A stretch of 64,000 nt of DNA from Sphingopyxis sp. GW247-27LB (GTDB taxonomy: Bacteria; Pseudomonadota; Alphaproteobacteria; Sphingomonadales; Sphingomonadaceae): the NCBI RefSeq assembly GCF_002277025.1, contig NZ_NIWD01000008.1, positions 861,280-925,279 on the forward strand, written 5' to 3'. The notes beneath the pieces are model-generated. The model ran no database searches, was not told the origin of the DNA, and saw only the letters and a program-made list of their open reading frames with translations. A program made the translations under genes and the position numbers. Positions 1-64,000 of the stretch are shown in pieces (the first letter of the stretch is position 1; every line of letters begins with the position of its first letter).

Positions 1-168
1 GACCTGTCGACGCCCGCTTATGCCGCGCGCGCCGGCATGGCGAAGGCAGGGGTTCCGGCGGATCGGACGCAGGAGATTCTCGTGCCCGGGCCGCACTCGG
101 CTTTCGAGGGCGATGCCAACAAGGCGGTGCTCGCGGCAGCGCTGCGGCGCTTCGTGACGCGGCGCTGA
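1..168 (+). CDS. C-terminal fragment, probable alpha/beta hydrolase
   Basis: The reading frame is open from base 1 to a TGA at 166-168 and gives the last 55 residues of a protein whose start lies outside the window. The tail contains a Gly-Pro-His-Ser segment followed by an amphipathic final helix. That resembles the catalytic-His strand and last helix of alpha/beta hydrolases. The fragment is too short to be sure. It sits 14 bp before the next gene on the same strand, so the two are probably cotranscribed. Confidence 0.4.
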   Translation, partial: DLSTPAYAARAGMAKAGVPADRTQEILVPGPHSAFEGDANKAVLAAALRRFVTRR

Positions 169-182
169 GCGAGGGAAAGAGG

Positions 183-1130
183 ATGCGCGTATACGGATCG
201 GAGGATGTCGCCCGCTTGCTCGACATGCCGGGCTGCATCGCCGCCGTCCGCGCGGCGATGGCGCGGTTCAGCGCCGACGGGGGCGACCAGCCGCTGCGCC
301 AGATCGTTACGATCGCGCCCGGTGACCTGTTCGCGCTGATGCCGGGCAGCCTCGTCGCGCCGGATGGTTTCGGGGCGAAAATCATCACCGCCTTTGCCGA
401 CCGAGCCCATCCCGAACGGTCGCGGCATCGCGGCGTCGTTGTCCTGTTCGATCGCGAAACGGGCGAGCCGCGCTGCGTCGCCGATGCGGGGGAGATCACC
501 GAGCGGCGCACCGCCGCGGCGAGCGCGGTCGCGACCGACGCGCTTGCTCGCCGCGATGCGCGGCGGCTGGCTATTTTCGGGACGGGCACCCAGGCGCGGT
601 CGCATCTCGGCGCGCTGCCGCTGGTTCGCGATTTCGAGGAGATTTGGATCTGGGGCCGCTCGGAACGCCGAGCCGCGGCGCTGATCGAGGCGGCGCGCGA
701 AGAGGTCGCCGTGCCGATGCGCTTCGTCGCCGACGCGCGGGAAGCGGCAGAGGCCGACGTCATCTGCACGGTGACGGGATCGGCGACGCCGGTTCTGCTC
801 GGCGAATGGGTCCGGCCGGGAACGCACATCAATATCGTCGGATCGAGCTATGCGGGTCCGGTCGAGATCGACGGCGGGCTGGTCGCGGCGAGCCGCTATA
901 TCGCCGACAGCCGCGCTTCGGTGCTGGCGGCGGGGGCCGAGTTCCTCGCGGCCAGGGCGGCGGGACTGATCGGCGACGATCATATCGTCGGCGAGATCGG
1001 CGATGTGCTGAACGGCCGCGTCGCGGGGCGCACCGCGCCCGACGACATCACCCTCTACAAGTCGCTCGGCCACATCGTGCAGGATCTGGCCGCCGCAGCC
1101 TATATCGACGACAAGGCGCGGGCCGGCTAG
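183..1130 (+). CDS. Ornithine cyclodeaminase / mu-crystallin family protein
   Basis: A 315-residue cytosolic NAD(P)-dependent enzyme of the ornithine cyclodeaminase/mu-crystallin fold. The nucleotide-binding glycine motif FGTGTQARSHL lies at about residues 131-141, and a serine/threonine-rich second Rossmann strand (VTGSATPVLLGEW) follows. The length is normal for the family. Members include ornithine and lysine cyclodeaminases, imine reductases and alanine dehydrogenases, so the substrate cannot be read from sequence. The ATG is preceded by a good ribosome binding site (GAGGGAAAGAGG). Its TAG overlaps the TAG of the convergent aminotransferase, so there is no room for an intergenic terminator. 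The aminotransferases nearby suggest imino-acid or amino-acid catabolism. Confidence 0.8.
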   Translation: MRVYGSEDVARLLDMPGCIAAVRAAMARFSADGGDQPLRQIVTIAPGDLFALMPGSLVAPDGFGAKIITAFADRAHPERSRHRGVVVLFDRETGEPRCVADAGEITERRTAAASAVATDALARRDARRLAIFGTGTQARSHLGALPLVRDFEEIWIWGRSERRAAALIEAAREEVAVPMRFVADAREAAEADVICTVTGSATPVLLGEWVRPGTHINIVGSSYAGPVEIDGGLVAASRYIADSRASVLAAGAEFLAARAAGLIGDDHIVGEIGDVLNGRVAGRTAPDDITLYKSLGHIVQDLAAAAYIDDKARAG

Positions 1131-2323
1131 CGGCGGCCGCCCAGCCAGGGCGCGAGCGCGGCGCCCAGACGCGGGATGTTCGCCTCGGTCAGTCCCGCGA
1201 CATTGAGGCGGCCGTCATCGGCGATATAGATGCCGTGGTCCCGGCGCAGCGCCATCACCGCGTCGTGCGAGATCGGCAGCATCGCGAACATGCCCGTCTG
1301 CGCCCGCAGCCCGGCGAGCGCGGGGTGCAGGGCGGCCAGGCTTTCGCGCAGACCGAGGACGCGCAGCCGCATCTGTTCGAGCTCGGCCCGCCATTCGCGC
1401 GTCAGGTCGTCGCGTTCGAGGATGATGCGAACCACCGCTGCGCCGTGGTCGGGCGGCATCGACCAGGCCGACCGCGCCGGATTGCGCATCGCGATGTGCA
1501 GCCGCGACGCGCTCGCCGCGTCGGGCGCCTTGGCCCAGAGCGCGCCGGTGCGTTCGCGGTAGAGGCCGAAATTCTTGTCGCAGCTATAGGCGAGGAGCAG
1601 CGTCTCGCAGCGGTCGAACAGCAGGCGGGTACCGTGGGCGTCGGCCTCCAGCCCGCGCCCAAGCCCCTGATAGGCGAGGTCGACGATCGGGATCAGCCGG
1701 CGCCGCGCCGCGACATCGGCGATCCGCTCCCATTGGTCGGGCGTGAAGTCGATGCCGGCGGGATTGTGGCAGCAGCCGTGCAGGAGCAGCGCGTCGCCGG
1801 CGCCCGCGGTTTCGAGCGCCGCGACCATGCCGTCGAGGTCGAGCGACTGGGTCAGCGGGTCGAAGAGCGGGTGGGCGGCGATCTCGACCCCCGCCGCGCG
1901 AAAGATGGGGATATGATTGGCCCAGGTGGGCGCCCCGATCCACACGCGCCGCGGCGCGGTGTTGGCCGCGATCAGCTCGGCGGCGAGGCGCAGCGCGCCG
2001 GTGCCGCCCGGGGTCTGCATTCCGATGAGCCGTTCGTCGGCCGCGCGGTCGGCGCCGAAGGGGATCGCAGCGAGACGGCGGACATAATCGACGTCGCCAT
2101 CGACGCCCAGATAGACTTTGGTCGGCTGTGCTTCGACCAGCAGGCGTTCCGCCGCCTTCACCGCCGCCATGACCGGGGTCGCGCCGTTGTCGTCGCGATA
2201 GACGCCGATGCCGAGGTCGAGCTTGTCGGGGCGGGCATCGGCGCGATAGGCGAGCATCAGCGCGAGCAGGCCGTCGGCAGCCTGATCGGTGAGGCCGGTG
2301 AAGAGCGGGGCGTCGGCGGTCAT
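1127..2323 (-). CDS. Aromatic amino acid / aspartate-type aminotransferase (class I)
   Basis: A 398-residue fold-type I PLP aminotransferase close to the TyrB/AspC group. The PLP lysine is in SCDKNFGLYRERTG, near residue 249. Other family landmarks are HGCCHNPAGIDFT (the conserved Asn-Pro-x-Gly) and VDLAYQGLG. It probably transfers the amino group of aromatic or acidic amino acids to 2-oxoglutarate. The ATG start has no strong ribosome binding site. It is divergent from the class V aminotransferase across 125 bp, which contains a 6+1+6 palindrome at 2350-2362. Confidence 0.85.
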   Translation of the reverse strand: MTADAPLFTGLTDQAADGLLALMLAYRADARPDKLDLGIGVYRDDNGATPVMAAVKAAERLLVEAQPTKVYLGVDGDVDYVRRLAAIPFGADRAADERLIGMQTPGGTGALRLAAELIAANTAPRRVWIGAPTWANHIPIFRAAGVEIAAHPLFDPLTQSLDLDGMVAALETAGAGDALLLHGCCHNPAGIDFTPDQWERIADVAARRRLIPIVDLAYQGLGRGLEADAHGTRLLFDRCETLLLAYSCDKNFGLYRERTGALWAKAPDAASASRLHIAMRNPARSAWSMPPDHGAAVVRIILERDDLTREWRAELEQMRLRVLGLRESLAALHPALAGLRAQTGMFAMLPISHDAVMALRRDHGIYIADDGRLNVAGLTEANIPRLGAALAPWLGGRR

Positions 2324-2349
2324 TGAGGCGATCTAGCTCTGCGATCCCG

Positions 2350-2362
2350 CGAAATCATTTCG
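2350..2362. promoter_or_regulatory. Perfect palindrome in a divergent intergenic region (possible operator)
   Basis: The sequence CGAAAT-C-ATTTCG is a perfect 6-bp inverted repeat with a 1-nt centre. It lies between two divergent aminotransferase genes. The AT-rich arms and short centre are compatible with a dimeric regulator site, but no regulator can be assigned from sequence. Confidence 0.3.
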
Positions 2363-2448
2363 AAAATGCGGCGATATACGCATGGAAATTTCGGGCGGTG
2401 CGGCCCAGACTCATCGCGTTCAGCAAGACTGGGATCGAGGAGGCCCCT

Positions 2449-3672
2449 ATGATAAGCCGGCGCCAATATCTTGCGGCCAATGCAGGACTTGCCATGGCGA
2501 TGCCCCTGATCGCGCGGGCGGACGTGCCCGCCGCGACCTTTCCGGCAAGGCGCGACTTCGCGCCGACCGACATCGCCTATCTCGACAATGGTTCGCAGCA
2601 TCCGGTCAGCCTCGGCGCGAAGGCCGCGATCGACGCCTATTTCGCCAAACGCACGCTCGATCCCGCAGCGCAGGGCTATGCGCTCGACGAAGCGGGGCCG
2701 ATCGCCAAATTCGCGCAGTTGATCAACGCCGAGCCTGGCGAGATCAGCTATGTCCAGAGCACGACCGCGGGCGAGCAGATGATCCTTCGCGCGCTCGGCC
2801 TGCCGGACGAGGGCGCGCATATCGTCACCGATACGCTGCACTTCTTTGGCTCGCTCCCCCTCTATGAGGAAATGGCCAAGCAGGGCTGCGAGGTGACGTG
2901 GCTCCGCCCGGTCGACGGGCGCATCCGGATCGAGGATATGAAGGCGGCGGTGCGCAAGGGGACGAAGCTCGTCGCGCTGTCGCTGGTTTCGACGGTCAAC
3001 GGCTTCGAGCATGATCTGAAGGCGGTGTGCGACATCGCGCATGCGGCGGGCGCCTTCGTCTATGCCGATATCGTCCACGCGGCGGGCTGCGTTCCCATCG
3101 ACGTCAAGGCCTCGGGCGTCGATTTCGCGGCGGCATCGACCTATAAATGGCTGATGGGGGATTTCGGGCTGGGCTTCCTGTACGTCCGCGGCGACCTTCT
3201 GCCCCGGCTCAAGCGGACGAACTACGGCTATTACGGCATCGGATCGTTCCAGACCCACATCTATCCCTATGACACGCCGGGAGACAGCGTCGCCGACTAT
3301 AGCTTCCGCCCCGATGCGGCGGGGGCTTTCGCGCTCGGCACGCATTCGCACGCGGTGATCGCGCAGCTCGACCATTCGCTCGCCTATATCGCGCGCCTCG
3401 GCGTCCCGGCGATCCAGGCGCACGCGCAGACGATGATCGAGGTGCTCAAGAAGGAGCTGCCGCGGCGCGGCTACAGCGTGATGACCCCGCCCGAAGCCCG
3501 GACGCCGATCGTCACGGCGGTGCTGCAGGATGCGCGCACCAAGCTCTCCGCGCCGATGAAGGCGGCGAAGGTCAAGCTGACGATCTCGGCCAACCGCTTC
3601 CGCCTGACGCCGTCGGTGCAGAACGACATGGCGGACGTGGAACGCTTTTTGGCGGCGCTGCCGAAAGCCTGA
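2449..3672 (+). CDS. Exported class V aminotransferase (PLP enzyme)
   Basis: A 407-residue fold-type I PLP enzyme of the class V / isopenicillin-epimerase-like group. The PLP lysine is in STYKWLMGDFG near residue 233, and the aspartate strand YADIVHAAG precedes it. I chose the ATG at 2449 over the upstream in-frame codons. It follows a strong ribosome binding site (GAGGAGG) and begins MISRRQYLAANAG, a short n-region with a twin-arginine-like pair and a hydrophobic stretch ending in ARA. That suggests Tat export with cofactor already bound, as in other periplasmic class V aminotransferases. The substrate is unknown. It is convergent with the peptidase operon, with a 2-bp gap. Confidence 0.75.
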   Translation: MISRRQYLAANAGLAMAMPLIARADVPAATFPARRDFAPTDIAYLDNGSQHPVSLGAKAAIDAYFAKRTLDPAAQGYALDEAGPIAKFAQLINAEPGEISYVQSTTAGEQMILRALGLPDEGAHIVTDTLHFFGSLPLYEEMAKQGCEVTWLRPVDGRIRIEDMKAAVRKGTKLVALSLVSTVNGFEHDLKAVCDIAHAAGAFVYADIVHAAGCVPIDVKASGVDFAAASTYKWLMGDFGLGFLYVRGDLLPRLKRTNYGYYGIGSFQTHIYPYDTPGDSVADYSFRPDAAGAFALGTHSHAVIAQLDHSLAYIARLGVPAIQAHAQTMIEVLKKELPRRGYSVMTPPEARTPIVTAVLQDARTKLSAPMKAAKVKLTISANRFRLTPSVQNDMADVERFLAALPKA

Positions 3673-3674
3673 CC

Positions 3675-5174
3675 CTAGCGTTCGATACAGCGTTCGTCCG
3701 CCACGCCCGCAGCCCGGACCCAGCGATAGCCGGCGACCGCCTTTCCGTCGCGGGTGAAGGTCGCGGCTTCGCGCCGGAAGCAGGGGCCGAAGGCGTCCGA
3801 TCGCGGTTCGATCGTGTCGGCGCCGTCGAGGATCAGCCGCTGGAAACGCGCCTTCTCCTGCGGGCCGAGTTCGGCGGTCACCATCGCGATCCAGCGCGCC
3901 TGGTCGAAGGTCTCGCCTCGTTCGCGGGCGAGGAACATCGGAAAGAGCAGGGTTTCGAGATCGCGCTTGCCCTTCGATGCCGCGCGGATCCGCGCATCGA
4001 GGTCGGCAAAATAGAGCGCGCTTCGCCGATAGGGGAGGTGGCGGATTTCCTCATCGGTGAATCCGACCTTGGTGATCGCCTCCGCCGACCAGTTGCGCGC
4101 CTTGTTGGTGTAGTAGCTCTCGGCCAGTTCGTTGATCTCGCGCCCATAGTCGTCGAGCGAAATGAACCCGCCCTTCATCGGCAGCAGGTTTTGATAATAG
4201 GTGGTCAGCCCCTCGCTGAACCAGCTCGACACGCCGACCGGCGCCTCGATCCCGCCGACCCACATATGGATCATCTCGTGGAACAAGGTCAGGCGCGGCG
4301 CCGCGCGTTCCTCGCCCTCGCGCAGCGGGCCGCGCGCGAGCATGAAGGATTGATGGAGCGCGGTCGCACCGCCGAAGGGCGGCTGTTCGCGAAACTGCAG
4401 GAAGACGCGGTAGGGCTGGGTCGGCTTGAGGTGGGGGAAATGCTGCGCGAGATAGCTGTGCGCCCGCGCCGTCCAGGCCATTTCGGCGGGCGCGTCGAAC
4501 GTCGGGGTGCCGAGCCAATAGGCGCTGAAGCCATCGCTCTGCCCCGCCGCGGGAAAGCGCCCCAGCGGGCCGGCCATGAACCAGCTCTGGGTGAGCTGGG
4601 ACGGCGGCCCGCTGAGGACCAGGTCGCCATCGCCGTGGGACATGGCGGCGATGGACCCGGAAGGAAGCCCGGACAGATCCCAGTGGACGCGCGTCGTCGC
4701 GATCGAGGGGCGGTCGGGGAGCAGGAGCAGCGTGCTGCCGGCACCGACCACGCCGCGGTCGACCGCGCGGATGCCGAAGGCCGGCCCGCCGGCGCCGCCG
4801 GGTGCCGTCACCAGCGCGCGCCAGGTGACGCGGACCGGCCCCGACACTGGCCGGTTCGCCTGCCAGTGCCGGAAATAGGGGAAACCGCCCGGCACCGGCG
4901 GATCCTCGCTGATCGTCAACGGGACCGCGCCCTCCTTGTCGGTGACGGTGATGTTCCGCATCCGGTCGGCGGTTCCGGGCGCGCCGGGGTAGACGATGGG
5001 AGCGTCGAGCTTCAGCGCGCCGTCGATCTCAAGCGTCATCGTCACGTCGATCGCCGCGACGGCGCCATTCTCGCTGACCGGGCGGAAGGTGATGGCCGCC
5101 TCTTCGGGTGGCGCCGCCGCGGTCAGCAGCGCCAGCGCGCCCGCGCCCAGGATCATCTTCGCTTGCACATCCAT
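3675..5174 (-). CDS. Exported M1/M61-like zinc metallopeptidase
   Basis: A gluzincin-type peptidase of 499 residues. The zinc motif HEMIH is at about residues 298-302, and WFSEGLTTYY downstream supplies the third (Glu) ligand 17 residues after the second His. This pattern is typical of M1/M61 peptidases. The N-terminus from the chosen ATG (MDVQAKMILGAGALALLTAAA) is a signal peptide. An in-frame ATG at 5210 would add 12 polar residues and overlap the upstream gene by 7 bp, so it is a possible alternative start. The gene is last in an operon with two S10 peptidases, which suggests stepwise periplasmic breakdown of imported peptides. Confidence 0.7.
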   Translation of the reverse strand: MDVQAKMILGAGALALLTAAAPPEEAAITFRPVSENGAVAAIDVTMTLEIDGALKLDAPIVYPGAPGTADRMRNITVTDKEGAVPLTISEDPPVPGGFPYFRHWQANRPVSGPVRVTWRALVTAPGGAGGPAFGIRAVDRGVVGAGSTLLLLPDRPSIATTRVHWDLSGLPSGSIAAMSHGDGDLVLSGPPSQLTQSWFMAGPLGRFPAAGQSDGFSAYWLGTPTFDAPAEMAWTARAHSYLAQHFPHLKPTQPYRVFLQFREQPPFGGATALHQSFMLARGPLREGEERAAPRLTLFHEMIHMWVGGIEAPVGVSSWFSEGLTTYYQNLLPMKGGFISLDDYGREINELAESYYTNKARNWSAEAITKVGFTDEEIRHLPYRRSALYFADLDARIRAASKGKRDLETLLFPMFLARERGETFDQARWIAMVTAELGPQEKARFQRLILDGADTIEPRSDAFGPCFRREAATFTRDGKAVAGYRWVRAAGVADERCIER

Positions 5175-5203
5175 TCTCCCCGTCGTTCCGGCCGCTGCGC
5201 GCT

Positions 5204-6670
5204 TCACCATTTCCGTTCGACCATCGCGCGGACATCGTCGGTGAAGGCCTTCAGGCTCGCCTCGATCGTGTAGGGCATATGGCCGCCCTGATAGGTCGCG
5301 GTGCGGAGGCGCGCGCGCGGCCAGCCTGACTGGGCGACGAGATAGTCCATCGCGCCGACGGTCGTCTGCGTGTCGGTCCAGCCGTTGGCGACGAACAGGC
5401 GGAAGCCCGGATTCTTCTCGAACAGCTCGCCGATCGCGCGGCCATAGGGCCAGTCGCCGAAGGGCGATTTATTGGGCCCCCAGTCCCAGCCGTTGAGCCC
5501 GCCGCGGAACGGGCTTTGCGTCACATAGTCGCCGACCGCGCCCGCCTTGAGGTCGCTTTCCAGATAGTGGCGGAACAGCTCGGCATAGCGGTCGGGGACG
5601 ACATCGAACGGATCGGGCCCGTCGGCCGGTCCCGCATAGCGCGCATCGTTGGTGCCGAGGCGCTGCCCGGGCAGCAGTTGGCGCTGATAGTCGACCTTGG
5701 TGATGCGCAATTGATGCCCGAGATACCAGTCGGCGGGCAGGCCGGTATATTCCTGCAGCTTTGCCGCAACCGTCCGCTGGCTCTGCGCCGGCGCGGTGTC
5801 GCCCTGGAACAGCACCGGCAGATATTCGTTCGCGGCGAAATCGCGCACATCGGCCATGAAGCGGTCGAAACTGCGCCCCTTCGCGTCGGCCTTGCCGTGC
5901 GACCAGGCGATCGCAGCGAGCGTCGGCATCGACACGGCATAGCTGATGATGTTGCCGCGCCGCTGCGCATATTCGACGATATTGACCGCCTGGCCGAGCA
6001 GCACGATCCCCGCGACATCGACCCCGGCCGCCTGCAACTGGTGCGCGGCTTCGGGCGCGCGGAGCGTGCCATAGCTTTCGCCGATCAGATAGAGCGGCGC
6101 GCCGGTGCGGCCATGAGCCTTGGTCCATTCGATGACGAGCGACGCGAGCTGGCGCGAATCGGCGACATTGCCGAACTGGCTCTGCGGGTCGACCCCGGGG
6201 GCGAGGCGGCTGAAGCCCGTTCCCGCCGGATCGAAGAAGACGAGATCGGCGACGTCGAGCAATGTGTAGGGATTGTCGACGAGCTGGAACGAAGCGGCCG
6301 GCACCGCGATATCGTTGGGCACCGCGACGCGCTTTGGGCCGAGCGCACCCATATGGAGGATATAGGAGGGCGAGATGGGGCCGCCGTTGAAGGCGAAGAT
6401 CACCGGCCGGTCGGGCTTCGCATCCTTGGCGACATAGGAGATGGCGACGAGGCGCGCGGTCGTCTTGCCGTCGGTGCCGGTCGCTTCGATGGGTTCGACC
6501 CGTGCGTCGTAGCGGACCTTCCGGCCGTTGAAGGTGCCGGCCAGCGGCGTCGTGATCGGCGCGGGAAGAGCGATGGCCGATTCCGGCGGCGGCGCGGCCG
6601 CGTTCTGCGCCGCGGCGGGCGCGAAGGCCAGCGCGAGCGACAGGATCGGGAGGAGGGAAAGGCGTTTCAT
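5204..6670 (-). CDS. Exported serine carboxypeptidase-like protein (S10), copy 2
   Basis: A 488-residue S10-family protein with signal peptide MKRLSLLPILSLALAFAPAAAQ. The serine-nucleophile motif is GESYGT (about residue 198). The NGWTD segment carries the likely catalytic Asp, and a C-terminal GGHMPY carries the catalytic His. The oxyanion segment is FNGGPISPSYILHMG. The start overlaps the stop of the upstream paralogue in an ATGA arrangement, so translation is coupled. S10 enzymes remove C-terminal residues from peptides. Whether this one is a peptidase or an acyl-transferring relative is not decidable here. Confidence 0.85.
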   Translation of the reverse strand: MKRLSLLPILSLALAFAPAAAQNAAAPPPESAIALPAPITTPLAGTFNGRKVRYDARVEPIEATGTDGKTTARLVAISYVAKDAKPDRPVIFAFNGGPISPSYILHMGALGPKRVAVPNDIAVPAASFQLVDNPYTLLDVADLVFFDPAGTGFSRLAPGVDPQSQFGNVADSRQLASLVIEWTKAHGRTGAPLYLIGESYGTLRAPEAAHQLQAAGVDVAGIVLLGQAVNIVEYAQRRGNIISYAVSMPTLAAIAWSHGKADAKGRSFDRFMADVRDFAANEYLPVLFQGDTAPAQSQRTVAAKLQEYTGLPADWYLGHQLRITKVDYQRQLLPGQRLGTNDARYAGPADGPDPFDVVPDRYAELFRHYLESDLKAGAVGDYVTQSPFRGGLNGWDWGPNKSPFGDWPYGRAIGELFEKNPGFRLFVANGWTDTQTTVGAMDYLVAQSGWPRARLRTATYQGGHMPYTIEASLKAFTDDVRAMVERKW

Positions 6671-8307
6671 GGCTGCGGTCCTCGCGGGGCGGGGTGGGAG
6701 GCCGTCCGGATGAAGGCCTTGAGGTCGTCGGCCATTTTCGGGCCGGCTTCGCCGACATAGGGCATATGGCCCGACAGATAGGCCTTGGCGGTGACGCGGT
6801 CGGCGGGAAGGCGGCGCTGGGCGATGCCATATTCCGCGGTGCCGACGGCGCCGAACAGGTCGAACCACCCCTGGATCGACATCAGGCGCAGGTCGGGATT
6901 GCGGCGCATCATCGCCGCGAGGTCGCCGCCCGGATCGCCCGTCCCTCCGGCAAAGGGCGTTCCGGCGGCCGCCTCGTCGCGCGGCCCGTGGTTCCATGGC
7001 AGATTCACATTGACCCAATCGATCACGACATAGTCATCGTCGATGTCGATGCCGAGTTCGTCGCGGATATAATGGTTGAAGGCACCGATATAGGGCGCCG
7101 CATATTGGCCCATCGCGGGGTCGTCGGCGACCGGATCGCCGAGCGAGCCCTGGGCGGGCAGCGTGTAGCGCGAATCATAATGGCCGAGCTCCAGTCCCTG
7201 GTCGGCGAGCAGGTGGGTACGGAAATCGCTCGGCATGATGCGCAGCTTCTTTGCGACCAGATAGGTTTCGTCGAGGCCGGTGAAGGCGGCATGCTTGCGC
7301 GCGAGATCGGTCAGCGCCGGCGGCGGCAGCGCCTCGCCCCGGTCTAGCGCGGGCACCAGCTCGTCGCGCGCGAAGCGGTCGGCGTCGGCGATGAACTGGT
7401 CGAAGCCGCGTCCCGCCCGGTCGGCGCGGCCGTGATACCAGGCCGTCGCGGCCATCGTCGTGAAAGTGACGCGAAAGCGGTCGTTGCCCTGGGGATCGGC
7501 GAAGCCGCCGTCGCCGCCGACGAGGATGACCCCGTTGACCGACGCGCCCTTCAGCGTGCCGTCGAGGAACCCGCCCATCAGCCGCCGCGCGACCAGATTG
7601 ACCCGAATCGTGCCATAGCTTTCGCCGAGCAGGAATTTCGGGCTGTTCCAGCGGCCATGCTTGCGGAGCCAGGCGTTGATGAAGCGGACGCTCGCCGCGG
7701 CATCCTCTTCGCGCCCATAGAAATCCTCGGGCTTTCCGGCGCCCCAATAGCGGCTGAAGCCGGTGCCGACCGGATCGACGAAAACAAGGTCGGCGGCGGC
7801 GAGGACACTGTGCGGATTGTCGGCGACGGGAAAGGGCGGCACCTGCGACGGCGTCACGTCGCGAAAGGCGGCCATGCGCGGGCCGATGACCCCCATGTGG
7901 AGCCAGACCGACGACGACCCCGGACCGCCGTTGAAGATAAACAGGACGGGGCGTTGCGGAGCGCCCGCGGGCTGGTCCTTGATATAGGAAAAGGCGAAGA
8001 TCGACCCCGTGGGCGCGCCGCCGGCGCCGTGCAGCACCTGATCCTCGGCGATCATGTGATAGGAGATTTTCTCGCCATCGAACACGCCGGTGCGCTTGGC
8101 GACGAAGCGGCGGACGGGCATCTCGGCGCGCCCGCCCGGGTCGCGCCATTGCGCGGCGCTGGGGCCGATCGGCGGAATCCGCATGACCGGGCTGTCCCCC
8201 GGCGCGGTGGCGGCGGGTGCTTCGGCGGCCGCCGGAACGGCGGCGAGGCAGAGCGCCGCCGCCGTCGCCGCTTTCGCCCATGCCGCGCTGCATCGCTTCG
8301 TCCGCAT
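6667..8307 (-). CDS. Exported serine carboxypeptidase-like protein (S10), copy 1
   Basis: A 546-residue S10-family paralogue of the next gene. The signal peptide starts at MRTKRCSAAWAKAATAAAL. Key motifs are FNGGPGSSSVWLHMG (oxyanion region), GESYGT (about residue 229), GWFD and SGHMPY, so all three catalytic segments are kept. The ATG at 8307 was chosen because it has a GGGAGG ribosome binding site and opens directly into the signal peptide. It is the first gene of a three-gene peptidase operon, divergent from the amidohydrolase gene at 8623. Confidence 0.85.
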   Translation of the reverse strand: MRTKRCSAAWAKAATAAALCLAAVPAAAEAPAATAPGDSPVMRIPPIGPSAAQWRDPGGRAEMPVRRFVAKRTGVFDGEKISYHMIAEDQVLHGAGGAPTGSIFAFSYIKDQPAGAPQRPVLFIFNGGPGSSSVWLHMGVIGPRMAAFRDVTPSQVPPFPVADNPHSVLAAADLVFVDPVGTGFSRYWGAGKPEDFYGREEDAAASVRFINAWLRKHGRWNSPKFLLGESYGTIRVNLVARRLMGGFLDGTLKGASVNGVILVGGDGGFADPQGNDRFRVTFTTMAATAWYHGRADRAGRGFDQFIADADRFARDELVPALDRGEALPPPALTDLARKHAAFTGLDETYLVAKKLRIMPSDFRTHLLADQGLELGHYDSRYTLPAQGSLGDPVADDPAMGQYAAPYIGAFNHYIRDELGIDIDDDYVVIDWVNVNLPWNHGPRDEAAAGTPFAGGTGDPGGDLAAMMRRNPDLRLMSIQGWFDLFGAVGTAEYGIAQRRLPADRVTAKAYLSGHMPYVGEAGPKMADDLKAFIRTASHPAPRGPQP

Positions 8308-8622
8308 AACCGCCTCCCGCTCGTCCGGCTTTCGTTTTGCCCGTGCTAGCAACTGATCCGGGCGTTTCCATTTCCCATTACCCGCCAATTGGAGGCGTTC
8401 GCGCATAATCTATGCGGACGGCGGCAAAGTCCCGGCCCGGTTCAGCCGGGGCAGGGCAGCGAAGGACGGCACCGGCGCGACGGATGCGGCGGCGGCGAAT
8501 AAATCTTGCGGCAGGGCCCGGGAAAGGCGCGACATTCGCAAAGATTTCGCTTTCCGGCTCGCTAGTCTCGATGCCAAGCGGTCGGGTCTGCCCCGGACGG
8601 TGATATGAAAAGAGGAGGGAGC
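8308..8622. promoter_or_regulatory. Divergent intergenic region, S10 operon / amidohydrolase
   Basis: A 315-bp stretch without a credible gene, holding the start regions of two divergent operons. It contains an inverted repeat CGCATA-ATC-TATGCG at 8402-8416. Most of that motif (CGCATAATCT then TGCG or GCGC) recurs in the AsnC/TonB-receptor intergenic region at 14235-14248. I saw no clear sigma-70 consensus. Confidence 0.4.
8402..8416. promoter_or_regulatory. Candidate AsnC/Lrp-type operator, copy 1
   Basis: CGCATA-ATC-TATGCG, 6-bp arms with a 3-nt centre, lies between two divergent peptide-catabolism operons. Ten bases (CGCATAATCT) are identical to the minus strand of 14239-14248, next to the AsnC-family regulator gene. 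The shared sequence is observed. The regulator link is inference. Confidence 0.35.
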
Positions 8623-10761
8623 ATGACGCGCCAGCGCATCGACGGGCTCGGGACAGCGGCCAAGGGCAGAATCCTGGCGGGATTGCTGGCGGCGGCGGCG
8701 GCCGGCCTGAGCGGGATCGGCGCGGCGGACGCGGCGGACGGCAGGCTCAGCATCGTGTCGAACGGCGAAGTGGTCGGCAGTGTCGCGGCGTCGCAGGACG
8801 GCGACCGGCTGACGATCGACTATCGGGTCGACGACAATGGCCGCGGCCCCAAGCACCGCGAAGAGGTGGTGTTCGGCCCGAACGGCGTGCCGCGATCGTG
8901 GACGATCAATGGAACCTCGCTGATGGGCGGCGCGGTCAGCGAGAGCTTCACCTGGGCGAACGGCCGCGCCAGATGGAAGAGCCAGGCTGATTCGGGCGAG
9001 GTCGCGGCGCCTAGCCCCAAGCTCTATATCGTCAACGACGGCAGTCCCTGGAACCTGGCCATCTATGCGCGCGCGGCGCTGGCGAACGGCGGCAGCCTCG
9101 ACGTGCTGCCCGGCGGGCGACTGAACCTGACCAAGCTGCGCGACCTGGCGGTTGGCGGCACCGACGTCACCCTCTATCGCCTCGACGGCGTCGACCTGCG
9201 GCCCGATTATCTGATGCTCGACGGGGCGGGGGAGTTGTTCGCGACGCTGAGCGCGACCGGCGTCGCCATCCGCGAAGGCTTCGAAAAGGAGGCGCCCGCC
9301 CTGCTCAAGCTCGGCGCCGATCTCGGCCGCGAACGCGCGCATGCGATCAGCGAGAAAATCGCGCATGATTTCGCCATGCCGGTGCGGATTCGCAACGTAC
9401 GCATCTTCGACCCGCGCAGCGGAACGCTCGGCCCGCTGTCGACCGTCGTGACGATGCGGCGGCGCATCACCCAGATCCTGCCCGGCGACGGCGGCGCGGT
9501 CTCCGGCGACCAGGTGGTGATCGACGGCGAGGGTGGAACGCTGTTTCCCGGCCTTCACGACATGCACTCGCACACGTCGCTCGAATCGGGCTTTTATTAT
9601 CTGGCGGCGGGGGTGACAGAGACCCGCGACATGGGCAACAAGAACGCCTTCCTGCTCGACCTGCTGCCGCGGCTCGAGGCGGGCGAGGTCGCGGGTCCGC
9701 ATGTCGTGCCGGCGGGCTTCATGGAAGGGCGCAGCCCCTTTTCGGCGCGCAACGGCATCATTCCCGAAACACTCGAAGAGGCGCTGGCGGCGGTGCATTG
9801 GTATGCCGACCGCGGCTATCGCGAGATCAAGATCTACAACAGCTTCAATCCCGACTGGGTCCGGCCGGTGGCCGCCGAGGCGCACCGGATCGGGCTCGGG
9901 GTGACGGGGCATGTGCCGGCCTTTTCCTCGCCCGACCGGGTGATCGGCGACGGCTATGACACGATCGCCCATATCAACCAGCTCATGCTCGGCTGGCTGC
10001 TCGACCCCAGCGAGGACACGCGCACCCCGCTGCGCCTGACCGGCATGGCGCGCGCCGCCGACCTCGATCTCGCGTCGCCGCGGGTGACCACGACGGTCGC
10101 GCTGATGAAACAGAAGCATGTCGCGCTCGACACCACCGCGGTGATCCTCGAGCGGCTGATGCTGAGCCGCGCGGGCACGGTCGCCGACGGCGATGCCGAT
10201 TATCTGTCGCACATGCCCATCGGCTATCAGCGCTATCGCAAGCGGACCTTCGTCCCGCTCGGCAAGGATGCCGCCGCCGAAGACGCGCGCTATCGCGCCG
10301 CCTTCGCCAAGATCCTCGCGACGATCAAGCTGCTCGATGACCAGGGGGTCGCCTTGCTTCCCGGAACCGACGACGGGACGGGCTTCACCGTGCAGCGCGA
10401 AGTGGAACTTTATGTGAAAGCGGGGCTGTCGCCGGCGAAGGCGCTGCGCCTCGCGACGCTCGATGCCGCGGCCTATCTGGGCCAGGAACACGACCGGGGA
10501 ACGATCGAGCGTGGCAAGTTCGCCGATTTCGTGCTCGTGGCGGGAGACCCGACCCGGGATATTCGCGCGATCAAGCGGCCGCGCATGGTCGTGCGCGGCG
10601 GGACGGTCTATTTCCCGTCCGAAATCTATCAGGCGCTGGGCATCGAGCCCTTTGCCGCGGCCCCGCCGATGACGGTGCCGGCGAACAGTGGAGACGATGA
10701 CGATGAAGCGGGCGACATGTCTTTCTTTGGCCCTGATGGGCACGATCCTCTGCACGACTGA
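8623..10761 (+). CDS. Exported metal-dependent amidohydrolase with long N-terminal extension
   Basis: A 712-residue protein. The start is the ATG at 8623, which follows AGAGGAGGGAGC; an in-frame ATG at 8605 lies upstream of that ribosome binding site. Residues 1-40 form a signal peptide. Residues 40-250 are a beta-rich region I do not recognise. From about residue 255 (VRIRNVRIFDPRSG) it is an amidohydrolase-superfamily TIM barrel with the metal motif HDMHSHTS near residue 315, a GHVPAF His, and the C-terminal strand GKFADFVLVAGDP. It probably hydrolyses amide or peptide-like bonds in the periplasm. It overlaps the ridA-like gene by 59 bp. Confidence 0.75.
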   Translation: MTRQRIDGLGTAAKGRILAGLLAAAAAGLSGIGAADAADGRLSIVSNGEVVGSVAASQDGDRLTIDYRVDDNGRGPKHREEVVFGPNGVPRSWTINGTSLMGGAVSESFTWANGRARWKSQADSGEVAAPSPKLYIVNDGSPWNLAIYARAALANGGSLDVLPGGRLNLTKLRDLAVGGTDVTLYRLDGVDLRPDYLMLDGAGELFATLSATGVAIREGFEKEAPALLKLGADLGRERAHAISEKIAHDFAMPVRIRNVRIFDPRSGTLGPLSTVVTMRRRITQILPGDGGAVSGDQVVIDGEGGTLFPGLHDMHSHTSLESGFYYLAAGVTETRDMGNKNAFLLDLLPRLEAGEVAGPHVVPAGFMEGRSPFSARNGIIPETLEEALAAVHWYADRGYREIKIYNSFNPDWVRPVAAEAHRIGLGVTGHVPAFSSPDRVIGDGYDTIAHINQLMLGWLLDPSEDTRTPLRLTGMARAADLDLASPRVTTTVALMKQKHVALDTTAVILERLMLSRAGTVADGDADYLSHMPIGYQRYRKRTFVPLGKDAAAEDARYRAAFAKILATIKLLDDQGVALLPGTDDGTGFTVQREVELYVKAGLSPAKALRLATLDAAAYLGQEHDRGTIERGKFADFVLVAGDPTRDIRAIKRPRMVVRGGTVYFPSEIYQALGIEPFAAAPPMTVPANSGDDDDEAGDMSFFGPDGHDPLHD

Positions 10762-11161
10762 AGGAGCGGCCGCCCGCGATCCCGAATATCATTCCCGGCC
10801 GGGCTCCGCAGCGCCCTTTTCCCCCGCGGTGCGCGCCGGCGACTTCATCTTCGCCTCCGGCCAGATCGGCATGGCGCGCGACGGCACGGTGCCCGAAGCG
10901 ATGGCCGAGCAGGCGCGGCTCGCGATGGACAATGTCCGCGATGCGCTCGCGCTCGCCGGCGCGAGCCTCGACGATGTCGTCAAATGCACGGTGATGATGA
11001 CCGACATGTCGCAATGGGCCGACTTCAACAAGGTCTATGTCACCTATTTCAAGCCCGGCCGCCTGCCCGCACGCAGCGCGTTCGGCGCGAGCGACCTCGC
11101 GTTCGGCGCGGGGGTCGAGGTCGAATGCCTCGCCTATAAGCCGCTCGGCGCCGCGCAGTGA
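10703..11161 (+). CDS. Exported RidA family protein
   Basis: A RidA/YjgF/UK114-family protein of 152 residues from the ATG at 10703, which has a GGAG ribosome binding site 9 nt upstream. GTG 10688 and ATG 10697 are alternatives. The family core runs from FSPAVRAGDFIFASGQIG to PARSAFGASDLAFGAGVEVE, and the PAR arginine is the residue that binds enamine/imine carboxylates in RidA. It is odd in carrying a signal peptide (MKRATCLSLALMGTILCTTE). Cytosolic RidA deaminates reactive imines made by PLP enzymes. The export and the coupling to an amidohydrolase suggest a periplasmic imine or carbamate substrate. Confidence 0.8.
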   Translation: MKRATCLSLALMGTILCTTEGAAARDPEYHSRPGSAAPFSPAVRAGDFIFASGQIGMARDGTVPEAMAEQARLAMDNVRDALALAGASLDDVVKCTVMMTDMSQWADFNKVYVTYFKPGRLPARSAFGASDLAFGAGVEVECLAYKPLGAAQ

Positions 11162-12462
11162 CCGAAGCGGGGTTGCGCCAGGGCGTCGGGCTGACCGGCG
11201 TCGTCATGTTCGGCGCCGGGACCGCGATCGGCGTGTCGATCTTCTCGGTGCTCCAGCCCGCGGCGGAAGTCGCGGGGTCGGGGCTGCTCGTCGCGGTCGC
11301 GCTCGCCGCGCTGCCGATGATCCTCTTCGCCGCCGTCTACGCCTGGCTCGCCTCGGCGGTGCCGATTTCGGGCGCATCCTACGAATGGCCGCGGCGTTTC
11401 CTCAGCCCTTTCGCGGGATTTGTCATCGCCTGGCTTCGCGTTCTGTCGAACGTCGGCGCGCTCGTCGTGCTCGCGCGCGTGCTCGCCAACTATCTCGGCA
11501 TGGCGATCGCCATCCCGGCGATGCCGCTGATCGCGGGCGCGCTGACCGGCGTCTTCATCCTCAACTATATCGGCGTCCATGTCGCCGCGCGGCTCCAGAC
11601 GGTGCTGATGCTCCTTCTCATCGCGGTGCTCGCATTGTTCGTCGGTACCGGAGTGCCGCATGCGAGCACGGCGACGATCGGCGCACCGCTCTCGGCCGGT
11701 TCGGCGGCGATCCTTGCGGGCGTGCCGTTGATGATCAGCCTGTTCCTCGGGATCGAGTCCGCGGTCGAGATCGGCGAGGAGGTGCGCGACGCGAAACGCA
11801 ACATCCCGCTCGGCATCCTTCTCGCGATCCTGCTGACCGCGGTCATCTACGCGGCGGTGGCGGCGACCGCGCTCGGGCTCGTCGGCCCCGCTGCGCTTGC
11901 GAAAAGCGACGCGCCGCTGCTCGAAGCCGCGAGGGTGCCGCTCGGCGCATGGGCGACGCCGGTGATCGTCGGCGCCGCGACGATAGCCATATTGAAGACG
12001 ATGAACGCGACCGCGCTCATCTTTTCGCGCAGCCTGTTCGCGATGGCGCGTGCCGGGGTCTTCCCGTCGGGGCTCGCCGCGATCCACCCGCGGTTCGGAA
12101 CGCCGCACCGCGCGATCATCCTCTGCTACATCCTTGCGATGTGCGGGCTGCTGATGCCGCCGAGCCTCGTTTTCCTGCTGCTTGCGGTGAACATCCCGAC
12201 CATGCTCAAATATGGCGCCTGCTCGCTCTGCGCGGTGCGGATCGCGGCGCGTCCCGAATTGCTCGACGCGCCGCCGAGCCTCAACTTCCCGCCGCGCTTG
12301 ATGGCGGTCATCGGCTGGCTCGGCGTTGTCGCGGCGATCGGCATCATCGCCGCGGGGCTGGAGGCCGATCATCGACCCTATCTGCTGGTGGTGGGCTGGC
12401 TCGCCCTCGGCCTCCTCTATTACGGCGTTCACGCTCGCCGGACGGCACGGGCAAGCTTCTGA
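11158..12462 (+). CDS. APC superfamily amino acid permease
   Basis: A 434-residue integral membrane protein with about 12 hydrophobic segments. The N-terminal GAGTAIGVSIFSVLQPAA matches the broken first helix (GxG motif) of APC transporters. The GTG start shares bases with the RidA stop (GTGA), so the two are translationally coupled. It likely imports the amino acid or small product freed by the upstream amidohydrolase and RidA. Substrate unknown. Confidence 0.8.
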   Translation: MTEAGLRQGVGLTGVVMFGAGTAIGVSIFSVLQPAAEVAGSGLLVAVALAALPMILFAAVYAWLASAVPISGASYEWPRRFLSPFAGFVIAWLRVLSNVGALVVLARVLANYLGMAIAIPAMPLIAGALTGVFILNYIGVHVAARLQTVLMLLLIAVLALFVGTGVPHASTATIGAPLSAGSAAILAGVPLMISLFLGIESAVEIGEEVRDAKRNIPLGILLAILLTAVIYAAVAATALGLVGPAALAKSDAPLLEAARVPLGAWATPVIVGAATIAILKTMNATALIFSRSLFAMARAGVFPSGLAAIHPRFGTPHRAIILCYILAMCGLLMPPSLVFLLLAVNIPTMLKYGACSLCAVRIAARPELLDAPPSLNFPPRLMAVIGWLGVVAAIGIIAAGLEADHRPYLLVVGWLALGLLYYGVHARRTARASF

Positions 12463-12581
12463 TCCGCCGGGCGGCGTTGGCGGCAAGTTTATGCAAAAAG
12501 GCACGCGGGAGCGATGAGTTAGAAAAACAAATGCGCTCGCCGGCCCCTAAGCTTCTCTCACCAGCCGAAACGATTTGATGG

Positions 12582-13745
12582 ATGAGAGACGCCGCTTTGG
12601 ACCTCGACGAAAGCTATTCGCAGTGGGTGCGACGCACTGTCGCGCGCCGCGGCGCGGCGAAACCGCTCATCTCTCTCTTCGACAGCTCGGTCCCCGAGCC
12701 GCGCGAGTTGCTGACCGCGCTCGTCGCGGACGCTTTCGCGGTGCCCGTGTCGAGCCGCTACACCAGCGCCTTCGCACAGGGCAATCCGTTCGTCGTCGAC
12801 TGGCTCTGCGCCCATTACGGCGTTTCGGCGGAAGGCGTCTTCTGCACCACGGGAGCGACGCGTGCCTTGTCCTTGCTCTACCGGGCGCTGGTCGGAGAGG
12901 ATGAGGGGATATTGGTCGAAACGCCGGGTTTCGACCTGTTCCAGGATCTCGCGCACCACGCCGGACGGAAGGTCTCAACCTTCGTGCGCGGCGGGCCGGC
13001 CTTTGCGCTCGACGTGCGCGCGATCGAGGAAAGGCTGACGCCGGAGACGCGGCTCGTCGTCCTCTCCAATCTCCACAATCCGTCGGGGGAAGCGGCGCCC
13101 TATGAGGTCCTGCGCGATATCGCCGCGCTCGCCGAGCGCCGCGACCTCATCGTCGTCGTCGACGAGGTCTATGGCGATTATGCGGGGCGGGAAGTCCGCC
13201 CGGTTCACGCCGCCGCCCTGTCGCCGCGTTTCGTCGGGATCAGCAGCCTCACCAAGAATTTCGGGCTCAGTTCCCTGCGGTGCGGGTGGATCGTCGGCGA
13301 TCCCGCGATCCTCGCGCGGGTGCGCGACCTCGCCGGGCGGATCGAGTTCGGCATCTCCAACCTGTCGCACGCCGTGGCGGCGCTGGTGCTCGAAAACAGC
13401 GCCGTCTTCACCGCCTATTCGCAGAATATGGTGGCCGAGGCGCGCGGCGTCATCGGCGGCTATTTCGCCGACTGGCGCCGCGACGGACTGATCGACGGCC
13501 GGCTGCCGCCCTATGGCTGCATCGCTTTCCCGCGCCTGGTCGATATCGGCGACAGCGCCGCCTTCGCCGAATGGCTCGGCGACCGCACCGGCGTGGTCGT
13601 GGCGCCCGGGGAATATTTCGGCGCGCCCGGGCATATCCGCATCGGCTTCGGCTGCGAACCCGACCTGCTGGACGAGGGGCTGCGCCTGCTGGGCGAGGGG
13701 CTGCGGAGCTACGGCCGTGCCGCGCAACGCAGCGCCACCGCCTGA
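12582..13745 (+). CDS. Class I/II aminotransferase
   Basis: A 387-residue cytosolic fold-type I aminotransferase. The PLP lysine is in SSLTKNFGLSSLRCGW. The family Asn-Pro is in NLHNPSGE, and the Asp that binds the PLP ring nitrogen is in VDEVYGDYAG. The ATG start lacks a clear ribosome binding site. It follows the permease after 119 bp on the same strand and is convergent with the AsnC regulator, which may control it. Substrate unknown; the third aminotransferase in 12 kb. Confidence 0.8.
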   Translation: MRDAALDLDESYSQWVRRTVARRGAAKPLISLFDSSVPEPRELLTALVADAFAVPVSSRYTSAFAQGNPFVVDWLCAHYGVSAEGVFCTTGATRALSLLYRALVGEDEGILVETPGFDLFQDLAHHAGRKVSTFVRGGPAFALDVRAIEERLTPETRLVVLSNLHNPSGEAAPYEVLRDIAALAERRDLIVVVDEVYGDYAGREVRPVHAAALSPRFVGISSLTKNFGLSSLRCGWIVGDPAILARVRDLAGRIEFGISNLSHAVAALVLENSAVFTAYSQNMVAEARGVIGGYFADWRRDGLIDGRLPPYGCIAFPRLVDIGDSAAFAEWLGDRTGVVVAPGEYFGAPGHIRIGFGCEPDLLDEGLRLLGEGLRSYGRAAQRSATA

Positions 13746-13749
13746 CTTC

Positions 13750-14232
13750 CTAGAGCGCGCGGGTACCCGAAACCGGGATCTCGGTCGTATATTTCATCTC
13801 GGCGACCGCGATGATCGACTGAACATCGACCACCCCCGGCATCTTCATCAGCGTCTTGAAGATGAAATTCTGGTACCAGTCCATCGACGGCGCGATGATC
13901 TTCATCATCACATCGCGTTCGCCGATGATCGAATAGCATTCGAGGATTTCGGGCGTGATCTCGACCTTGCGCGTGAAATCGGCGCGTTGGGCATCGGTCA
14001 GCGTGCCGATTTTGAGCGTCGCATAGATGAAGAAGCTCTGTCCGAACTTGCTGCGGTCGACGAGTGCCACCTGCTTTCGGACATAGCCTTCGTCGCGGAG
14101 CCGCTGGAGTCGCCGCCAGCAGGGCGACTGGGAAATCCCGACCTTTTCGGACAATTCGCTGGTCGATAGCGAACTGTCGCGCTGGATTTGCTGGAGGATG
14201 CGCAGATCGAGGTGCGATAGATTCTCACTCAT
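13750..14232 (-). CDS. Lrp/AsnC family transcriptional regulator
   Basis: A 160-residue feast/famine regulator. The N-terminal winged helix-turn-helix is at residues 5-60 (DLRILQQIQRD, then LSEKVGISQSPCWRRLQRL), followed by a C-terminal RAM ligand-binding domain ending in VDVQSIIAVAEMKY. It probably binds an amino acid and controls the surrounding amino-acid genes. It is divergent from the TonB receptor gene, and a GCGCA-N13-TGCGC inverted repeat lies just upstream of its start. Confidence 0.9.
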   Translation of the reverse strand: MSENLSHLDLRILQQIQRDSSLSTSELSEKVGISQSPCWRRLQRLRDEGYVRKQVALVDRSKFGQSFFIYATLKIGTLTDAQRADFTRKVEITPEILECYSIIGERDVMMKIIAPSMDWYQNFIFKTLMKMPGVVDVQSIIAVAEMKYTTEIPVSGTRAL

Positions 14233-14528
14233 GCGCGCAGATTATGCGTGATTGCGCAAAGGGCAAGGTAGAAATTGCAGGATTTCTACGGAAACAAGAG
14301 AAATCTATTCGACGCCTTTCGGGTGCTGCGATGGGCGGGGCGGCAACGGCGCGTCGCTGGACGGCTGGATGTTGCATAATTATTGCGCGCCGCTGGCGAT
14401 GCGGCGGCATATTCGAAATCCTTTTTCCGTCGCGGTGCTTACTCTCTTTCCAGACAGGAACCGGTACGGGAATCGATCGGAGCGATCGCGGATCCGGAGC
14501 CTTGATGGGGAAAAAAGGGGAAGGACCG
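14233..14528. promoter_or_regulatory. Divergent intergenic region, asnC-type regulator / TonB receptor
   Basis: The 296 bp hold both promoters. At 14235-14257 there is GCGCA-N13-TGCGC; within it the minus strand reads CGCATAATCTGCGC, matching the 8402-8416 motif. The palindrome TTGCGCAA is at 14252-14259. This is a plausible autoregulatory site. I saw no convincing sigma-70 promoter. Confidence 0.4.
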
Positions 14529-17500
14529 ATGGCCGAGATGAGGACGACGCGAAAGATCATGATGGCCACGGTGGCGCCGGTCGCTTTCCTAGCCTGCGCC
14601 GTTGCCGCCCATGCCCAGTCGATCGAGGCGGAGGATGCGGGGGACACGATTGGAGAGCCCCAGGCGGATACCGCATCGCAGGGGGAGGATATCGTCGTTA
14701 CCGGCTCGCGCATCCGCCGCGCGCAGACCGATACCGCCGCCCCGGTCCTCGTCGTCGACCAGCAGGCGCTGACCGACCGCGGCTATGTTTCGGCGTCGCA
14801 GGCGCTCAACAACATCACCTCGATCGCGCCGACCTTCGCGCAGGCCCCCGGAAACGGCGATTCGGCCGGGTCGGGCCAGCAATTCCCCAATCTGTTCGGC
14901 CTCGGTCCCGGCCGGACGCTGACGCTGGTCAACGGCCGGCGCATGGTGACCTCGTCGAGCGGGCTCGGCGATTCGCAGGTCGATGCGAATATCATTCCGG
15001 TCGGCCTCCTGAAACGCGTCGAGGTCGTCCAGGCGGGCGGCGCGGTGGTCTATGGCTCGGATGCGATCGCGGGGGTCGTCAACTATATCCTCGTCGACGA
15101 TTTCGAAGGCGTCGAAGCCGACGTCCAGGCGAGCACGGCGACCCGCGGCCGCTATTCGACCTATTCGGCGCGGCTGACCGCCGGGACGAATTTCGCCGAC
15201 GACCGCGGCAATGTCGCGGTCAACGTCGAATATGCCCAGCGTCCGTCGCTGCGCTTCGCCGACCGCCGGCGTTCCAACCTGTCGCGCATCACCCAGTCCA
15301 ACGCGGACGACACCGGTCCCGACGACGGCATCCCGTCGGTGCGCGAGGTGCTCGACGCCCATTTCTGGGAATTCAATCCCAATGGCGTGATCTTCAACAT
15401 TCCCGCGCCGGTTCCGGCTTTGCTGACCCGGCTGAACGGCAGCCCGGTGCAGTTCGGCCCCGACGGATCGGTCATTCCCTATGATCCGGGCAACATTCTC
15501 GGCGTTCCCTTTGCCGAGGGTGGGCAGGGTTTCCGCTATTCGGACCTTGCGGGTCTGCGCACCGGGGTGAAGCGCACCTCGATCAACGCGATCGGGCATT
15601 ATGACCTGTCGGATCGCGTCACCCTGTCGGGCGAATTCATGTTCGCGCGCACCGACGGCAGCGAACTGCCGCAGGGCGAGGCGCGGACGATCCTCAACAA
15701 CGCCGCCTCCAATGCGGGAGCGATCGCCTTCACCCGCAACAACGCCTTCCTCAGCCAGAACGCGATCGACGCGCTCAGCGCGGCGTCGCCGACCTTCGCG
15801 AACGGCGGCCCGCTGTTCCTGTCGAAATATTTCTATGACCTGGTTCCCGACAACCGGGTCCGGAACCGGGCCGACACCTATCGCGGCGTGCTGGCGCTGG
15901 ACGGCAGTTTCCAAGCCTTCGGCGACCGCGAATATTATTGGTCGGCATCGGCTTCGCACGCGGTCGTCGACGGCTATAGCCACGGCTGGGGGGTGATCAA
16001 TTCGCGCTACAACAATGCGATCGACGCCGTTCGTGACGGATCGAACCAGATCGTCTGCGCGATCAACGCCGATGCCGATCCGACGAACGACGACGCGGCC
16101 TGCGCGCCGATCAACCCCTTCGGCGACGGCAATGTCAGCGAAGAGGCGCGCAATTATATCTCGGCGCGAACCGGCCAGGATTATCGCAACAAGCAGACCG
16201 ATTTCCTCGCCACGCTCGGCGGCGAGCTGTTCGCGCTTCCGGGCGGGATGGTGAAGTTCAGCACCGCCTATGAGCATCGCATCGAAAGCGCGAAATTCCG
16301 CCCGCTCGACGCGACGCGCCTCGGCCTGACCGGCACCGGCACGGCGGTTCCCAACCAGGGCGGCCGCTACAACACCGACGAGTTTTCGGCCGAGCTCCTC
16401 GTCCCCATCGTCGGGGGCGACTTCACGCTGCCGCTCGTCAAATCCTTCGAGGTCAGCGCCGCCTATCGCCACGTCGACAACAATATCGCGGGGTCGGAGG
16501 ATCTGTGGAGTCTCGGCGGGCAGTGGCAGGTCGTCGACGGCGTGACGCTTCGCGCCTCGCGCAGCCGCAACTTCCGCGCCCCGACCCTGACCCAATTGTT
16601 CGCGCCCAGTTCCTCGGCGCTCGAATCGATGGGTTACGACCCCTGCGACGCCGACCGGATCAACAGCGGCCCGAACCCCGCGCAACGGCGCGCGAGCTGC
16701 CTGGCGCTGTTCGAGGCGAACCCGCTCTATGGCACCGGCGGCTCGAACGGCCCGGCGCCTGGCGCCTCGGCGGAAGACCGGCTCGCGGCCTTTCAGAACC
16801 CGGCGGAAAATTTCAACCGCGCGCTGGTGACCACCGGCGGCAACCCCAATCTGCGGAACGAGATTTCGAAGACGCTGACCTACGGCATCGTACTGCAGCC
16901 GCGCTTCATCCCCGGGCTGACCATCGTCGCCGACCGGATCGAAGTCGACCTGCAGGACGGCCTGTCGGCCTTCACCACCCAGAATTTCGCCGAAGCCTGC
17001 TATGACGATCCCAATCCCGATCCGGCGGTCTGCAACGCCTTCACGCGGCTTGCCGCCGGAAACGGCACCGATCCCGCGGGCACGACGATCACGGGCACGA
17101 CGACGACCTTCAATGCGGGCGTCGTGCGCTTCCGCGGCGAAGTCTTCAACATCAACTATGCCTTCGACCTGGCGTCGGTCTTCGGCGGCGCGAATCCCGG
17201 CCGTCTCGAACTGAATGCGGAGGCGACGCACACGTCGCTGCTGACCACGTCGGTCACCGGATCGTCGTTCACGCGCACCGACAATACGGTCGACCAGCCC
17301 GACTGGTCGGGGCGCTTCACCGCGACCTATATCAACGGCGGCTTCCGCGCCTCCTATCAGCTTGCCTATCTCGACAGTGTGCTCTGGGCTCCGAACGCGA
17401 CGATCGAGAGCACGCCGGTTCCGGTGGTGAAGCGCAACATCCGCCATGACCTGTCGATGCAATATGACATGGGGCAATTCCTCATCCGGGCGGGCGTAAA

Positions 17501-17594
17501 CAATCTGACCAACGTCGAGCCGTCCTATCCAAGCCTGTCCTATGGCGACATCATCGGGCGCGAGCTCTACGTCGGCGTCCGGGTCAAGATCTGA
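14529..17594 (+). CDS. TonB-dependent outer-membrane receptor
   Basis: A 1021-residue receptor. The start at 14529 (MAEMRTTRKIM) follows AAGGGGAAGGA; the in-frame ATG at 14505 lies ahead of it. A signal peptide ends at AHAQ. Then come a TonB-box-like DIVVTGSRIRR, a plug domain with GRTLTLVNGRRMV and VYGSDAIAGVVNYI, and a C-terminal 22-strand-type barrel with the RNFRAPTLTQLF signature. Its size and the VNGRR plug are typical of the large peptide/oligosaccharide-class receptors of sphingomonads. Placed beside peptidases and aminotransferases, it probably brings in peptides. Substrate not determinable. Confidence 0.88.
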   Translation: MAEMRTTRKIMMATVAPVAFLACAVAAHAQSIEAEDAGDTIGEPQADTASQGEDIVVTGSRIRRAQTDTAAPVLVVDQQALTDRGYVSASQALNNITSIAPTFAQAPGNGDSAGSGQQFPNLFGLGPGRTLTLVNGRRMVTSSSGLGDSQVDANIIPVGLLKRVEVVQAGGAVVYGSDAIAGVVNYILVDDFEGVEADVQASTATRGRYSTYSARLTAGTNFADDRGNVAVNVEYAQRPSLRFADRRRSNLSRITQSNADDTGPDDGIPSVREVLDAHFWEFNPNGVIFNIPAPVPALLTRLNGSPVQFGPDGSVIPYDPGNILGVPFAEGGQGFRYSDLAGLRTGVKRTSINAIGHYDLSDRVTLSGEFMFARTDGSELPQGEARTILNNAASNAGAIAFTRNNAFLSQNAIDALSAASPTFANGGPLFLSKYFYDLVPDNRVRNRADTYRGVLALDGSFQAFGDREYYWSASASHAVVDGYSHGWGVINSRYNNAIDAVRDGSNQIVCAINADADPTNDDAACAPINPFGDGNVSEEARNYISARTGQDYRNKQTDFLATLGGELFALPGGMVKFSTAYEHRIESAKFRPLDATRLGLTGTGTAVPNQGGRYNTDEFSAELLVPIVGGDFTLPLVKSFEVSAAYRHVDNNIAGSEDLWSLGGQWQVVDGVTLRASRSRNFRAPTLTQLFAPSSSALESMGYDPCDADRINSGPNPAQRRASCLALFEANPLYGTGGSNGPAPGASAEDRLAAFQNPAENFNRALVTTGGNPNLRNEISKTLTYGIVLQPRFIPGLTIVADRIEVDLQDGLSAFTTQNFAEACYDDPNPDPAVCNAFTRLAAGNGTDPAGTTITGTTTTFNAGVVRFRGEVFNINYAFDLASVFGGANPGRLELNAEATHTSLLTTSVTGSSFTRTDNTVDQPDWSGRFTATYINGGFRASYQLAYLDSVLWAPNATIESTPVPVVKRNIRHDLSMQYDMGQFLIRAGVNNLTNVEPSYPSLSYGDIIGRELYVGVRVKI

Positions 17595-17779
17595 CGTTCG
17601 TCCGCGATGCAGTGGCGGCGTTCGGATGACCGTCTCTCCCTGCGTCGGGACGATCGAAGCTCTTGCGCCGTTCCGCATCGCCCAGCCCGCCCGGATGGAC
17701 GGTGACCCGACCCCCTTGCCCTATCTTGGGGATGCAGACGACCAGGCGCATGGGGCGTTCGCACTGACGCTCGAGCTCT

Positions 17780-19657
17780 TCATCCTCCCGGCCAGCGATG
17801 CGAAAGCCCCATGGCCCGCCGAAAGAAGCGGGCGAGGCGCAGTTCGTCGGTGAGCCCCATCGCACCATGGATCTGGACGGCGCCCTCGCCGACGGTTCGC
17901 GCCGCTTCACGCGCCACGCGCGCCGACGCCTCGGCGAACTCCGGTGCGCCCGGCCCGATATCGGCGAGCAGGGGCGTCGCGAGGTCCGTGAGGGCGCCTG
18001 CCTTTTTCACGGCAAGATGCATGTCGACCAAGCGATGCCGCAGCACCTGGAAATCGGCGATCGGCCGGCCGAATTGGCTTCGCGTCCGGGCATATTGTAC
18101 CGCATCCTCATACATGGTCCGGCAGAGACCGGAGATTTCCGCGGCGTCCAGGATGGCAAGCGCTGCACGAGCCCAGCACCGGGTCGCGTCGTCGGGCGCG
18201 AGGTCGATCGCCGCTTCGCGCGTGACAGCGGCGGGCGCCAGTTGCCCGCCTTCGCCTTTCAGGCGCGTCGCGACCCAATGCGTCGCCCAGGGAAGAACGA
18301 GGCCCGCGCGCCCAAGTTCGCTTGCGACGATCAGCGCTTCGCGCGCGCCCGAACCGATGCCGCCGAGCTCGGCCGGAACGCCAATCGCATCGAGGGCCAA
18401 CGGGGGTACCAGGTCCGACCAGGCGGCATCCGTCCGTTTCCCCGCCTGCTGCTCGAAAAAGCGCGCCAGCGTTTCGCGGAATATCGCGAGATCGTCCTCG
18501 GGCGGATCGAAAGGTGCCGCAGCGCCCTCGATCGCGAGGCTTGCAATGATGTCGCGCTGAATCTCGTTCGTGCCGCCGAAGATCGTGGCCGCCCGATTGT
18601 TGAGATAGCGGGGAACCGCGACCTCCAATATATCGGGGAGGGGGCGGGCGCCGATGCCCGCGGCCATGTCGATCGCCAATGCGTCGAGGCGCTGCATTTC
18701 CTCGGTCCCCAATATCTTGAGTGCCGAAGGGCGGATGGGGTCCGACGTCGCGAGCCCCGTGAGCTCGATCGCCTGCAAGCCCGCGATCGCGGCCGCGCGT
18801 TCGGCCAGCCGGTCGGTGTGTCCCGGCCCGTCGATCCATCCCGTGGCGAGCGCTGCCTCGCGAAGATCGTCGAGTTGCGCGAGGATTCCGGGCGCATAGC
18901 GTCCCCCGCGCTCGAAGCTGAGCAGATGCTTGGCGACACTCCAGCCCTCGTTTTCGTCGCCGAGCCGCTGGTTTTTCGGGACCCGGACATCGTCGAAGAA
19001 TATCTGGTTGAACTCATGCTCGCCCGCGAGCGTGGGGATCGGCACGACGCTGATCCCCGCACTCGCCATATCGAGCAGGAGGAAGGTGATGCCCGCCTGT
19101 CGCCGGCCTTCGCTGCTGGTCCGGACAAGGCAGAACATCCGGTTCGCGAAATGGGCGTGCGTCGTCCAGATCTTGGAACCGTTGAGGATATAATCGTCGC
19201 CGTCGGCAACGGCGCGGAGTTGAAGCGACGCCAGGTCGGATCCGGCTCCCGGCTCCGAATAGCCCTGGCACCAATAATCCTCGCCCGACAGGATGCGCGG
19301 CAGGAGTTCGGCCTTCTGCTGGTCCGAGCCATGATGCATGATCACGGGCGCGACCATCTTCAGGCCCATGGGAGCCAGCGAAGGCGCACGCGCGGCGGCG
19401 CACTCGCTCGCGAAAATATAGCGCTGCAAGTCGGACCAGCCGGGCCCGCCATATTCGACCGGCCAATCGGGCGCTGCCCAACCCCGTGCGTGCAGGAGCC
19501 GCTGCCACGGAAGCGTGACCGCCGGATCGTGGAACACGCTGGTGGCGCGGCGCGTCCGGCGCTGGAATTCGGGAGGCAGTTCGTCGGTCAGAAAGGCGCG
19601 AACCTCATCGCGGAAGGCGCGATCCTCGTCGGCCATCAGATAATCGAGCATCGTCAT
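17780..19657 (-). CDS. Two-domain acyl-CoA dehydrogenase (FadE34/ACAD11-like)
   Basis: A 625-residue flavoprotein. Residues 1 to about 395 are a full acyl-CoA dehydrogenase (QGYSEPGAGSDLAS FAD/substrate loop; IFGGTNEIQRDI near 390). Residues 400-625 are a second, shorter copy that keeps the N-terminal helices and C-terminal four-helix bundle (YARTRSQFGRPIADFQVLRH, IHGAMGLTDE) but has almost no middle beta domain. This resembles a fused alpha-beta heterodimer as in steroid side-chain FadE enzymes. Gly replaces the Glu of the YEGT-type catalytic site, so any base must be elsewhere. The ATG overlaps the APH-fold gene stop (ATGA). It is the last gene of the operon. Confidence 0.85.
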   Translation of the reverse strand: MTMLDYLMADEDRAFRDEVRAFLTDELPPEFQRRTRRATSVFHDPAVTLPWQRLLHARGWAAPDWPVEYGGPGWSDLQRYIFASECAAARAPSLAPMGLKMVAPVIMHHGSDQQKAELLPRILSGEDYWCQGYSEPGAGSDLASLQLRAVADGDDYILNGSKIWTTHAHFANRMFCLVRTSSEGRRQAGITFLLLDMASAGISVVPIPTLAGEHEFNQIFFDDVRVPKNQRLGDENEGWSVAKHLLSFERGGRYAPGILAQLDDLREAALATGWIDGPGHTDRLAERAAAIAGLQAIELTGLATSDPIRPSALKILGTEEMQRLDALAIDMAAGIGARPLPDILEVAVPRYLNNRAATIFGGTNEIQRDIIASLAIEGAAAPFDPPEDDLAIFRETLARFFEQQAGKRTDAAWSDLVPPLALDAIGVPAELGGIGSGAREALIVASELGRAGLVLPWATHWVATRLKGEGGQLAPAAVTREAAIDLAPDDATRCWARAALAILDAAEISGLCRTMYEDAVQYARTRSQFGRPIADFQVLRHRLVDMHLAVKKAGALTDLATPLLADIGPGAPEFAEASARVAREAARTVGEGAVQIHGAMGLTDELRLARFFRRAMGLSHRWPGG

Positions 19658-20700
19658 GATCGGCGTCGCAAGAGCGAGTGGGCCTGTTCGGCCAAGGCGG
19701 GGCAGGGATTGGCGATCGCGGCGCCATCGGGCGTCGTTCCCGCAAGGGCGCGGGCATAGACGCCCTGACCGATCGCGGCGAGGCGGAAGGCCGCGAAGGC
19801 AAGGTAGAAGTCCCAGTCGCCGATCGCGTCGCGCCCGGTTCGCCGGCAATAGGCGGCGACATAGGCGGCCTCGTCGGGAATCCCCGAGGTCCGGAAATCG
19901 ACACCGGGCAGGCTGCCCCAGCTTGGCGAGGCCGAGTGCCACATGAAGCCATTGTAGCCGAGATCGGCGAGCGGATGGCCGATCGTCGACAATTCCCAGT
20001 CGAGCACCGCGATCAGCCGCGGTTCGGTCGGATGGAACATCATGTTTTCGAGCCGGTAGTCGCCATGGACGATCGCCGGCGCTTCGTCGTCGGGAATGCG
20101 CGGCGGCAATTCGGCGATCAACGCCTCCATGGCCGCGATATTTTCGGTCTCGGCCGCACGATATTGCTTCGACCAGCGCGCGACCTGCCGGGCGAAATAG
20201 CCGGTTGGCCGGCCGAAATCGGCAAGGCCGGCCGCCGCCGGATCGACGACATGGAGTTTCGCGAGCGTCGCATTGAGTTCGTCGTAGACCGCGGTGCGAT
20301 CGGCGGCCGGGAGGCCCGCGAGCGTCGCATCGCGGAAGATGCGGCCTTCGAGATAGTCCATCACATAGAAAGCCGTGCCGACGACATCCGCGTCATCGCA
20401 CATCGCGCGCATGCGCGGCACCGGAACCCCGCTGTCGCGGAGCGCGGCCATGACGCGATATTCGCGGTCGATCTGGTGTGCGCTCGCGAGCAATGCGCCC
20501 GGCGGTTTCTTGCGCAGCACGAAACGCCCGGCTTCGGTCGCCAGCAGAAAGGTCGGGTTGGATGCGCCGCCGACGAATTGCCATACGTCGAGGCGGGGCC
20601 CGCATCCGAGCGTGCGGTCGAGCCATGAGGCAAGCCGCCTTTCGTCGAAGCGGTGGCGTTCGCCGACAACCGAGAGGCGCGGCGCCGAGGATTCCGTCAT
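19654..20700 (-). CDS. APH-fold phosphotransferase (ACAD10/11 kinase-domain-like)
   Basis: A 348-residue aminoglycoside-phosphotransferase-fold kinase. The catalytic loop is HGDYRLENMMF (Brenner-type HxDxxxxN), and the metal-binding segment is VLDWELSTIGHPLADLGY in place of the protein-kinase DFG. The ATP-binding lysine is in RFVLRKKPPG. This subgroup occurs fused to, or beside, acyl-CoA dehydrogenases. In animal ACAD10/11 the kinase domain phosphorylates 4-hydroxyacyl-CoA before elimination. Four-base overlaps with both neighbours make that chemistry likely here, though this is inference. Confidence 0.82.
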   Translation of the reverse strand: MTESSAPRLSVVGERHRFDERRLASWLDRTLGCGPRLDVWQFVGGASNPTFLLATEAGRFVLRKKPPGALLASAHQIDREYRVMAALRDSGVPVPRMRAMCDDADVVGTAFYVMDYLEGRIFRDATLAGLPAADRTAVYDELNATLAKLHVVDPAAAGLADFGRPTGYFARQVARWSKQYRAAETENIAAMEALIAELPPRIPDDEAPAIVHGDYRLENMMFHPTEPRLIAVLDWELSTIGHPLADLGYNGFMWHSASPSWGSLPGVDFRTSGIPDEAAYVAAYCRRTGRDAIGDWDFYLAFAAFRLAAIGQGVYARALAGTTPDGAAIANPCPALAEQAHSLLRRRS

Positions 20701-22568
20701 GCCTCGCGAAGCTCCACCACACCGGCCTCGAGCGGCGCCGCATAGAGCCGTTCGACCAGGCCGCTCCGGCGCTCGAGCGTCGCGCGTTGATTCACATAGC
20801 CCTTGTCGGTGATCTCTCCCGCGTCGATCGACGCGGGCTCGCGCATCAATATCACGCGACCGACACGCCGCGAACTGCCGCCGGCGCCGGCATTGAAATC
20901 GCGCAGCCGCGCGCTCAATTGCCGCGCCAGCGTGTCGAAGGGATCGGTTGCCGGATCGCCGCGCTTCGCTTCTTCGATGGCCGCCGCCGAGGGCCAGGCG
21001 AGCAAGCCGATATAGGGCCGGTCCTGTCCCGCGATCACCGCGTCCTGCAGGAAGGGCGAGCAGGCGGCGAGAATGTCGGGCCGCAGCGTGCCGACCGAGA
21101 CCCAGGTCCCGCTGTCGAGCTTGAAATCCTCGGTCACCCGCCCGTCGAACACGAGGCCCTGCAAGGGATCGTCGGGGTCGAGGAAGCGCGCCGCGTCGCC
21201 GAGACGGTAGAAGCCTTCGTCGTCGAACGCCTCGGCGGTGCGCGTCGGGTCCTTGTGATAGCCGCTCGTCACCGTGGGCCCCTTGACGCGGACCTCATAT
21301 TTGTCGCCCGACGGCACCAGCTTCAGCAGCGTTCCGGGCAGCGGCAGCCCGATCAGCCCGACGCGGCCCGTCGCCCAATGGACGACGGTTACGCCCTGGG
21401 TTTCGGTCGCGCCGTACATCGTGACCATCGGAATGCGCTCGCCGGTTTCGAGGACGGCGAGCGCCTGGAGGCGGTCGCTGATGTCGCTCGACAGCGTCGC
21501 GCCGCCATAGCCCATGTAGGCGAGGTTGCGGAAAAAGGATCGGCGCAGCTTCGGATCGCGCTCCATCGCGTCGGCGAGCATGCCGAACGCTATCGGCGCC
21601 GAGCCGAAAACGGTGGGCGATACCTCGTAGAGGTTCCGGATCGTCGTCTCGAACAGCCCGGGAACGGGCTTGCCCTCGTCGAGATAGAGCGTGCCGCCAT
21701 TGGCGAGATTGTTGTTGAAGGTGATGTTGCCCGCCGAGATATGGCTCCACGGCATCCAGTCGAGCGCCTGCGGGGGCTGATGCTCCGCTTCGTCTTCGTC
21801 GCGCAGCCCCTCCTGCGCGGCAACGACGGACGCCATCATTCCGTGCGTCTGCGGAACGCATTTGGGAAGCCCCGTCGATCCCGAGGTGAAGAGATATTTG
21901 CCGATATCGGCGTGGCCGATCGCCGCCAGCGCCGCCGTCACGGCCGGCGTCGGTTCGGGCGCGGTCAGGTCCGCGAAGGGCAGTGTTCCGTCGCCGCCAT
22001 CGACGGTGACGAAGACGAGACCGGGGTCGAGCGCGCGCAAGCTCTGGAAGGCGCGGGCGAAGGGCGCGGCCTGCTGGGCGAAGACGATGCGCGGCCGCAC
22101 CATGTCCCAGGCGTGCTTCAGTTTCGCATGATCGGTGGAGATCAGGCTGTAGGCGGGGCTTATCGGCGCGGCGGGGACCCCCGCGGTGTAGCAGCCGAGC
22201 ATCAGCAGCGCGTGCTCGACCGAATTGGCCGACAGGATCATGACGCTGTTGTCCGCCCCCAGTCCGCGATCAAGCAGCCATTGCGCGATGCCGTGAACCG
22301 CGCGCTTCGCCTCGCCATAGGTCACGCCGCGCCAGGGGCCGTGGCCGGGCTCGCGCTGCATGATGAAGGGACGGTCGGGATGTTCGGCGGCGCGGGCGGC
22401 GAACAGGTGGCCTATCGATTGCGCGGGTTCGGCGAGCGCATGGTTCGAACGGATCAGGATGCACCCGTCCGGTCGTCTTTCGACGGAAATGTCGGGGCCC
22501 TTCTGGGGAAGACGCTTGAAAGGGATATCGTCCGTTCGCCGTGGATCCGCTGCCACAATCTTCTCCAT
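20697..22568 (-). CDS. Acyl-CoA ligase, feruloyl-CoA synthetase-like
   Basis: A 623-residue ANL-superfamily adenylating enzyme. The P-loop motif is YLFTSGSTGLPK (about residue 230), the A5-type motif is MYGATETQG, and the hinge Asp lies in FYRLGDAARF. Overall it resembles feruloyl-CoA synthase (long N-terminus, DFKLDSGTWVSVG and DKGYVNQRATLERR near the C-terminus). It forms an acyl-AMP and then the CoA thioester of a carboxylic acid. It is translationally coupled to the APH-fold kinase by a 4-base overlap and lies 49 bp after the TonB receptor gene. Substrate unknown. Confidence 0.82.
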   Translation of the reverse strand: MEKIVAADPRRTDDIPFKRLPQKGPDISVERRPDGCILIRSNHALAEPAQSIGHLFAARAAEHPDRPFIMQREPGHGPWRGVTYGEAKRAVHGIAQWLLDRGLGADNSVMILSANSVEHALLMLGCYTAGVPAAPISPAYSLISTDHAKLKHAWDMVRPRIVFAQQAAPFARAFQSLRALDPGLVFVTVDGGDGTLPFADLTAPEPTPAVTAALAAIGHADIGKYLFTSGSTGLPKCVPQTHGMMASVVAAQEGLRDEDEAEHQPPQALDWMPWSHISAGNITFNNNLANGGTLYLDEGKPVPGLFETTIRNLYEVSPTVFGSAPIAFGMLADAMERDPKLRRSFFRNLAYMGYGGATLSSDISDRLQALAVLETGERIPMVTMYGATETQGVTVVHWATGRVGLIGLPLPGTLLKLVPSGDKYEVRVKGPTVTSGYHKDPTRTAEAFDDEGFYRLGDAARFLDPDDPLQGLVFDGRVTEDFKLDSGTWVSVGTLRPDILAACSPFLQDAVIAGQDRPYIGLLAWPSAAAIEEAKRGDPATDPFDTLARQLSARLRDFNAGAGGSSRRVGRVILMREPASIDAGEITDKGYVNQRATLERRSGLVERLYAAPLEAGVVELREA

Positions 22569-22617
22569 CCGCTGCCGCGACGCGCCGACGGGCCGGAGCG
22601 TCGCGGCGGCAACTCCA

Positions 22618-24873
22618 TCAGAAATTGAACTTCAGATCGACTCCGAATTCGCGGGGATTGCCGAACAGGCCCTCGGTGAACAGCGGCGGAGCGTCGAGCG
22701 CGAGGCTGAGATAGCGCTCGTCGAACAGGTTGCGCGCCCAAATGCCTATCGTCCATTTGTCGCTGCCCGGCGACCAGTTCAGATTGGCGTTGACGATGTT
22801 GTACGCGCCGAGCCGTTCGCTGGGCGCCTGGGTATAATTGCCCCAGCGCGCGCCGTTGTAGACATATTGAAGCGTCGCATCGAGCGTGCCGCCGCCCACG
22901 TCGGCGGTGGCGGTCGCGGAGACCGACCCGTTCCATTTCGGCGAGTAGACGAGGGCCCGGCCGCTATAGTCGATCACCGTCGTCGGGCTCGCCTGGACGG
23001 TGAACTCGTCATATTTGGCGTCGAGATAGCCGAGCGTGCCGCTGATACGGAAAAAGCGCGACGGGACGATTTCGGCCTCGATCTCGAACCCCTTTGTCGT
23101 CGCTTTCGCGGCGTTGAGGATCGTCGACGACGCCTGCGGCGGCGTTCCACGATAGAGCACCTGATTGACCTGCATATTGTCCCATTTGTTGAGGAACAGC
23201 GACAGGTTGAAGCGGACATGCTTGTCGAAAAGGTCCGATTTCAGCCCGAGTTCGAAGGAATCGACGAATTCGGGATCATAGGGGCCGATGTCGGCCGCGC
23301 TCGTCACGCGTCCGTTGAAGCCACCCGATTTGAAGCCGCGGGCATAGAAGCCATAGAGCATCGCATCGTCGGTCAGCTTGTAGTCGAGCCCGATCTTGCC
23401 GCCGAAATTGGTCCAGCTTTCGCGGCCGGTCGCCGGCATATTGTCGGCAGGATAGGGGTTTTTGATCGCGCCCACGAGGTTGCCGAAGCCCAGCGCGGGA
23501 TTGGTCCCGTTCGGCTGGATCCACGTCGACGCGTCTTCCGACAGGCGCACTTTTTCATGGCTGACACGGACGCCGCCCTGAAGCCTCAGGCGATCGGTGA
23601 TGTCCCAATAGATCTGGGTGAAGGCGGCGAGGTTCGTCGTGCGCTGGTTCGCGAGGTTCACCGAGATATTTCTCGGATCGACGAAGGCCGTCCATCCCTG
23701 GCCCACCGAGTCATAGCCCCAGAGCTGGGCATAGACGCCGACCAGCCACTGGAAGCGGTCGGACAATTCCATCTGGTTGCGCAGTTCCTGCGAGAATTGC
23801 CAGCCCTTGTCGCGACCGACCTGCGCATAGCCATAGAGGTCGATGCCGTCGATGTCCTGATAGCCGAAGGTGTTGTAGTGCGAATAGTTGGTGACTGACG
23901 TCAGCTTGCCGATGTCCGTCGTCGCGTTGATCGTCAGCGTGGTGCTGATCGTGTCGGTGTCGTGCTGGTCGGGAACGTCCGAATAGACCTTGAAGTCGTA
24001 CGGCGTGTTGGGCCGATAGAATATCTCGCCGGGATAGGCGATGTTGAGCAGCACGTCGGTGCCGTTACGCATTCGCCGCAGTTCGGTGATCAGCGTCGCG
24101 TCGAAGTCGCTCGACGGCGCCCAGCGCAGATAGCCGCGCACCGTGGTGCTGTTGAGGCCGCCGATCCGGTCGCCGGTGTAGAGGTTGGTATAGAAGCCGT
24201 CGCGGCTGCGATGCGACACCGCGACCTTGGCGGCCAATGTGTCGGTGATCGGGGCGTTGAAAGCCGCCTGCACGTCGACGCGGCTGTAGTTGCCGATCGT
24301 GACCTGACCATAGGCGCCATATTCGCCGGTGGGCTGGCGGGTGATGAAGTTGATCACGCCGCCCGTCGTGTTCGCGCCGAACAACGTACCCTGCGGGCCG
24401 CGCAACACTTCGACGCGCTCCATGTCGAACTGGTCGCTGAGGCCGAGCGCGTTGCTGGAGGCGACGACCCCGTCGACGACCGTGCCGACCTCGGTTCCGA
24501 CATAAGGCGACGGATTGGCCGCGATACCGATGCCGCGGATGACGTAGGAGGCGGAGAGGCTCAGCCCGCCGTTCACCTGGACCTGAACATTGGGAACGGT
24601 CGCGGTGATCTGGCTGAGGTCCTGTTGATGCAGGCGCTCGAGCGTCTCGCCGGTGACGGCGCTGACCGACAGCGGAACGTCCTGCAGATTTTCGGCGCGC
24701 TTTTGCGCGGTGACGATGATTTCCTGCAACCCGCTGCCGTCGTTCGCCGTGCTCGCGTCGGGGGCGGCGGTGGCGGCCTCCTGACTCCAAGCGGGGGTTG
24801 CGATCGCGACGCCGCTCGCCCCCAGTATCAACAGGTTACGAAGCGTCGCGAGACAATTGGTCTTCCCCTTCAT
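22618..24873 (-). CDS. TonB-dependent outer-membrane receptor
   Basis: A 751-residue receptor of the sphingomonad FecA/CirA-like type. It has a signal peptide (MKGKTNCLATLRNLLILGAS...), a TonB box-like EIIVTAQKRAENLQDVP, a plug with VEVLRGPQGTLFGANTTGG, and a C-terminal FGVDLKFNF ending in the aromatic residue used for barrel assembly. The ribosome binding site GGAGAGG precedes the ATG. Its place inside the catabolic operon suggests that it imports the pathway substrate. Confidence 0.9.
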   Translation of the reverse strand: MKGKTNCLATLRNLLILGASGVAIATPAWSQEAATAAPDASTANDGSGLQEIIVTAQKRAENLQDVPLSVSAVTGETLERLHQQDLSQITATVPNVQVQVNGGLSLSASYVIRGIGIAANPSPYVGTEVGTVVDGVVASSNALGLSDQFDMERVEVLRGPQGTLFGANTTGGVINFITRQPTGEYGAYGQVTIGNYSRVDVQAAFNAPITDTLAAKVAVSHRSRDGFYTNLYTGDRIGGLNSTTVRGYLRWAPSSDFDATLITELRRMRNGTDVLLNIAYPGEIFYRPNTPYDFKVYSDVPDQHDTDTISTTLTINATTDIGKLTSVTNYSHYNTFGYQDIDGIDLYGYAQVGRDKGWQFSQELRNQMELSDRFQWLVGVYAQLWGYDSVGQGWTAFVDPRNISVNLANQRTTNLAAFTQIYWDITDRLRLQGGVRVSHEKVRLSEDASTWIQPNGTNPALGFGNLVGAIKNPYPADNMPATGRESWTNFGGKIGLDYKLTDDAMLYGFYARGFKSGGFNGRVTSAADIGPYDPEFVDSFELGLKSDLFDKHVRFNLSLFLNKWDNMQVNQVLYRGTPPQASSTILNAAKATTKGFEIEAEIVPSRFFRISGTLGYLDAKYDEFTVQASPTTVIDYSGRALVYSPKWNGSVSATATADVGGGTLDATLQYVYNGARWGNYTQAPSERLGAYNIVNANLNWSPGSDKWTIGIWARNLFDERYLSLALDAPPLFTEGLFGNPREFGVDLKFNF

Positions 24874-24912
24874 CTTTCCTCTCCTTCATTCCCATCTTGA
24901 TCGCCTTGTTGT

Positions 24913-25833
24913 TCAGGCGTTGAAATTCAGCTTGAGGCCGGGACGCGGCCAGCGGCACCGGAACAGCTTCCCGCTGTGCGATCCGGTGATCCATGCGGTG
25001 CGCATGTCGGGCCCGCCGAAGCAGATATTGGTGGTCGATCCGTCGGGCACGGGCACATGCTCGATGACCCCGCTTTCGGGGTCGAAGATGCTGATGCCGC
25101 CGTTGCGCAGCGTGCCGACGCAGACGCGTCCACCGGCTTCGACCGCGAGGCTGTCGAGCATCGACTTGCCCGGAATCGGACCCAGGACATTGTCGTCCCA
25201 GGCCGGCCCCTCGGGCGCGATCTCGCCGGGGCCGGTAATCTCGAACCAGTGCAGCCGCCCCGTCAGCGTCTCGGCGACCCAGAGCCGCGTCCCGTCGGGC
25301 GACAGGCCGACGCCGTTCGGGGTGACCATATGGTCGCGCAGGCGGCGGATCAGCGATCCGTCGGGGCGGCAATAAAGCAGATGGCCGTGATGCATCGTCT
25401 CGACCGCCATCTTGCCGGGATCGGTGAACCACATGCCGCCGTCGGCATCGAAGACCAGGTCGTTCGGACCGCGCAGCGGCCGGCCGTCGCATTCGGTGTA
25501 GAGCGTGGTCACCTCGCCGGTCGCAAGATCGACCCGCTGTACCGAGCCGCTGACATAGTCGTCGGAGGGAAAGCCGTTCGGCCCGAGCGTCCCGTCTTCA
25601 TGCTTCACATAGGCGAAGCCGCCGTTGTTCACGACATAGCAGGCGCCGTCGGGACCGATCGCGGCACCGTTCGGCCCCCCGTCGAAGTTCGCGACGATTT
25701 CGGTGGATCCGTCCGGGTGGACGCGGGTCAGCGTCTGACGGCGGATCTCGACGAGCAGGACCGACCCGTCGGCCATGGCGATCGGACCTTCGGGAAACCA
25801 TAAATCCTCGGCGACGACGTCCATTTCGATCAT
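24913..25833 (-). CDS. SMP-30/gluconolactonase family lactonase
   Basis: A 306-residue six-bladed propeller of the SMP-30 family. Metal-site signatures are WFPEGP (Glu near residue 17), PNDLVFDADGGMWFTDPG and TPNGVGLSPDGTRLWVAE. These enzymes use one divalent metal to hydrolyse lactones to hydroxy acids. There is no signal peptide, so it is cytosolic. The ATG overlaps the dikinase stop (ATGA) and has a strong GGAGGAG site. In this operon it may open a lactone whose hydroxy acid is then CoA-activated. Confidence 0.85.
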   Translation of the reverse strand: MIEMDVVAEDLWFPEGPIAMADGSVLLVEIRRQTLTRVHPDGSTEIVANFDGGPNGAAIGPDGACYVVNNGGFAYVKHEDGTLGPNGFPSDDYVSGSVQRVDLATGEVTTLYTECDGRPLRGPNDLVFDADGGMWFTDPGKMAVETMHHGHLLYCRPDGSLIRRLRDHMVTPNGVGLSPDGTRLWVAETLTGRLHWFEITGPGEIAPEGPAWDDNVLGPIPGKSMLDSLAVEAGGRVCVGTLRNGGISIFDPESGVIEHVPVPDGSTTNICFGGPDMRTAWITGSHSGKLFRCRWPRPGLKLNFNA

Positions 25834-28358
25834 GCAAGCTCCTCCACTTTCTGTCCGGCTGGCGACGCCTCGACGAGCCGGACGAGGCCCGCGTCGCCGA
25901 TCAGTTCGACCATCGCGCCATCCGGTATGCGGACCGTGGCCTGTTCGACGGCGGTGACGCAGGGCAGGCCATATTCACGGCACAGCGATGTCCCGTGCGA
26001 CAGGACGCCTCCGGTTTCGAGCACCAGCCCGCCGATCCGTCCGAAGACCGATGTCCAGCTCGGGTCGGTCTGGCGCGTGACGAGGATCTCGCCGTCGCGC
26101 ACCGCGGACAATCCGCTGACGTCATAGACGATGCGCGCGACGCCGATCACGGTGCCGGGGCTCGCGGCGATGCCGGCTATCTCGCCGACGGCGCCTTGGG
26201 GCGACGTGTCGCTATAGGGCGACCAGCCCTTGAGGAATTTCGGTCCCTGCCGATGGAGCGTGGCCTGCCAGACGCGCCGGCGCACCTCGATCCGCCGCTC
26301 GGCCTCGGCGGGGCCGAGCCTGCCCGCCAGGGCGTCCTCGATCTCGCCCGTGCCGAGAAAGAAAATCTCGTCGCGGTCGGCAAGCACGCCCGCCTCGGCC
26401 AGGCGTTTCCCATAGGAACGGTAGATGCGCCGCACTTCGTACCAGTTGCGGTCGACATAGTGGCGGTGGTTGTCGCGCACCGACATATATCGCTCGTTGT
26501 AACGGAACAGCCATCGGAGGACGGCGCGCCGGACCGGCGGCACGCTGGCCAGGATTTCGCGCTGGGCGTTGCGCCGCGCCGCCGCGCTCCGGGCATTGAC
26601 CTCGACCGGTTCGGGCGACGCGCTCGACGCATAGCCGCGCATCACCGCATAGCAGGCGTCGATATCGTCGCCCCACCGCGGCCACACGACATCCTTGTAA
26701 TTGGCGCCGAGATGGCGGTGGCGGCGCCAGAATTCCTCGAAAGCCGATACCAGGCGGCGCCCCTCGGCCGAGCCGGTTGCGGCGCTGCGAAACTCGCTCC
26801 AGCGTTCGGATTCGAGCGGCAGGCCGGCTGCGCGCGCGTCGCGGGCGATCGTCCAGAGCTGCTGGGCCTCGCGCACCGTTTCGCTGTCGTCGAGGCCCGC
26901 GCTTATCCGCGCATAGAGATTTTCGCCGTCCGATCCGAGCTTGCGGCACCAGCGATCGAGGAGTCCCGTCAGGAGCAGGTGGATATCCGATGCGTGCGAC
27001 AGGACGGCGATCGCGCACGGCGCGCCGACCTTTGCCATCCAGCCCTGCTGCTCGGCCTGATGCGCGCGAAGCTGGTCGAGCGACAGCGTGTCGAGATCGA
27101 GGTCGAGCCACGCGTCGCTGACGGTTTCATAGGGCGGCCATTGCGCGTTGACCCAGGCATAGTTGCGAAAGAAGGATCGCCATTGCCGGTCCTTGAATTC
27201 ATAGCTCAACATCCGCCGCAGGCGACCGGCCCAGCGCCACTTCGCCGCGGCAAGGCCCGCCTGCCGTTCGCGGGGAAGGAAATTGAGAACCGCCTGGATG
27301 CGCGCGCGCTGCGGCTGGAATGCGTACATGCGCTCGATCAGGCCGATGTCCACATAGGCGGTCGCGCGGTGATATTTGAACAGGTCGGGGGGCAGCGGCG
27401 CGGTGTCGCCGTGCGAGCGGATGAACGCCACGCGGCCCGGCGTGCTGTTGTGGATATTGTAGAAGAGCGGGCTGATCGGCGAGACCCAGGTCTCGTCGGC
27501 GAGCATGCGCGACCACAGGCGGCCAGGTCGGTCGGGATCGGCGGCGGGATCGTCGCGCCACGGCTCGATCGCCCGCGAATAATAGACGTCAGCGATCGTC
27601 GTGATCGGCCTGCTCTGCAGGATGTAAAGCGTATCGCCCCGCCATGCCCATTCGATATCCTGCGGAAATCCGAGCTGGCCGGCGATCGCCATCGATGTCG
27701 AGAAGATTTCGGTCAGCGCGGCATCGGGAAGGGGGTGATCGACATCGCCGCCGCTCCGCCGGCGGACCGCGCCGCTCGCGGTCTCCAGCGCGATCTCTTC
27801 GGGATTGACCTCGCCCGAAACGAGCGCCTCGCCAAGGCCGGGGACGGCGTTGACCACCGCCTCCGACAGCGCCTGCGTCACCGGATTGGCGGTGAAGGAG
27901 ACGCCCGACCAGTCGCCGATGATCATCTGCTGGATGACCACGCCCATGCCGCCTGTCCGGTCGTCGGCGCGCTCTTCGCGATAGGCGGCGGCGTGCGCGT
28001 CATGGTAGGATCGCCAGCAGGTCCGCACCGCATCGACTACCGCTTCCAGCCCCCGCACCTCGAGCGATGTATGGTAGAGTCCCGCGAAGGAAGCGTCGGC
28101 GGCATCCTCGCCAACCGCCGACGAACGGACGGCAAGTCCGAACCGGTCGTCGAGACCGGCGAGCGCCTCGCGGATCTCGTCGATCAGCGACGGGTCCGGG
28201 CCCGTCGCGGCCATCGCCTGCCATGCGCGGGTCGAAATCACCACGAAGGGCGGCACCCGGACGCCGAGTGCCACCAGCCGGGCGAGCGATGCACCCTTGC
28301 CGCCGGTGAGCATCTCGTCGGTGGCGTTACGGTTCTCGGGCGCGACGATCCACTTCAT
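25830..28358 (-). CDS. Rifampicin-phosphotransferase-like dikinase (PPDK/PEP-synthase superfamily)
   Basis: An 842-residue protein. The N-terminal PEP/pyruvate-binding ATP-grasp domain spans about residues 1-320 (GGKGASLARLVALGV; NPVTQALSEAVVNAVPGLGE). A helical middle region spans about 330-740. The C-terminal swivelling His domain is GGVLSHGTSLCREYGLP, with the phosphorylatable His. The TIM barrel of true PEP synthase is absent. This ATP-middle-His order is that of rifampicin phosphotransferase, which uses ATP to give AMP, phosphate and a phosphorylated substrate. The middle domain should set the substrate. It has a 1-bp gap to the gene before and a 4-bp overlap with the gene after. Confidence 0.8.
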   Translation of the reverse strand: MKWIVAPENRNATDEMLTGGKGASLARLVALGVRVPPFVVISTRAWQAMAATGPDPSLIDEIREALAGLDDRFGLAVRSSAVGEDAADASFAGLYHTSLEVRGLEAVVDAVRTCWRSYHDAHAAAYREERADDRTGGMGVVIQQMIIGDWSGVSFTANPVTQALSEAVVNAVPGLGEALVSGEVNPEEIALETASGAVRRRSGGDVDHPLPDAALTEIFSTSMAIAGQLGFPQDIEWAWRGDTLYILQSRPITTIADVYYSRAIEPWRDDPAADPDRPGRLWSRMLADETWVSPISPLFYNIHNSTPGRVAFIRSHGDTAPLPPDLFKYHRATAYVDIGLIERMYAFQPQRARIQAVLNFLPRERQAGLAAAKWRWAGRLRRMLSYEFKDRQWRSFFRNYAWVNAQWPPYETVSDAWLDLDLDTLSLDQLRAHQAEQQGWMAKVGAPCAIAVLSHASDIHLLLTGLLDRWCRKLGSDGENLYARISAGLDDSETVREAQQLWTIARDARAAGLPLESERWSEFRSAATGSAEGRRLVSAFEEFWRRHRHLGANYKDVVWPRWGDDIDACYAVMRGYASSASPEPVEVNARSAAARRNAQREILASVPPVRRAVLRWLFRYNERYMSVRDNHRHYVDRNWYEVRRIYRSYGKRLAEAGVLADRDEIFFLGTGEIEDALAGRLGPAEAERRIEVRRRVWQATLHRQGPKFLKGWSPYSDTSPQGAVGEIAGIAASPGTVIGVARIVYDVSGLSAVRDGEILVTRQTDPSWTSVFGRIGGLVLETGGVLSHGTSLCREYGLPCVTAVEQATVRIPDGAMVELIGDAGLVRLVEASPAGQKVEELA

Positions 28359-28359
28359 G

Positions 28360-29373
28360 TCAGTCGGCGCTCGCCTCGGTCTTGCCCGCTTCGCCTTCGT
28401 GAAGTTGCTTTGCGGTCACATCGTTCGACCACCAGCAGGAAGCGAGGCCGGCGCAGCGCCCCCAGTCCTTGACCTCCCAGACGCCAGCGCCTTCGAAGCC
28501 GATATTGGGCCCGCCGCCCGCGACCGCGGCATACATCGCGTCCATATGCGCCTCGACGACATGCCCGGCGACATCGGTGACGCGGAGGCTGATGTCGTGC
28601 ATGCGTCCGTTTTCCAGGTAACGCGACGATTCCTCGATCGTTTTGACGGCCCACATCTCTTCGCCGTGCGCGATATAGCCGCGCGGCAGTTCGCGGCCGG
28701 GCTCGCCGAGCATCTGGGCCTTGACCGACAGGGCGCCGTCCTTCGACTGGATCGCATAGGTCTTGAGGTTGTTCTCCTCGAAGATTCCCATGTCGCGGGT
28801 GCCCCACGAATGATCCGAGTCCCCCGTGGTGTCGATGCGATAGGTCTTTCCGGCGATGGTCAGCGAGCCCTTCGCCTTCCAGCCGCGATGATAACGGTCC
28901 TTCGCAAGCCAGCGCGGCGTCGGATGGACATTGTCCGCAAAGTCCCAAGGCTGGCTCATATATTCGCAGTCGAAGTCGAAGCTCGCGTTGTCGCCGTCGC
29001 GGAATGACAGCTTATGGTGCTTGTTCGGCTCGATGACCTTGACCGACAGGCCGCACAATTCGACGTCGTCGACATCTTCGGCGAAGAGCGGTTCGACATC
29101 CTCGCGGTAGCAATAGGTCCAGCTGCCGTCGTCGCCCTTCAAAAGATGTCCCGGAGATTCCCAGGCCGCCTCGGTCGAGTTCCGGTCGGCGGCAAAGCCA
29201 TGGTAAAGACAGACGAGCATGCCCGATTTGAGCGGTTTGTTGGGAACGACCCAGAGATAGATCCAGCAGCCGATCTGATTTTCGGGGTCGGAGAAATTCC
29301 AGTACCAGCTCTCGCGCCAGTGCGGATCCTCGTCCCATTCGTGACGCAGCTCGTCGTTCGCCTTCAATACCAT
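28360..29373 (-). CDS. DUF7064/DUF7065-like protein of unknown function
   Basis: A 337-residue soluble protein starting at the ATG at 29373, which has a GGGAGAG site. An in-frame ATG at 29400 has none. It is rich in Trp and Asp/Glu and has two halves: WYWNFSDPENQIGCWIYLWV near the N-terminus and GDSDHSWGTRDMG at mid-length. The pattern recalls the AttH/CrtC-like lipocalin-type hydratase fold, in which hydratases act on isoprenoid or fatty chains. I cannot assign a reaction. It is the first gene of the seven-gene operon, so probably a committed part of the pathway. Confidence 0.6.
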   Translation of the reverse strand: MVLKANDELRHEWDEDPHWRESWYWNFSDPENQIGCWIYLWVVPNKPLKSGMLVCLYHGFAADRNSTEAAWESPGHLLKGDDGSWTYCYREDVEPLFAEDVDDVELCGLSVKVIEPNKHHKLSFRDGDNASFDFDCEYMSQPWDFADNVHPTPRWLAKDRYHRGWKAKGSLTIAGKTYRIDTTGDSDHSWGTRDMGIFEENNLKTYAIQSKDGALSVKAQMLGEPGRELPRGYIAHGEEMWAVKTIEESSRYLENGRMHDISLRVTDVAGHVVEAHMDAMYAAVAGGGPNIGFEGAGVWEVKDWGRCAGLASCWWSNDVTAKQLHEGEAGKTEASAD

Positions 29374-29611
29374 CGTCTCTCCCTTCGCGTGCTCAGGCAC
29401 GTCGCTGGTCCGCGCCCCGGGAGGGCGCCTTCAAAAGCCGTCGAGGTGGAAAAGCCGCGCGTTGCCGCGGCCGATGCCCTTCTCACTCTCCCATATATCG
29501 AATCACTAGAATTATCTAATGATTAGATTATTAGAATGAGTCGTGACTTTTCGCAAGGCCTGCCTATGACCGGCGGGTAAGCGCCGGAAACGGGCAAAAA
29601 GGGGAAGAAGC
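29374..29611. promoter_or_regulatory. Divergent promoter region of the region 2 island
   Basis: 238 bp between the seven-gene minus-strand operon and the TetR-SDR-MFS operon. The centre is strikingly AT-rich for this genome and holds the palindrome described at 29510-29532. No small gene was seen. Confidence 0.6.
29510..29532. promoter_or_regulatory. 23-bp palindrome, probable TetR operator
   Basis: Arms AATTATCTAAT and ATTAGATTATT flank a single G. Ten of eleven positions are complementary, and the inner six (TCTAAT/ATTAGA) are perfect. It is an AT island about 80 bp upstream of a tetR-family start, between two divergent operons, the usual place for a TetR dimer site. Confidence 0.7.
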
Positions 29612-30292
29612 ATGTCGCTGCGCGCGAAGAAGAAACTCGCAACACGCAAGGCGCTGATCGACGCATCGCGCCGACTCATTCGCGAAAAGGGTTATGACGG
29701 CGCGACGCTCGAGGATATCTGCCAGCAGGCGAATATCCACGTCACGACCTTCTTCTCCTATTTTGCGAGCAAGGAGGAACTGGCCTTCGCCCATCTGCAC
29801 GATGCGGTGCGGGGTTTCGTCGAGGGCGTGCGCGAACGCCCCGAGGGCACCGACGTCCTGACCTATTGGTGGGACTATCTCTATCATTTCGGCATGCGCG
29901 ACCGCGCGCACGAAAGCGTCATGCTGAGCCGCATCGACACCCCCGTGCTTCGCCAGGGCTATGCGACCATCAATCGCATGTTCGAAGAGGCGCTAGCCGC
30001 AGCCCTGACGGAAGAGGCGGGGAACGAGCCGGGTACCGATCTCTATGCCGAACTCCTCGCATCGACGATCATGAACGGCGTGGTCGCGGCATCGCAATGG
30101 CACCGGCGAAACTATGGGCAGGACGCGGCATTCCCCGACACGCACGCCTTTGCGCGGATGCTTGCCGAGCGTTTTCCGCCGCGCGAGGCGATCGAGGAGG
30201 TCAAGAAGAAGGTCCTGAAGGCCGCCAAGCTGCCGCTCAGCCCGCCGCGGCCCGCATCCCAAGAGAAAGCCCCTGCGCAAACGAAAGGATAG
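29612..30292 (+). CDS. TetR/AcrR family transcriptional regulator
   Basis: A 226-residue repressor-type protein. The N-terminal helix-turn-helix is GATLEDICQQANIHVTTFFS then YFASKEEL (residues about 30-60), and the rest is an all-helical ligand domain with a Lys/Pro-rich tail. The ATG follows GGGGAAGAAG. It lies next to the 23-bp palindrome and is divergent from the catabolic operon, so it most likely represses both operons until an acyl-CoA or substrate binds. It is 3 bp ahead of the SDR gene. Confidence 0.88.
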   Translation: MSLRAKKKLATRKALIDASRRLIREKGYDGATLEDICQQANIHVTTFFSYFASKEELAFAHLHDAVRGFVEGVRERPEGTDVLTYWWDYLYHFGMRDRAHESVMLSRIDTPVLRQGYATINRMFEEALAAALTEEAGNEPGTDLYAELLASTIMNGVVAASQWHRRNYGQDAAFPDTHAFARMLAERFPPREAIEEVKKKVLKAAKLPLSPPRPASQEKAPAQTKG

Positions 30293-30295
30293 AGG

Positions 30296-31069
30296 ATGGA
30301 CCTGGAACTCGTCGATAAGCCGATCTTCGTCGCGGGAGGCAGCCGGGGCATCGGTCTTGGAATTGTCGAAGCCTGCCTGGCCGAGGGTGCCCGCGTCGCG
30401 ATCGGCGCGCGCGGTGCCGAAGCGCTCGAGGCGGTTCGCGCCGATCTTGCCAATCGTTTCGGTGCCGACCGGGTTCGCGCCTTCGCCGGCGACCTGACCG
30501 ACAGTGCGGTCATCGACCGCGTGTTCGGCGAGGCCGAGGCCGACCTTGGTCCGTTTTGGGGAGCGGTCGGCAATGTCGGCCTTCATCCCTGTCCTCCCGG
30601 CTTCGAAGTTCCCGACACCGTGTGGCGCGGCGGTTTCGCTCAGAATCTGGACTCGGCTTATTATCTTGGGCGTACCGCGCTGCGTTCGATGGCGCCGCGC
30701 GGGGAAGGCGCGCTGCTCTTCATCAGTTCGATCGCGGGGCTGGCGGCGAAAGGCACGCCACTGACCTATGGCACCGCGAAGGCCGCGATGAATCATATGG
30801 CCAAGGAACTCGCCGTCCTCGTCGGTCCCGCGGGCGTGCGCGTCAACACCATCGCCCCGGGGAACATCATCTTTCCCGGAGGCGATTGGGAGGAGCGGTC
30901 GAACGGGCCGCGGGCGGACGCCTGGCTCCGCTGGGTCAATCGCGAGGTGCCGATGAAGCGGTTCGGCCGGCCCGAGGAAATCGGCCGGGTGGCCGCCTTC
31001 CTGCTCAGCCCCGCCGCAAGCTTCGTGACCGGCGCGGTCATCCCGGTCGACGGCGGTCAGGATCGGTGA
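30296..31069 (+). CDS. SDR family oxidoreductase
   Basis: A 257-residue classical short-chain dehydrogenase. The cofactor motif is GGSRGIGLG (residues 12-20), with catalytic Ser in [14 protein letters not shown] and YxxxK in [11 protein letters not shown]. The C-terminus has the usual [14 protein letters not shown]. It oxidises or reduces a hydroxyl/keto group with NAD(P). The link to the divergent catabolic operon suggests the substrate is the alcohol or hydroxyacyl intermediate of that pathway. The ATG has an AGGATAGAGG site. Confidence 0.88.
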
Positions 31070-32496
31070 CCGGGCCGTCGCGGCTGAGCCTTCGGGTAAA
31101 GCTCAGCTACGGACTCGGGGAAATGGCGGAGGGGGTGAAGAGCGCCGCGCTCGAGACCTTCCTCTTCTTCTACTATGTCCAGGTGCTCGGGCTTTCGGGC
31201 TCGCTCACCGGCCTTGCCTTGCTCGTCGCCGTTCTCATCGACGCCGTCAGCGATCCGTTGATCGGGCATCTTTCCGACAATCTGCGCAGTCCCCTGGGGC
31301 GCCGGCATCCCTTTCTCTATCTCGCCCCGCTCCCGCTCGGGCTTTCGATGGTCCTGCTGTTCGCGCCGCCGAACGGTCTGTCGCAGGGAGGCTTGTTCGT
31401 CTGGCTGCTTGGCTTCACCGCGGTCAGCCGGCTCATGCAGTCCTGCTATTTCGTTCCGCACATGGCGCTCGGAGCCGACCTCGCGCAGGATTATGGCGAT
31501 CGCGTCGCGGTAAGCGGCTGGCGCAATGCTTTCGCCTATCTGGGTCGGCTTCTCGTTCTCGGCGTCGCATTCTCGATATTCTTTCGTCCGAGCGAGGCTT
31601 ATCCCGACGGCCAGCTCGACGCGTCGGCCTACGCTCCGCTCGCGATGACCTGCGCCGCGATCGCCGGCAGCGCCATCCTGCTTTCCGCCATCGGAACGCA
31701 GCGACGGGCGATCGCGATGGACGCAGAACTGGGGCGATCGGGCGAACGGCCACCGGCACGCCTTCTCGGCCATATCGCCAATGCGTTCCGCCTCCGGGCC
31801 TTCACGATCTTTTTCATCGCTAACCTGGTCTCCTATGTGCTCAGCGGCGTGCAAGCAGCCCTCAGCATTCACATGATGACCTATTATTGGCGGCTTCCGC
31901 CGCAGGGCATCCAGTGGGTGCTCTCCGCGCTCACCATCGGCGTGCTGGTCGGAAGCCTGTTCGTGAGACCGGTGGCCGAGAGATGGGACAAGAAGCAGTT
32001 GCTCGTGGCGAGCGTCGTTGCGTCGGTCGCCATCGCGACGCTGCCGATCTTTCTGGCAGAGGCCGGTATCCTGCCGCTGCACGACAAGGATCGGCTGATC
32101 CCGATCCTGTTCGGATTTCTCTTTCTGGCCGGATTGAGCGGCGGCGCCGCGCTCGTCCTTCCCGGGGCCATGCTCGCGGACATCGCCGATGCCTACGAGC
32201 ATCGGTTCGGGGGGCGGATAGAGGGGTTCGTCTATGGCGCCAGCGCGTTCACCCGGAAGGCCGCGCTCGGGTTCGGGGGCGCGATCTCCGGCTTCGCCCT
32301 GGACCTCATCCGGTTTCCGCGCGGGGTCTCCCCCACCGACGTCGACCGATCGACCGTTCTCGATCTGGCGCTGCTTTACGGCCCCGCCATGTTGGCTCTC
32401 ACCATCGTCGCGATGGCCATAATGTGGCGATATCCGCTGAGCCGGAAACGCCACGAGGAAATCATGCGGGACTTGTCTTCCGCCGGCAACCCTTAG
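31066..32496 (+). CDS. MFS transporter, GPH (MelB-like) family
   Basis: A 476-residue membrane protein with about 12 hydrophobic segments. The GTG start overlaps the SDR stop (GTGA). Family markers are [18 protein letters not shown] near the start and [21 protein letters not shown] after helix 2, the GPH-family loop that binds the coupling cation. In sphingomonads such carriers sit in aromatic and steroid clusters. It probably moves the pathway substrate across the inner membrane, completing the route begun by the TonB receptor. Confidence 0.85.
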
Positions 32497-32625
32497 CGCG
32501 CAGGACACGCGCCCGTTTCAAACGTCGTTCTCAGACTCAGGCATTCAAGCGCTCGATATACGAAAGCCACCGATCCCGCTGGCGGCCAGAGCGGGAACGC
32601 TGGACTATAAAAGCGCGAGCCGGGA

Positions 32626-33399
32626 TCATTCGGATGGGAGGACGCCCAATTCGGTGAGCAGGCGGTCGCGCAGCGTGTCGAACGCCTCGCCGCCCGCGCG
32701 GCGCGGGTGAGGCAGCGGAACGCGGGTGTCGAAGCCGATGCGCCCCTCTTGCAGCACCAGGATGCGGTCGGCGAGCAGGATCGCCTCCTCGACGTCGTGG
32801 GTGACCAGCAGCGTCGCCGGCCCGTGCGCCTGGCAGAGATCGCCGATCAGTCGCTGCATCCTGAGACGGGTGAGCGCGTCGAGCGCCGCGAAGGGTTCGT
32901 CGAGCAGCAGCAATTTGGGTTCGCGCACCAGCGCTCGGGCGAGCGCCGCGCGCTGCGCCTCGCCGCCCGACAGCGTCGCGGGCCAGGCGTCGGCGCGGTG
33001 ATCGAGCCCGACCTCGGCGAGTGCGGCAACGGCGCGGGTGCGCGATGCCAACGCGCGGGGCAGGCCGATGACGACATTCTTCCAGACGCTCTTCGACTGG
33101 ACGAGGCGGGGTTCCTGAAAGACGACGGTGCGCGCTTCGGGCACCCAGGCGTCACCGCCGTCGGGCGCGTCGAGTCCGGCCAGGATGCGCAGCAGAGTCG
33201 TCTTGCCGCTGCCCGACGCGCCGAGCAGCGCGACGAATTCGCCGCTGCGGATGGTGAGATCGAGCCGGTCGAGCACGGTGTTTCCCGAAAAGATGCGGCT
33301 GACCTCCGCGACGCGAACCGCGACCGGCGTGTGCGAGACATCGAGCGGCTGCGCCGCATGTGCTTCGACGGCGGGCCTGTAGGCAAGGACGGTGGACAT
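32626..33399 (-). CDS. ABC importer ATPase, SsuB/TauB-like
   Basis: A 257-residue ATP-binding protein. Walker A GASGSGKTT, signature LSGGEAQRAALARAL, Walker B LLLLDEPFAALD and the switch His in LLVTHDVEEAI are all present. The ATG at 33399 was chosen for its GGAG site 7 nt upstream; an in-frame start at 33426 would overlap the permease gene. It is the last gene of the TauD-SBP-permease-ATPase operon and powers uptake of an organosulfur compound. Confidence 0.88.
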   Translation of the reverse strand: MSTVLAYRPAVEAHAAQPLDVSHTPVAVRVAEVSRIFSGNTVLDRLDLTIRSGEFVALLGASGSGKTTLLRILAGLDAPDGGDAWVPEARTVVFQEPRLVQSKSVWKNVVIGLPRALASRTRAVAALAEVGLDHRADAWPATLSGGEAQRAALARALVREPKLLLLDEPFAALDALTRLRMQRLIGDLCQAHGPATLLVTHDVEEAILLADRILVLQEGRIGFDTRVPLPHPRRAGGEAFDTLRDRLLTELGVLPSE

Positions 33400-33409
33400 G
33401 CGAAATCTC

Positions 33410-34243
33410 CTATCGGATGGCGACACCCGCGCGCCACGGCATGAATGTCCGTTCGAGCGTGCGGACGATCAGGTCGGCGCCGAGACCGAGGGCGGCGTAG
33501 ATGGCGATGCAGATCAGGATGACGTCGACCTGCTGATACATTTGCGCGCTGTTGAGCAGATAACCGAGCCCCGCCGAGGCGTTGATCTGCTCGGCGGCGA
33601 TCAGCACGAGCACCGAGACGCCGAGGGCGAAGCGCAGCCCGGTGAAGATCTGCGGCAGCGCCAGCGGCAGCACCACCTCGCTCACCAGCCGCCGGCCCGA
33701 CAGGCCGAAGCTGCGCATCGCCTCGATCACCTTGCGGTCGACGTTGCGGACGCCCGCATAGCTGTTGAGATAGACGGGAAACATCGTCGCGAGCGCGATC
33801 AGCAGCAGCTTGGGCGCCTCGCCGATCCCGAACCAGACGATGAACAGCGGCACCAGCGCCAGGAAAGGAACGGTGCGGAGCATCTGGAGCAGCGCGTCGA
33901 GGAGCTCCTCGCCGAGCCGCGAGAGGCCGGCGACGGTGCCGAGGACCAGCCCCAGCAGGATTCCGGCCGCCCCGCCGGCGATCGCCCGCGTCAGCGACAC
34001 GCCGATCTGCGCGGCGAGCGCCTGTTCGGTCCAGAGCTGACTCCAGCCCTCGACGAGGCCGGACGGCGACGGGAGGATCGACGGGTCGATCCATCCCGCG
34101 CTCGTCGCGATCGCCCAGGCCGCGACGACCAGCAGCGGCCCCGCCGCGCGGCGCACAAAGGACAGTCGCTCCGACCGCCGCCCCGCCGGCCGGACGACCG
34201 GCTGGACGAGGGTGCCCGGATCGAGGATGGCGGGCGCGGTCAC
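33410..34243 (-). CDS. ABC importer permease, SsuC/TauC-like
   Basis: A 277-residue inner-membrane protein with about six hydrophobic segments. The ATPase-coupling EAA-type loop is EAMRSFGLSGRRLVSEVVLP. The GTG start overlaps the stop of the binding-protein gene (GTGA). It is a typical aliphatic sulfonate/taurine/nitrate-type permease. The ligand class is inferred from the TauD partner. Confidence 0.88.
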   Translation of the reverse strand: MTAPAILDPGTLVQPVVRPAGRRSERLSFVRRAAGPLLVVAAWAIATSAGWIDPSILPSPSGLVEGWSQLWTEQALAAQIGVSLTRAIAGGAAGILLGLVLGTVAGLSRLGEELLDALLQMLRTVPFLALVPLFIVWFGIGEAPKLLLIALATMFPVYLNSYAGVRNVDRKVIEAMRSFGLSGRRLVSEVVLPLALPQIFTGLRFALGVSVLVLIAAEQINASAGLGYLLNSAQMYQQVDVILICIAIYAALGLGADLIVRTLERTFMPWRAGVAIR

Positions 34244-35223
34244 GCCCCCGCCTCCTGCGCCGCGACGATGGCGTCGTAGCGCGTGTCGAAGACCTTGCGC
34301 GTGTCGAGCCTTCCGCGGATCAGTCCGAGGCGCGAGAAGAGGTCGGCCTCGTCCTGATGCGCGGCGATCACGCCGGCGTCGATCGGCGTATAATGCTGCG
34401 GCGACCGCGCGATGATCCGCTCTGCGATGTCAAGATCGACATTATAGCGCTTCGCGATCGCCGGCGCGGCTTTCTTCACATTCTCGCGCTGCCAGCGCTG
34501 CGCGCGTGCGGCGCGGGCGATCAGGTCGCCGATCGCTTTCGCTTTCGCGGGGTCGGCGAGCGCGGCGTCGGACGCGACCAGATACATGAAACCCGGCGTG
34601 TTGGGTCGCGCGCCCGTGGCGATGATCCGGATCTTCCCGCTGTCCTCGAGCTGGGTGAGGAAGGGTTCGGTCAGCACGATCGCGTCGGCCGCGCCCTTGT
34701 CGAGCAGGCCGGTGCCGAAGCCCGTCGCCTGCACCGGCTTGATATCGTCGAGCGACAGCCCTTCGCGTTCGAGTAGCCGCGCGACGAAATACTGAAGGAC
34801 GGTGCCCTTCATATAAGCAACGCTGCGACCCTTGAGATCCTTGACCGAGCGGATCGGCGAGCCGGGCTTCACGACCAGCGCGAAGCCCGATCCTTCGGCC
34901 GTCGCCGACTGGCTGACCGCGACGACCTTGATCGGGCTGCCGGCGGCCTGGGCGAAGATGACGGGGGTTTCCGCCATCCAGCCGACATCGACCGAACCAC
35001 CGGTCTGCGCCGCGATGATCGGCGGGCCGCCGACGAAGTTGGACCATTCGATCCGGTAACCCTCCGGCCGGTCCTCGCCCGCGACGTCGAGCGAGGATTT
35101 GAGGGCGTGGAGCTGGTCGGCGACCTTGAGCGTCACGCCCGCCGCGCCGCCGTCACCGCATGCAGCGAGCGCGAGGAACGCACCGGCGGCGAGCACGCCG
35201 CGCCGCGAAAAGGGAAATACCAT
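34240..35223 (-). CDS. ABC substrate-binding lipoprotein, SsuA/TauA-like
   Basis: A 327-residue periplasmic binding protein. The start MVFPFSRRGVLAAGAF leads into a lipobox ending LAAC, so it is an acylated lipoprotein. The NMT1/SsuA-type fold is seen from KVADQLHALKSSLDVAG through GKIRIIATGA. The weakly matched ribosome binding site is normal for an internal operon gene, and it lies 28 bp after the dioxygenase gene. It probably binds a sulfonate or sulfate ester. Confidence 0.85.
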   Translation of the reverse strand: MVFPFSRRGVLAAGAFLALAACGDGGAAGVTLKVADQLHALKSSLDVAGEDRPEGYRIEWSNFVGGPPIIAAQTGGSVDVGWMAETPVIFAQAAGSPIKVVAVSQSATAEGSGFALVVKPGSPIRSVKDLKGRSVAYMKGTVLQYFVARLLEREGLSLDDIKPVQATGFGTGLLDKGAADAIVLTEPFLTQLEDSGKIRIIATGARPNTPGFMYLVASDAALADPAKAKAIGDLIARAARAQRWQRENVKKAAPAIAKRYNVDLDIAERIIARSPQHYTPIDAGVIAAHQDEADLFSRLGLIRGRLDTRKVFDTRYDAIVAAQEAGA

Positions 35224-35251
35224 GGAAGAGAGCCTTTTTCGCTTGGCGGGA

Positions 35252-36136
35252 TCAGGCGCCGCCGGGGCCGACCGGGCGGTCGCCGACGATCGTGACGCGC
35301 TCCATATGGCGCGCCTCGCTATAGTCGGGGACGGCATAATGCTGGGTCGCGCGATTGTCCCAGAAGGCGATCGAGCCGGGCCGCCAGCTCCAGCGGACCT
35401 GGAATTCGGGGCGTTTCACCTGATTGAACAATAGCGCGAGCAGCGCGTCGCTCTCCGCCTCGGGCAGGCCGACGATGCGGCGCGTGAACACCGAATTGAC
35501 GTAGAGCACCTTTTCCCCCGTTTCGGGATGGATGCGGACGACCGGATGCTCGACGGGTGGGAAGGCTTTTTGCAGCGCGTCGCGCTTTTCCTCGGTGTCG
35601 AGGAATTGCAGGAAGGTGCGCGTGTCGTGGATCGCGGTCAGCCCGTCGATGCGCGCCTTCGTCTCCTCGTCGAGCGTATCATAGGCCGCGACCGCATTGG
35701 CGAAGACAGTGTCGCCGCCGAGCGACGGAGACACGCGCTGGAGCAGGATCGACGCCGCCGAGGGCTCGGCGCGGAAAGTGGTGTCGGCGTGCCAATTGCC
35801 GTCGCTGGTCCGGCGATAGCCGCCCGGCAGCCGCTCCTTCAGCTCGTCCGAAATCAGCGGAAGAATCTGCGGATAGTCGGGGAGCGAAAAGACCGGGTGC
35901 TCTTCGAGGTCGCCGAAGGCCGCGCCGAGCGCGATATGCTGTTCGCGCGTCAGATGCTGGTCGCGAAAGAAGATCACCCGATATTTGAGCAGGGCCGCGC
36001 GCAGCGCATCATAGGTCGGCCGGTCGAGCGGCTGCGCGAGATCGATACCCGTGATCAGCGCGCCGAGGCTCGGCTGCAGCGGGGTGATGTCGAAGAGAGC
36101 GGTGGAAGTGCGGTGGTCGAGCGTCTGGACGGTCAT
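35252..36136 (-). CDS. TauD/AtsK-family 2-oxoglutarate dioxygenase, copy 1
   Basis: A 294-residue Fe(II)/2-oxoglutarate dioxygenase. The metal ligands are HAD in NWHADTTF and the distal His in ATQHYAVPD, and the 2-oxoglutarate-binding Arg follows near RHMERVTI. The start at 36136 has an AAGGA site; upstream in-frame codons lie in the leader. TauD hydroxylates taurine to release sulfite, and AtsK does the same with alkyl sulfates. The sequence cannot separate these. It is the first gene of the importer operon and follows the structured RNA leader. Confidence 0.88.
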   Translation of the reverse strand: MTVQTLDHRTSTALFDITPLQPSLGALITGIDLAQPLDRPTYDALRAALLKYRVIFFRDQHLTREQHIALGAAFGDLEEHPVFSLPDYPQILPLISDELKERLPGGYRRTSDGNWHADTTFRAEPSAASILLQRVSPSLGGDTVFANAVAAYDTLDEETKARIDGLTAIHDTRTFLQFLDTEEKRDALQKAFPPVEHPVVRIHPETGEKVLYVNSVFTRRIVGLPEAESDALLALLFNQVKRPEFQVRWSWRPGSIAFWDNRATQHYAVPDYSEARHMERVTIVGDRPVGPGGA

Positions 36137-36291
36137 GGGAAATTCCTTGTGACGAAGCGGACGGGCGCCGGAACGGCGCGCGAACGGGCCGGCCATCGCG
36201 CGAAAAGGCGAGGCCGAAGAGGCGGCAGAATCCGCGGACGGGGCCGGGCGCGCGCTCGGGTTGGAGGTGGCGCGTCGCGGGCGGGTGCTTG

Positions 36292-36315
36292 CTATCGTGG
36301 CGGGGGGATGTGCAT
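36292..36315 (-). CDS. Tiny upstream ORF (MHIPPPR) in the sulfur leader, copy 1
   Basis: ATG plus six codons and a TAG. The AUG forms part of the 3' strand of the leader hairpin. A purine-rich GAGGUGAU lies about 6 nt upstream and would act as ribosome binding site, but it is paired in the hairpin. The second leader has an ORF of similar size in the same place, which argues for a role. The peptides themselves are not alike. Confidence 0.4.
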   Translation of the reverse strand: MHIPPPR

Positions 36316-36436
36316 CGTATCACCTCATCATCTGCTGAGGGGAACACGAAACCTGGCGCTGTCGCCTGAGCATCGCGCGCTTTAGCCGTTGGTGACGCGG
36401 AGCAAGCTGCTTCCCGATCAAAAGCCGCGGACCCGA
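36315..36436 (-). promoter_or_regulatory. Structured RNA leader (riboswitch-like), copy 1
   Basis: The minus-strand sequence matches the plus strand of 38904-39017 over 92 nt with 8 differences. Predicted by eye: hairpin AGCA-GCU-UGCU; arms CGCG (36396-36403 region) and CGCG around a conserved ACCAACGGCUAAAG loop; hairpin GGCG-ACAG-CGCC; an enclosing GGGAA/UUCCC stem (36411-36415 with 36340-36344); and a terminal hairpin (UCGUGU/AUACGA and CCUCA/UGAGG, 36315-36349) that shares bases with the enclosing stem. Mutually exclusive stems are the usual layout of a riboswitch. It precedes the TauD-ABC operon. Confidence 0.7.
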
Positions 36437-36478
36437 AAGAATCGCCAGCCGGCCCGGGTCGGTTCCGGCTGCAATCTC

Positions 36479-36507
36479 AATTTGATCGGTAGACATATTG
36501 CCGTCAA
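36479..36507 (-). promoter_or_regulatory. Sigma-70-like promoter of the TauD-ABC operon
   Basis: On the minus strand: TTGACG (36502-36507), 17-nt spacer, CAAATT (36479-36484). The -10 is weak. The same TTGACG and spacing occur in the promoter of the second leader copy. Transcription would begin about 40 nt before the structured RNA. Confidence 0.45.
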
Positions 36508-36625
36508 GCATAGATTCGCTTTACACTCGCAAAGCGTCGCAATGCTCGCCCGCCTCGTCGCCGGAGGGGACCGGCGCGGCAAGGCGCATGGCAAGAGCCG
36601 CGGTGCGGCACGAAGGAGATGGACG

Positions 36626-37972
36626 TTGCGCGGCTGGATATTCTTCCACCGGGATCTCGACCCGGCCTTGCCCGAGGTTCCTGAGATCCTGCGCTTCAAG
36701 GAGGCCGCCGCGGCGCGCGGCATCGCGTTGCAGGTGCTGAAGCCGCATGATTTCGATATCGTCGCGGCACCGCATGACGACTGGTCGGTGCATTATGAGG
36801 GGCGCTCGCTCAAGCGGCCCGATTTCATCCTGTGCCGGACGGGCGCCGAAACCGATTATTTCACGCTGGCGGTGCTGCGCCATTTCGAGCGGCGCGGAGT
36901 GCGGCTGATCAACGGGTCGGAGACGATCGACCTCGTCGCCGACAAGCTGCACACGATGCAGCGGCTCGCGCGGGCGGGGCTTGCCATCCCGGCGACGATG
37001 CTCGGCAAATTCCCGATCGACGCCGACGTCATCGAGCAGGAGCTGGGCTTTCCCGTCATCGTAAAGACGCTTCGCGGCACGCGCGGGACGGGGGTGCTGA
37101 AATGCGAGGATCGCAACCAGTTCGCCGATCTCGCCGGGCTGCTCGCCAGCGCCGAGGCGAAGGCCGATTTCCTGTTCCAGCATTATGTGCGGTCGAGCCA
37201 CGGCCGCGACGTGCGCGTGCTCGTCATCGGCGGGCGCGTGATCGCGGCGATGGAGCGCCGCGCGCCGCCGGGGCATTTCAAGTCCAACGTTTCGCTCGGC
37301 GGCGTCGGCGTTGCGCATACGCCGACGGGCGAGATGGCCGAGCTCGCCGTGCGGGCGGCCGATGCCCTTGGGCTCGAGGTCGCGGGGATCGACATATTGT
37401 TCGACGAGGAAGGCTATCGCATCTGCGAGGCCAATTCGGCACCGGGCTTCCAGGGGCTGGAGCGCGCCTGCGGGATCGACGTGCCGGGCGCGGTCTTCGA
37501 CTGGATCGAGGCGAGCCACGCGATGCAGGCGCGCCCGATCAAGGCGGTCACGGGCGAGGCGCTGATCGACCTCGTCTTCGGTGGCCGGCTGCGCCTGCGC
37601 GCAATCAGCGACCGGCTCGACGATCGGCACCTGTTCGCGCGCGCCGCCGGGGTGCGGCTGATCGGTGCGGGGGCGGCATCGCTTGTCACCTCGCTCGTGC
37701 CGTCGAGCCGGATCGAGAAGCACAGCCTCGTCGCGAGCCGCCTCGAGCATCTGCGCGCCGACGCGCGCGGCGTGCCGCTGGCGCCCGGCAACGCGATCGA
37801 ACAGGAACAGGTGCTGCTCACCCTGCTCGCGGTCTCGATCTGGGCCGCGATCCTGCCGTGGCTGGCGGGCGCCGGGTCGCTGGTCGCCGGGGCGCTGTCG
37901 CTGCTCACCCTCTCTTTCCCGGCCGTCTTCCTGCTCACGCGCGGGCGAGGGCGGCGGGAGCCGGCGCGATGA
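36626..37972 (+). CDS. RimK-type ATP-grasp ligase with C-terminal membrane segment
   Basis: Starting at TTG 36626, seven nt after AGGAG; the product is 448 residues beginning MRGWIFFHRDLDPALP. ATP-grasp signatures of the RimK/GshB type are VIVKTLRGTRGTGVL, RDVRVLVIGGRVIAAMER and GIDILFDEEGYRICEANSAPG (metal-binding Asn). Such enzymes join a carboxylate to an amine using ATP, for example glutamyl or gamma-peptide ligation. The last 60 residues carry two hydrophobic stretches, so it is likely anchored in the membrane. It is translationally coupled to a TauE/SafE permease and lies between two sulfur operons. Product unknown. Confidence 0.72.
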   Translation: MRGWIFFHRDLDPALPEVPEILRFKEAAAARGIALQVLKPHDFDIVAAPHDDWSVHYEGRSLKRPDFILCRTGAETDYFTLAVLRHFERRGVRLINGSETIDLVADKLHTMQRLARAGLAIPATMLGKFPIDADVIEQELGFPVIVKTLRGTRGTGVLKCEDRNQFADLAGLLASAEAKADFLFQHYVRSSHGRDVRVLVIGGRVIAAMERRAPPGHFKSNVSLGGVGVAHTPTGEMAELAVRAADALGLEVAGIDILFDEEGYRICEANSAPGFQGLERACGIDVPGAVFDWIEASHAMQARPIKAVTGEALIDLVFGGRLRLRAISDRLDDRHLFARAAGVRLIGAGAASLVTSLVPSSRIEKHSLVASRLEHLRADARGVPLAPGNAIEQEQVLLTLLAVSIWAAILPWLAGAGSLVAGALSLLTLSFPAVFLLTRGRGRREPAR

Positions 37973-38760
37973 TTCCCGGGACCGAATTGTCCTTTGCGGC
38001 GCTGCTTCCCTTCATCCTCATCGGCTTCACCGCGCAGCTTATCGACAGCGCGCTCGGCATGGCCTTCGGCGTCGTCGGCGCGGCGCTGCTGCTCGCGCTC
38101 GGCATGCCGCCGGCGTCGGCGTCGGCCGCGATCCATGCGGCGGAGAGCTTTACCAGCGGCGTGTCGGGGCTCAGTCACGCGCTGCAGAGGAACGTCGACT
38201 GGCGGCTGTTCCGCCGCCTCGTCGTCCCCGGCATCATCGGCGGACTGATCGGCGCTTTCATCCTCGTCCATCTCGACATCGGTATCGCGCGGCCCGTGGT
38301 GCTGACCTATCTGGGGGCGGTCGGCGTCTATCTGATGTGGCGCGGCGCGCGGCGGCCGCAGACCTATCGCGATCTCAAACTCGTCGGCGGTCTCGGCTTC
38401 GTGGGCGGCGTTCTCGACGGGTCGGGCGGGGGCGGCTGGGGGCCGGTGGTCACCGCGAACCTGCTCGCGCAGGGCGGCGAGCCGCGGCGGGTGATCGGCA
38501 CGGCCAATGCGTCCGAATTCTTCGTGACGGTCACCATCGCCGCCAGCTTCATCGGAACGCTGGGCTGGCAGAGTTTCGGCGTCATGGCGATCGGGCTGCT
38601 GATCGGCGGCGTCCTGGGAGCGCCGGTGGGGGCCTGGCTCGTGCGCCGGCTGCGCGCAGAGCTGATCGTTACCGCGGCGGGCGCGCTTCTCCTGCTGGCG
38701 AGCGGCTATGGATTCCTGGCGCTGATGTTCGAGCCGGTGCCCGCTTTCCCGCGATTTTGA
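37969..38760 (+). CDS. TauE/SafE family sulfite/sulfonate permease
   Basis: A 263-residue protein with about eight membrane segments in two similar halves. The first begins LPFILIGFTAQLIDSALGM and the second GGLGFVGGVLDGSGGGGWGP, which is the family repeat. The ATG overlaps the stop of the ATP-grasp gene (ATGA). Known members export sulfite or sulfoacetate. Since TauD-type enzymes release sulfite, export of excess sulfite is a sensible role here. Confidence 0.82.
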   Translation: MIPGTELSFAALLPFILIGFTAQLIDSALGMAFGVVGAALLLALGMPPASASAAIHAAESFTSGVSGLSHALQRNVDWRLFRRLVVPGIIGGLIGAFILVHLDIGIARPVVLTYLGAVGVYLMWRGARRPQTYRDLKLVGGLGFVGGVLDGSGGGGWGPVVTANLLAQGGEPRRVIGTANASEFFVTVTIAASFIGTLGWQSFGVMAIGLLIGGVLGAPVGAWLVRRLRAELIVTAAGALLLLASGYGFLALMFEPVPAFPRF

Positions 38761-38824
38761 CGCGCCGCAAGCATCGACTGGCCGCCTGAAAGATTTTCTT
38801 CGTCGCAAAAGCGGGCGATGAATG

Positions 38825-38853
38825 TTGACGAATCCAAAATCAATCTTTTAAGT
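38825..38853 (+). promoter_or_regulatory. Sigma-70-like promoter ahead of the second RNA leader
   Basis: TTGACG (38825-38830), 17-nt spacer, TTAAGT (38848-38853), in the only AT-rich patch of this intergenic region. A transcript would start near 38860, about 45 nt before the structured RNA. Confidence 0.55.
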
Positions 38854-38903
38854 TGAGTTTGTTGTTCGGACCTGGTCGAGACGGGCAACGGCTCTCCCCA
38901 TCG

Positions 38904-39017
38904 ACCCGCGGCTTTTGACCGGGAAGCAGCTTGCTCCGCGTTACCAACGGCTAAAGCGCGTGATGCTCGGGCGACAGCGCCAGGCATTGCGTTCCCCCAG
39001 AAGGGGTATTGCGATGC
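38904..39017 (+). promoter_or_regulatory. Structured RNA leader (riboswitch-like), copy 2
   Basis: Plus-strand copy of the element at 36315-36436. The enclosing stem is GGGAA (38921-38925) with UUCCC (38992-38996). The terminal hairpin is GCAUUGCG (38984-38991) with UGCGAUGC (39010-39017), plus CCCC/GGGG inside. Compared with copy 1 the hairpin sequence differs but pairing is kept, that is, compensatory change. Bases UUCCCC are needed by both the enclosing stem and the hairpin, so they are alternatives. The hairpin hides AAGGGG and an AUG. It precedes the TonB receptor-TauD2 operon. Confidence 0.72.
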
Positions 39018-39040
39018 GTATGTGTAGCAGCAGTTCATAG
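39014..39040 (+). CDS. Tiny upstream ORF (MRMCSSSS) in the sulfur leader, copy 2
   Basis: ATG plus seven codons and TAG. AAGGGG at 39001-39006 would be its ribosome binding site and is paired in the leader hairpin, as is the AUG. The peptide has one Cys followed by four Ser, which would fit translation-dependent sensing of Cys or Ser supply. That reading is inference. Confidence 0.45.
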   Translation: MRMCSSSS

Positions 39041-39373
39041 ACGATCGCCGATGATATCGCGCGCCGGGTAGCGGATCGACCGCATCCGGGCGCCCATCGT
39101 CGGCCCATCCTTTCATCCCGGCCGCGCCTCCCTTTCGCTTGGGCGCCTGCGGCCATGCGTCCGGCGTGCTCCGCGCGCCGGCGGCAGGTGAATCATGCCT
39201 TTGCTGACCCAATCCGACCTGTCGGATCTGGCTCGCTATCCCGCGTCCCTGCGCAGCGCCGCCCGTGCGCTGTGGGGTGCCGGGCTGGCGCACGGCCGAT
39301 CCGGCCCGGCGCACCGCGCCCGTTTCCATCCACCCAAACAGGGGGCGGGATCGCCGCCCGGGGACCATGACTT

Positions 39374-41818
39374 ATGACGAAATATTCTCCCGCTTTCCGT
39401 TTCAAGCTCCTGCTGGGCGCCGCCGTCCTGTTGCCGTCGGCGCCCGCGTGGGCGACCGAAGTCGCGGCCGCCGCCGAAACCCGTACCGGCGACGCCGCGG
39501 CTTCGGAAGCGGCTGCGGCCGACAGCGCCGCGACCGAGGCGGCGGTCGAGGCCGACTATGCCGACACGATCATCGTATCGGCGCGGCGCCGCGATGAAAG
39601 CGCCCAGGACGTTCCCATCGCGCTGTCGGTCGTCGGGGCCGACACGCTCGAGGCGACGGGCAATTACACGCTGTCGCAGGTGCAGCAACTCGTGCCGAGC
39701 CTGCAGGTGTTCAGCTTCAACCCGCGCAACACCAACATCAACATCCGCGGTCTCGGCAGCAATGTCGCGCTGACCAACGACGGGCTGGAGAATGGCGTCG
39801 GCTTCTATATCGACAATGTTTATTACGGCCGCCTCGGCCAGTCGCAGTTCGACCTTGTCGACCTGCAGCAGATCGAGGTGCTGCGCGGGCCGCAGGGTAC
39901 GCTGTTCGGCAAGAACACGACTTCGGGCGCGATCAACATCAGCTCGCGAAAGCCGAGCTTCGATCCCGAATTCTCGGGCGAGGCGAGCGTCGGCGACTAT
40001 GGCTATTATCAGTTGCGCGGCTCGGCCTCGGGGCCGCTCGTCGACGATCTGCTCGCGGTGCGGCTTTCGGGTTCGGTGACCGAACGGCGCGGATTCCTTT
40101 ACAATGTCACGCAGAACGCGCGCGCGCAGGGTTATTCGAACTGGAGCGTGCGCGGACAGTTGCTCTTCACGCCCTCCGCGGACCTCGAGGTGCGGATCAT
40201 CGGCGACTTCGCGCGTCAGAAGCAGAACCACGTCCTCAACGTCTTCGCCAATTATTACGACACTTACGTCGATGGCACCCCCATCCCGAACAATTTCGCC
40301 GAGCGCGTCGCGCGCTATCCGGGCTATGCCTTCCCGACCATCGACCCCTTCGCGCGGCGCGGCGAGGCCGATAGCCATTATCAGTCGAACATGGACGGCT
40401 ATGGCGTGTCGGGACAGGTCGACTGGGACGTCGGGCCGGCGAAGCTGACCTCGATCACCGCCTATCGCTGGTGGAACTGGAATCCCGCGAACGACGGCGA
40501 TTCCACATCGCTGCCGGTCGTCACGCTCGCGCAATTCTCGAACCGCCAGCGCCAGTTCAGCCAGGAATTCCGGCTGGCCTCAGATACCGACGGCCCGATC
40601 GATTATGTCGTCGGCGCCTATTATTTCTGGCAGATCATCCGCGGTTCGGGTCGCACGGGCTACGGCAGCGCGGCGCCCGCCTGGTTCCTGCCGACGGTGC
40701 CCGCCAATGTCGCCGCGCTGGCGCTCGACGGCTTCGAGGTCAATCCGCGGTCGGACCCCCAGACCAGAAGCCTAGCCTTCTTCGGCCAGGCCGACTGGAA
40801 GATCGGCGATCGCCTCACCCTGACCGCGGGCCTCCGCTTCACCCACGAGAAGAAGAAGGGGTCGTTCAGCCAGGTCTGGGTGGCCGGGGCCGATCCTGCG
40901 ACGCTGCCCGACGCGCTGGCCGCCGCCGTCATCAACATCCGCAATCTGTTCAGCCCCGAAACCAGCTATTCGACCGGCTTCAGCGACGACAGCCTGTCGG
41001 GCCTCGCGACGCTGTCGTGGCAGGCGAGCGACGATCTGCTCGTCTATGCAAGCTACGCGCGCGGCAACAAGTCGGGCGGCCTCAACCTGACCAACCTGCC
41101 CACCGGGGTCGACCCCGACGTCGCGCCCGAGACGGTCGACAATTACGAAATCGGCATCAAGTCGCAATGGCTCGACAGGGCGGTGACGCTGAACGCCGCC
41201 GCCTATTGGACCGAGATCACCGACTATCAGACCGCGATCTTCGAGCAGGTGTCGGAGATCAACTATCGCCAGTATATCGCCAACATCCCCGGCGCGCGAT
41301 CGCGCGGCATCGAGGTCGACCTGTCGGCGGCGCCGACCGACCGGCTGAGCTTCTACGGTTCGCTGGCCTATACCGACACCACCTATCTCAGCTATCCCGA
41401 AGCCCCGCAGGCGCCCGAGCGGGCGAACGAGGGCGGCAATCAGGACCTGACCGGCAAGCGCCTGCCCGGCGTGCCGAAATTCACCTGGACGGTCGGCGGC
41501 GACGCTTCCGCGCCGCTGGGCGCGCTCGGCGGGCGCGAACTGTCGCTCTATGCCCACGCCGACTATTCGCATCGCTCGTCGTTCAACACCTCGTCGAGCA
41601 ACAGCATCTACGCCGAAGTGCCCGGCTACGGCATCGCCAACGCGCGCATCGGCCTGCGCACCGAGGACGGCCTGCTCGACCTGTCGGTCTGGGCGCGCAA
41701 CCTGTTCGACAAGGATTATTTCCAGACGCTCGGCGCGATGCCCGGCGCGACCGGCATCGTCACCGCGCTAATCGGCGAGCCGCGCACTGTCGGCCTGACA
41801 CTGCGGACGAAGCTCTGA
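39374..41818 (+). CDS. TonB-dependent outer-membrane receptor (organosulfur operon)
   Basis: An 814-residue receptor. Signal peptide MTKYSPAFRFKLLLGAAVLLPSAPAWA is followed by an Ala/Glu-rich linker, TonB box-like DTIIVSARRRDESAQDVP, and a plug with IEVLRGPQGTLFGKNTTSGA. The barrel ends in TVGLTLRTKL. It lies downstream of the structured RNA and 91 bp before a TauD-family gene. It probably imports a sulfonate, sulfate ester or larger sulfur-containing ligand too big for porins. Confidence 0.9.
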   Translation: MTKYSPAFRFKLLLGAAVLLPSAPAWATEVAAAAETRTGDAAASEAAAADSAATEAAVEADYADTIIVSARRRDESAQDVPIALSVVGADTLEATGNYTLSQVQQLVPSLQVFSFNPRNTNINIRGLGSNVALTNDGLENGVGFYIDNVYYGRLGQSQFDLVDLQQIEVLRGPQGTLFGKNTTSGAINISSRKPSFDPEFSGEASVGDYGYYQLRGSASGPLVDDLLAVRLSGSVTERRGFLYNVTQNARAQGYSNWSVRGQLLFTPSADLEVRIIGDFARQKQNHVLNVFANYYDTYVDGTPIPNNFAERVARYPGYAFPTIDPFARRGEADSHYQSNMDGYGVSGQVDWDVGPAKLTSITAYRWWNWNPANDGDSTSLPVVTLAQFSNRQRQFSQEFRLASDTDGPIDYVVGAYYFWQIIRGSGRTGYGSAAPAWFLPTVPANVAALALDGFEVNPRSDPQTRSLAFFGQADWKIGDRLTLTAGLRFTHEKKKGSFSQVWVAGADPATLPDALAAAVINIRNLFSPETSYSTGFSDDSLSGLATLSWQASDDLLVYASYARGNKSGGLNLTNLPTGVDPDVAPETVDNYEIGIKSQWLDRAVTLNAAAYWTEITDYQTAIFEQVSEINYRQYIANIPGARSRGIEVDLSAAPTDRLSFYGSLAYTDTTYLSYPEAPQAPERANEGGNQDLTGKRLPGVPKFTWTVGGDASAPLGALGGRELSLYAHADYSHRSSFNTSSSNSIYAEVPGYGIANARIGLRTEDGLLDLSVWARNLFDKDYFQTLGAMPGATGIVTALIGEPRTVGLTLRTKL

Positions 41819-41909
41819 TGCGCGCCCGCATCCTTTCGCGCCAAGCGCCCCGCCATTCGCCGCTCGTGCGTCGAATAACCCCCGCCGTCGCAACTTCAGG
41901 AGATCGATC

Positions 41910-42863
41910 ATGACGGACCTTCACACCAGCTATGCCAATGCCCGCGACAAGACTATCCCGCTCGACGTCACGCCCGTGACGGGCACGATCGGCGCCATCG
42001 TGAACGGCGTCCAGCTCTCGGGCGACCTGCCCGCGGCAACGGTGCAGGCGATCCAGGCCGCGCTCGTGCGCCACAAGGTGCTCTTCTTCCGCGATCAGCA
42101 GCATCTGACCGACCGGGAGCATGAGGATTTCGCCGCGCTGCTCGGCGATCCGGTCGCGCACCCGACGGTGCCGGTCGCCGAAGGCTCGCGCTATCTGCTC
42201 GAGCTCGACAGCAAGGAAGGCTATGCCGCGTCGAGCTGGCACACCGACGTGACCTTTGTCGATGCCTATCCCAAGGCGTCGATCCTGCGCGCGCTCACCA
42301 TTCCCGAAGCGGGCGGCGATACGCAATGGGCGAACGGCGAGACCGCCTATGAAGGGCTGCCCGAGGTGCTGCGCCAGCTCGTGAACACGCTCTGGGCAAC
42401 CCACACCAACCTCTATGACTATGCGTCGATCCTCCAGTCGGCGCCCGATGGCGAAAGCGCGGCAAAGCGGATCAAGGAGCATCAGGGCGTCTTCGCCTCG
42501 ACGGTCTATGAAACCGAGCACCCGGTGGTGCGCGTCCATCCGGTCAGCGGCCAGCGCAGCCTGCTGCTCGGCCATTTCGTCAAGCAGTTCGTCGGACTGA
42601 ATGCCACCGACAGCGCGCGGCTGTTCCAGACGCTGCAGGAGCATATCACCAAGCCCGAGAATGTCGTGCGCTGGCGCTGGCGCGCGGGCGACGTCGCCAT
42701 CTGGGACAATCAGGCGACCCAGCACCGCGCGACCGCCGACTTCGGGCTGCAGCGCCGCACGCTGCGCCGCGCGACGATCGCCGGTGAAGTGCCGGTCGCG
42801 ATCGACGGCCGCCGGAGCCGCACGGTGCGCAAGGACAAGGCGGTTCAATACGAGCCGGCCTGA
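41910..42863 (+). CDS. TauD/TfdA-family 2-oxoglutarate dioxygenase, copy 2
   Basis: A 317-residue Fe(II)/2-oxoglutarate dioxygenase. Metal ligands are HTD in SWHTDVTF and the His in ATQHRATADF. The 2-oxoglutarate Arg is in RRTLRRATIAG. The ATG follows AGGAGATC. It is diverged from copy 1, so a different substrate is likely. It shares an operon with the TonB receptor, which suggests that the imported ligand is desulfonated or desulfated by it. Confidence 0.85.
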   Translation: MTDLHTSYANARDKTIPLDVTPVTGTIGAIVNGVQLSGDLPAATVQAIQAALVRHKVLFFRDQQHLTDREHEDFAALLGDPVAHPTVPVAEGSRYLLELDSKEGYAASSWHTDVTFVDAYPKASILRALTIPEAGGDTQWANGETAYEGLPEVLRQLVNTLWATHTNLYDYASILQSAPDGESAAKRIKEHQGVFASTVYETEHPVVRVHPVSGQRSLLLGHFVKQFVGLNATDSARLFQTLQEHITKPENVVRWRWRAGDVAIWDNQATQHRATADFGLQRRTLRRATIAGEVPVAIDGRRSRTVRKDKAVQYEPA

Positions 42864-43020
42864 CAGGCGACAGGCCGGCGCCGCTCTCCTCTCCCTCCTG
42901 TGACCGCGCCGGTCCAGACTGCGGCGCGCCCGGGTTCCATTCGCCCGCGGCGCGCCGGCCCTTCCGACGCTCATTGTCGGCGGAGGTGTCGCCGGATGGC
43001 TTTTTCCGGCCCTACCTTCT

Positions 43021-43130
43021 CCCCTCCCTTTTAGGGAGAGGCTGGGGGTGGGTAGCCGCCGAAGGCGGCGTTCTTTCGTGGGCTCGTCCGCTCGCGCACC
43101 CACCCCTAACCCCTCCCTAAAAGGGAGGGG
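43021..43130. repeat. C-rich palindromic repeat, variant A
   Basis: Arms 43021-43053 and 43098-43130 are inverted copies (CCCCTCCCTTTTAGGGAG type ends), and an inner GCCGCCGAAGGCGGC hairpin lies at 43055-43069. It is related in plan to the repeats at 49981, 51027 and 52429. It fills most of the 319-bp gap between the convergent dioxygenase and ispG genes. It could fold into a strong hairpin on either strand. Confidence 0.75.
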
Positions 43131-43182
43131 AATGGCTCAAATCCACCCCGAAGCAGACGTACGGCAATAAACGATATATTCG

Positions 43183-44334
43183 CTAAGCCGCCTTGCCGTG
43201 CAGCGTGTCCATGCTCACCGCGCTTCCGGCCTCGATTTCGGCGGCCTTGGCTTCGACCAGCCTGACGATGTGCTGGATCATGTCGGCGTCGGCGACATGG
43301 TGGTCGGTGACGCCCGACAGATAGACCATATGCTTGCCGTTGCCGCCGCCGGTGATGCCGATGTCGGTCTCGCGCGCCTCGCCGGGACCGTTGACGACGC
43401 AGCCGAGGACCGAGAGCGACATCGGGGTCTTGATGTGCTGGAGCGCGTCCTCGAGCGCCTGGACGGTGCGGATGACGTCGAAGCCCTGGCGCGCGCAGCT
43501 GGGGCAGGAGACGACGCGGACGCCGCGGGTGCGGAGGCCCAGCGATTTCAATATCTCATAACCGACGCGCACTTCCTCTTCGGGCTCGGCCGAGAGGCTG
43601 ACGCGGATCGTGTCGCCGATGCCCGCCCAGAGGAGGTTGCCGATGCCGAGCGCGCTCTTGACCGTGCCCCCGATCAGCCCGCCCGCTTCGGTGATGCCGA
43701 GGTGCAGCGGGCAGTCGACCGCCTCGGCGAGTTGCATGTAGGAGGCGACCGCGAGGAAGACGTCGCTCGCCTTCACCGCGACCTTATAATCGTGGAAGTC
43801 GTGGTCCTGCAGCAGCTTGATATGGTCGAGCGCGCTTTCGACCAGCGCCTCGGGGCAGGGCTCGCCATATTTTTCGAGCAGGTCCTTCTCGAGGCTGCCC
43901 GCATTCACCCCGATGCGGATCGCGCAGCCGTTCGCCTTGGCGGCGCGGACGACCTCGCCGACGCGCTCGCTGCTGCCGATATTGCCGGGGTTGATACGCA
44001 GGCAGGCCGCGCCCGCATCGGCGGCTTCCAATGCGCGCTTATAGTGGAAATGGATGTCGGCGATGATCGGAATCCGCGCCGCGCGGACGATCGACCCGAG
44101 CGCCGCGGTCGACTCGGTGTCGGGGCAGGAGACGCGGATCAGGTCGGCGCCGGCATCCTCGCAGCGGCGGATCTGGTCGATCGTCGCCACCGCGTCGCTG
44201 GTCGGCGTGTTGGTCATCGTCTGGACGCTGATCGGCGCGCCGCCGCCGACGGGGACGTCGCCCACCATGATGCGGCGGCAGTTGCGTCTGGAGATGTCGC
44301 GCCAGGGGCGCAGGCCGGGATTGTGATCGCTCAT
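43183..44334 (-). CDS. ispG: 4-hydroxy-3-methylbut-2-en-1-yl diphosphate synthase (flavodoxin)
   Basis: A 383-residue enzyme of the methylerythritol phosphate pathway. It reduces MEcPP to HMBPP, a precursor of all isoprenoids. The N-terminal TIM barrel shows [15 protein letters not shown] and [13 protein letters not shown]. The C-terminal domain has the [4Fe-4S] cysteines in [11 protein letters not shown] and [10 protein letters not shown]. The length is normal. It stands alone, divergent from torF. Confidence 0.96.
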
Positions 44335-44465
44335 AGGGTCGTCCTCGGGGAGAGTGCCCGCTCTTTAGCCGTCCCGCCGCCGCTTGGCAAAGCGGTTGCG
44401 CATGTACGCCGCGACGGCCAAGGTCGCGGCCCCGCCACGACCCCGCCACGACCCGAGGAAAGACG

Positions 44466-45203
44466 ATGACCCGCCTGTTTGCCGCCGCCCTGTTCGCCTT
44501 GTCGGGACTCGCCGTTCCCGCTGCCGCGCAGGAGGTGCCGACCGGCCCGATCGACGTGTCGGGCGGGGTCGAGGTCGTCACGGACTACCGGTTCCGGGGG
44601 ATTTCACTCAGCGGCGGCGACGTCGCGGTGCAGCCGACGATCACGCTCAGCCACGACAGCGGCCTCTATCTCGGCGCATGGGGATCGACCATCGAGGATA
44701 CGCCGGCGTTCGGCGAGGCCGAGGTCGACCTGTACGGCGGCTATGCGACCGAAGTCGCGCCGGGAACCTCGATCGACCTCGGGCTGACCTATTATTGGTA
44801 TCCGGACGGCGAGCGCGCCGCGGGCCCGAGCGACTATGTCGAGGCGACGGGCAAGCTGTCGCACATGCTGGGGCCGGTCGAGGCGACGGCGCGGCTCAGC
44901 TATGCGCCGAGCCAGGCGGCGATCGGGCATGACGACAGCCTCTATCTGGCGGCCGACCTGTCGGCGGGCATCCCGACCACGCCGCTGACGTTGTCGGCGT
45001 CGGCCGGCTACACCGACGGCGGGCTCGCCGCGCTCGCGCCGGGCGGGCATTATTGGGACTGGTCGCTCGGCGCCTCGGCGAGCTTCGGCCGGCTGACCGC
45101 CGGCATCAAATATGTCGACACCGACATTCCAACGACGGGGGTGAAGGCGGTCGACAAATATTTCGATTCGGGCGTAGTCCTGTCGCTTGGGCTGTCGTTC
45201 TAG
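44466..45203 (+). CDS. TorF family putative porin, copy 1
   Basis: A 245-residue outer-membrane beta-barrel protein. The signal peptide is MTRLFAAALFALSGLAVPAAAQ. The family signature GGVEVVTDYRFRGIS appears near the start of the mature protein, followed by SHDSGLYLGAWGSTI. It ends in the aromatic residue of SLGLSF as expected for barrel assembly. It is a tandem paralogue of the gene at 46174. The TAG stop lies at the very edge of an inserted element. Confidence 0.88.
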   Translation: MTRLFAAALFALSGLAVPAAAQEVPTGPIDVSGGVEVVTDYRFRGISLSGGDVAVQPTITLSHDSGLYLGAWGSTIEDTPAFGEAEVDLYGGYATEVAPGTSIDLGLTYYWYPDGERAAGPSDYVEATGKLSHMLGPVEATARLSYAPSQAAIGHDDSLYLAADLSAGIPTTPLTLSASAGYTDGGLAALAPGGHYWDWSLGASASFGRLTAGIKYVDTDIPTTGVKAVDKYFDSGVVLSLGLSF

Positions 45204-45209
45204 GCGGCG

Positions 45210-45505
45210 TGGACAAATTTGAGCCAGTATCTGGCGGTGGCCAGTGTCCGCCATGATCTCAGCGAGCGTCACGGCAACGGTCTCCCAGACCCCGGCCTCG
45301 CTCCATCGCCGGAACCGCCGATAGATGGTATTCCAACTGCCATACTTGTTGGGGGGCATCGCGCCACGGCGCACTGCACCGGAGCCGCCAGAGTATGCCG
45401 TTGATGATCGAGCGTTCTGCTCGGGAGGCCGCCACGACCACGGTTCTCAGGCTCGATCGGCAGTAAGCCCTTTAGAACGCGCCATTCCGCCGCGCTCCAC
45501 GTCAA
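45210..45505 (-). pseudogene. Remnant of an IS5-family transposase
   Basis: Pieces in different frames spell the N-terminal domain of IS5-type transposases: SAAEWRVLKGLLPIEPENRG, then a shift, RSIINGILWRL and APWRD, then another shift, NKYGSWNTIYRRFRRWSEAG and VWETVAVTLAEIMADTGH. The catalytic DDE core is missing because the frame runs straight into the terminal repeat. It cannot be active by itself. Confidence 0.75.
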
Positions 45506-45570
45506 TCATCTCAACGCAAGTGGTTGCCGAAACCGGCTGACATTGCAATCATGCCCGTGCGGAGGGCTTT

Positions 45571-45777
45571 ATGGCTTTGGTGGAAGTGCTCGAGGGCGAG
45601 GATCTGGAAAAGCTGCTGTTCGTGGCCGAGTTCGACTTCCTGCCGCGTGTCGGCGAACACCTTGCCCGAGATATAGATGGCTATTTCCATTATTATCACA
45701 TCGTTAAAATCTGGCACCGGCAAGATGCAGCGGACGGGGCCTTTCGGGCATGCTTGCTTGTCACGCTCGACGATTGA
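45571..45777 (+). CDS. Small ORF inside the IS remnant, hypothetical
   Basis: 68 residues from an ATG preceded by CGGAGGG. The protein is acidic at its N-terminus (LVEVLEGEDLEKLLFVAEFD) with a later YFHYYHIVKIWH stretch. I do not recognise a family. It may be a passenger of the element or a fragment of a longer gene. It is the only non-transposase reading frame inside the terminal repeats. Confidence 0.35.
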   Translation: MALVEVLEGEDLEKLLFVAEFDFLPRVGEHLARDIDGYFHYYHIVKIWHRQDAADGAFRACLLVTLDD

Positions 45778-45835
45778 TAACCTCGAATTTGTCCACGCCG
45801 CCTAGAGAGGCGCGCGTTAAAACTGATCTGCCGTC

Positions 45836-45917
45836 CCGTTCGTGTCGAGCGCAGTCGAGACACTCATCGGTGTATCGCAAGGTCGATGGGTGTCTCGACT
45901 GCGCTCGACACGAACGG
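45836..45917. repeat. 28-bp perfect inverted repeat
   Basis: Arms 45836-45863 and 45890-45917 are perfectly complementary with a 26-nt loop. The arm core is CGTGTCGAGCGCAGTCGAGA. It lies 30 bp beyond the IS remnant, in the gap before torF copy 2. It is a REP-like hairpin and not obviously a terminator, having no U-tract. Confidence 0.85.
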
Positions 45918-46173
45918 AGGAGAGAAGATGCTGATTTGAGGTACCGTGTTCTAGCGTAACTTTATGTCGGTGTTCGGCGATTCCGCGCAAGGGATTGTTG
46001 CAAATTTGTCGCATCCGGACACCTAACGCGCGCCGCCGCGACTTTTTCGTTTGTGCGTCGCAGCAATTTCGTGAACATCGAGCCCACGCACGACCGGACC
46101 AGCCCGTGAACGAGGCTGGCCGTCCGTGCGGCAGGCAGGGACGATCCTTCAGACCTTTTTAGGGGATCAACCC

Positions 46174-46914
46174 ATGAAGACTTTCTCCCGCGCATGCTTC
46201 GGCATGGCCCTTGCGCTGTCGGCGCTTTCCACATCCGCTTATGCCCAGGAAGCCGAAGAGGCGGCGGACACGAGCAGCATCACCATTTCGGGGAGCGCGA
46301 CCGTCGTCAGCGACTATCGCTTCCGCGGCTTCAGCCAGTCGAACGAAGAAGCGGCGATCCAGGGCGGCATCACCGTCAGCCACGACAGCGGCCTCTATGT
46401 CGGCACCTGGGGGTCGAGCATCGGTTTCGCCAACGGCACCGAGATCGACGTGTTCGGCGGCTATTCGAAAGAAGTGACCTCGGGGCTGACCGCCGATATC
46501 GGCGCGACGCTCTATCTTTACCCCGGCACGTCGAACAGCTCGGTGATCGAGCCCTATTTTTCGGTCAAGGGCGACATCGGCCCGGCGTCGGTCAAGACCG
46601 GCATCGCCTGGGCACCCGGCGGGCAGGACTCGCTCGGCGACGCGAGCGCGGTCTACCTCTACACCGATGCCGGCGTGGGGATACCGAACACGCCCTTCAC
46701 GCTGAACGGCCATGTCGGCTACGCCAAGAGCGACAGCTTCCTGGGCGGAGCCGACGGCGAGGTGCTCGACTATTCGGTCGGCGTCTCGGCGAGCTGGAAG
46801 ATGCTCACCCTCGGCGTGTCCTACGTCAACACCGACGCGCCGAAGCTCGGCGGGTTCAAGGAAGCGGTCGGCGCCGATGGCGCGGTGATCTTTTCGCTCG
46901 GCGCGTCCTTCTGA
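46174..46914 (+). CDS. TorF family putative porin, copy 2
   Basis: A 246-residue barrel protein with signal peptide MKTFSRACFGMALALSALST and then GSATVVSDYRFRGFSQS, SHDSGLYVGTWGSSIGF and the terminal SLGASF. The start at 46174 follows AGGGGATC. It is paralogous to the 44466 gene, with the same repeat of phrases along the whole length. A clear terminator follows it. Substrate unknown; members are often induced under nutrient limitation. Confidence 0.88.
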   Translation: MKTFSRACFGMALALSALSTSAYAQEAEEAADTSSITISGSATVVSDYRFRGFSQSNEEAAIQGGITVSHDSGLYVGTWGSSIGFANGTEIDVFGGYSKEVTSGLTADIGATLYLYPGTSNSSVIEPYFSVKGDIGPASVKTGIAWAPGGQDSLGDASAVYLYTDAGVGIPNTPFTLNGHVGYAKSDSFLGGADGEVLDYSVGVSASWKMLTLGVSYVNTDAPKLGGFKEAVGADGAVIFSLGASF

Positions 46915-46923
46915 CGCCGGGCC

Positions 46924-46958
46924 GGGGCGGCTTTCTGAGGGGGAGGCCGCCCCTTTTT
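46924..46958 (+). terminator. Rho-independent terminator of torF copy 2
   Basis: GGGGCGGC (46924-46931) pairs with GCCGCCCC (46946-46953), followed directly by TTTTT. It lies 10 bp after the torF stop and just before the convergent oxidoreductase stop. Confidence 0.85.
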
Positions 46959-46960
46959 CG

Positions 46961-48202
46961 TCAACCCGTCAGACGTGCCAGCGCCCAGCGCGGTTCGACC
47001 GGGCGGCTTGCGTCCTCGACATGCGCGGCGACGCGTGCGCCGATCGCGGGGGCGAGCGCGAAGGCGCGGCCCGCGCCGCCGCCGACCACCCACACGCGCG
47101 GATGATCGGGCAGCCGGTCGAGCAGCAGGTCTCCGGTTGCGGTGCGGCAGTCGTGCGCGGCGGCGCTCGCGACGACCGGCGCGTCGGCGAGGCGCGGCAG
47201 GCGCCCGGCGAGCCATTGCCGGGCATCGGCGAGCGCGCGCCCACCCGAATCCGCGTCGGCGCGGCGGTCGAAGCTGTCGGGGTCGACGGTCGCGTCGGGC
47301 GCGCTTTTCCACACCCGTACCCCGACGCCTTCGACATCGGGAAGCAGGTTGAAGCCATAGGCACGGTCGACGAGCGCGGGCATTGCGGGCGGGCGGAACT
47401 GGGTGTCGCCCTGGCCGGGGCCGAAATGGAAGATCTGCTGGCGCACCGCCGACAGGCGCTGCGGGGTCAGCGTCTGCGGGAACAGCTCGGTCAGCCACGC
47501 CCCGCAGGCGTAGACGAGGCTTTTTGCGGTGCCGCCGTCGGGGAGCGTGTAGAGATCGCGGCGCTTGTCGCGGAGGGGCGCGGGCATCACGACATCCTCG
47601 GGCGCGACCTGGGCGTCGAGGATGGTTTCGAGCACCCCGCGGCGCCCGGCGAGCATCGCGCCCTTTTCGGCGACGAGCGCGGCTTCCTCGGGGCGCCAGG
47701 CGATCTGGGTGTAGCGCGCGCGGAGCCGGTCGCCGCCGAGGCGGTCGGCATCGCGCGGCGGCGCGAAGGCGTCGGTCGCGGCGAGCGCGGTCACCGCCTC
47801 GCAAGCGGTGAGGATGGGCAGGCTGGCGGTGTCGGAGAGGCGCTGCCACGCCTTGGCGCTTTCCTCGACCAGCCCCGCATAAAGCGCATCGCCGCCCTGC
47901 ACCGGATCGAGCATCATCGATGCGAGGTTCGACGCCGCGCGCCCGTTGCCCGCGCCATAGGCGTCGAAGAGGCGGACGCTGAGCCCCTGCCGGACGAGGT
48001 GCCACGCGGCCCAGGCGCCGAGCGCCCCGGCGCCGATGACCGCGACGTCGACATGGCGCTCGGGCGCTTTCGCCCCCTTGCGGCGGCGCGAGGCGCGCGG
48101 TTCGGGCGGGTCCTTGCGCTTGGCTTCCTTCTTTTTGGCAGCCCCCAGCGCGAGCGCCGCGGGCGCGGCGGCGAGCGCGGCGAGGAGGCGCCGCCGGTCC
48201 AT
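46961..48202 (-). CDS. FAD-dependent oxidoreductase, DAO family, exported
   Basis: A 413-residue protein. The N-terminus MDRRRLLAALAAAPAALALG looks like a signal, possibly twin-arginine, followed by a Lys/Arg-rich linker. The dinucleotide motif VAVIGAGALGAWAAWHLV lies near residue 52, and the C-terminal FAD segment is VWVVGGGAGRAFALAP. It resembles glycine/D-amino-acid oxidase-type proteins. A Tat-like signal is consistent with export of the folded flavoprotein. Substrate unknown. Confidence 0.72.
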   Translation of the reverse strand: MDRRRLLAALAAAPAALALGAAKKKEAKRKDPPEPRASRRRKGAKAPERHVDVAVIGAGALGAWAAWHLVRQGLSVRLFDAYGAGNGRAASNLASMMLDPVQGGDALYAGLVEESAKAWQRLSDTASLPILTACEAVTALAATDAFAPPRDADRLGGDRLRARYTQIAWRPEEAALVAEKGAMLAGRRGVLETILDAQVAPEDVVMPAPLRDKRRDLYTLPDGGTAKSLVYACGAWLTELFPQTLTPQRLSAVRQQIFHFGPGQGDTQFRPPAMPALVDRAYGFNLLPDVEGVGVRVWKSAPDATVDPDSFDRRADADSGGRALADARQWLAGRLPRLADAPVVASAAAHDCRTATGDLLLDRLPDHPRVWVVGGGAGRAFALAPAIGARVAAHVEDASRPVEPRWALARLTG

Positions 48203-48232
48203 CAGAACCGGGCCACTTTCAAGTAAAACAAT

Positions 48233-48317
48233 TCGTCATTGCGAGCGGCGAAGCCGCGCGGCAATCCAGAGCGTGCGTAGACCGCCCTGGATTGCTTCGC
48301 TTCGCTCGCAATGACGA
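48233..48317. repeat. Palindromic repeat, TCGTCATTGCGAGCG family, copy 1
   Basis: The outer arms TCGTCATTGCGAGCG (48233-48247) and CGCTCGCAATGACGA (48303-48317) are perfect inverted copies, with a second inner pairing (CAATCCAG/CTGGATTG). It lies between the FAD oxidoreductase and amidohydrolase genes, which are on the same strand. A sister copy is at 54564-54648. Confidence 0.8.
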
Positions 48318-48339
48318 TTTTGAAGGATGGCCTCACGTT

Positions 48340-50100
48340 CTAGCCGCCCTTTTTCTTGTAATAGCGATAGCCGCCGACCCAGGTTTCGAGCGGCGTCATG
48401 CGGCGAATCTCGTCGGGGCTCGCGAGCAAGGGATCGCTTTCGAGGATCAGGAAGTCGGCGCGCATCCCCGGCATCAGCGTGCCGAGCCGGTCCTCGGCGA
48501 AGCCCGCGAACGCCGCGCTGCGCGTGAAGCCGTCGAGCGCGGTTTCGCGGCTGACGACTTCCTCGGGATGCCAGCCGCCGAAGGGCTGGCCCGCGGCGTC
48601 GGTGCGCGAGATGGCGGCGGCGATGCCGGGGAAGGGGTTGGCGCTCTCGACCGGCACGTCGGATCCGAAGGCGAGGCGGACGCCGGCCTTCTCCATGCTC
48701 CGCCACGCATAGGCGCCCTTCAGCCGCTCCGGCCCCAGCCGCGCCTCGGCCATCAGCCGGTCCGACGGCTGGTGAATCGGCTGCATCGAGGCGACGACCC
48801 CCAATTGCTGGAAGCGTGGAATGTCGAGAGGGTCGACGATCTGCGCATGTTCGATGCGCCAGCGCCGCTCGCCCGGCAGGTCGGCGGTCAGGTCGGCGAT
48901 CGCGTTCAGCGCCTCGGCGTTGGCAGCGTCGCCGATCGCGTGGATCGCGACCTGGAACTTGTCCATCGAGGCGCGGACCATCTTGTTGCGGAGCTGCGCT
49001 GGGGTGAGAAGCGGGAGGCCCTTCTGCCCCGGCGCGTCGCTGTACGGCTGCTTGAGCCACGCGCCGCGCGAGCCCAGCGCACCGTCGAGATAGAGCTTCA
49101 CCCCGACCATGCGCAGCTTGTCGTCGTAGAGCCAGGGGGTGGGCCCCGGCCCGCCGATCAGCGCCATATTGTCGATGTCGTGGCCATAGCTGATGATGCG
49201 GATCGCGAGCTGGCGCTTGTCGCCGGCGCGGCGAAAGGCCTGCCAGTCCTGGATGGTCGTGCCCATGTCGGCGATCGTCGTGATCCCCTGTTCGAGCAGC
49301 TTCGCCTGCGCGAGCAGGAAGGCGCGGTCGAGATCACGCGCGAGCGGCTTGGGCACCGCCGAGGCGACGACGCTGGTCGCGGCATCGACGAAGATGCCGC
49401 TCGGCTGCCCGCCCGCCATTTCGATGCGCCCGCCCTCGGGCGCCTTGGTCGCCGCGGTGACGCGCGCCGCCCGCATCGCCGCGCTGTTCGCCCAGCCGGC
49501 ATGGCCGTCGACGCGTTCGAGCCAGACGGGGCGGTCGGCGACCGCGGCGTCGAGGTCGGCGGCGGTCGGAAAGCGACCGAGGCCCCATTTCTCCTGGTTC
49601 CAGCCGCGGCCGATGATCCACGGCACCTCGGGATTGTCGGCGGCATATTTGCGGATCGCGGCCTGCGCCTCGGCGAGCGAATTGGTGTCCGAAAGGTCGA
49701 GCAGCATCAGCGAGAAGCCGAGCCCCATGACATGGCCGTGCGCGTCGATCAGCCCCGGGATCAGCGTCTTGCCCTTGCCGTCCTCCCTGAAATCGGGACG
49801 CTCGGGGCGTTTGTCCTTGCGGTCGAGCAGCTTCGCGACCTTGCCGTCCTTGTCGATGACGAGCCCGGTGAAGCGGACGAGCTTGCCGTCCTTGTCGAGC
49901 GTGATGCCGTTGACATTGTCGACGAGCGTATCGGCGTGCGCGGGTGATGCAACCAGCAGCGCCAGCGCGATAGCTATTAAACCCCTCCCCTTCAGGGGAG
50001 GGGTTGGGGGTGGGGTCCATCGGCCTTGCGCAAGGGTTCGGGACCCCACCCCAACCCCTCCCCTGAAGGGGAGGGGCTTCAAGAAAATATTGCCCCTCAT
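48340..50100 (-). CDS. YtcJ-like amidohydrolase (amidohydrolase family 3), repeat inserted in N-terminus
   Basis: 586 residues if translation starts at the ATG at 50100, which overlaps the stop of the upstream dehydrogenase gene (ATGA). Metal motif DAHGHV lies early, and the barrel continues through IHAIGDAANAEAL and IEHAQIVDP to GMRADFLILESDPL. Between MRGNIF and the hydrophobic LIAIALALLVASPAHA core lies a 33-residue stretch (KPLPFRGGVGVGSRT...) encoded by the palindromic repeat at 49981. Without the insert the N-terminus reads as a normal signal peptide. The substrate of this exported hydrolase is unknown. Confidence 0.75.
   Translation of the reverse strand: MRGNIFLKPLPFRGGVGVGSRTLAQGRWTPPPTPPLKGRGLIAIALALLVASPAHADTLVDNVNGITLDKDGKLVRFTGLVIDKDGKVAKLLDRKDKRPERPDFREDGKGKTLIPGLIDAHGHVMGLGFSLMLLDLSDTNSLAEAQAAIRKYAADNPEVPWIIGRGWNQEKWGLGRFPTAADLDAAVADRPVWLERVDGHAGWANSAAMRAARVTAATKAPEGGRIEMAGGQPSGIFVDAATSVVASAVPKPLARDLDRAFLLAQAKLLEQGITTIADMGTTIQDWQAFRRAGDKRQLAIRIISYGHDIDNMALIGGPGPTPWLYDDKLRMVGVKLYLDGALGSRGAWLKQPYSDAPGQKGLPLLTPAQLRNKMVRASMDKFQVAIHAIGDAANAEALNAIADLTADLPGERRWRIEHAQIVDPLDIPRFQQLGVVASMQPIHQPSDRLMAEARLGPERLKGAYAWRSMEKAGVRLAFGSDVPVESANPFPGIAAAISRTDAAGQPFGGWHPEEVVSRETALDGFTRSAAFAGFAEDRLGTLMPGMRADFLILESDPLLASPDEIRRMTPLETWVGGYRYYKKKGG
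49981..50079. repeat. C-rich palindromic repeat, copy B (inside a coding region)
   Basis: Inverted arms of about 36 nt (CCCCTCCCCTTCAGGGGAGG type ends) flank a short centre CATCGGCCTTGCGCAAGGGT. It is almost identical to copy C at 51027. It lies in frame in the N-terminal coding region of the amidohydrolase gene. Confidence 0.85.
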
Positions 50101-50975
50101 TTCGGCAACCTTTCGACCAGCGAGCTCGTGTCCTTTCGTCCACCGCCGGCTTTCTGCACGTCGGCGTAGAATTGGTCGACGAGGCTCGCGACGGGCAGCG
50201 TCGCGCCGTTCACCCGCGCTTCCTCGAGCGCGAGGCCCAAGTCCTTGCGCATCCAGTCGACCGCGAAGCCGAAATCGAACTCGTCCTTTGCCATCGTCCC
50301 CCAGCGGTTGAGCATCTGCCAGCTCGCGGCGGCGCCGCCCGACACCGCCTCGAACACCTTGTCGGTGTCGAGATCCGACGCCTGGGCGAAGCGCAGCGCT
50401 TCGGACACGCCCTGGATGACGCCGGCGATCGCGATCTGGTTGACCATCTTGGTCGTCTGTCCCGCGCCGGGGCCGCCGATATGGACGATGCGCCCGGCAT
50501 AGGCGCGCATCACCGGCTCGGCCGCCGCGAAGGCCTCCGCGCTGCCGCCGCACATGATCGAGAGGGTGCCGTTCTGCGCCCCCGCTTCGCCGCCCGAGAC
50601 GGGCGCGTCGACGCTGAGCAGCCCGAGTCCCTCGGCCTCGACCGCGAGCCGGCGGGCGATACGCGCCGAAACGGTGGTATGATCGACGAACAATGCGCCC
50701 CTTCGCATCGCCCGGAACGCCCCGTCGGCGCCGAGCGTCACCTCCGCGAGATCGTCATCGTTGCCGACGCACGAAAGGACGGCATCGGCTCCCGCCGCGG
50801 CTTCGGCGGGGGTCGCTGCCGCCCGGCCCCCATATTGCGCCGCCCAGGCGTCGGCCTTGGCGCGGGTGCGGTTGTAGACGGTGACGCTGTGCCCGGCCCT
50901 GGCGAGATGACCCGCGATCGGCCCGCCCATGACGCCGGTGCCGATGAAGGCGATGCGGTAGGATGTTTCGCTCAT
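50097..50975 (-). CDS. 3-hydroxyisobutyrate dehydrogenase-like NAD(P) oxidoreductase
   Basis: A 292-residue beta-hydroxyacid dehydrogenase. The Rossmann motif is FIGTGVMGGPIAGHL at the N-terminus, the substrate loop is DAPVSGGEAGAQNGTLS, and the catalytic Lys is in GQTTKMVNQ. The ATG at 50975 (MSETSYRIAF) is the natural start; the frame upstream runs into repeat C. It oxidises 3-hydroxyisobutyrate, glycerate or a similar acid. It is cotranscribed and overlapping with the amidohydrolase gene. Confidence 0.85.
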   Translation of the reverse strand: MSETSYRIAFIGTGVMGGPIAGHLARAGHSVTVYNRTRAKADAWAAQYGGRAAATPAEAAAGADAVLSCVGNDDDLAEVTLGADGAFRAMRRGALFVDHTTVSARIARRLAVEAEGLGLLSVDAPVSGGEAGAQNGTLSIMCGGSAEAFAAAEPVMRAYAGRIVHIGGPGAGQTTKMVNQIAIAGVIQGVSEALRFAQASDLDTDKVFEAVSGGAAASWQMLNRWGTMAKDEFDFGFAVDWMRKDLGLALEEARVNGATLPVASLVDQFYADVQKAGGGRKDTSSLVERLPK

Positions 50976-51026
50976 GCCCGGTCCATAAAGATGCTTTGCC
51001 CACGGCGCTAGAGCACTGAACGGAAT

Positions 51027-51128
51027 AAGCCCCTCCCCTTCAGGGGAGGGGTTGGGGGTGGGGTCCATCGGCCTTGCGCAACGGTTCGAGACCCCACCCC
51101 AACCCCTCCCCTGAAGGGGAGGGGCTTA
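51027..51128. repeat. C-rich palindromic repeat, copy C
   Basis: About 100 bp, nearly the same as copy B over its whole length including the centre (CCATCGGCCTTGCGCAACGG). It lies between divergent genes, with the dehydrogenase on one side and threonine ammonia-lyase on the other. Confidence 0.88.
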
Positions 51129-51174
51129 AATCGGCCTTTCCCTTCGCGATGCTTGCCGTTAGGGCCAGCGCGCT

Positions 51175-52422
51175 ATGACAGACCTTGCAACGCTCTCCGC
51201 CGCCGACTTCCCGGCGATCACATTGGACGATGTGCGCGCGGCGGCGGGGCGAATTAACGGCGCGGTCGTTCGGACGCCGACCCTCCATTCGCAGACGCTG
51301 TCCGAGATGGTCGGCGCCGAGGTCTGGCTGAAGTTCGAGAATCTGCAGTTCACCGCGGCCTATAAGGAACGCGGGGCTTTGAACGCGCTGCTCCTCCTCG
51401 ACGACGAGGCGAAGGCGCGCGGCGTGATCGCGGCGTCGGCGGGCAATCACGCGCAAGGCCTCGCTTATCACGGCAAGCGCCTCGGCGTTCCCGTCACCAT
51501 CGTGATGCCGAAATCGACGCCGCAGGTGAAAGTGTCGCAGACCGCGAGCCACGGCGCGACGATCGTCCTGCACGGCGAGAAGTTCGACGATGCCTATGCC
51601 CATGCGCGCGAGCTCGAAAAGGAACGCGGCCTGACCTTCGTCCACCCCTTCGACCATCCGCACGTCGCGGCGGGGCAGGGAACAGTGGCGCTCGAAATGC
51701 TCGAGGACGTGCCCGAACTCGACACGCTGATCGTCCCGATCGGCGGCGGCGGGCTGCTGTCGGGCATGGGCACCGCGGCGCGCGGCATCAAGAACGACAT
51801 GCGCCTCGTCGGGGTGCAGGCCGAGCTCTATCCGTCGATGTACGCCGAACTCAACGGCGTCGACATGGCGTGCGAGGGCGACACGCTCGCCGAGGGCATA
51901 GCGGTCAAGGAACCGGGTTCTTACACCCGCAAGCTGGTCGCCGAGCTTAACGACGATATCGTGCTCGTCGCCGAGCGTCATCTCGAGCGCGCGGTGAGCC
52001 TGCTGCTCCAGATCGAGAAGACGGTGGTCGAGGGCGCGGGCGCCGCGGGGCTCGCGGCGATGCTCGCGCACCCCGAGGAGTTTGCGGGGCGCAAGGTCGG
52101 CCTCGTGCTCACCGGCGGCAATATCGACACGCGGCTGCTCGCCAACGTGCTGCTGCGCGACCTCGCGCGCTCGGGCCGTATCGCGCGGCTGCGCATCCGC
52201 CTGCAGGATCGGCCGGGCGCGCTGTTCAAGGTGATGAAGCTGTTCGACGAGAAGCAGGTCAACATCATCGAAATCTATCACCAGCGCATCTTCACGACCC
52301 TGCCCGCGAAGGGACTGATCACCGACATCGAATGCGAGGCGCGCGACCGCGAGCATCTCGACAGCCTGGTCGATGCGCTGCGCGGCGCGGGCTATATGGT
52401 GACCACGGTGGAACTGGCGTAG
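51175..52422 (+). CDS. ilvA: Threonine ammonia-lyase
   Basis: A 415-residue fold-type II PLP enzyme. The PLP lysine is in FTAAYKERGALN, the phosphate-binding glycine loop is PIGGGGLLSGMG, and the Asn loop is SAGNHAQGLAYH. A single ACT-like domain occupies residues 330-415 (RLRIRLQDRPGALFKVMKLF). It deaminates threonine to 2-oxobutyrate for isoleucine synthesis or threonine use. The one-ACT-domain form is common in alphaproteobacteria. The feedback type cannot be read from sequence. Confidence 0.92.
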   Translation: MTDLATLSAADFPAITLDDVRAAAGRINGAVVRTPTLHSQTLSEMVGAEVWLKFENLQFTAAYKERGALNALLLLDDEAKARGVIAASAGNHAQGLAYHGKRLGVPVTIVMPKSTPQVKVSQTASHGATIVLHGEKFDDAYAHARELEKERGLTFVHPFDHPHVAAGQGTVALEMLEDVPELDTLIVPIGGGGLLSGMGTAARGIKNDMRLVGVQAELYPSMYAELNGVDMACEGDTLAEGIAVKEPGSYTRKLVAELNDDIVLVAERHLERAVSLLLQIEKTVVEGAGAAGLAAMLAHPEEFAGRKVGLVLTGGNIDTRLLANVLLRDLARSGRIARLRIRLQDRPGALFKVMKLFDEKQVNIIEIYHQRIFTTLPAKGLITDIECEARDREHLDSLVDALRGAGYMVTTVELA

Positions 52423-52428
52423 TTTGTT

Positions 52429-52559
52429 AAGCCCTCCCCTTCAGGGGAGGGCAGCGAAACTTGGCAGCTTGCTGCCTAGTTGCAGCGGGTGGGGTCCATC
52501 GGCCTTGCGCAAGGGTTCGAGACCCCACCCCAACCCCTCCCCTGAAGGGGAGGGGCTTG
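52429..52559. repeat. C-rich palindromic repeat, copy D with an internal insertion
   Basis: It has the same ends and the same right half as copies B and C, but its left arm is interrupted by about 35 extra nt (CAGCGAAACTTGGCAGCTTG and on) that contain their own small hairpin (GGCAGCTTGCTGCC). Its right end, GGGGAGGGG, lies just before the thioesterase ATG and would act as its ribosome binding site. Confidence 0.85.
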
Positions 52560-52561
52560 CT

Positions 52562-52972
52562 ATGGTCGCAAACATGCAATCCTTCACCCTCTCCCTCACC
52601 GCCACCCCCGACACCATCGATGAACTCGGCCACGTCAACAATGCGGTGTGGGTTCAGTGGATCCAGCAGGTCGCGACCGCGCATTGGGACGCCGCGGCGC
52701 CGCAGGCGCACAAGGACGCCTATGTCTGGGTCGTGGTGCGGCACGAGATCGACTATCTGCGCGCGCTCGGTCCCGGCGAGCGCGTGACCGCGCGAACCTG
52801 GGTCGCCGATGCGCCGCAAGGCGCCAAGTTCGACCGCTTCATGGAATTCACCGGCGCAGACGGGCGCGTCCATGTCCGCGCGCGGACGGTGTGGGCGCTG
52901 CTCGACAAGGCGAGCGGCCGGCCGCTGCGGGTGACCGGCGCGGTGGTGGCGCCGTTCGTGGCGGCGCCATGA
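52562..52972 (+). CDS. Acyl-CoA thioesterase, hot-dog fold
   Basis: A 136-residue 4HBT-type thioesterase. The active-site segment is IDELGHVNNAVWVQWI with its Asp/Asn, near residues 18-33, and the strands WVVVRHEIDYLRAL and RVTARTWVADA follow. The start at 52562 is set by GGGGAGGGG in the repeat just upstream; ATG 52574 is an alternative. It overlaps the GNAT gene (ATGA). It probably hydrolyses a short or aromatic acyl-CoA. Confidence 0.82.
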   Translation: MVANMQSFTLSLTATPDTIDELGHVNNAVWVQWIQQVATAHWDAAAPQAHKDAYVWVVVRHEIDYLRALGPGERVTARTWVADAPQGAKFDRFMEFTGADGRVHVRARTVWALLDKASGRPLRVTGAVVAPFVAAP

Positions 52973-53451
52973 CCGGCGGCTGGCGCCCGATGCGCGCCGC
53001 GGACCTGGACGCGGTCGTCGCGATTTCCGACGCGGTGCACGGCGTCTTCACCGAACCGCGCACGGTCTATGCCGAGCGACTCGACCTTTATCCCGAGGGT
53101 TGCCGCATCTTCGAGTGGGACGGCGCGGTCGCGGGCTTTCTTGTCACCCATCCCTGGCATCGCGGCGCCGTGCCGAAGCTGGGGGCGCCGCTCGGCGCGC
53201 TGCCCGCGCCCGCCGAGGTCTATTATCTCCACGATATCGCGCTGCTTCCCACGGCGCGCGGGGCGGGCGCGGGCGCCGAGGCGACCGCCTTCGTCCGGTG
53301 CCAGGCGCGGCGCGCGGGCTGCACCGAAATCCGCCTCGTCGCGGTGAACGGCGCCGACAGCTATTGGCGCGCGCAAGGGTTCGACGACGCCGCGCCGGGC
53401 GAGACGGGCCCGTATGGGCCGGGGTCGTATCTGATGCGGTGCCTTGTTTAG
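52969..53451 (+). CDS. GNAT family N-acetyltransferase
   Basis: A 160-residue GNAT. The acetyl-CoA loop is ALLPTARGAGAGAEA (a variant of the Q/RxxGxG/A motif), followed by the C-terminal YWRAQGFDDA strand-turn. It is translationally coupled to the thioesterase. Its stop overlaps that of the convergent SH3-like gene. Acceptor unknown. Confidence 0.82.
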   Translation: MTGGWRPMRAADLDAVVAISDAVHGVFTEPRTVYAERLDLYPEGCRIFEWDGAVAGFLVTHPWHRGAVPKLGAPLGALPAPAEVYYLHDIALLPTARGAGAGAEATAFVRCQARRAGCTEIRLVAVNGADSYWRAQGFDDAAPGETGPYGPGSYLMRCLV

Positions 53452-53777
53452 CGAGCGGTGACCGCGACGCGCCGCCGTTCGACCCAGCCCTTCGCGCAGG
53501 TCGACGCATAGCGGGCGTCGAGGCCCCGCCCGGTGCCGCGGCATGCGTGGCGCCCCTGCGCGAAATGCACCCACAGCCAGTCGCCGCGCGACCCGCAGAC
53601 ATAGACGGGCGTGCCGCGCCCCAGCTTCCCCACCTTGCCGGCGGCGATCGTCGGGGTGCGATAGACGCTCGTCTTGCGCCCCGACGCATCGCCGGCGATC
53701 ACCGCATGGGGACAGAGCGCGGGTGCGGCCGCCGGGCCTTGCGCGGCGAGCAGAAGGGCGAAGGAAGCAAGGATCAT
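53448..53777 (-). CDS. Small exported SH3-like protein
   Basis: 109 residues from the ATG at 53777. Signal peptide MILASFALLLAAQGPAAAPA. The mature part resembles a bacterial SH3 (SH3b) fold: SVYRTPTIAAGKVGKLGRGT then VYVCGSRGDWLWVHF, with four cysteines that could form disulfides in the periplasm. SH3b domains bind peptidoglycan or metal. No partner is evident. Confidence 0.65.
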   Translation of the reverse strand: MILASFALLLAAQGPAAAPALCPHAVIAGDASGRKTSVYRTPTIAAGKVGKLGRGTPVYVCGSRGDWLWVHFAQGRHACRGTGRGLDARYASTCAKGWVERRRVAVTAR

Positions 53778-53893
53778 GGTGCGGTGTTCCTGTCGGGTCG
53801 GGCTCGGCCCGCATGGGGCCATCCATCCATCCTTATTCGGATGCGCGCCGCTCGGCCAGCGCGAACCGCGCAACGCCGAACGCGGCGCTTCGA

Positions 53894-54526
53894 TCAGGCG
53901 CGCGACCCGCGACCGAATCGAAAGACCCCGCTCGCCTTCGTTCCCGCCCCCGTCTCGGCGACCTCGTAGCGCGCGATTTCCTCGAGGCGCGCGAGCGGCA
54001 GCGGGCGGCGCCAGGGGTCGCCGACGAGCGCTTCGATGCCGCGATCGAGGCAGCGGTCGAGGAAGGCGGTGACCGCCGCGGCGAGGTCGTCCGAATAGAA
54101 GAGGTCGCCGGCGAGGATCATGTCGGCATCGGGAATGGCGAGGCTCGCCACATCGCCCGCGCGAATGTCGAGCGACACGCCATTGGCCGCCGCATTGAGC
54201 GCCAGCGCCGCGAGCGCATGGGGATCGGCGTCGACCGCGATGGCTTCCCGCGCCCCGGCCTTTACCGCGGCGATCGCGACCAGCCCCGACCCGGCGCCGA
54301 GATCGAGCACGTGCCGCCCCGCGACGCTCTCGGGATGGTCGAGGACATAGCGCGCGAGCGCGAGGCCGCCCGCCCAATGATGCGCCCAATAGGGGGCGTC
54401 GTCCCCCGCGAGACGCCCGACCCCGCTTGCCGGCACCGCCTTGTGCAGGCGGATTTCGGGGATGCCGGGGACGGGCAGCACCGGAAGATGCGCGCGGATG
54501 AAGGCGGCGGCGTCGGGCGAGGTCAT
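53894..54526 (-). CDS. Class I methyltransferase, ETF-beta/Nnt1-like
   Basis: A 210-residue SAM-dependent methyltransferase. Motif I is VLDLGAGSGLVAIAAVKAGA (about residues 78-97), the acidic motif is AIAVDADPHAL, and the post-motif is ILAGDLFYSDDL. The GDLFY segment resembles the METTL20/ETF-beta lysine methyltransferase and Nnt1 group. Protein lysine methylation is therefore plausible but not proven. Confidence 0.75.
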   Translation of the reverse strand: MTSPDAAAFIRAHLPVLPVPGIPEIRLHKAVPASGVGRLAGDDAPYWAHHWAGGLALARYVLDHPESVAGRHVLDLGAGSGLVAIAAVKAGAREAIAVDADPHALAALALNAAANGVSLDIRAGDVASLAIPDADMILAGDLFYSDDLAAAVTAFLDRCLDRGIEALVGDPWRRPLPLARLEEIARYEVAETGAGTKASGVFRFGRGSRA

Positions 54527-54873
54527 GCGCGGGGATTAGAACGGGACGACAGCATATGGAATCGTCATTGCGAGCGAAGCGAAGCAATCTCCAGCTCTCG
54601 TTCGTTTATGCCCGTAGCTGGAGATTGCTTCGCTCCGCTCGCAATGACAGGTCTCGATCGAGCCCCGTTCGGCGTTGATCGCCGCCGCCAAAGCTGATAG
54701 GCGCCGCTGCGATGACCAACGACCGATCCCTGCGATTCAAGGCGTATTGGCGCTCCTTTACCTAGGAGCGGCATGGCATCATCCTGTGACCATCGCCGCC
54801 GTGTTCGGACAGGCGAATGGTCAGCATCATACTCCCTTCCGTCACGGCGTGCGCTTTTTGAAGAAGACGCGAC
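54527..54873. other. 347-bp gap with a palindromic repeat
   Basis: It holds the palindromic repeat at 54564-54648. The rest, before the GNAT start, has short open frames without composition or start signals that I would support. No promoter consensus seen. Confidence 0.5.
54564..54648. repeat. Palindromic repeat, TCATTGCGAGCG family, copy 2
   Basis: Arms GTCATTGCGAGCGAAGCGAA (54564 on, to 54596) and the inverted copy 54616-54648 pair almost fully with one mismatched base; the loop is 19 nt. It is a sister of 48233-48317. It lies between the divergent methyltransferase and GNAT genes. Confidence 0.85.
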
Positions 54874-55392
54874 ATGACCGATACCTTGCTTGCCCTGTCG
54901 ACCGACCGCTGCCGCATCGCGCCGCTCACCGCCGACGACGCGCGCGCGCTCGCGGCGATCACCGATGAATCGGTGACGTCGCAGGTCGATTTCCTGCCGA
55001 CCCCCTTCACCGAAAGCGACGCCCGCGCGCTGATCGCGGGGTCGGGCCGCGGCGACGTCTTTCACGCCGTGCGCGGCGCCGGCGGCGGCTCGCTCAGCGG
55101 CGTGATCGGCGTGCATCGCCGCGCGGGACGCGACTATGAGATCGGATACTGGTTCGCGGCCCGCGCGCGCGGGCGCGGCATCGCGACCGAAGCGGTGCGC
55201 GCGGTCGTCGATGCGCTCGCCGCGTCGCGGCCCGGCTGTTCGATCGTCGCCGAATGCCACCCCGACAATGCGCGGTCGCGCGCGCTGCTGCGCCGCGTCG
55301 GCTTCGTGTCGACGGGGCTCGCGGGGCGGCGTCCGGGGCGGATGCTGCTCGCGTGGCGCGCGGCGCCGCTCGACCGCATCGACGTGTGCTGA
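54874..55392 (+). CDS. GNAT family N-acetyltransferase (RimJ/RimL-like)
   Basis: A 172-residue acetyltransferase. It starts MTDTLLALSTDRCRIAPLTA, has the acetyl-CoA loop WFAARARGRGIATEAVRAVV, and continues with ECHPDNARSRALLRRVGF, the Asn-x-x-Ser helix typical of RimJ/RimL-type enzymes. Acceptor unknown. It is convergent with the lipase-like gene. Confidence 0.85.
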   Translation: MTDTLLALSTDRCRIAPLTADDARALAAITDESVTSQVDFLPTPFTESDARALIAGSGRGDVFHAVRGAGGGSLSGVIGVHRRAGRDYEIGYWFAARARGRGIATEAVRAVVDALAASRPGCSIVAECHPDNARSRALLRRVGFVSTGLAGRRPGRMLLAWRAAPLDRIDVC

Positions 55393-55396
55393 TCGA

Positions 55397-56146
55397 TCAG
55401 CCGGGCGCGCTGACCTCGTCGGTCAGCGCCTGGACGATCGCGGCGACCGAGGTGGGGGCATAGGCGAAGCCCATGTGGCCGCAGTCGACCTCGACCTGCC
55501 GGTCGCTTTCGTGCGGCAGCCCGCGCGCGCTCGCCACCGCGACGACGCCGTCGTGCGCCGACCACAGCGCGAAGGTCGGCATTTCGGGGCGCGGCGCGGG
55601 GTGAAAGTCGATCGGCGGATTGTCGACCGGATGGCGCGCGATCAGGTGATAGAGGCGCCACGCGCGATTGGCGCGGCGGCTGCCCGAAAAGGGCGAGCCG
55701 AGCGTGACGACGCGCGCGACCTTGCCCGGATGATGCTTCGCATATTCGCGGGCGTAGATGCCGCCGAGGCTCCACCCGACGAGCGCGGGCGCGTGGCCGG
55801 TGCGGTCGATGATCCACTGAACGCGGCCGTCGATGCGCTCGATGATGTCGGCCGTCGCGCCGCGGTTGAAGCCGAGGCCCCAGGCGTAGCAGCGAAAGCC
55901 CGCGCGCCGCAGGTCGGCGCGCAGCGCCTTGGTCGCCCAGTCGCCCGACAGGAAGCCCGGCAGCACCATCACCGGCGGATGCTCGCTGTCGGGGTTGGGC
56001 TCGGGCGGCAGCGGGCGGATGCGTCCGCCGAGCGCGCGCAGCAGCCCGCCCGCCTCGCGCCACAGCAGCACGAGCCGCGGCGGCGCGTCAGGATCGGGAA
56101 CGCGCGCCGGCCATTCGGCGCGGCGGGAGAGGAAGGCGCGGATCAT
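55397..56146 (-). CDS. Alpha/beta hydrolase, lipase-like
   Basis: A 249-residue cytosolic hydrolase. Nucleophile elbow GWSLGG (about residue 123), oxyanion-loop PVMVLPGFLSGDWAT, and a C-terminal DCGHMGFAYAP with the catalytic His. Its start abuts the stop of the hemerythrin gene (1-bp overlap), so it shares the stress-type promoter upstream of that gene. Substrate unknown. Confidence 0.8.
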   Translation of the reverse strand: MIRAFLSRRAEWPARVPDPDAPPRLVLLWREAGGLLRALGGRIRPLPPEPNPDSEHPPVMVLPGFLSGDWATKALRADLRRAGFRCYAWGLGFNRGATADIIERIDGRVQWIIDRTGHAPALVGWSLGGIYAREYAKHHPGKVARVVTLGSPFSGSRRANRAWRLYHLIARHPVDNPPIDFHPAPRPEMPTFALWSAHDGVVAVASARGLPHESDRQVEVDCGHMGFAYAPTSVAAIVQALTDEVSAPG

Positions 56147-56766
56147 CAGTTCTTGAGCTTTATCTTCTTCTCGACCTTCGCCGCGGCCTTCTCTTCCTTT
56201 TTGCGACGATTGAAGACGCGGCGCATGTAACGGACATCGGCCGGTTGCAACTGCTTCTCGGCCGCGACGAACTGCTCCTGCTCCTCTTCGCCTATATGGT
56301 GCAGATACTCGTCCTTGAGGCCGGCGAAGCGGCGCAGCCAGCCGGGTGAGGCCATGTCGCGCGCGGCAAGATCGGCCAGCATGTCTTCGATCTCCTTATG
56401 CTCCGAGATCGCATGGCGGGCATCATCGGTCGTCGCCGGATCGCGCAGCACGGTCGACCAGAGCGCCTGCTCCTCCGCCGCGGCATGGCCCTTGAGTTCC
56501 TTCACCAGCTCTTCGAACAACGCCTTGCGATCGGGCGACTTGCCCTGCGTTTCTTCGATCATCGCGAGGAGGGCGCGGTGGCGGTCATGATCCTCGACCA
56601 GCCGTCCGAATATATCGGGATCGCCCCTGAATTTCGTCTTCGGCGTGCTGCCGATCCGCGCGGCAAGATCGGGGACGAGGGTTTTGGCCTTTGCGACGGC
56701 TTCCGCCTTGGCCTTGGTGGCGGGTTTGCGCTTTGCCTTGCCGCGTTCGATGGTCCGGGTTGTCAT
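56146..56766 (-). CDS. Hemerythrin-domain protein
   Basis: 206 residues. Residues 1-45 are Lys/Ala-rich and probably disordered. Residues 50-165 are a four-helix hemerythrin-like bundle with His/Glu ligands in DRHRALLAMIEE, HAAAEEQAL, HAISEHKEIE and the later HHIGEEEQ. The C-terminus is again Lys-rich. Such proteins bind a di-iron centre and sense or buffer oxygen, NO or iron. An EcfG-type promoter lies 50-80 bp upstream, placing it in the general stress response. Confidence 0.85.
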   Translation of the reverse strand: MTTRTIERGKAKRKPATKAKAEAVAKAKTLVPDLAARIGSTPKTKFRGDPDIFGRLVEDHDRHRALLAMIEETQGKSPDRKALFEELVKELKGHAAAEEQALWSTVLRDPATTDDARHAISEHKEIEDMLADLAARDMASPGWLRRFAGLKDEYLHHIGEEEQEQFVAAEKQLQPADVRYMRRVFNRRKKEEKAAAKVEKKIKLKN

Positions 56767-56818
56767 GCCATTCTCCCTTCAAGCCCGCCCATTCGGTATA
56801 CGTGCATCTCGAATTGAA

Positions 56819-56844
56819 AACGCCATTTTTTCTGAACGGGTTCC
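56819..56844 (-). promoter_or_regulatory. EcfG-type stress promoter of the hemerythrin operon
   Basis: On the minus strand: GGAAC (56840-56844), 17-nt spacer, CGTT (56819-56822). This matches the consensus of alphaproteobacterial general stress sigma factors, two of which are encoded nearby. The ATG is 53 nt downstream of the -10. Confidence 0.75.
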
Positions 56845-56874
56845 ATCAAAGCACGGCGCATCGCGCCTCGAAGC

Positions 56875-58047
56875 TCACCCCTTCGGAACCAGCTTCACCA
56901 GCTTGCCGTCCTTGCCGTCGGTGAGGAGCCACACCGAGCCGTCCGCATTGACCTCGACCTCGCGGACGCGGGTGCCGAAATCCCAGCGGTCGGACTTGTG
57001 CAGTCTGTCGCCGTCTACCCCCATGCGGATCAGTCCCTCGCCCGACAGCGCGCCCATCAGCAGGCTGTTCTTCCAGCCGGGATAGAGGTCGCCGCCGTAC
57101 CAGGCGAGCCCCGCGGGCGAGATCGACGGGTTCCACCACAGCTTGGGCGCGTTGAACTCGGGACGGGTCGGATGGTCCGGGATGTCCTTGCCGTCATAAT
57201 GGTCGCCGTTCGACACGATCGGATAGCCGTAATTGCCGCCGCGCTCGACCAGATTGACCTCGTCGCCGCCCTTAGGCCCCATCTCCTGCTGCCACAGCTT
57301 CCCCGTCGCATCGAAGGCGATGCCGAGCAGGTTGCGATGGCCCAGCGACCAGATTTGCGCGGTGATGCCCCCCTTGTCGGCGAAGGGGTTGTCGGCCGGC
57401 ACGCTGCCGTCGGGGTTCAGGCGGATGACCTTGCCCAGATTTTTGCCCATATCCTGCGCCGGATCGAACTTCTGCCGCTCGCCCGAGGTGATGAAGAGAT
57501 AGTGGCCGTCGGGCGAGAAGGCGAGGCGGTGCGAGAAATGGCCGCGCCCCGGCACCTTCGGGTCCTGCTTCCAGATGATCTCGAGCCCTTCGATCCGCGG
57601 CGCGTCGCCCTGAACCAGCTTCGCCTTGCCGACCACGGCGCCGAACGTATCGCCCGCCCCGGCCTCGACCCAGCTCAGATAGATGGTACCGCTCGCCGCG
57701 AAGTCGGGGGCGAGGATGACGTCGCCGAAGCCTCCCTGGCCGCCATAGGCGACCGCGGGCGCTCCCGCGACATCGAGCGTCGCGCCGCCCGCCTGCCAGA
57801 GTTTCAATTTGCCCGCCCGCTCGGTGACGAGCGCCTGCTTCCCGCCGGGAAGGAAGGTCATCGCCCAGGGTTCGGCGAAGCTCGCGACCTCCTGCACGGT
57901 GAAGGGCGCATCGGCGAGCGGGGTCGCGGGCTGGTCGCCCGACGCGTCGAGCGCCGACGTGTCGGCCGCCGCGCTCGGTGAACTGCCCGCCGAACAGGCT
58001 GCGACGACGAAGGCGACCGGGAGCGCGAAGGTCTTGAGGGTCTTCAT
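56875..58047 (-). CDS. PQQ-dependent sugar dehydrogenase-type lipoprotein
   Basis: A 390-residue protein with a lipoprotein signal (MKTLKTFALPVAFVVAAC). The six-bladed propeller has the soluble glucose/aldose dehydrogenase pattern: EPWAMTFLPGGKQALVTERA, GHFSHRLAFSPDGHYLFITSG (near the catalytic His region), SLGHRNLLGIAFD and EMGPKGGDEVNLVERGGNYG. It oxidises aldoses in the periplasm using PQQ and passes electrons to the respiratory chain. No PQQ synthesis genes are in the window. Confidence 0.85.
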   Translation of the reverse strand: MKTLKTFALPVAFVVAACSAGSSPSAAADTSALDASGDQPATPLADAPFTVQEVASFAEPWAMTFLPGGKQALVTERAGKLKLWQAGGATLDVAGAPAVAYGGQGGFGDVILAPDFAASGTIYLSWVEAGAGDTFGAVVGKAKLVQGDAPRIEGLEIIWKQDPKVPGRGHFSHRLAFSPDGHYLFITSGERQKFDPAQDMGKNLGKVIRLNPDGSVPADNPFADKGGITAQIWSLGHRNLLGIAFDATGKLWQQEMGPKGGDEVNLVERGGNYGYPIVSNGDHYDGKDIPDHPTRPEFNAPKLWWNPSISPAGLAWYGGDLYPGWKNSLLMGALSGEGLIRMGVDGDRLHKSDRWDFGTRVREVEVNADGSVWLLTDGKDGKLVKLVPKG

Positions 58048-58116
58048 GGGGAGGCTCGCTTGGCTGTTGGGGATGGCGCCAGTGTGCCGCGCCCGCGCGC
58101 CAGAGTCGAGGGTTGC

Positions 58117-58758
58117 CTAGCGTCCTGCGTCGCGCCGCGCCGCGATCGTTTCGACGCTGTCCATGATCGCGTCGATCGCCTCGCTCGCTGGGGGCGCTTC
58201 GGCGCGTTTCTGCGAGAATTGGCCGCGCGCCATAATCTCTTCGAGCGCGGCGCGCGCGCGCGACACGCGGCTCTTCATCGTGCCGAGCGCGCAGCCGCAG
58301 ATCGCCGCCGCCTCCTCGTACGACATGCCGCCCGCGCCGACGAGGATCAGCGCCTCGCGCTGGTCCTGCGGCAATTCCATCAATCCCCGTTGCAAGTCGG
58401 CCATCTCGCCCGAATCTTCCTGCGCCGCGGGGGTCGACAGCGTGCGTTCGACGACGCTCTCGTCATATTCGCCGCGAAACTTGTTGCGGCGCATCTGCGA
58501 CAGGAAGGTGTTGCGCAGGATGACGAAGGTCCACGCCTTGATCGAGGTGCCGCGCTCGAAGCGGTCGCGCGACGCCCACGCCTTGACCATCGTGTCCTGC
58601 GTCAGGTCGTCGGCGAGATCGGGATTGCCCGACAGGCTGCGGCCATAGGCGCGCAGGTGGGGGATGACATCGGCCAACAGCGCCTTGAACTCGTTGTCCG
58701 ACAGGCTGCTGTTGTCTTGGGCGTCTTGCGGCTGCTTCGCAGCATTGGGACGGGTCAT
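58117..58758 (-). CDS. ecfG: EcfG family general stress sigma factor, copy 1
   Basis: A 213-residue ECF sigma factor. Region 2 spans LADDLTQDTMVKAWASRDRF to IKAWTFVILRNTFLSQMRRN, and region 4 spans LPQDQREALILVGAGGMSYE to GTMKSRVSRARAALEE. The close link to NepR (4-base ATGA overlap) identifies it as EcfG. It is held by NepR and freed when phosphorylated PhyR takes NepR away. It is preceded by its own target promoter, so it is autoregulated. Confidence 0.93.
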   Translation of the reverse strand: MTRPNAAKQPQDAQDNSSLSDNEFKALLADVIPHLRAYGRSLSGNPDLADDLTQDTMVKAWASRDRFERGTSIKAWTFVILRNTFLSQMRRNKFRGEYDESVVERTLSTPAAQEDSGEMADLQRGLMELPQDQREALILVGAGGMSYEEAAAICGCALGTMKSRVSRARAALEEIMARGQFSQKRAEAPPASEAIDAIMDSVETIAARRDAGR

Positions 58759-58982
58759 TCGGGGCGTTTCTGGTCGAGCCGGGACAAGAGGTCGAGCATG
58801 CGGTCGGGCAGATCCTCGGCGACAATCGTTCCATAGATCATGCGCAGCTTGGCGCTCACCGGTTCGGGCGATTGCCGGCCGGTCAGCACGCGGTGCCATT
58901 CGTCGCCGCCCGTGCCGGGGAAATGGCCCCGCGGCCAGCGCGAATTGTCCGACATCACGGGCGATGTGCCGTTGCCGTTCAT
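58755..58982 (-). CDS. nepR: NepR anti-sigma factor
   Basis: 75 residues from the ATG at 58982; ATG 58955 is an alternative. Upstream ATGs at 59006 and 59042 lie at or before the predicted transcription start and are unlikely. The NepR core is LRMIYGTIVAEDLPDRMLDL then LSRLDQ, the two helices that clamp the sigma factor. It is coupled to ecfG by a 4-base overlap. It binds either EcfG or phosphorylated PhyR. Confidence 0.9.
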   Translation of the reverse strand: MNGNGTSPVMSDNSRWPRGHFPGTGGDEWHRVLTGRQSPEPVSAKLRMIYGTIVAEDLPDRMLDLLSRLDQKRPE

Positions 58983-59014
58983 CCTCTTTTCGCCGTGGGT
59001 TGCCATGTCCCAGC

Positions 59015-59039
59015 AACGACAGAAAAAGCCCCGAGTTCC
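59015..59039 (-). promoter_or_regulatory. EcfG-type promoter of nepR-ecfG
   Basis: On the minus strand: GGAAC (59035-59039), 16-nt spacer, CGTT (59015-59018). It is an exact match to the EcfG consensus and would start transcription near 59008. That sets the nepR start downstream and implies positive autoregulation. Confidence 0.85.
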
Positions 59040-59191
59040 CACGCCCTATGAATTTTCGTCGCAAAGCGTTGCCGGGAAGCCACAGTCGCGTGGAGAGCCC
59101 GCACCCTAACCCAGATTAACGCGCCGCGCGCGGCGGCGGTCTAAGGCGGCTGGTGGTCCCCTTTCCCGGCGGATCGAAAAGGGGGCGCGGC

Positions 59192-59599
59192 GTGCTATCG
59201 GTCATCTATGTGAGCGTCGCGGATCCCGCCCTGGACCGGGAGGATATCCACCGGCTCGTCGACCGGGCACGGGTCAATAACCGGCGCGACGGACTGACGG
59301 GCGCGCTCATCTACAACGGCCAGAATTTCATGCAGCTGCTCGAGGGCCCGGTCGGAAAGGTCGAATTGTGCCTTTCCGCCATCCGCGCCGACCGGCGGCA
59401 CAGCGGCCTGATCGAACTCCGCCGCCGGCTGGTCGCCGAACGCGAATTCGCCGGCTGGTCGATGCTCTACAGCCCGCTGTTCCGCAGCCACGACGAGGAT
59501 CTGGCGCGGCTCGCGGCGAATGGTCGCCTCGACCCCGAGGACGAGCAGCTGCTCGCCAATTTCCTCGCGCTCGGCAACGGAGATGGCGGCAAGCGGTGA
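59192..59599 (+). CDS. BLUF-domain blue-light sensor
   Basis: 135 residues from GTG 59192 (starting LSVIYVS, the normal BLUF beginning); GTG 59153 would add 13 residues. BLUF hallmarks are the Tyr in VIYVSV, the Asn/Gln pair in GLTGALIYNGQNFMQLLEG, and the following helix-strand. It binds FAD non-covalently and changes hydrogen bonding in blue light. It has no output domain, so it signals by protein contact. It lies between two ecfG genes in the stress locus. Confidence 0.88.
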   Translation: MLSVIYVSVADPALDREDIHRLVDRARVNNRRDGLTGALIYNGQNFMQLLEGPVGKVELCLSAIRADRRHSGLIELRRRLVAEREFAGWSMLYSPLFRSHDEDLARLAANGRLDPEDEQLLANFLALGNGDGGKR

Positions 59600-59651
59600 G
59601 CGGTGGCGGCGCGCCTGGCCCGTTCGGCGACGGACATAGTTGGGCTTTGCA

Positions 59652-60350
59652 ATGCCCGCGGCACCCGCTAAGCCACCTGAAGATGACAAGTTTCAATCCA
59701 GCGCCGCTGATGCGTCCGAATGGATGCCGGGCATGACGAGCGACGCGCCTTCCCAACCCCTCGACGACGCCAGCTTCAAGCGCGAACTGGCCGCGATGCT
59801 GCCGCATCTGCGCGCCTTCGGCCGCAGCCTCACCGGCAATGCCGACCTTGCCGACGACCTGGTGCAGGAAACGATGCTGAAGGCGTGGAAGGCGCGCGAG
59901 CAATATATTCCAGGGCCCGCGAGCATGAAGAGCTGGGCCTTCGTCATTCTGCGCAACTGCTTCCTGTCGCAGATGCGGCGCAAGAAATTCACCGCCGACT
60001 ATGACGAACTAGCGGCCGAGCGGATGCTGGTCGCGCCCGACGACCAGGATGACAGCCTGCATCTCGGCGACGTGCAGCGCGCGCTGCTGATGCTGCCGGT
60101 CGACCAGCGCGAGGCGCTGGTGCTTATCGGGGCGGGGGGGCTGAGCTACGAGGAAGGCGCGGCGATCTGCGGCTGCGCGATCGGCACGATGAAAAGCCGC
60201 GTCTCGCGCGCGCGCGCCGCGCTGCAGGACATATTGGAGGGCGGCCAGATGCCGCTGCGCAGCGAGGACGAGCTGCCCGCGAGCGACGCCTTCGCGGCGA
60301 TCATGGACAAGGTCGATGATCTGACCGCGAACGGACCCGCGGGGGATTGA
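59652..60350 (+). CDS. EcfG family general stress sigma factor, copy 2
   Basis: A second EcfG-like sigma factor. Region 2 spans LADDLVQETMLKAWKAREQY to KSWAFVILRNCFLSQMRRKK, and region 4 spans LPVDQREALVLIGAGGLSYE to GTMKSRVSRARAALQD. The start is uncertain. ATG 59652 gives 232 residues; ATGs at 59724 and 59733 give a shorter N-terminus more like other EcfG proteins. None has a good ribosome binding site. No GGAAC-type promoter was seen upstream, unlike copy 1, so the two may be controlled differently. Confidence 0.88.
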   Translation: MPAAPAKPPEDDKFQSSAADASEWMPGMTSDAPSQPLDDASFKRELAAMLPHLRAFGRSLTGNADLADDLVQETMLKAWKAREQYIPGPASMKSWAFVILRNCFLSQMRRKKFTADYDELAAERMLVAPDDQDDSLHLGDVQRALLMLPVDQREALVLIGAGGLSYEEGAAICGCAIGTMKSRVSRARAALQDILEGGQMPLRSEDELPASDAFAAIMDKVDDLTANGPAGD

Positions 60351-60368
60351 GACTATCCTGTCAAACAG

Positions 60369-60400
60369 CCTTGGGTCCCCGCGAAAGCGGGGACCCAAGG
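60369..60400. terminator. 14-bp perfect stem with GAAA loop between convergent genes
   Basis: CCTTGGGTCCCCGC (60369-60382), GAAA, then its exact complement (60387-60400). It lies between convergent ecfG copy 2 and phyR and could stop transcription from both sides. It lacks a T-run, so it may instead be a REP-type repeat. Confidence 0.5.
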
Positions 60401-60434
60401 CGATGGGACGAAAGCGCGGCTTTTTGGGTTGGTG

Positions 60435-61226
60435 TCAGGCCGCCAGCTCGGGCGTGAAGAGCAGGCTCTGGCTGATCGCGGCGCGCACCGTATTCTCGCG
60501 GAACGGCTTGGAGATCAGGAAGGTCGGCTCGACGCAATTGCCGCTGAGCAGCCGTTCGGGAAAGGCGGTGATGAAGATCGCCGGCACCGGCGCGCGCGCC
60601 AATATGTCCTGGACCGCGTCGATTCCCGACGAGCCGTCGGCGAGCTGGACGTCGGCCAGGACGAGGCCGGCGTCGGTATCCTCGAAGGCCGCGACCGCAT
60701 CCTCGTGCGTCGTCGCGACTCCCGCGACTTCGTGGCCGAGGCCGCGGACGATCGCTTCGAGTTCCATCGCGATCAGCGGCTCGTCCTCGATGATGAGCAC
60801 CGAGGTCCGCGTCTCGCGGTCGAGATCGCCGACCGCTTCGGCGAGCAGCGCTTCGACCGTCGCCGTATCGGTGCCCGTGATCGCTGCCGCCTCTTCGGTC
60901 GAGAAGCCTTCGAGCGCGGTGAGGAGCAGGATCTGGCGCGCCAGCGGCGTGATGCGGGCGAGGCGGCGATTGGCGGCGCGCACCAGCGCATCCTCTTCGT
61001 CCGATCCCTCGCCGTCGGCGATGAAGGCGCTTTCCCAGATGCGGTGGAAGGCGCGGTAGAGGGCGATTCGCGTGTCGGGACCGTGGCCGAACTCCTCGGG
61101 CGCCGCGACGATCACTTCGAGCAGCGTGTGAACGAAATTGTCGCCATGCTGCTGGCTTCCGGTCAGCGCGCGCGCGTAGCGGCGCAGGAACGGCAGATGT
61201 CCGCGGATTTCATCTCCCAACGTCAT
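60435..61226 (-). CDS. phyR: PhyR, general stress response regulator / anti-anti-sigma factor
   Basis: 263 residues. Residues 1-125 are a sigma-like domain (FLRRYARALTGSQQHGDNF; ALEGFSTEEAAAITGTDTAT) that mimics EcfG and binds NepR. Residues 133-255 are a receiver with phosphorylatable Asp in LVLADVQLADG, FITAFPERLL (FATGUY-type loop) and conserved Lys in ISKPF. The ATG has a GGGAGG site. When phosphorylated by an HWE-type kinase it captures NepR and frees EcfG. Confidence 0.95.
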   Translation of the reverse strand: MTLGDEIRGHLPFLRRYARALTGSQQHGDNFVHTLLEVIVAAPEEFGHGPDTRIALYRAFHRIWESAFIADGEGSDEEDALVRAANRRLARITPLARQILLLTALEGFSTEEAAAITGTDTATVEALLAEAVGDLDRETRTSVLIIEDEPLIAMELEAIVRGLGHEVAGVATTHEDAVAAFEDTDAGLVLADVQLADGSSGIDAVQDILARAPVPAIFITAFPERLLSGNCVEPTFLISKPFRENTVRAAISQSLLFTPELAA

Positions 61227-61253
61227 GCAAGAACCTCCCTCTGGAATATTTCA

Positions 61254-61279
61254 TACGCGGTCTCGCGGCGGGGGGTTCC
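61254..61279 (-). promoter_or_regulatory. Weak EcfG-type promoter of phyR
   Basis: On the minus strand: GGAAC (61275-61279), 17-nt spacer, CGTA (61254-61257). One base off the -10 consensus. Positioned 28 bp before the phyR ATG. Confidence 0.45.
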
Positions 61280-61433
61280 GTTCCGGGACCAAAAAAGCGC
61301 CCCTTCGGCCTGCAACTTGTCGCACGCGGATGCGTAGACAACGGCGGGACGTTGGAGGCTCGCACGGGAAAGGTCGGAAATCGCCCGATTAATCCCGCAA
61401 GCGGGCGACCATGCTTTTGTAGGAACCCGATTC

Positions 61434-62972
61434 ATGGCACAGCGGCCCCGGGAACAGAGCGGCGCGGAGGCGCCGGCAGGAGGCGAGGGGCGGCAATTGG
61501 CAGACGGCCGGGACAGGGACGCATCGGCGGGCGAGCGCCGGCGACTGCGGACCCTTCGCGAATATCGCATCATGGACAGCGGGCCCGAGGCCGCGTTCGA
61601 CCGCGTCACCAAGCTGGTCGCCGACCTGTTCGACGCGCCGATCGCGCTCGTCTCGTTCGTCGACGATTGCCGGCAATGGTTCAAGTCGGCGCACGGCCTC
61701 GACCTCGCCGAAATCCCGCGCGACGTCGGTTTCTGCCGCCATGTGATCGCCGACGACCGGCCGCTGGTCGTCCCCGATGCCACCCGCGATCCGCGCTTTC
61801 GCGACAATCCGCTGGTCACCGGAGATGCCTGTATCCGTTTCTATGCCGGGGTGCCGCTGCGCGCCTATAACGGCGCGGTGCTGGGCGCCCTCAGCATCAT
61901 GGATCGCAAGACCCGGCCGCCGCTCGGCGCGCGCGAACTCGAGCGGCTCGAGGATTTCGCGGCGATCATCATGGCCGAGGCCGAATTGCGCCGCACGGCG
62001 GTCGAGCGCGACGAGGCGCGCTATATATTGGAGCGCGCGCTCGATTTTTCGAGCATCGCGATCTGGCAGCTCCATGTGAACGACGACGCGATGCACTGGC
62101 GCGGCGCGGTCGCCGAATTGTGGGGCGCCGATTACGAAGCCGCGCTCGCATCGCTGGGCGGCGTCTTCGAACGCATCCACCCCGACGACCGGCCGCTGGT
62201 CCGCGCCGCGCTCGACGAGGCGATCGACAACGGCACGCCCTATGCCAGCGAGTTTCGCGTCGTGCACCCCGAGCGCGGCGTGCGCTGGCTCGCGGGCCGC
62301 GCCGACTGGGACGTCCGCCGCGACGAGGCGATCCTGACCGGGATCAACGTCGACATCACCGAACAGAAGAGCCGGCAGGAAAACGCCAACCTCTTGATGC
62401 GCGAACTGCATCACCGGATGCGCAACCTGTTCGCGACGGTCGGCGCCATCATTTCGCTGACCCGCCATTCGGCGCGCGATGTCGACGATTATGTCGAGCG
62501 GATCAGCAGTCGGCTCGACGCGCTCAACCGGGCGCAGAACGTCCTGCTCGGCGCCAATTTCATGACCGGGTCGATGCACGCGCTGATGCGTGAGGTCGAG
62601 GCGGCCTTTCCGCGCGTGCGCTGGTCGGGCCCCGACCTGCTGCTCCCCGAAAACGCGCTGGTCGCGATGGCGCTGCTGTTCAACGAACTCGCGACCAACG
62701 CGGCCAAGCACGGCGCGCTGTCGGCCGAGGAGGGCGAGGTCGAGGTGCATTGGTCGCACGACCCCGACGAGAGCGACGACCGGCAATTCCGCCTGACGTG
62801 GAAGGAAAGCGGCGCCCCCGGACATGTTTCCGCCCCCGAACGCACCAGCTTCGGCACGCTGCTGATCGAACGCAGCGTGCGCAACAATCTGGGCGGAACG
62901 ATCGAGCGCCGCTGGGAGCCGACGGGGCTGGTCGTCGAGATCGCGCTGCCCGCGCGGTGGCGCGAAGCATAG
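61434..62972 (+). CDS. GAF-PAS HWE/HisKA_2 sensor histidine kinase
   Basis: A 512-residue soluble kinase with no membrane segments. The GAF domain is at about residues 55-185 (APIALVSFVDDCRQWFKSAH; GFCRHVI; YAGVPL) and the PAS domain at about 205-310 (ERIHPDDRPLV, then GINVDITEQK). The HWE/HisKA_2 dimer motif ELHHRMRNLFATVGAIISL has the phospho-His near 325, and the ATPase domain has LFNELATNAAKHGAL. Such kinases phosphorylate PhyR. It is divergent from phyR across 207 bp, so it is the likely sensor of this locus. The ligand is unknown. Confidence 0.9.
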   Translation: MAQRPREQSGAEAPAGGEGRQLADGRDRDASAGERRRLRTLREYRIMDSGPEAAFDRVTKLVADLFDAPIALVSFVDDCRQWFKSAHGLDLAEIPRDVGFCRHVIADDRPLVVPDATRDPRFRDNPLVTGDACIRFYAGVPLRAYNGAVLGALSIMDRKTRPPLGARELERLEDFAAIIMAEAELRRTAVERDEARYILERALDFSSIAIWQLHVNDDAMHWRGAVAELWGADYEAALASLGGVFERIHPDDRPLVRAALDEAIDNGTPYASEFRVVHPERGVRWLAGRADWDVRRDEAILTGINVDITEQKSRQENANLLMRELHHRMRNLFATVGAIISLTRHSARDVDDYVERISSRLDALNRAQNVLLGANFMTGSMHALMREVEAAFPRVRWSGPDLLLPENALVAMALLFNELATNAAKHGALSAEEGEVEVHWSHDPDESDDRQFRLTWKESGAPGHVSAPERTSFGTLLIERSVRNNLGGTIERRWEPTGLVVEIALPARWREA

Positions 62973-62986
62973 AGGCGGCGCACGCC

Positions 62987-63724
62987 ATGGCATTGGAAGC
63001 GCTGATCGCGCGGCTGCAATATTACAGCGATCTCGGCGACGGCGAGCGCGAGGCGCTCGCGCGGCTCGGCGGCAAGGTGCGCAGTTTCACCGCGAACAGC
63101 GAGATCATCACCGCGGGCCAGGCGATGGATGCGGTGCTGGTGATGCGCGAAGGCTGGGCGGCGCGCTTCAAGACGCTCGAGGACGGGCGCCGCCAGATCC
63201 TCAACATCCTGCTTCCCGGCGACATCTTCGACCTGCAGGTGCTGGTGGCGGCGGAGGCCGACCATAGCGTCGTCACGGTCACGGCGGGATCGGTCTATGC
63301 GATGTCGCCCGGCGCGGTGCGCGAGATGCTGGCGGGGTCGGGGGCGCTGACCATGGCCTTCTGGTGGACGCAGGTGCAGGAAGAGGCGTTCCTGCGCGAA
63401 CAGATCATCCGCAACGGCCGCCAGAGCGCGCAGGAGCGTATCGCGCACCTGCTGCTCGAGCTGCATCGCCGCGCCCAGATCGTCAACCAGGCGAGCGGCG
63501 ACACGCTGCGCCTGCCGCTGACCCAGACGCAGATCGCCGACACGCTGGGGCTGACCCCGATCCACACCAACCGCGTGCTGCGGCGGCTGGTCCGCGCGGG
63601 CTATATCGAGATGAACCGGCAGTGGATCCGCTTCCTCGAACCCGATGCGCTGGCGCAGATGTGCGATTTCGACCCGAGCTATTTCCACCTCGACGCCTTC
63701 CGCATGCGGCTGGGGCGGGGGTAG
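62987..63724 (+). CDS. Crp/Fnr family transcriptional regulator
   Basis: A 245-residue regulator. The cyclic-nucleotide-like beta-barrel is at residues 15-125 (ILLPGDIFDLQVLVA). The helix-turn-helix at about 185-215 is QTQIADTLGLTPIHTNRVLR. No FNR-type N-terminal cysteine cluster is present, so it does not look like an oxygen-sensing FNR. It starts 14 bp after the kinase gene and is probably cotranscribed with it. Confidence 0.88.
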   Translation: MALEALIARLQYYSDLGDGEREALARLGGKVRSFTANSEIITAGQAMDAVLVMREGWAARFKTLEDGRRQILNILLPGDIFDLQVLVAAEADHSVVTVTAGSVYAMSPGAVREMLAGSGALTMAFWWTQVQEEAFLREQIIRNGRQSAQERIAHLLLELHRRAQIVNQASGDTLRLPLTQTQIADTLGLTPIHTNRVLRRLVRAGYIEMNRQWIRFLEPDALAQMCDFDPSYFHLDAFRMRLGRG

Positions 63725-63725
63725 G

Positions 63726-63750
63726 GGAACGGATGCCGCAAGCGGCCGTT
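63726..63750 (+). promoter_or_regulatory. EcfG-type promoter of the uracil-DNA glycosylase gene
   Basis: GGAAC (63726-63730), 16-nt spacer, CGTT (63747-63750): exact match to the general-stress consensus, directly after the crp/fnr stop. Transcription would begin near 63757, which excludes the ATG at 63733 as start. Confidence 0.8.
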
Positions 63751-63789
63751 TCGTCAGCGAACCCGCGAAGCGAGAAAGGGCAAAGCCGC

Positions 63790-64000
63790 ATGCCCGGAAA
63801 CCGGGCCCCGACCGACGATATCCGAACGCTCGACGACCTCGCGCGCGGGGTCGATCGCTGCCGGCGTTGCCCGCTCTATCGCGACGCGACGCAGGGCGTC
63901 GCGGGCGAGGGGCCGAAATCGGCGCGGATCATGCTGGTCGGCGAACCGCCGGGCGATCGGGAGGATCTGGAGGGGCGGCCGTTCGTGGGTCCCGCGGGGC
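63790..64000 (+). CDS. Uracil-DNA glycosylase, UdgX/family 4-like (5' part)
   Basis: An incomplete gene running off the window; 70 residues visible. Iron-sulfur cysteines are in CRRCPLYRDATQGV, and the catalytic water-activating/uracil-binding motif is GEPPGDREDLEG then RPFVGPAG. These are UdgX/family 4 features. The distinctive later UdgX loop is not in the window. The start at 63790 follows AGAAAGGG and lies after the EcfG-type promoter; the in-frame ATG at 63733 is inside that promoter. It removes uracil from DNA. Confidence 0.85.
   Translation, partial: MPGNRAPTDDIRTLDDLARGVDRCRRCPLYRDATQGVAGEGPKSARIMLVGEPPGDREDLEGRPFVGPAG

Follow-up and report, generated by a model that had tools for sequence, protein, structure and literature searches.

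The window analysed here, a 64,000-nucleotide stretch of DNA, holds two closely similar RNA elements in front of operons that begin with different genes, which raises the question of what these RNAs are, what they sense and how they might act on the genes behind them. The original prediction had described minus-strand 36315–36436 and plus-strand 38904–39017 as near-identical, and direct comparison bears this out: minus 36430–36339 and plus 38906–38997 agree at 84 of 92 positions, compared to at most 39 for 300 random pairs of 92-mers from the window. The 4.79 Mb genome contains these two copies only (BLAST E-values 6.9e-58 and 2.1e-31; next best 0.5). As had also been claimed, the terminal hairpins diverge in sequence and keep their pairing in both copies, and each copy follows a promoter-like TTGACG with 17-nt spacing, the −10 element being weak in either case (TTAAGT for the TonB copy, 38825–38853, plus strand; CAAATT for the TauD copy, 36479–36507, minus strand).

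Genes behind the RNA in the window and in relatives

The TonB copy (38906–39013, plus strand), a putative aptamer and switching hairpin ending at the start of a leader ORF, is followed on the same strand by a TonB-dependent receptor (39374–41818) and, behind it, a TauD-family dioxygenase (41910–42863). Behind the TauD copy (36316–36430, minus strand) lie, also on the minus strand, a TauD-family dioxygenase (35252–36136, with a start at AAGGAAUUUCCCAUG that we chose; the longer ORF 35252–36196 was the one scanned), an NMT1/SsuA-like substrate-binding protein (34240–35337), an ABC transporter permease (33410–34243) and an ABC transporter ATPase (32626–33426).

For comparison we used 73 sphingomonad and 82 other loci, assigned manually to the two groups on the basis of kinship and of the titles of their records. 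Five loci with no GCTAAAGCG where it is expected were left out before counting (L069, L070, L071, L076 and L092, the last a genuine match lost through an offset), as were a chance BLAST match (L058) and 21 hand-named keys comprising duplicates, near-duplicates and the truncated L186; other near-duplicates remain in the sample. The predicted association with sulfur genes holds for a majority of the non-sphingomonad loci, where 50 of 82 carry methionine, cysteine or sulfonate labels (ten representatives tested). The remaining 32 carry none, some having nothing called or a small unknown protein first and some having other genes (HemB-like, TctC-like, LysR-like), so that homologues away from sulfur genes, an outcome named as counting against the original prediction, do occur at a minority of loci. 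In some relatives metZ, metX, cysG or OsmC-metY lies directly behind the RNA, several of them in tandem with canonical SAM-II.

Relation to SAM-II and SAM-V

Rfam gave no match in the window at curated cut-offs, and relaxed searches of the window returned only unrelated chance matches (mir-1343, RFPL3-AS1_2, sbcD); SAM_alpha did not appear for the TonB copy when 156 bases were searched with E relaxed to 10. SAM-V (Rfam RF01826) was absent from all cmscan matches in the window and in relatives. The Rfam SAM-II model (RF00521, SAM_alpha; cut-off 36) scores 13 of 20 relative loci at 21.3–33.8 bits (E ≤ 2), reaches at best 17.6 bits in the window's own genome, on another contig, and exceeds its cut-off in none of 119 Sphingomonadaceae genomes. 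Covariance models were built from the sphingomonad copies only (R1) and from the non-sphingomonad copies only (R2). Of 289 genomes of the class, R1 matches 66 at E ≤ 0.05 and, by our count, 53 at E ≤ 1e-5, among them the genome that holds the window. R1 also matches 10 of 249 genomes of the phylum, all from the same class or closer, the share of that sample lying outside the class not being given. R2 finds both window copies (49.4 and 47.2 bits) and nothing further in that genome at E ≤ 0.001. Among the 68 R2 sites that score 45 bits or more, three coincide with an RF00521 match over its cut-off.

The nucleotides contacting SAM in SAM-V and SAM-II are U8–U10, U19, U20, U47 and A48–A50, as far as the available text of PMC6061858 gives them. 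Their counterparts in loop 1, GCUUG and CUAAA are present, and among the 84 loci that BLAST or a model detected the corresponding motifs are kept almost throughout (UUUG 83/84, CUUGC 83/84, GCUAAAG 84/84, the last figure following from the locus filter that requires GCTAAAGCG). Two other SAM-II features, a P2a strand directly after CUAAA and a loop 3 of about 11 nt, are absent; the covarying P2a lies behind an inserted hairpin, P3, and loop 3 is 9 nt long in 72 of the 73 sphingomonad loci and in 66 of the 81 others, with 7–8 nt in the remainder. Because R1 and R2 detect each other's copies, SAM-II scores appear below the cut-off and the SAM-contact nucleotides are kept, the window RNA is, as judged by homology, a diverged member of the SAM-II type, whose loop 3 is shorter and whose pseudoknot carries an extra hairpin within its 3′ strand. 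These scores and ligand-contact nucleotides tie it to SAM-II rather than to a new, unrelated class. A match to a known family, which was to count against the original prediction, therefore holds by half, as Rfam's models miss the window copies. From the original list of candidate sulfur metabolites, SAM, which stood first, is the best guess for the ligand. A literature search of openly accessible papers found no description of this SAM-II variant with leader ORFs; some relatives may be among the 44 tandem SAM-II cases mentioned in the accessible part of PMC9481103.

Exclusive folds and leader ORFs

In the TonB copy (plus strand throughout), P1 pairs CGCGG (38907–38911) with CCGCG (38936–38940), and the loop-1 strand GGGAA (38921–38925) pairs with UUCCC (38992–38996) as P2a. 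It had been proposed that GGGAA/UUCCC forms an enclosing stem sharing bases with the terminal hairpin. The UUCCC strand is indeed common to both and the folds exclude each other, but the stem is a pseudoknot, since it crosses CGCGG/CCGCG. The nested reading and a first P2 register, GCUU/AAGC, were both dropped in the light of the SAM-V paper. By homology to SAM-II and SAM-V, GCUAAA (38950–38955) would form the 3′ side of P2, the helix that binds the ligand, and P3 (38958–38992; arms 38958–38967 and 38983–38992) sits between it and the 3′ strand of P2a, nucleotide 38992 being common to P3 and P2a.

Comparison across relatives, suggested with the original prediction, shows that P3 and P2a covary. 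In the loci alignment two-sided changes occur at 5 of 7 pairs in P3 and 3 of 4 in P2a, a covariation score reached by none of 500 shuffles; the number of additional pair types does not exceed that in shuffles (211/500), and RNAalifold on alignment A2 gives 13 pairs only. P1 and P2 are complementary in nearly all loci, yet so nearly invariant that they provide no covariation. An automatic P3 finder, which picks wrong hairpins in some loci (e.g. L030, L033–L036, L093), gives a mean score above every permutation for the non-sphingomonad group, with the share of loci having at least 4 pairs, 0.63, below the permutation maximum of 0.65. The evidence supports a conserved cis-regulatory RNA, with covariation and two mutually exclusive folds, in the neighbourhood of sulfur genes.

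The second fold is an alternative hairpin (38983–39016) in which, by computation, the P3 3′ arm and the P2a strand, with UUCCCC, pair with the Shine-Dalgarno (SD) sequence AAGGGG and the AUG region of a short ORF. This start-site pairing beats shuffled strands in 4 of 4 groups and pairing with the start sites of other loci in 3 of 4; for sphingomonad loci with first ORFs of 41–80 codons the SD pairing did no better than pairing with other loci (p=0.4).

Short ORFs directly behind both copies had been missed earlier. The leader before TonB (39014–39040, plus strand) encodes MRMCSSSS, with relatives MRMCNSIN (L072) and MRMCSTIN (L114), and that before TauD (36315–36292, minus strand) encodes MHIPPPR, with relatives MHIPPPR (L061) and MHILPQR (L150); with one and no Cys codon, respectively, they are not Cys-rich. 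Outside the sphingomonads, short leader ORFs contain Cys in 38 of 47 cases and clustered Cys codons in 24 of 47, compared to 1 and 1 in the other frames; shortness itself is not frame-specific there (≤35 codons in 44/68 vs 50 and 34). Cys clusters follow none of 18 canonical SAM-II control sites, a comparison in which two sites are mis-anchored, start windows differ slightly and an SD threshold applies on the variant side only. Attenuation by an intrinsic terminator is unsupported: terminator-like sites behind the leaders are not enriched over shuffles (12/47 vs 8.7 expected; 11/62 vs 8.7).

Possible modes of action

We put at roughly 0.6 the probability of the following mechanism as a whole, in which each copy would be a diverged SAM-II-type riboswitch, presumably for SAM, controlling a sulfur operon via its leader ORF. 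The choice of fold would decide whether ribosomes start at the leader, and leader translation would in turn decide production of the TauD-ABC or TonB-TauD operon, with expression lowered when SAM or sulfur is plentiful. The route from leader to operon may run through a C-rich spacer, perhaps by Rho or reinitiation. The untranslated spacer before TauD (36137–36291, minus strand) has a C/G ratio of 1.71 over 154 of these nucleotides; across 39 sphingomonad loci the ratio is 1.21, no higher than in the gene (p=0.95), and across 19 other loci it is 1.33 (p=0.0024 vs gene), so C-richness is no more than suggestive of Rho. In relatives, ribosomes might stall at the Cys codons near the end of the leader.

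The direction of control involves a conflict, as enforced folds free the SD, yet RNAs adjacent to metZ, metX or cysG should be closed by SAM. We lean slightly towards SAM closing the leader's start site rather than opening it. In the reverse arrangement, which we consider rather unlikely, SAM would open the leader and completed leader translation would shut the operon, so that a shortage of either SAM or Cys would leave it ON (OR logic). When P1, P3 and the pseudoknot strands of the aptamer are enforced in folding, the SD gains accessibility in 48 of 129 loci and loses it in none, and P2a forms in SAM-bound SAM-V, according to the portion of PMC6061858 available. However, the test is biased towards opening, since it mainly strips the SD of its pairing partners; it also takes no account of a canonical-like P2a (GGC/GCC), by which P3 would be weakened, and the metZ, metX, cysG and OsmC-metY loci would have to be SAM-activated.

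It is less probable still that sphingomonad leaders are decayed or untranslated and that the RNA controls the operon in some other way. Their sequences are poorly conserved (MHIPPPR, MHILPQR, MRMTKTV) and show no clear Cys excess (28/801 codons vs 76/826 and 15/849 in other frames). However, the SD scores well in all 73 sphingomonad loci at the start that was picked, the switch strand pairs with the region around that start, and early stops are more frequent in the leader frame than in the other two (≤15 codons in 49/73 vs 31 and 25). We give little credence to a SAM-II fold that has come to bind a different sulfur or adenosyl ligand (SAH, for instance). A loop 3 of mostly 8–9 nt, compared to 11 in the Rfam consensus, would fit a new ligand, and the tandems with canonical SAM-II (6/68 R2 sites, over-cut-off matches only) would be less redundant given two ligands; against this, SAM-contact nucleotides are kept, including those facing the sulfonium, and SAM-II/SAM-V tandems likewise use one ligand in the accessible part of PMC9481103. 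A protein-bound RNA, or merely a DNA operator or leader attenuator that senses no metabolite, would suit the nearly invariant P1 and a palindrome upstream of 30 of 73 sphingomonad loci, but is very unlikely; compensatory changes in P3 and P2a and a SAM-II-type core speak against it.

The SAM-II-type riboswitch acting through a leader would be a candidate SAM sensor for the sulfonate and TonB operons of Sphingomonadaceae; in Table 1 of PMC4239095 the SAM-II entry for their order, Sphingomonadales, is blank. Such a riboswitch would also add to the SAM-II/V superfamily an architecture with P2a displaced by a hairpin masking the anti-Shine-Dalgarno. Many related bacteria carry the variant RNA, often together with leader peptides rich in cysteine. 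There the pairing of a metabolite aptamer with a Cys leader peptide opens dual sensing of SAM and Cys by a single leader to direct test. Tentatively, and at somewhat less than even odds, we extend this to a two-signal gate across Alphaproteobacteria. Its SAM-II-type aptamer, equipped with an anti-anti-Shine-Dalgarno hairpin, would decide whether ribosomes enter the leader ORF, and terminal Cys codons would report charged tRNA-Cys, one leader integrating SAM and cysteine supply for methionine, cysteine and sulfonate genes. In sphingomonads the gate would have been retained without most of the Cys codons and transferred to TonB/TauD operons.

Several known systems resemble parts of this arrangement, as far as the available portions of the sources describe them. 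SAM-II (RF00521; Corbino 2005, PMC1273637) shares P1, the U-rich loop 1, the GCUUGC/GCUAAA pseudoknot core, occurrence in alphaproteobacteria and methionine genes; the variant differs in a loop 3 about 2 nt shorter, a P2a strand moved behind the inserted hairpin, a short, often Cys-rich leader ORF, and its sulfonate and TonB operons. SAM-V (PMC6061858) shares the ligand-contact set and translational control, but in most SAM-V RNAs P2a itself contains the SD. The long-loop SAM-II family (RF01726; PMC2864571) is reported from Bacteroidetes and marine samples, unlike the variant, and scores 20.8 bits at one locus (L087), below its cut-off of 44. Cys leader attenuators such as uORFC-8-2 before cysS (PMC8632094) likewise have a short ORF with clustered terminal Cys codons, whereas the variant ORF lies behind an aptamer and is without terminator enrichment. 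The metA SAM-II of S. meliloti (PMC9373788) similarly exerts control at a start region far upstream of the start codon used, but AUG1 there is in frame with the metA AUG2, without a separate leader peptide. Mycobacterium B12 riboswitches (PMC11260477) differ in aptamer, ligand and phylum, and resemble the variant as riboswitches working with a short translated uORF.

Window copies and their relatives

The original prediction placed two copies of a riboswitch-like RNA ahead of organosulfur operons, and the duplication is real: the minus-strand copy (36316–36430) and the plus-strand copy (38906–39013) agree at 84 of 92 positions, and BLAST against the same genome finds no further copies, making the pair unique. 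Each copy has a TTGACG promoter-like box of 17-nt spacing on one side and the operon on the other. The minus-strand operon encodes TauD, an NMT1/SsuA-like protein, an ABC permease and an ABC ATPase, the plus-strand operon a TonB receptor and then TauD, and between the two RNAs lie genes for a RimK-like ATP-grasp protein and a TauE-like permease. A minus-strand ORF adjoining the TonB–TauD operon (44604–45374) has a partial match to DUF4096 (IS4/5 transposase).

BLAST matched 53 of 298 family genomes at E≤0.01, 36 of them at E≤1e-6 by our own table count, window genome included. R1, a covariance model from an alignment of 49 sphingomonad copies, matched 13 of 196 genomes of the order (E≤0.01), 66 of 289 of the class (E≤0.05; 53 at E≤1e-5) and 10 of 249 of the phylum (E≤0.001), counts that each include the window genome and in which some weak matches are canonical SAM-II. 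Scanning named genomes with a pattern gave at least 119 stretches, 80 of which were taken as loci; among the matches listed are Novosphingobium, Sphingomonas, Sphingopyxis, Azospirillum, Bosea, Microvirga, Roseomonas, Methylopila and others, as well as a MAG whose record is titled Actinomycetota (locus L141). R2, built from 53 non-sphingomonad copies, matched 67/289 class genomes at E≤0.001. Its 68 sites of at least 45 bits are spread over 54 genomes and include both window copies (49.4 and 47.2 bits); among the 22 sites listed with lower scores, 21 coincide, by eye, with over-cut-off canonical SAM-II matches.

Relation to SAM-II

Judged from sequence, the RNA is a SAM-II-like riboswitch variant, for which ligand binding, switching and leader function are predicted. 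The Rfam model of canonical SAM-II (SAM_alpha, RF00521) matches at the motif in 13/20 loci with 21.3 to 33.8 bits, the highest score (at L087) comparing with a cut-off of 36, and 4/20 loci have a separate upstream match. RF00521 exceeds its cut-off in 123 of 289 class genomes, where by eye 3 such matches overlap R2 sites of at least 45 bits and 6 lie just upstream of them, and in 0 of 119 family genomes; a sub-threshold family match (24.8 bits, genome G107) coincides with an aligned copy (L057).

According to PMC6061858, U8–U10, A18, U19, U20, U47 and A48–A50, or neighbouring pairs, hold the ligand in SAM-V, with almost identical binding in SAM-II. The counterparts of these contacts, UUU, CUUG and CUAAA, are retained here. 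The present RNA differs from SAM-II in loop 3 (11 nt in the Rfam consensus, here mostly 8–9 nt) and in a hairpin, P3, inserted between CUAAAGCGC and the strand of P2a, the loop-1 pseudoknot. Since the window copies, when tested, fell outside RF00521 in score, loop 3 and P2a position, we keep the RNA out of that family.

Among sphingomonads, the pseudoknotted structure pairs 89.3% of alignment cells, and its covariation score was reached by 0 of 500 shuffles. The count of pairs with two-sided change, computed on an earlier register of the ligand-binding pseudoknot P2, was reached by 12/500. In the non-sphingomonad alignment, two-sided changes occur in 5 of 7 P3 pairs and 3 of 4 P2a pairs, the first stem (P1) and P2 being invariant. 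Over 155 loci, P2a complementarity averages 10.45 vs 9.14, above 200 of 200 permutations, and the pair appears as GGGAA/UUCCC, GGGAU/AUCCC, GGUC/GACC, GGGC/GCCC and GGAGC/GCUCC.

Leader ORFs, start-site pairing and polarity

Short reading frames directly behind the RNA encode MRMCSSSS and MHIPPPR in the window. In sphingomonads the ORF from the best start is no longer than 15 codons in 49/73 loci, vs 31 and 25 for the two remaining frames. Non-sphingomonads have a good Shine-Dalgarno (SD) at the best start in 68/82 loci; in these, ORFs of at most 35 codons are not particular to the frame (44 of the 68 vs 50 and 34). Among their 47 ORFs of at most 50 codons, 38 contain Cys, vs 35 and 16 for the same stretches in the other frames, and 24 a C..C cluster, vs 1 and 1; C-termini such as CCCRT, CRCRR, GCCCCN and CCRCRRA are found. 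For canonical SAM-II, 20 control sites were fetched and 18 used, 2 lacking the anchor; these 18 (2 mis-anchored) gave 3 short ORFs (2 from mis-anchored loci), Cys in 1 and clusters in 0, and 27 R1-found variant sites gave 18, 12 and 9.

The P3 3′ arm, together with the P2a strand, is complementary to the first ORF's SD and start codon, and therefore P3 would mask an anti-Shine-Dalgarno. The best duplex holds at least 3 SD pairs in 127/127 loci, a count without a null. Compared with the start sites of other loci, duplex energies are better for the short-ORF loci of sphingomonads (p=2e-9), for the other uORF loci (p=0.002) and for the direct-gene loci (p=2e-4); sphingomonad loci of the 41–80-codon class show no such difference (p=0.4). 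Compared with shuffled strands, they are better in all four groups.

Of two polarities that fit, we lean, at roughly 55%, towards SAM closing the start of the leader (or gene), so that the operon would be ON when SAM and Cys are low. The metZ, metX and cysG genes directly behind the RNA in relatives, the tandem arrangement with canonical SAM-II and agreement with Rho- or stall-type leader logic argue for this. Aligned with canonical SAM-II CUAAAAGGUC, a canonical-like P2a would be GGC/GCC within GCGCC and would invade the P3 base. In the opposite polarity SAM opens the leader, and a shortage of either SAM or Cys would turn the operon ON. This is consistent with folds in which the aptamer is enforced, where the SD becomes free in 48 of 129 loci and is closed in 0; we consider it less likely than SAM closing the start. 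Spacers behind the leaders are C-rich, and terminators behind them show no enrichment.

Downstream genes and an upstream palindrome

TonB receptors follow the RNA in 37/73 sphingomonad loci and TauD or SsuA-like genes in 8 more, and a Met, Cys or sulfonate label occurs among the first ORFs in 50/82 others; these labels are our own reading, checked for ten representatives (MetN-like, MetY, CysG, CysH, OsmC, MetX, MetQ, SsuA-type, MetA, glutamine amidotransferase), some below NCBIfam's own cut-offs. Some loci precede what we take to be non-sulfur genes (HemB-like, TctC-like, prolyl-tRNA synthetase-like). The last of these follows the sphingomonad copy at L053, whose leader contains Cys; this is an odd location for a sulfur switch.

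In 16/73 sphingomonad loci (L038, L045–L048, L050, L051, L055, L056, L075, L077, L130, L147, L176, L177, L185) the first ORF encodes 46–61 aa that include an H(P/S)SW motif and end in an FW.RLG-like C-terminus, either a long leader or a small protein; the two tested have no Pfam match. A small protein (cluster 3, about 82–127 aa; one tested, no Pfam match) follows the RNA in 11/82 non-sphingomonad loci (L102, L105, L116, L129, L140, L145, L158, L165, L170, L178, L184), several ahead of metN-like genes.

A TCTAC-N5-8-GTAGA palindrome (at most 1 mismatch), probably a sulfur-regulator operator, lies no more than 140 nt upstream of the RNA in 1/82 non-sphingomonad loci and in 30/73 sphingomonad loci (for instance L022, L026 and L036), vs 0.6 expected by shuffling.
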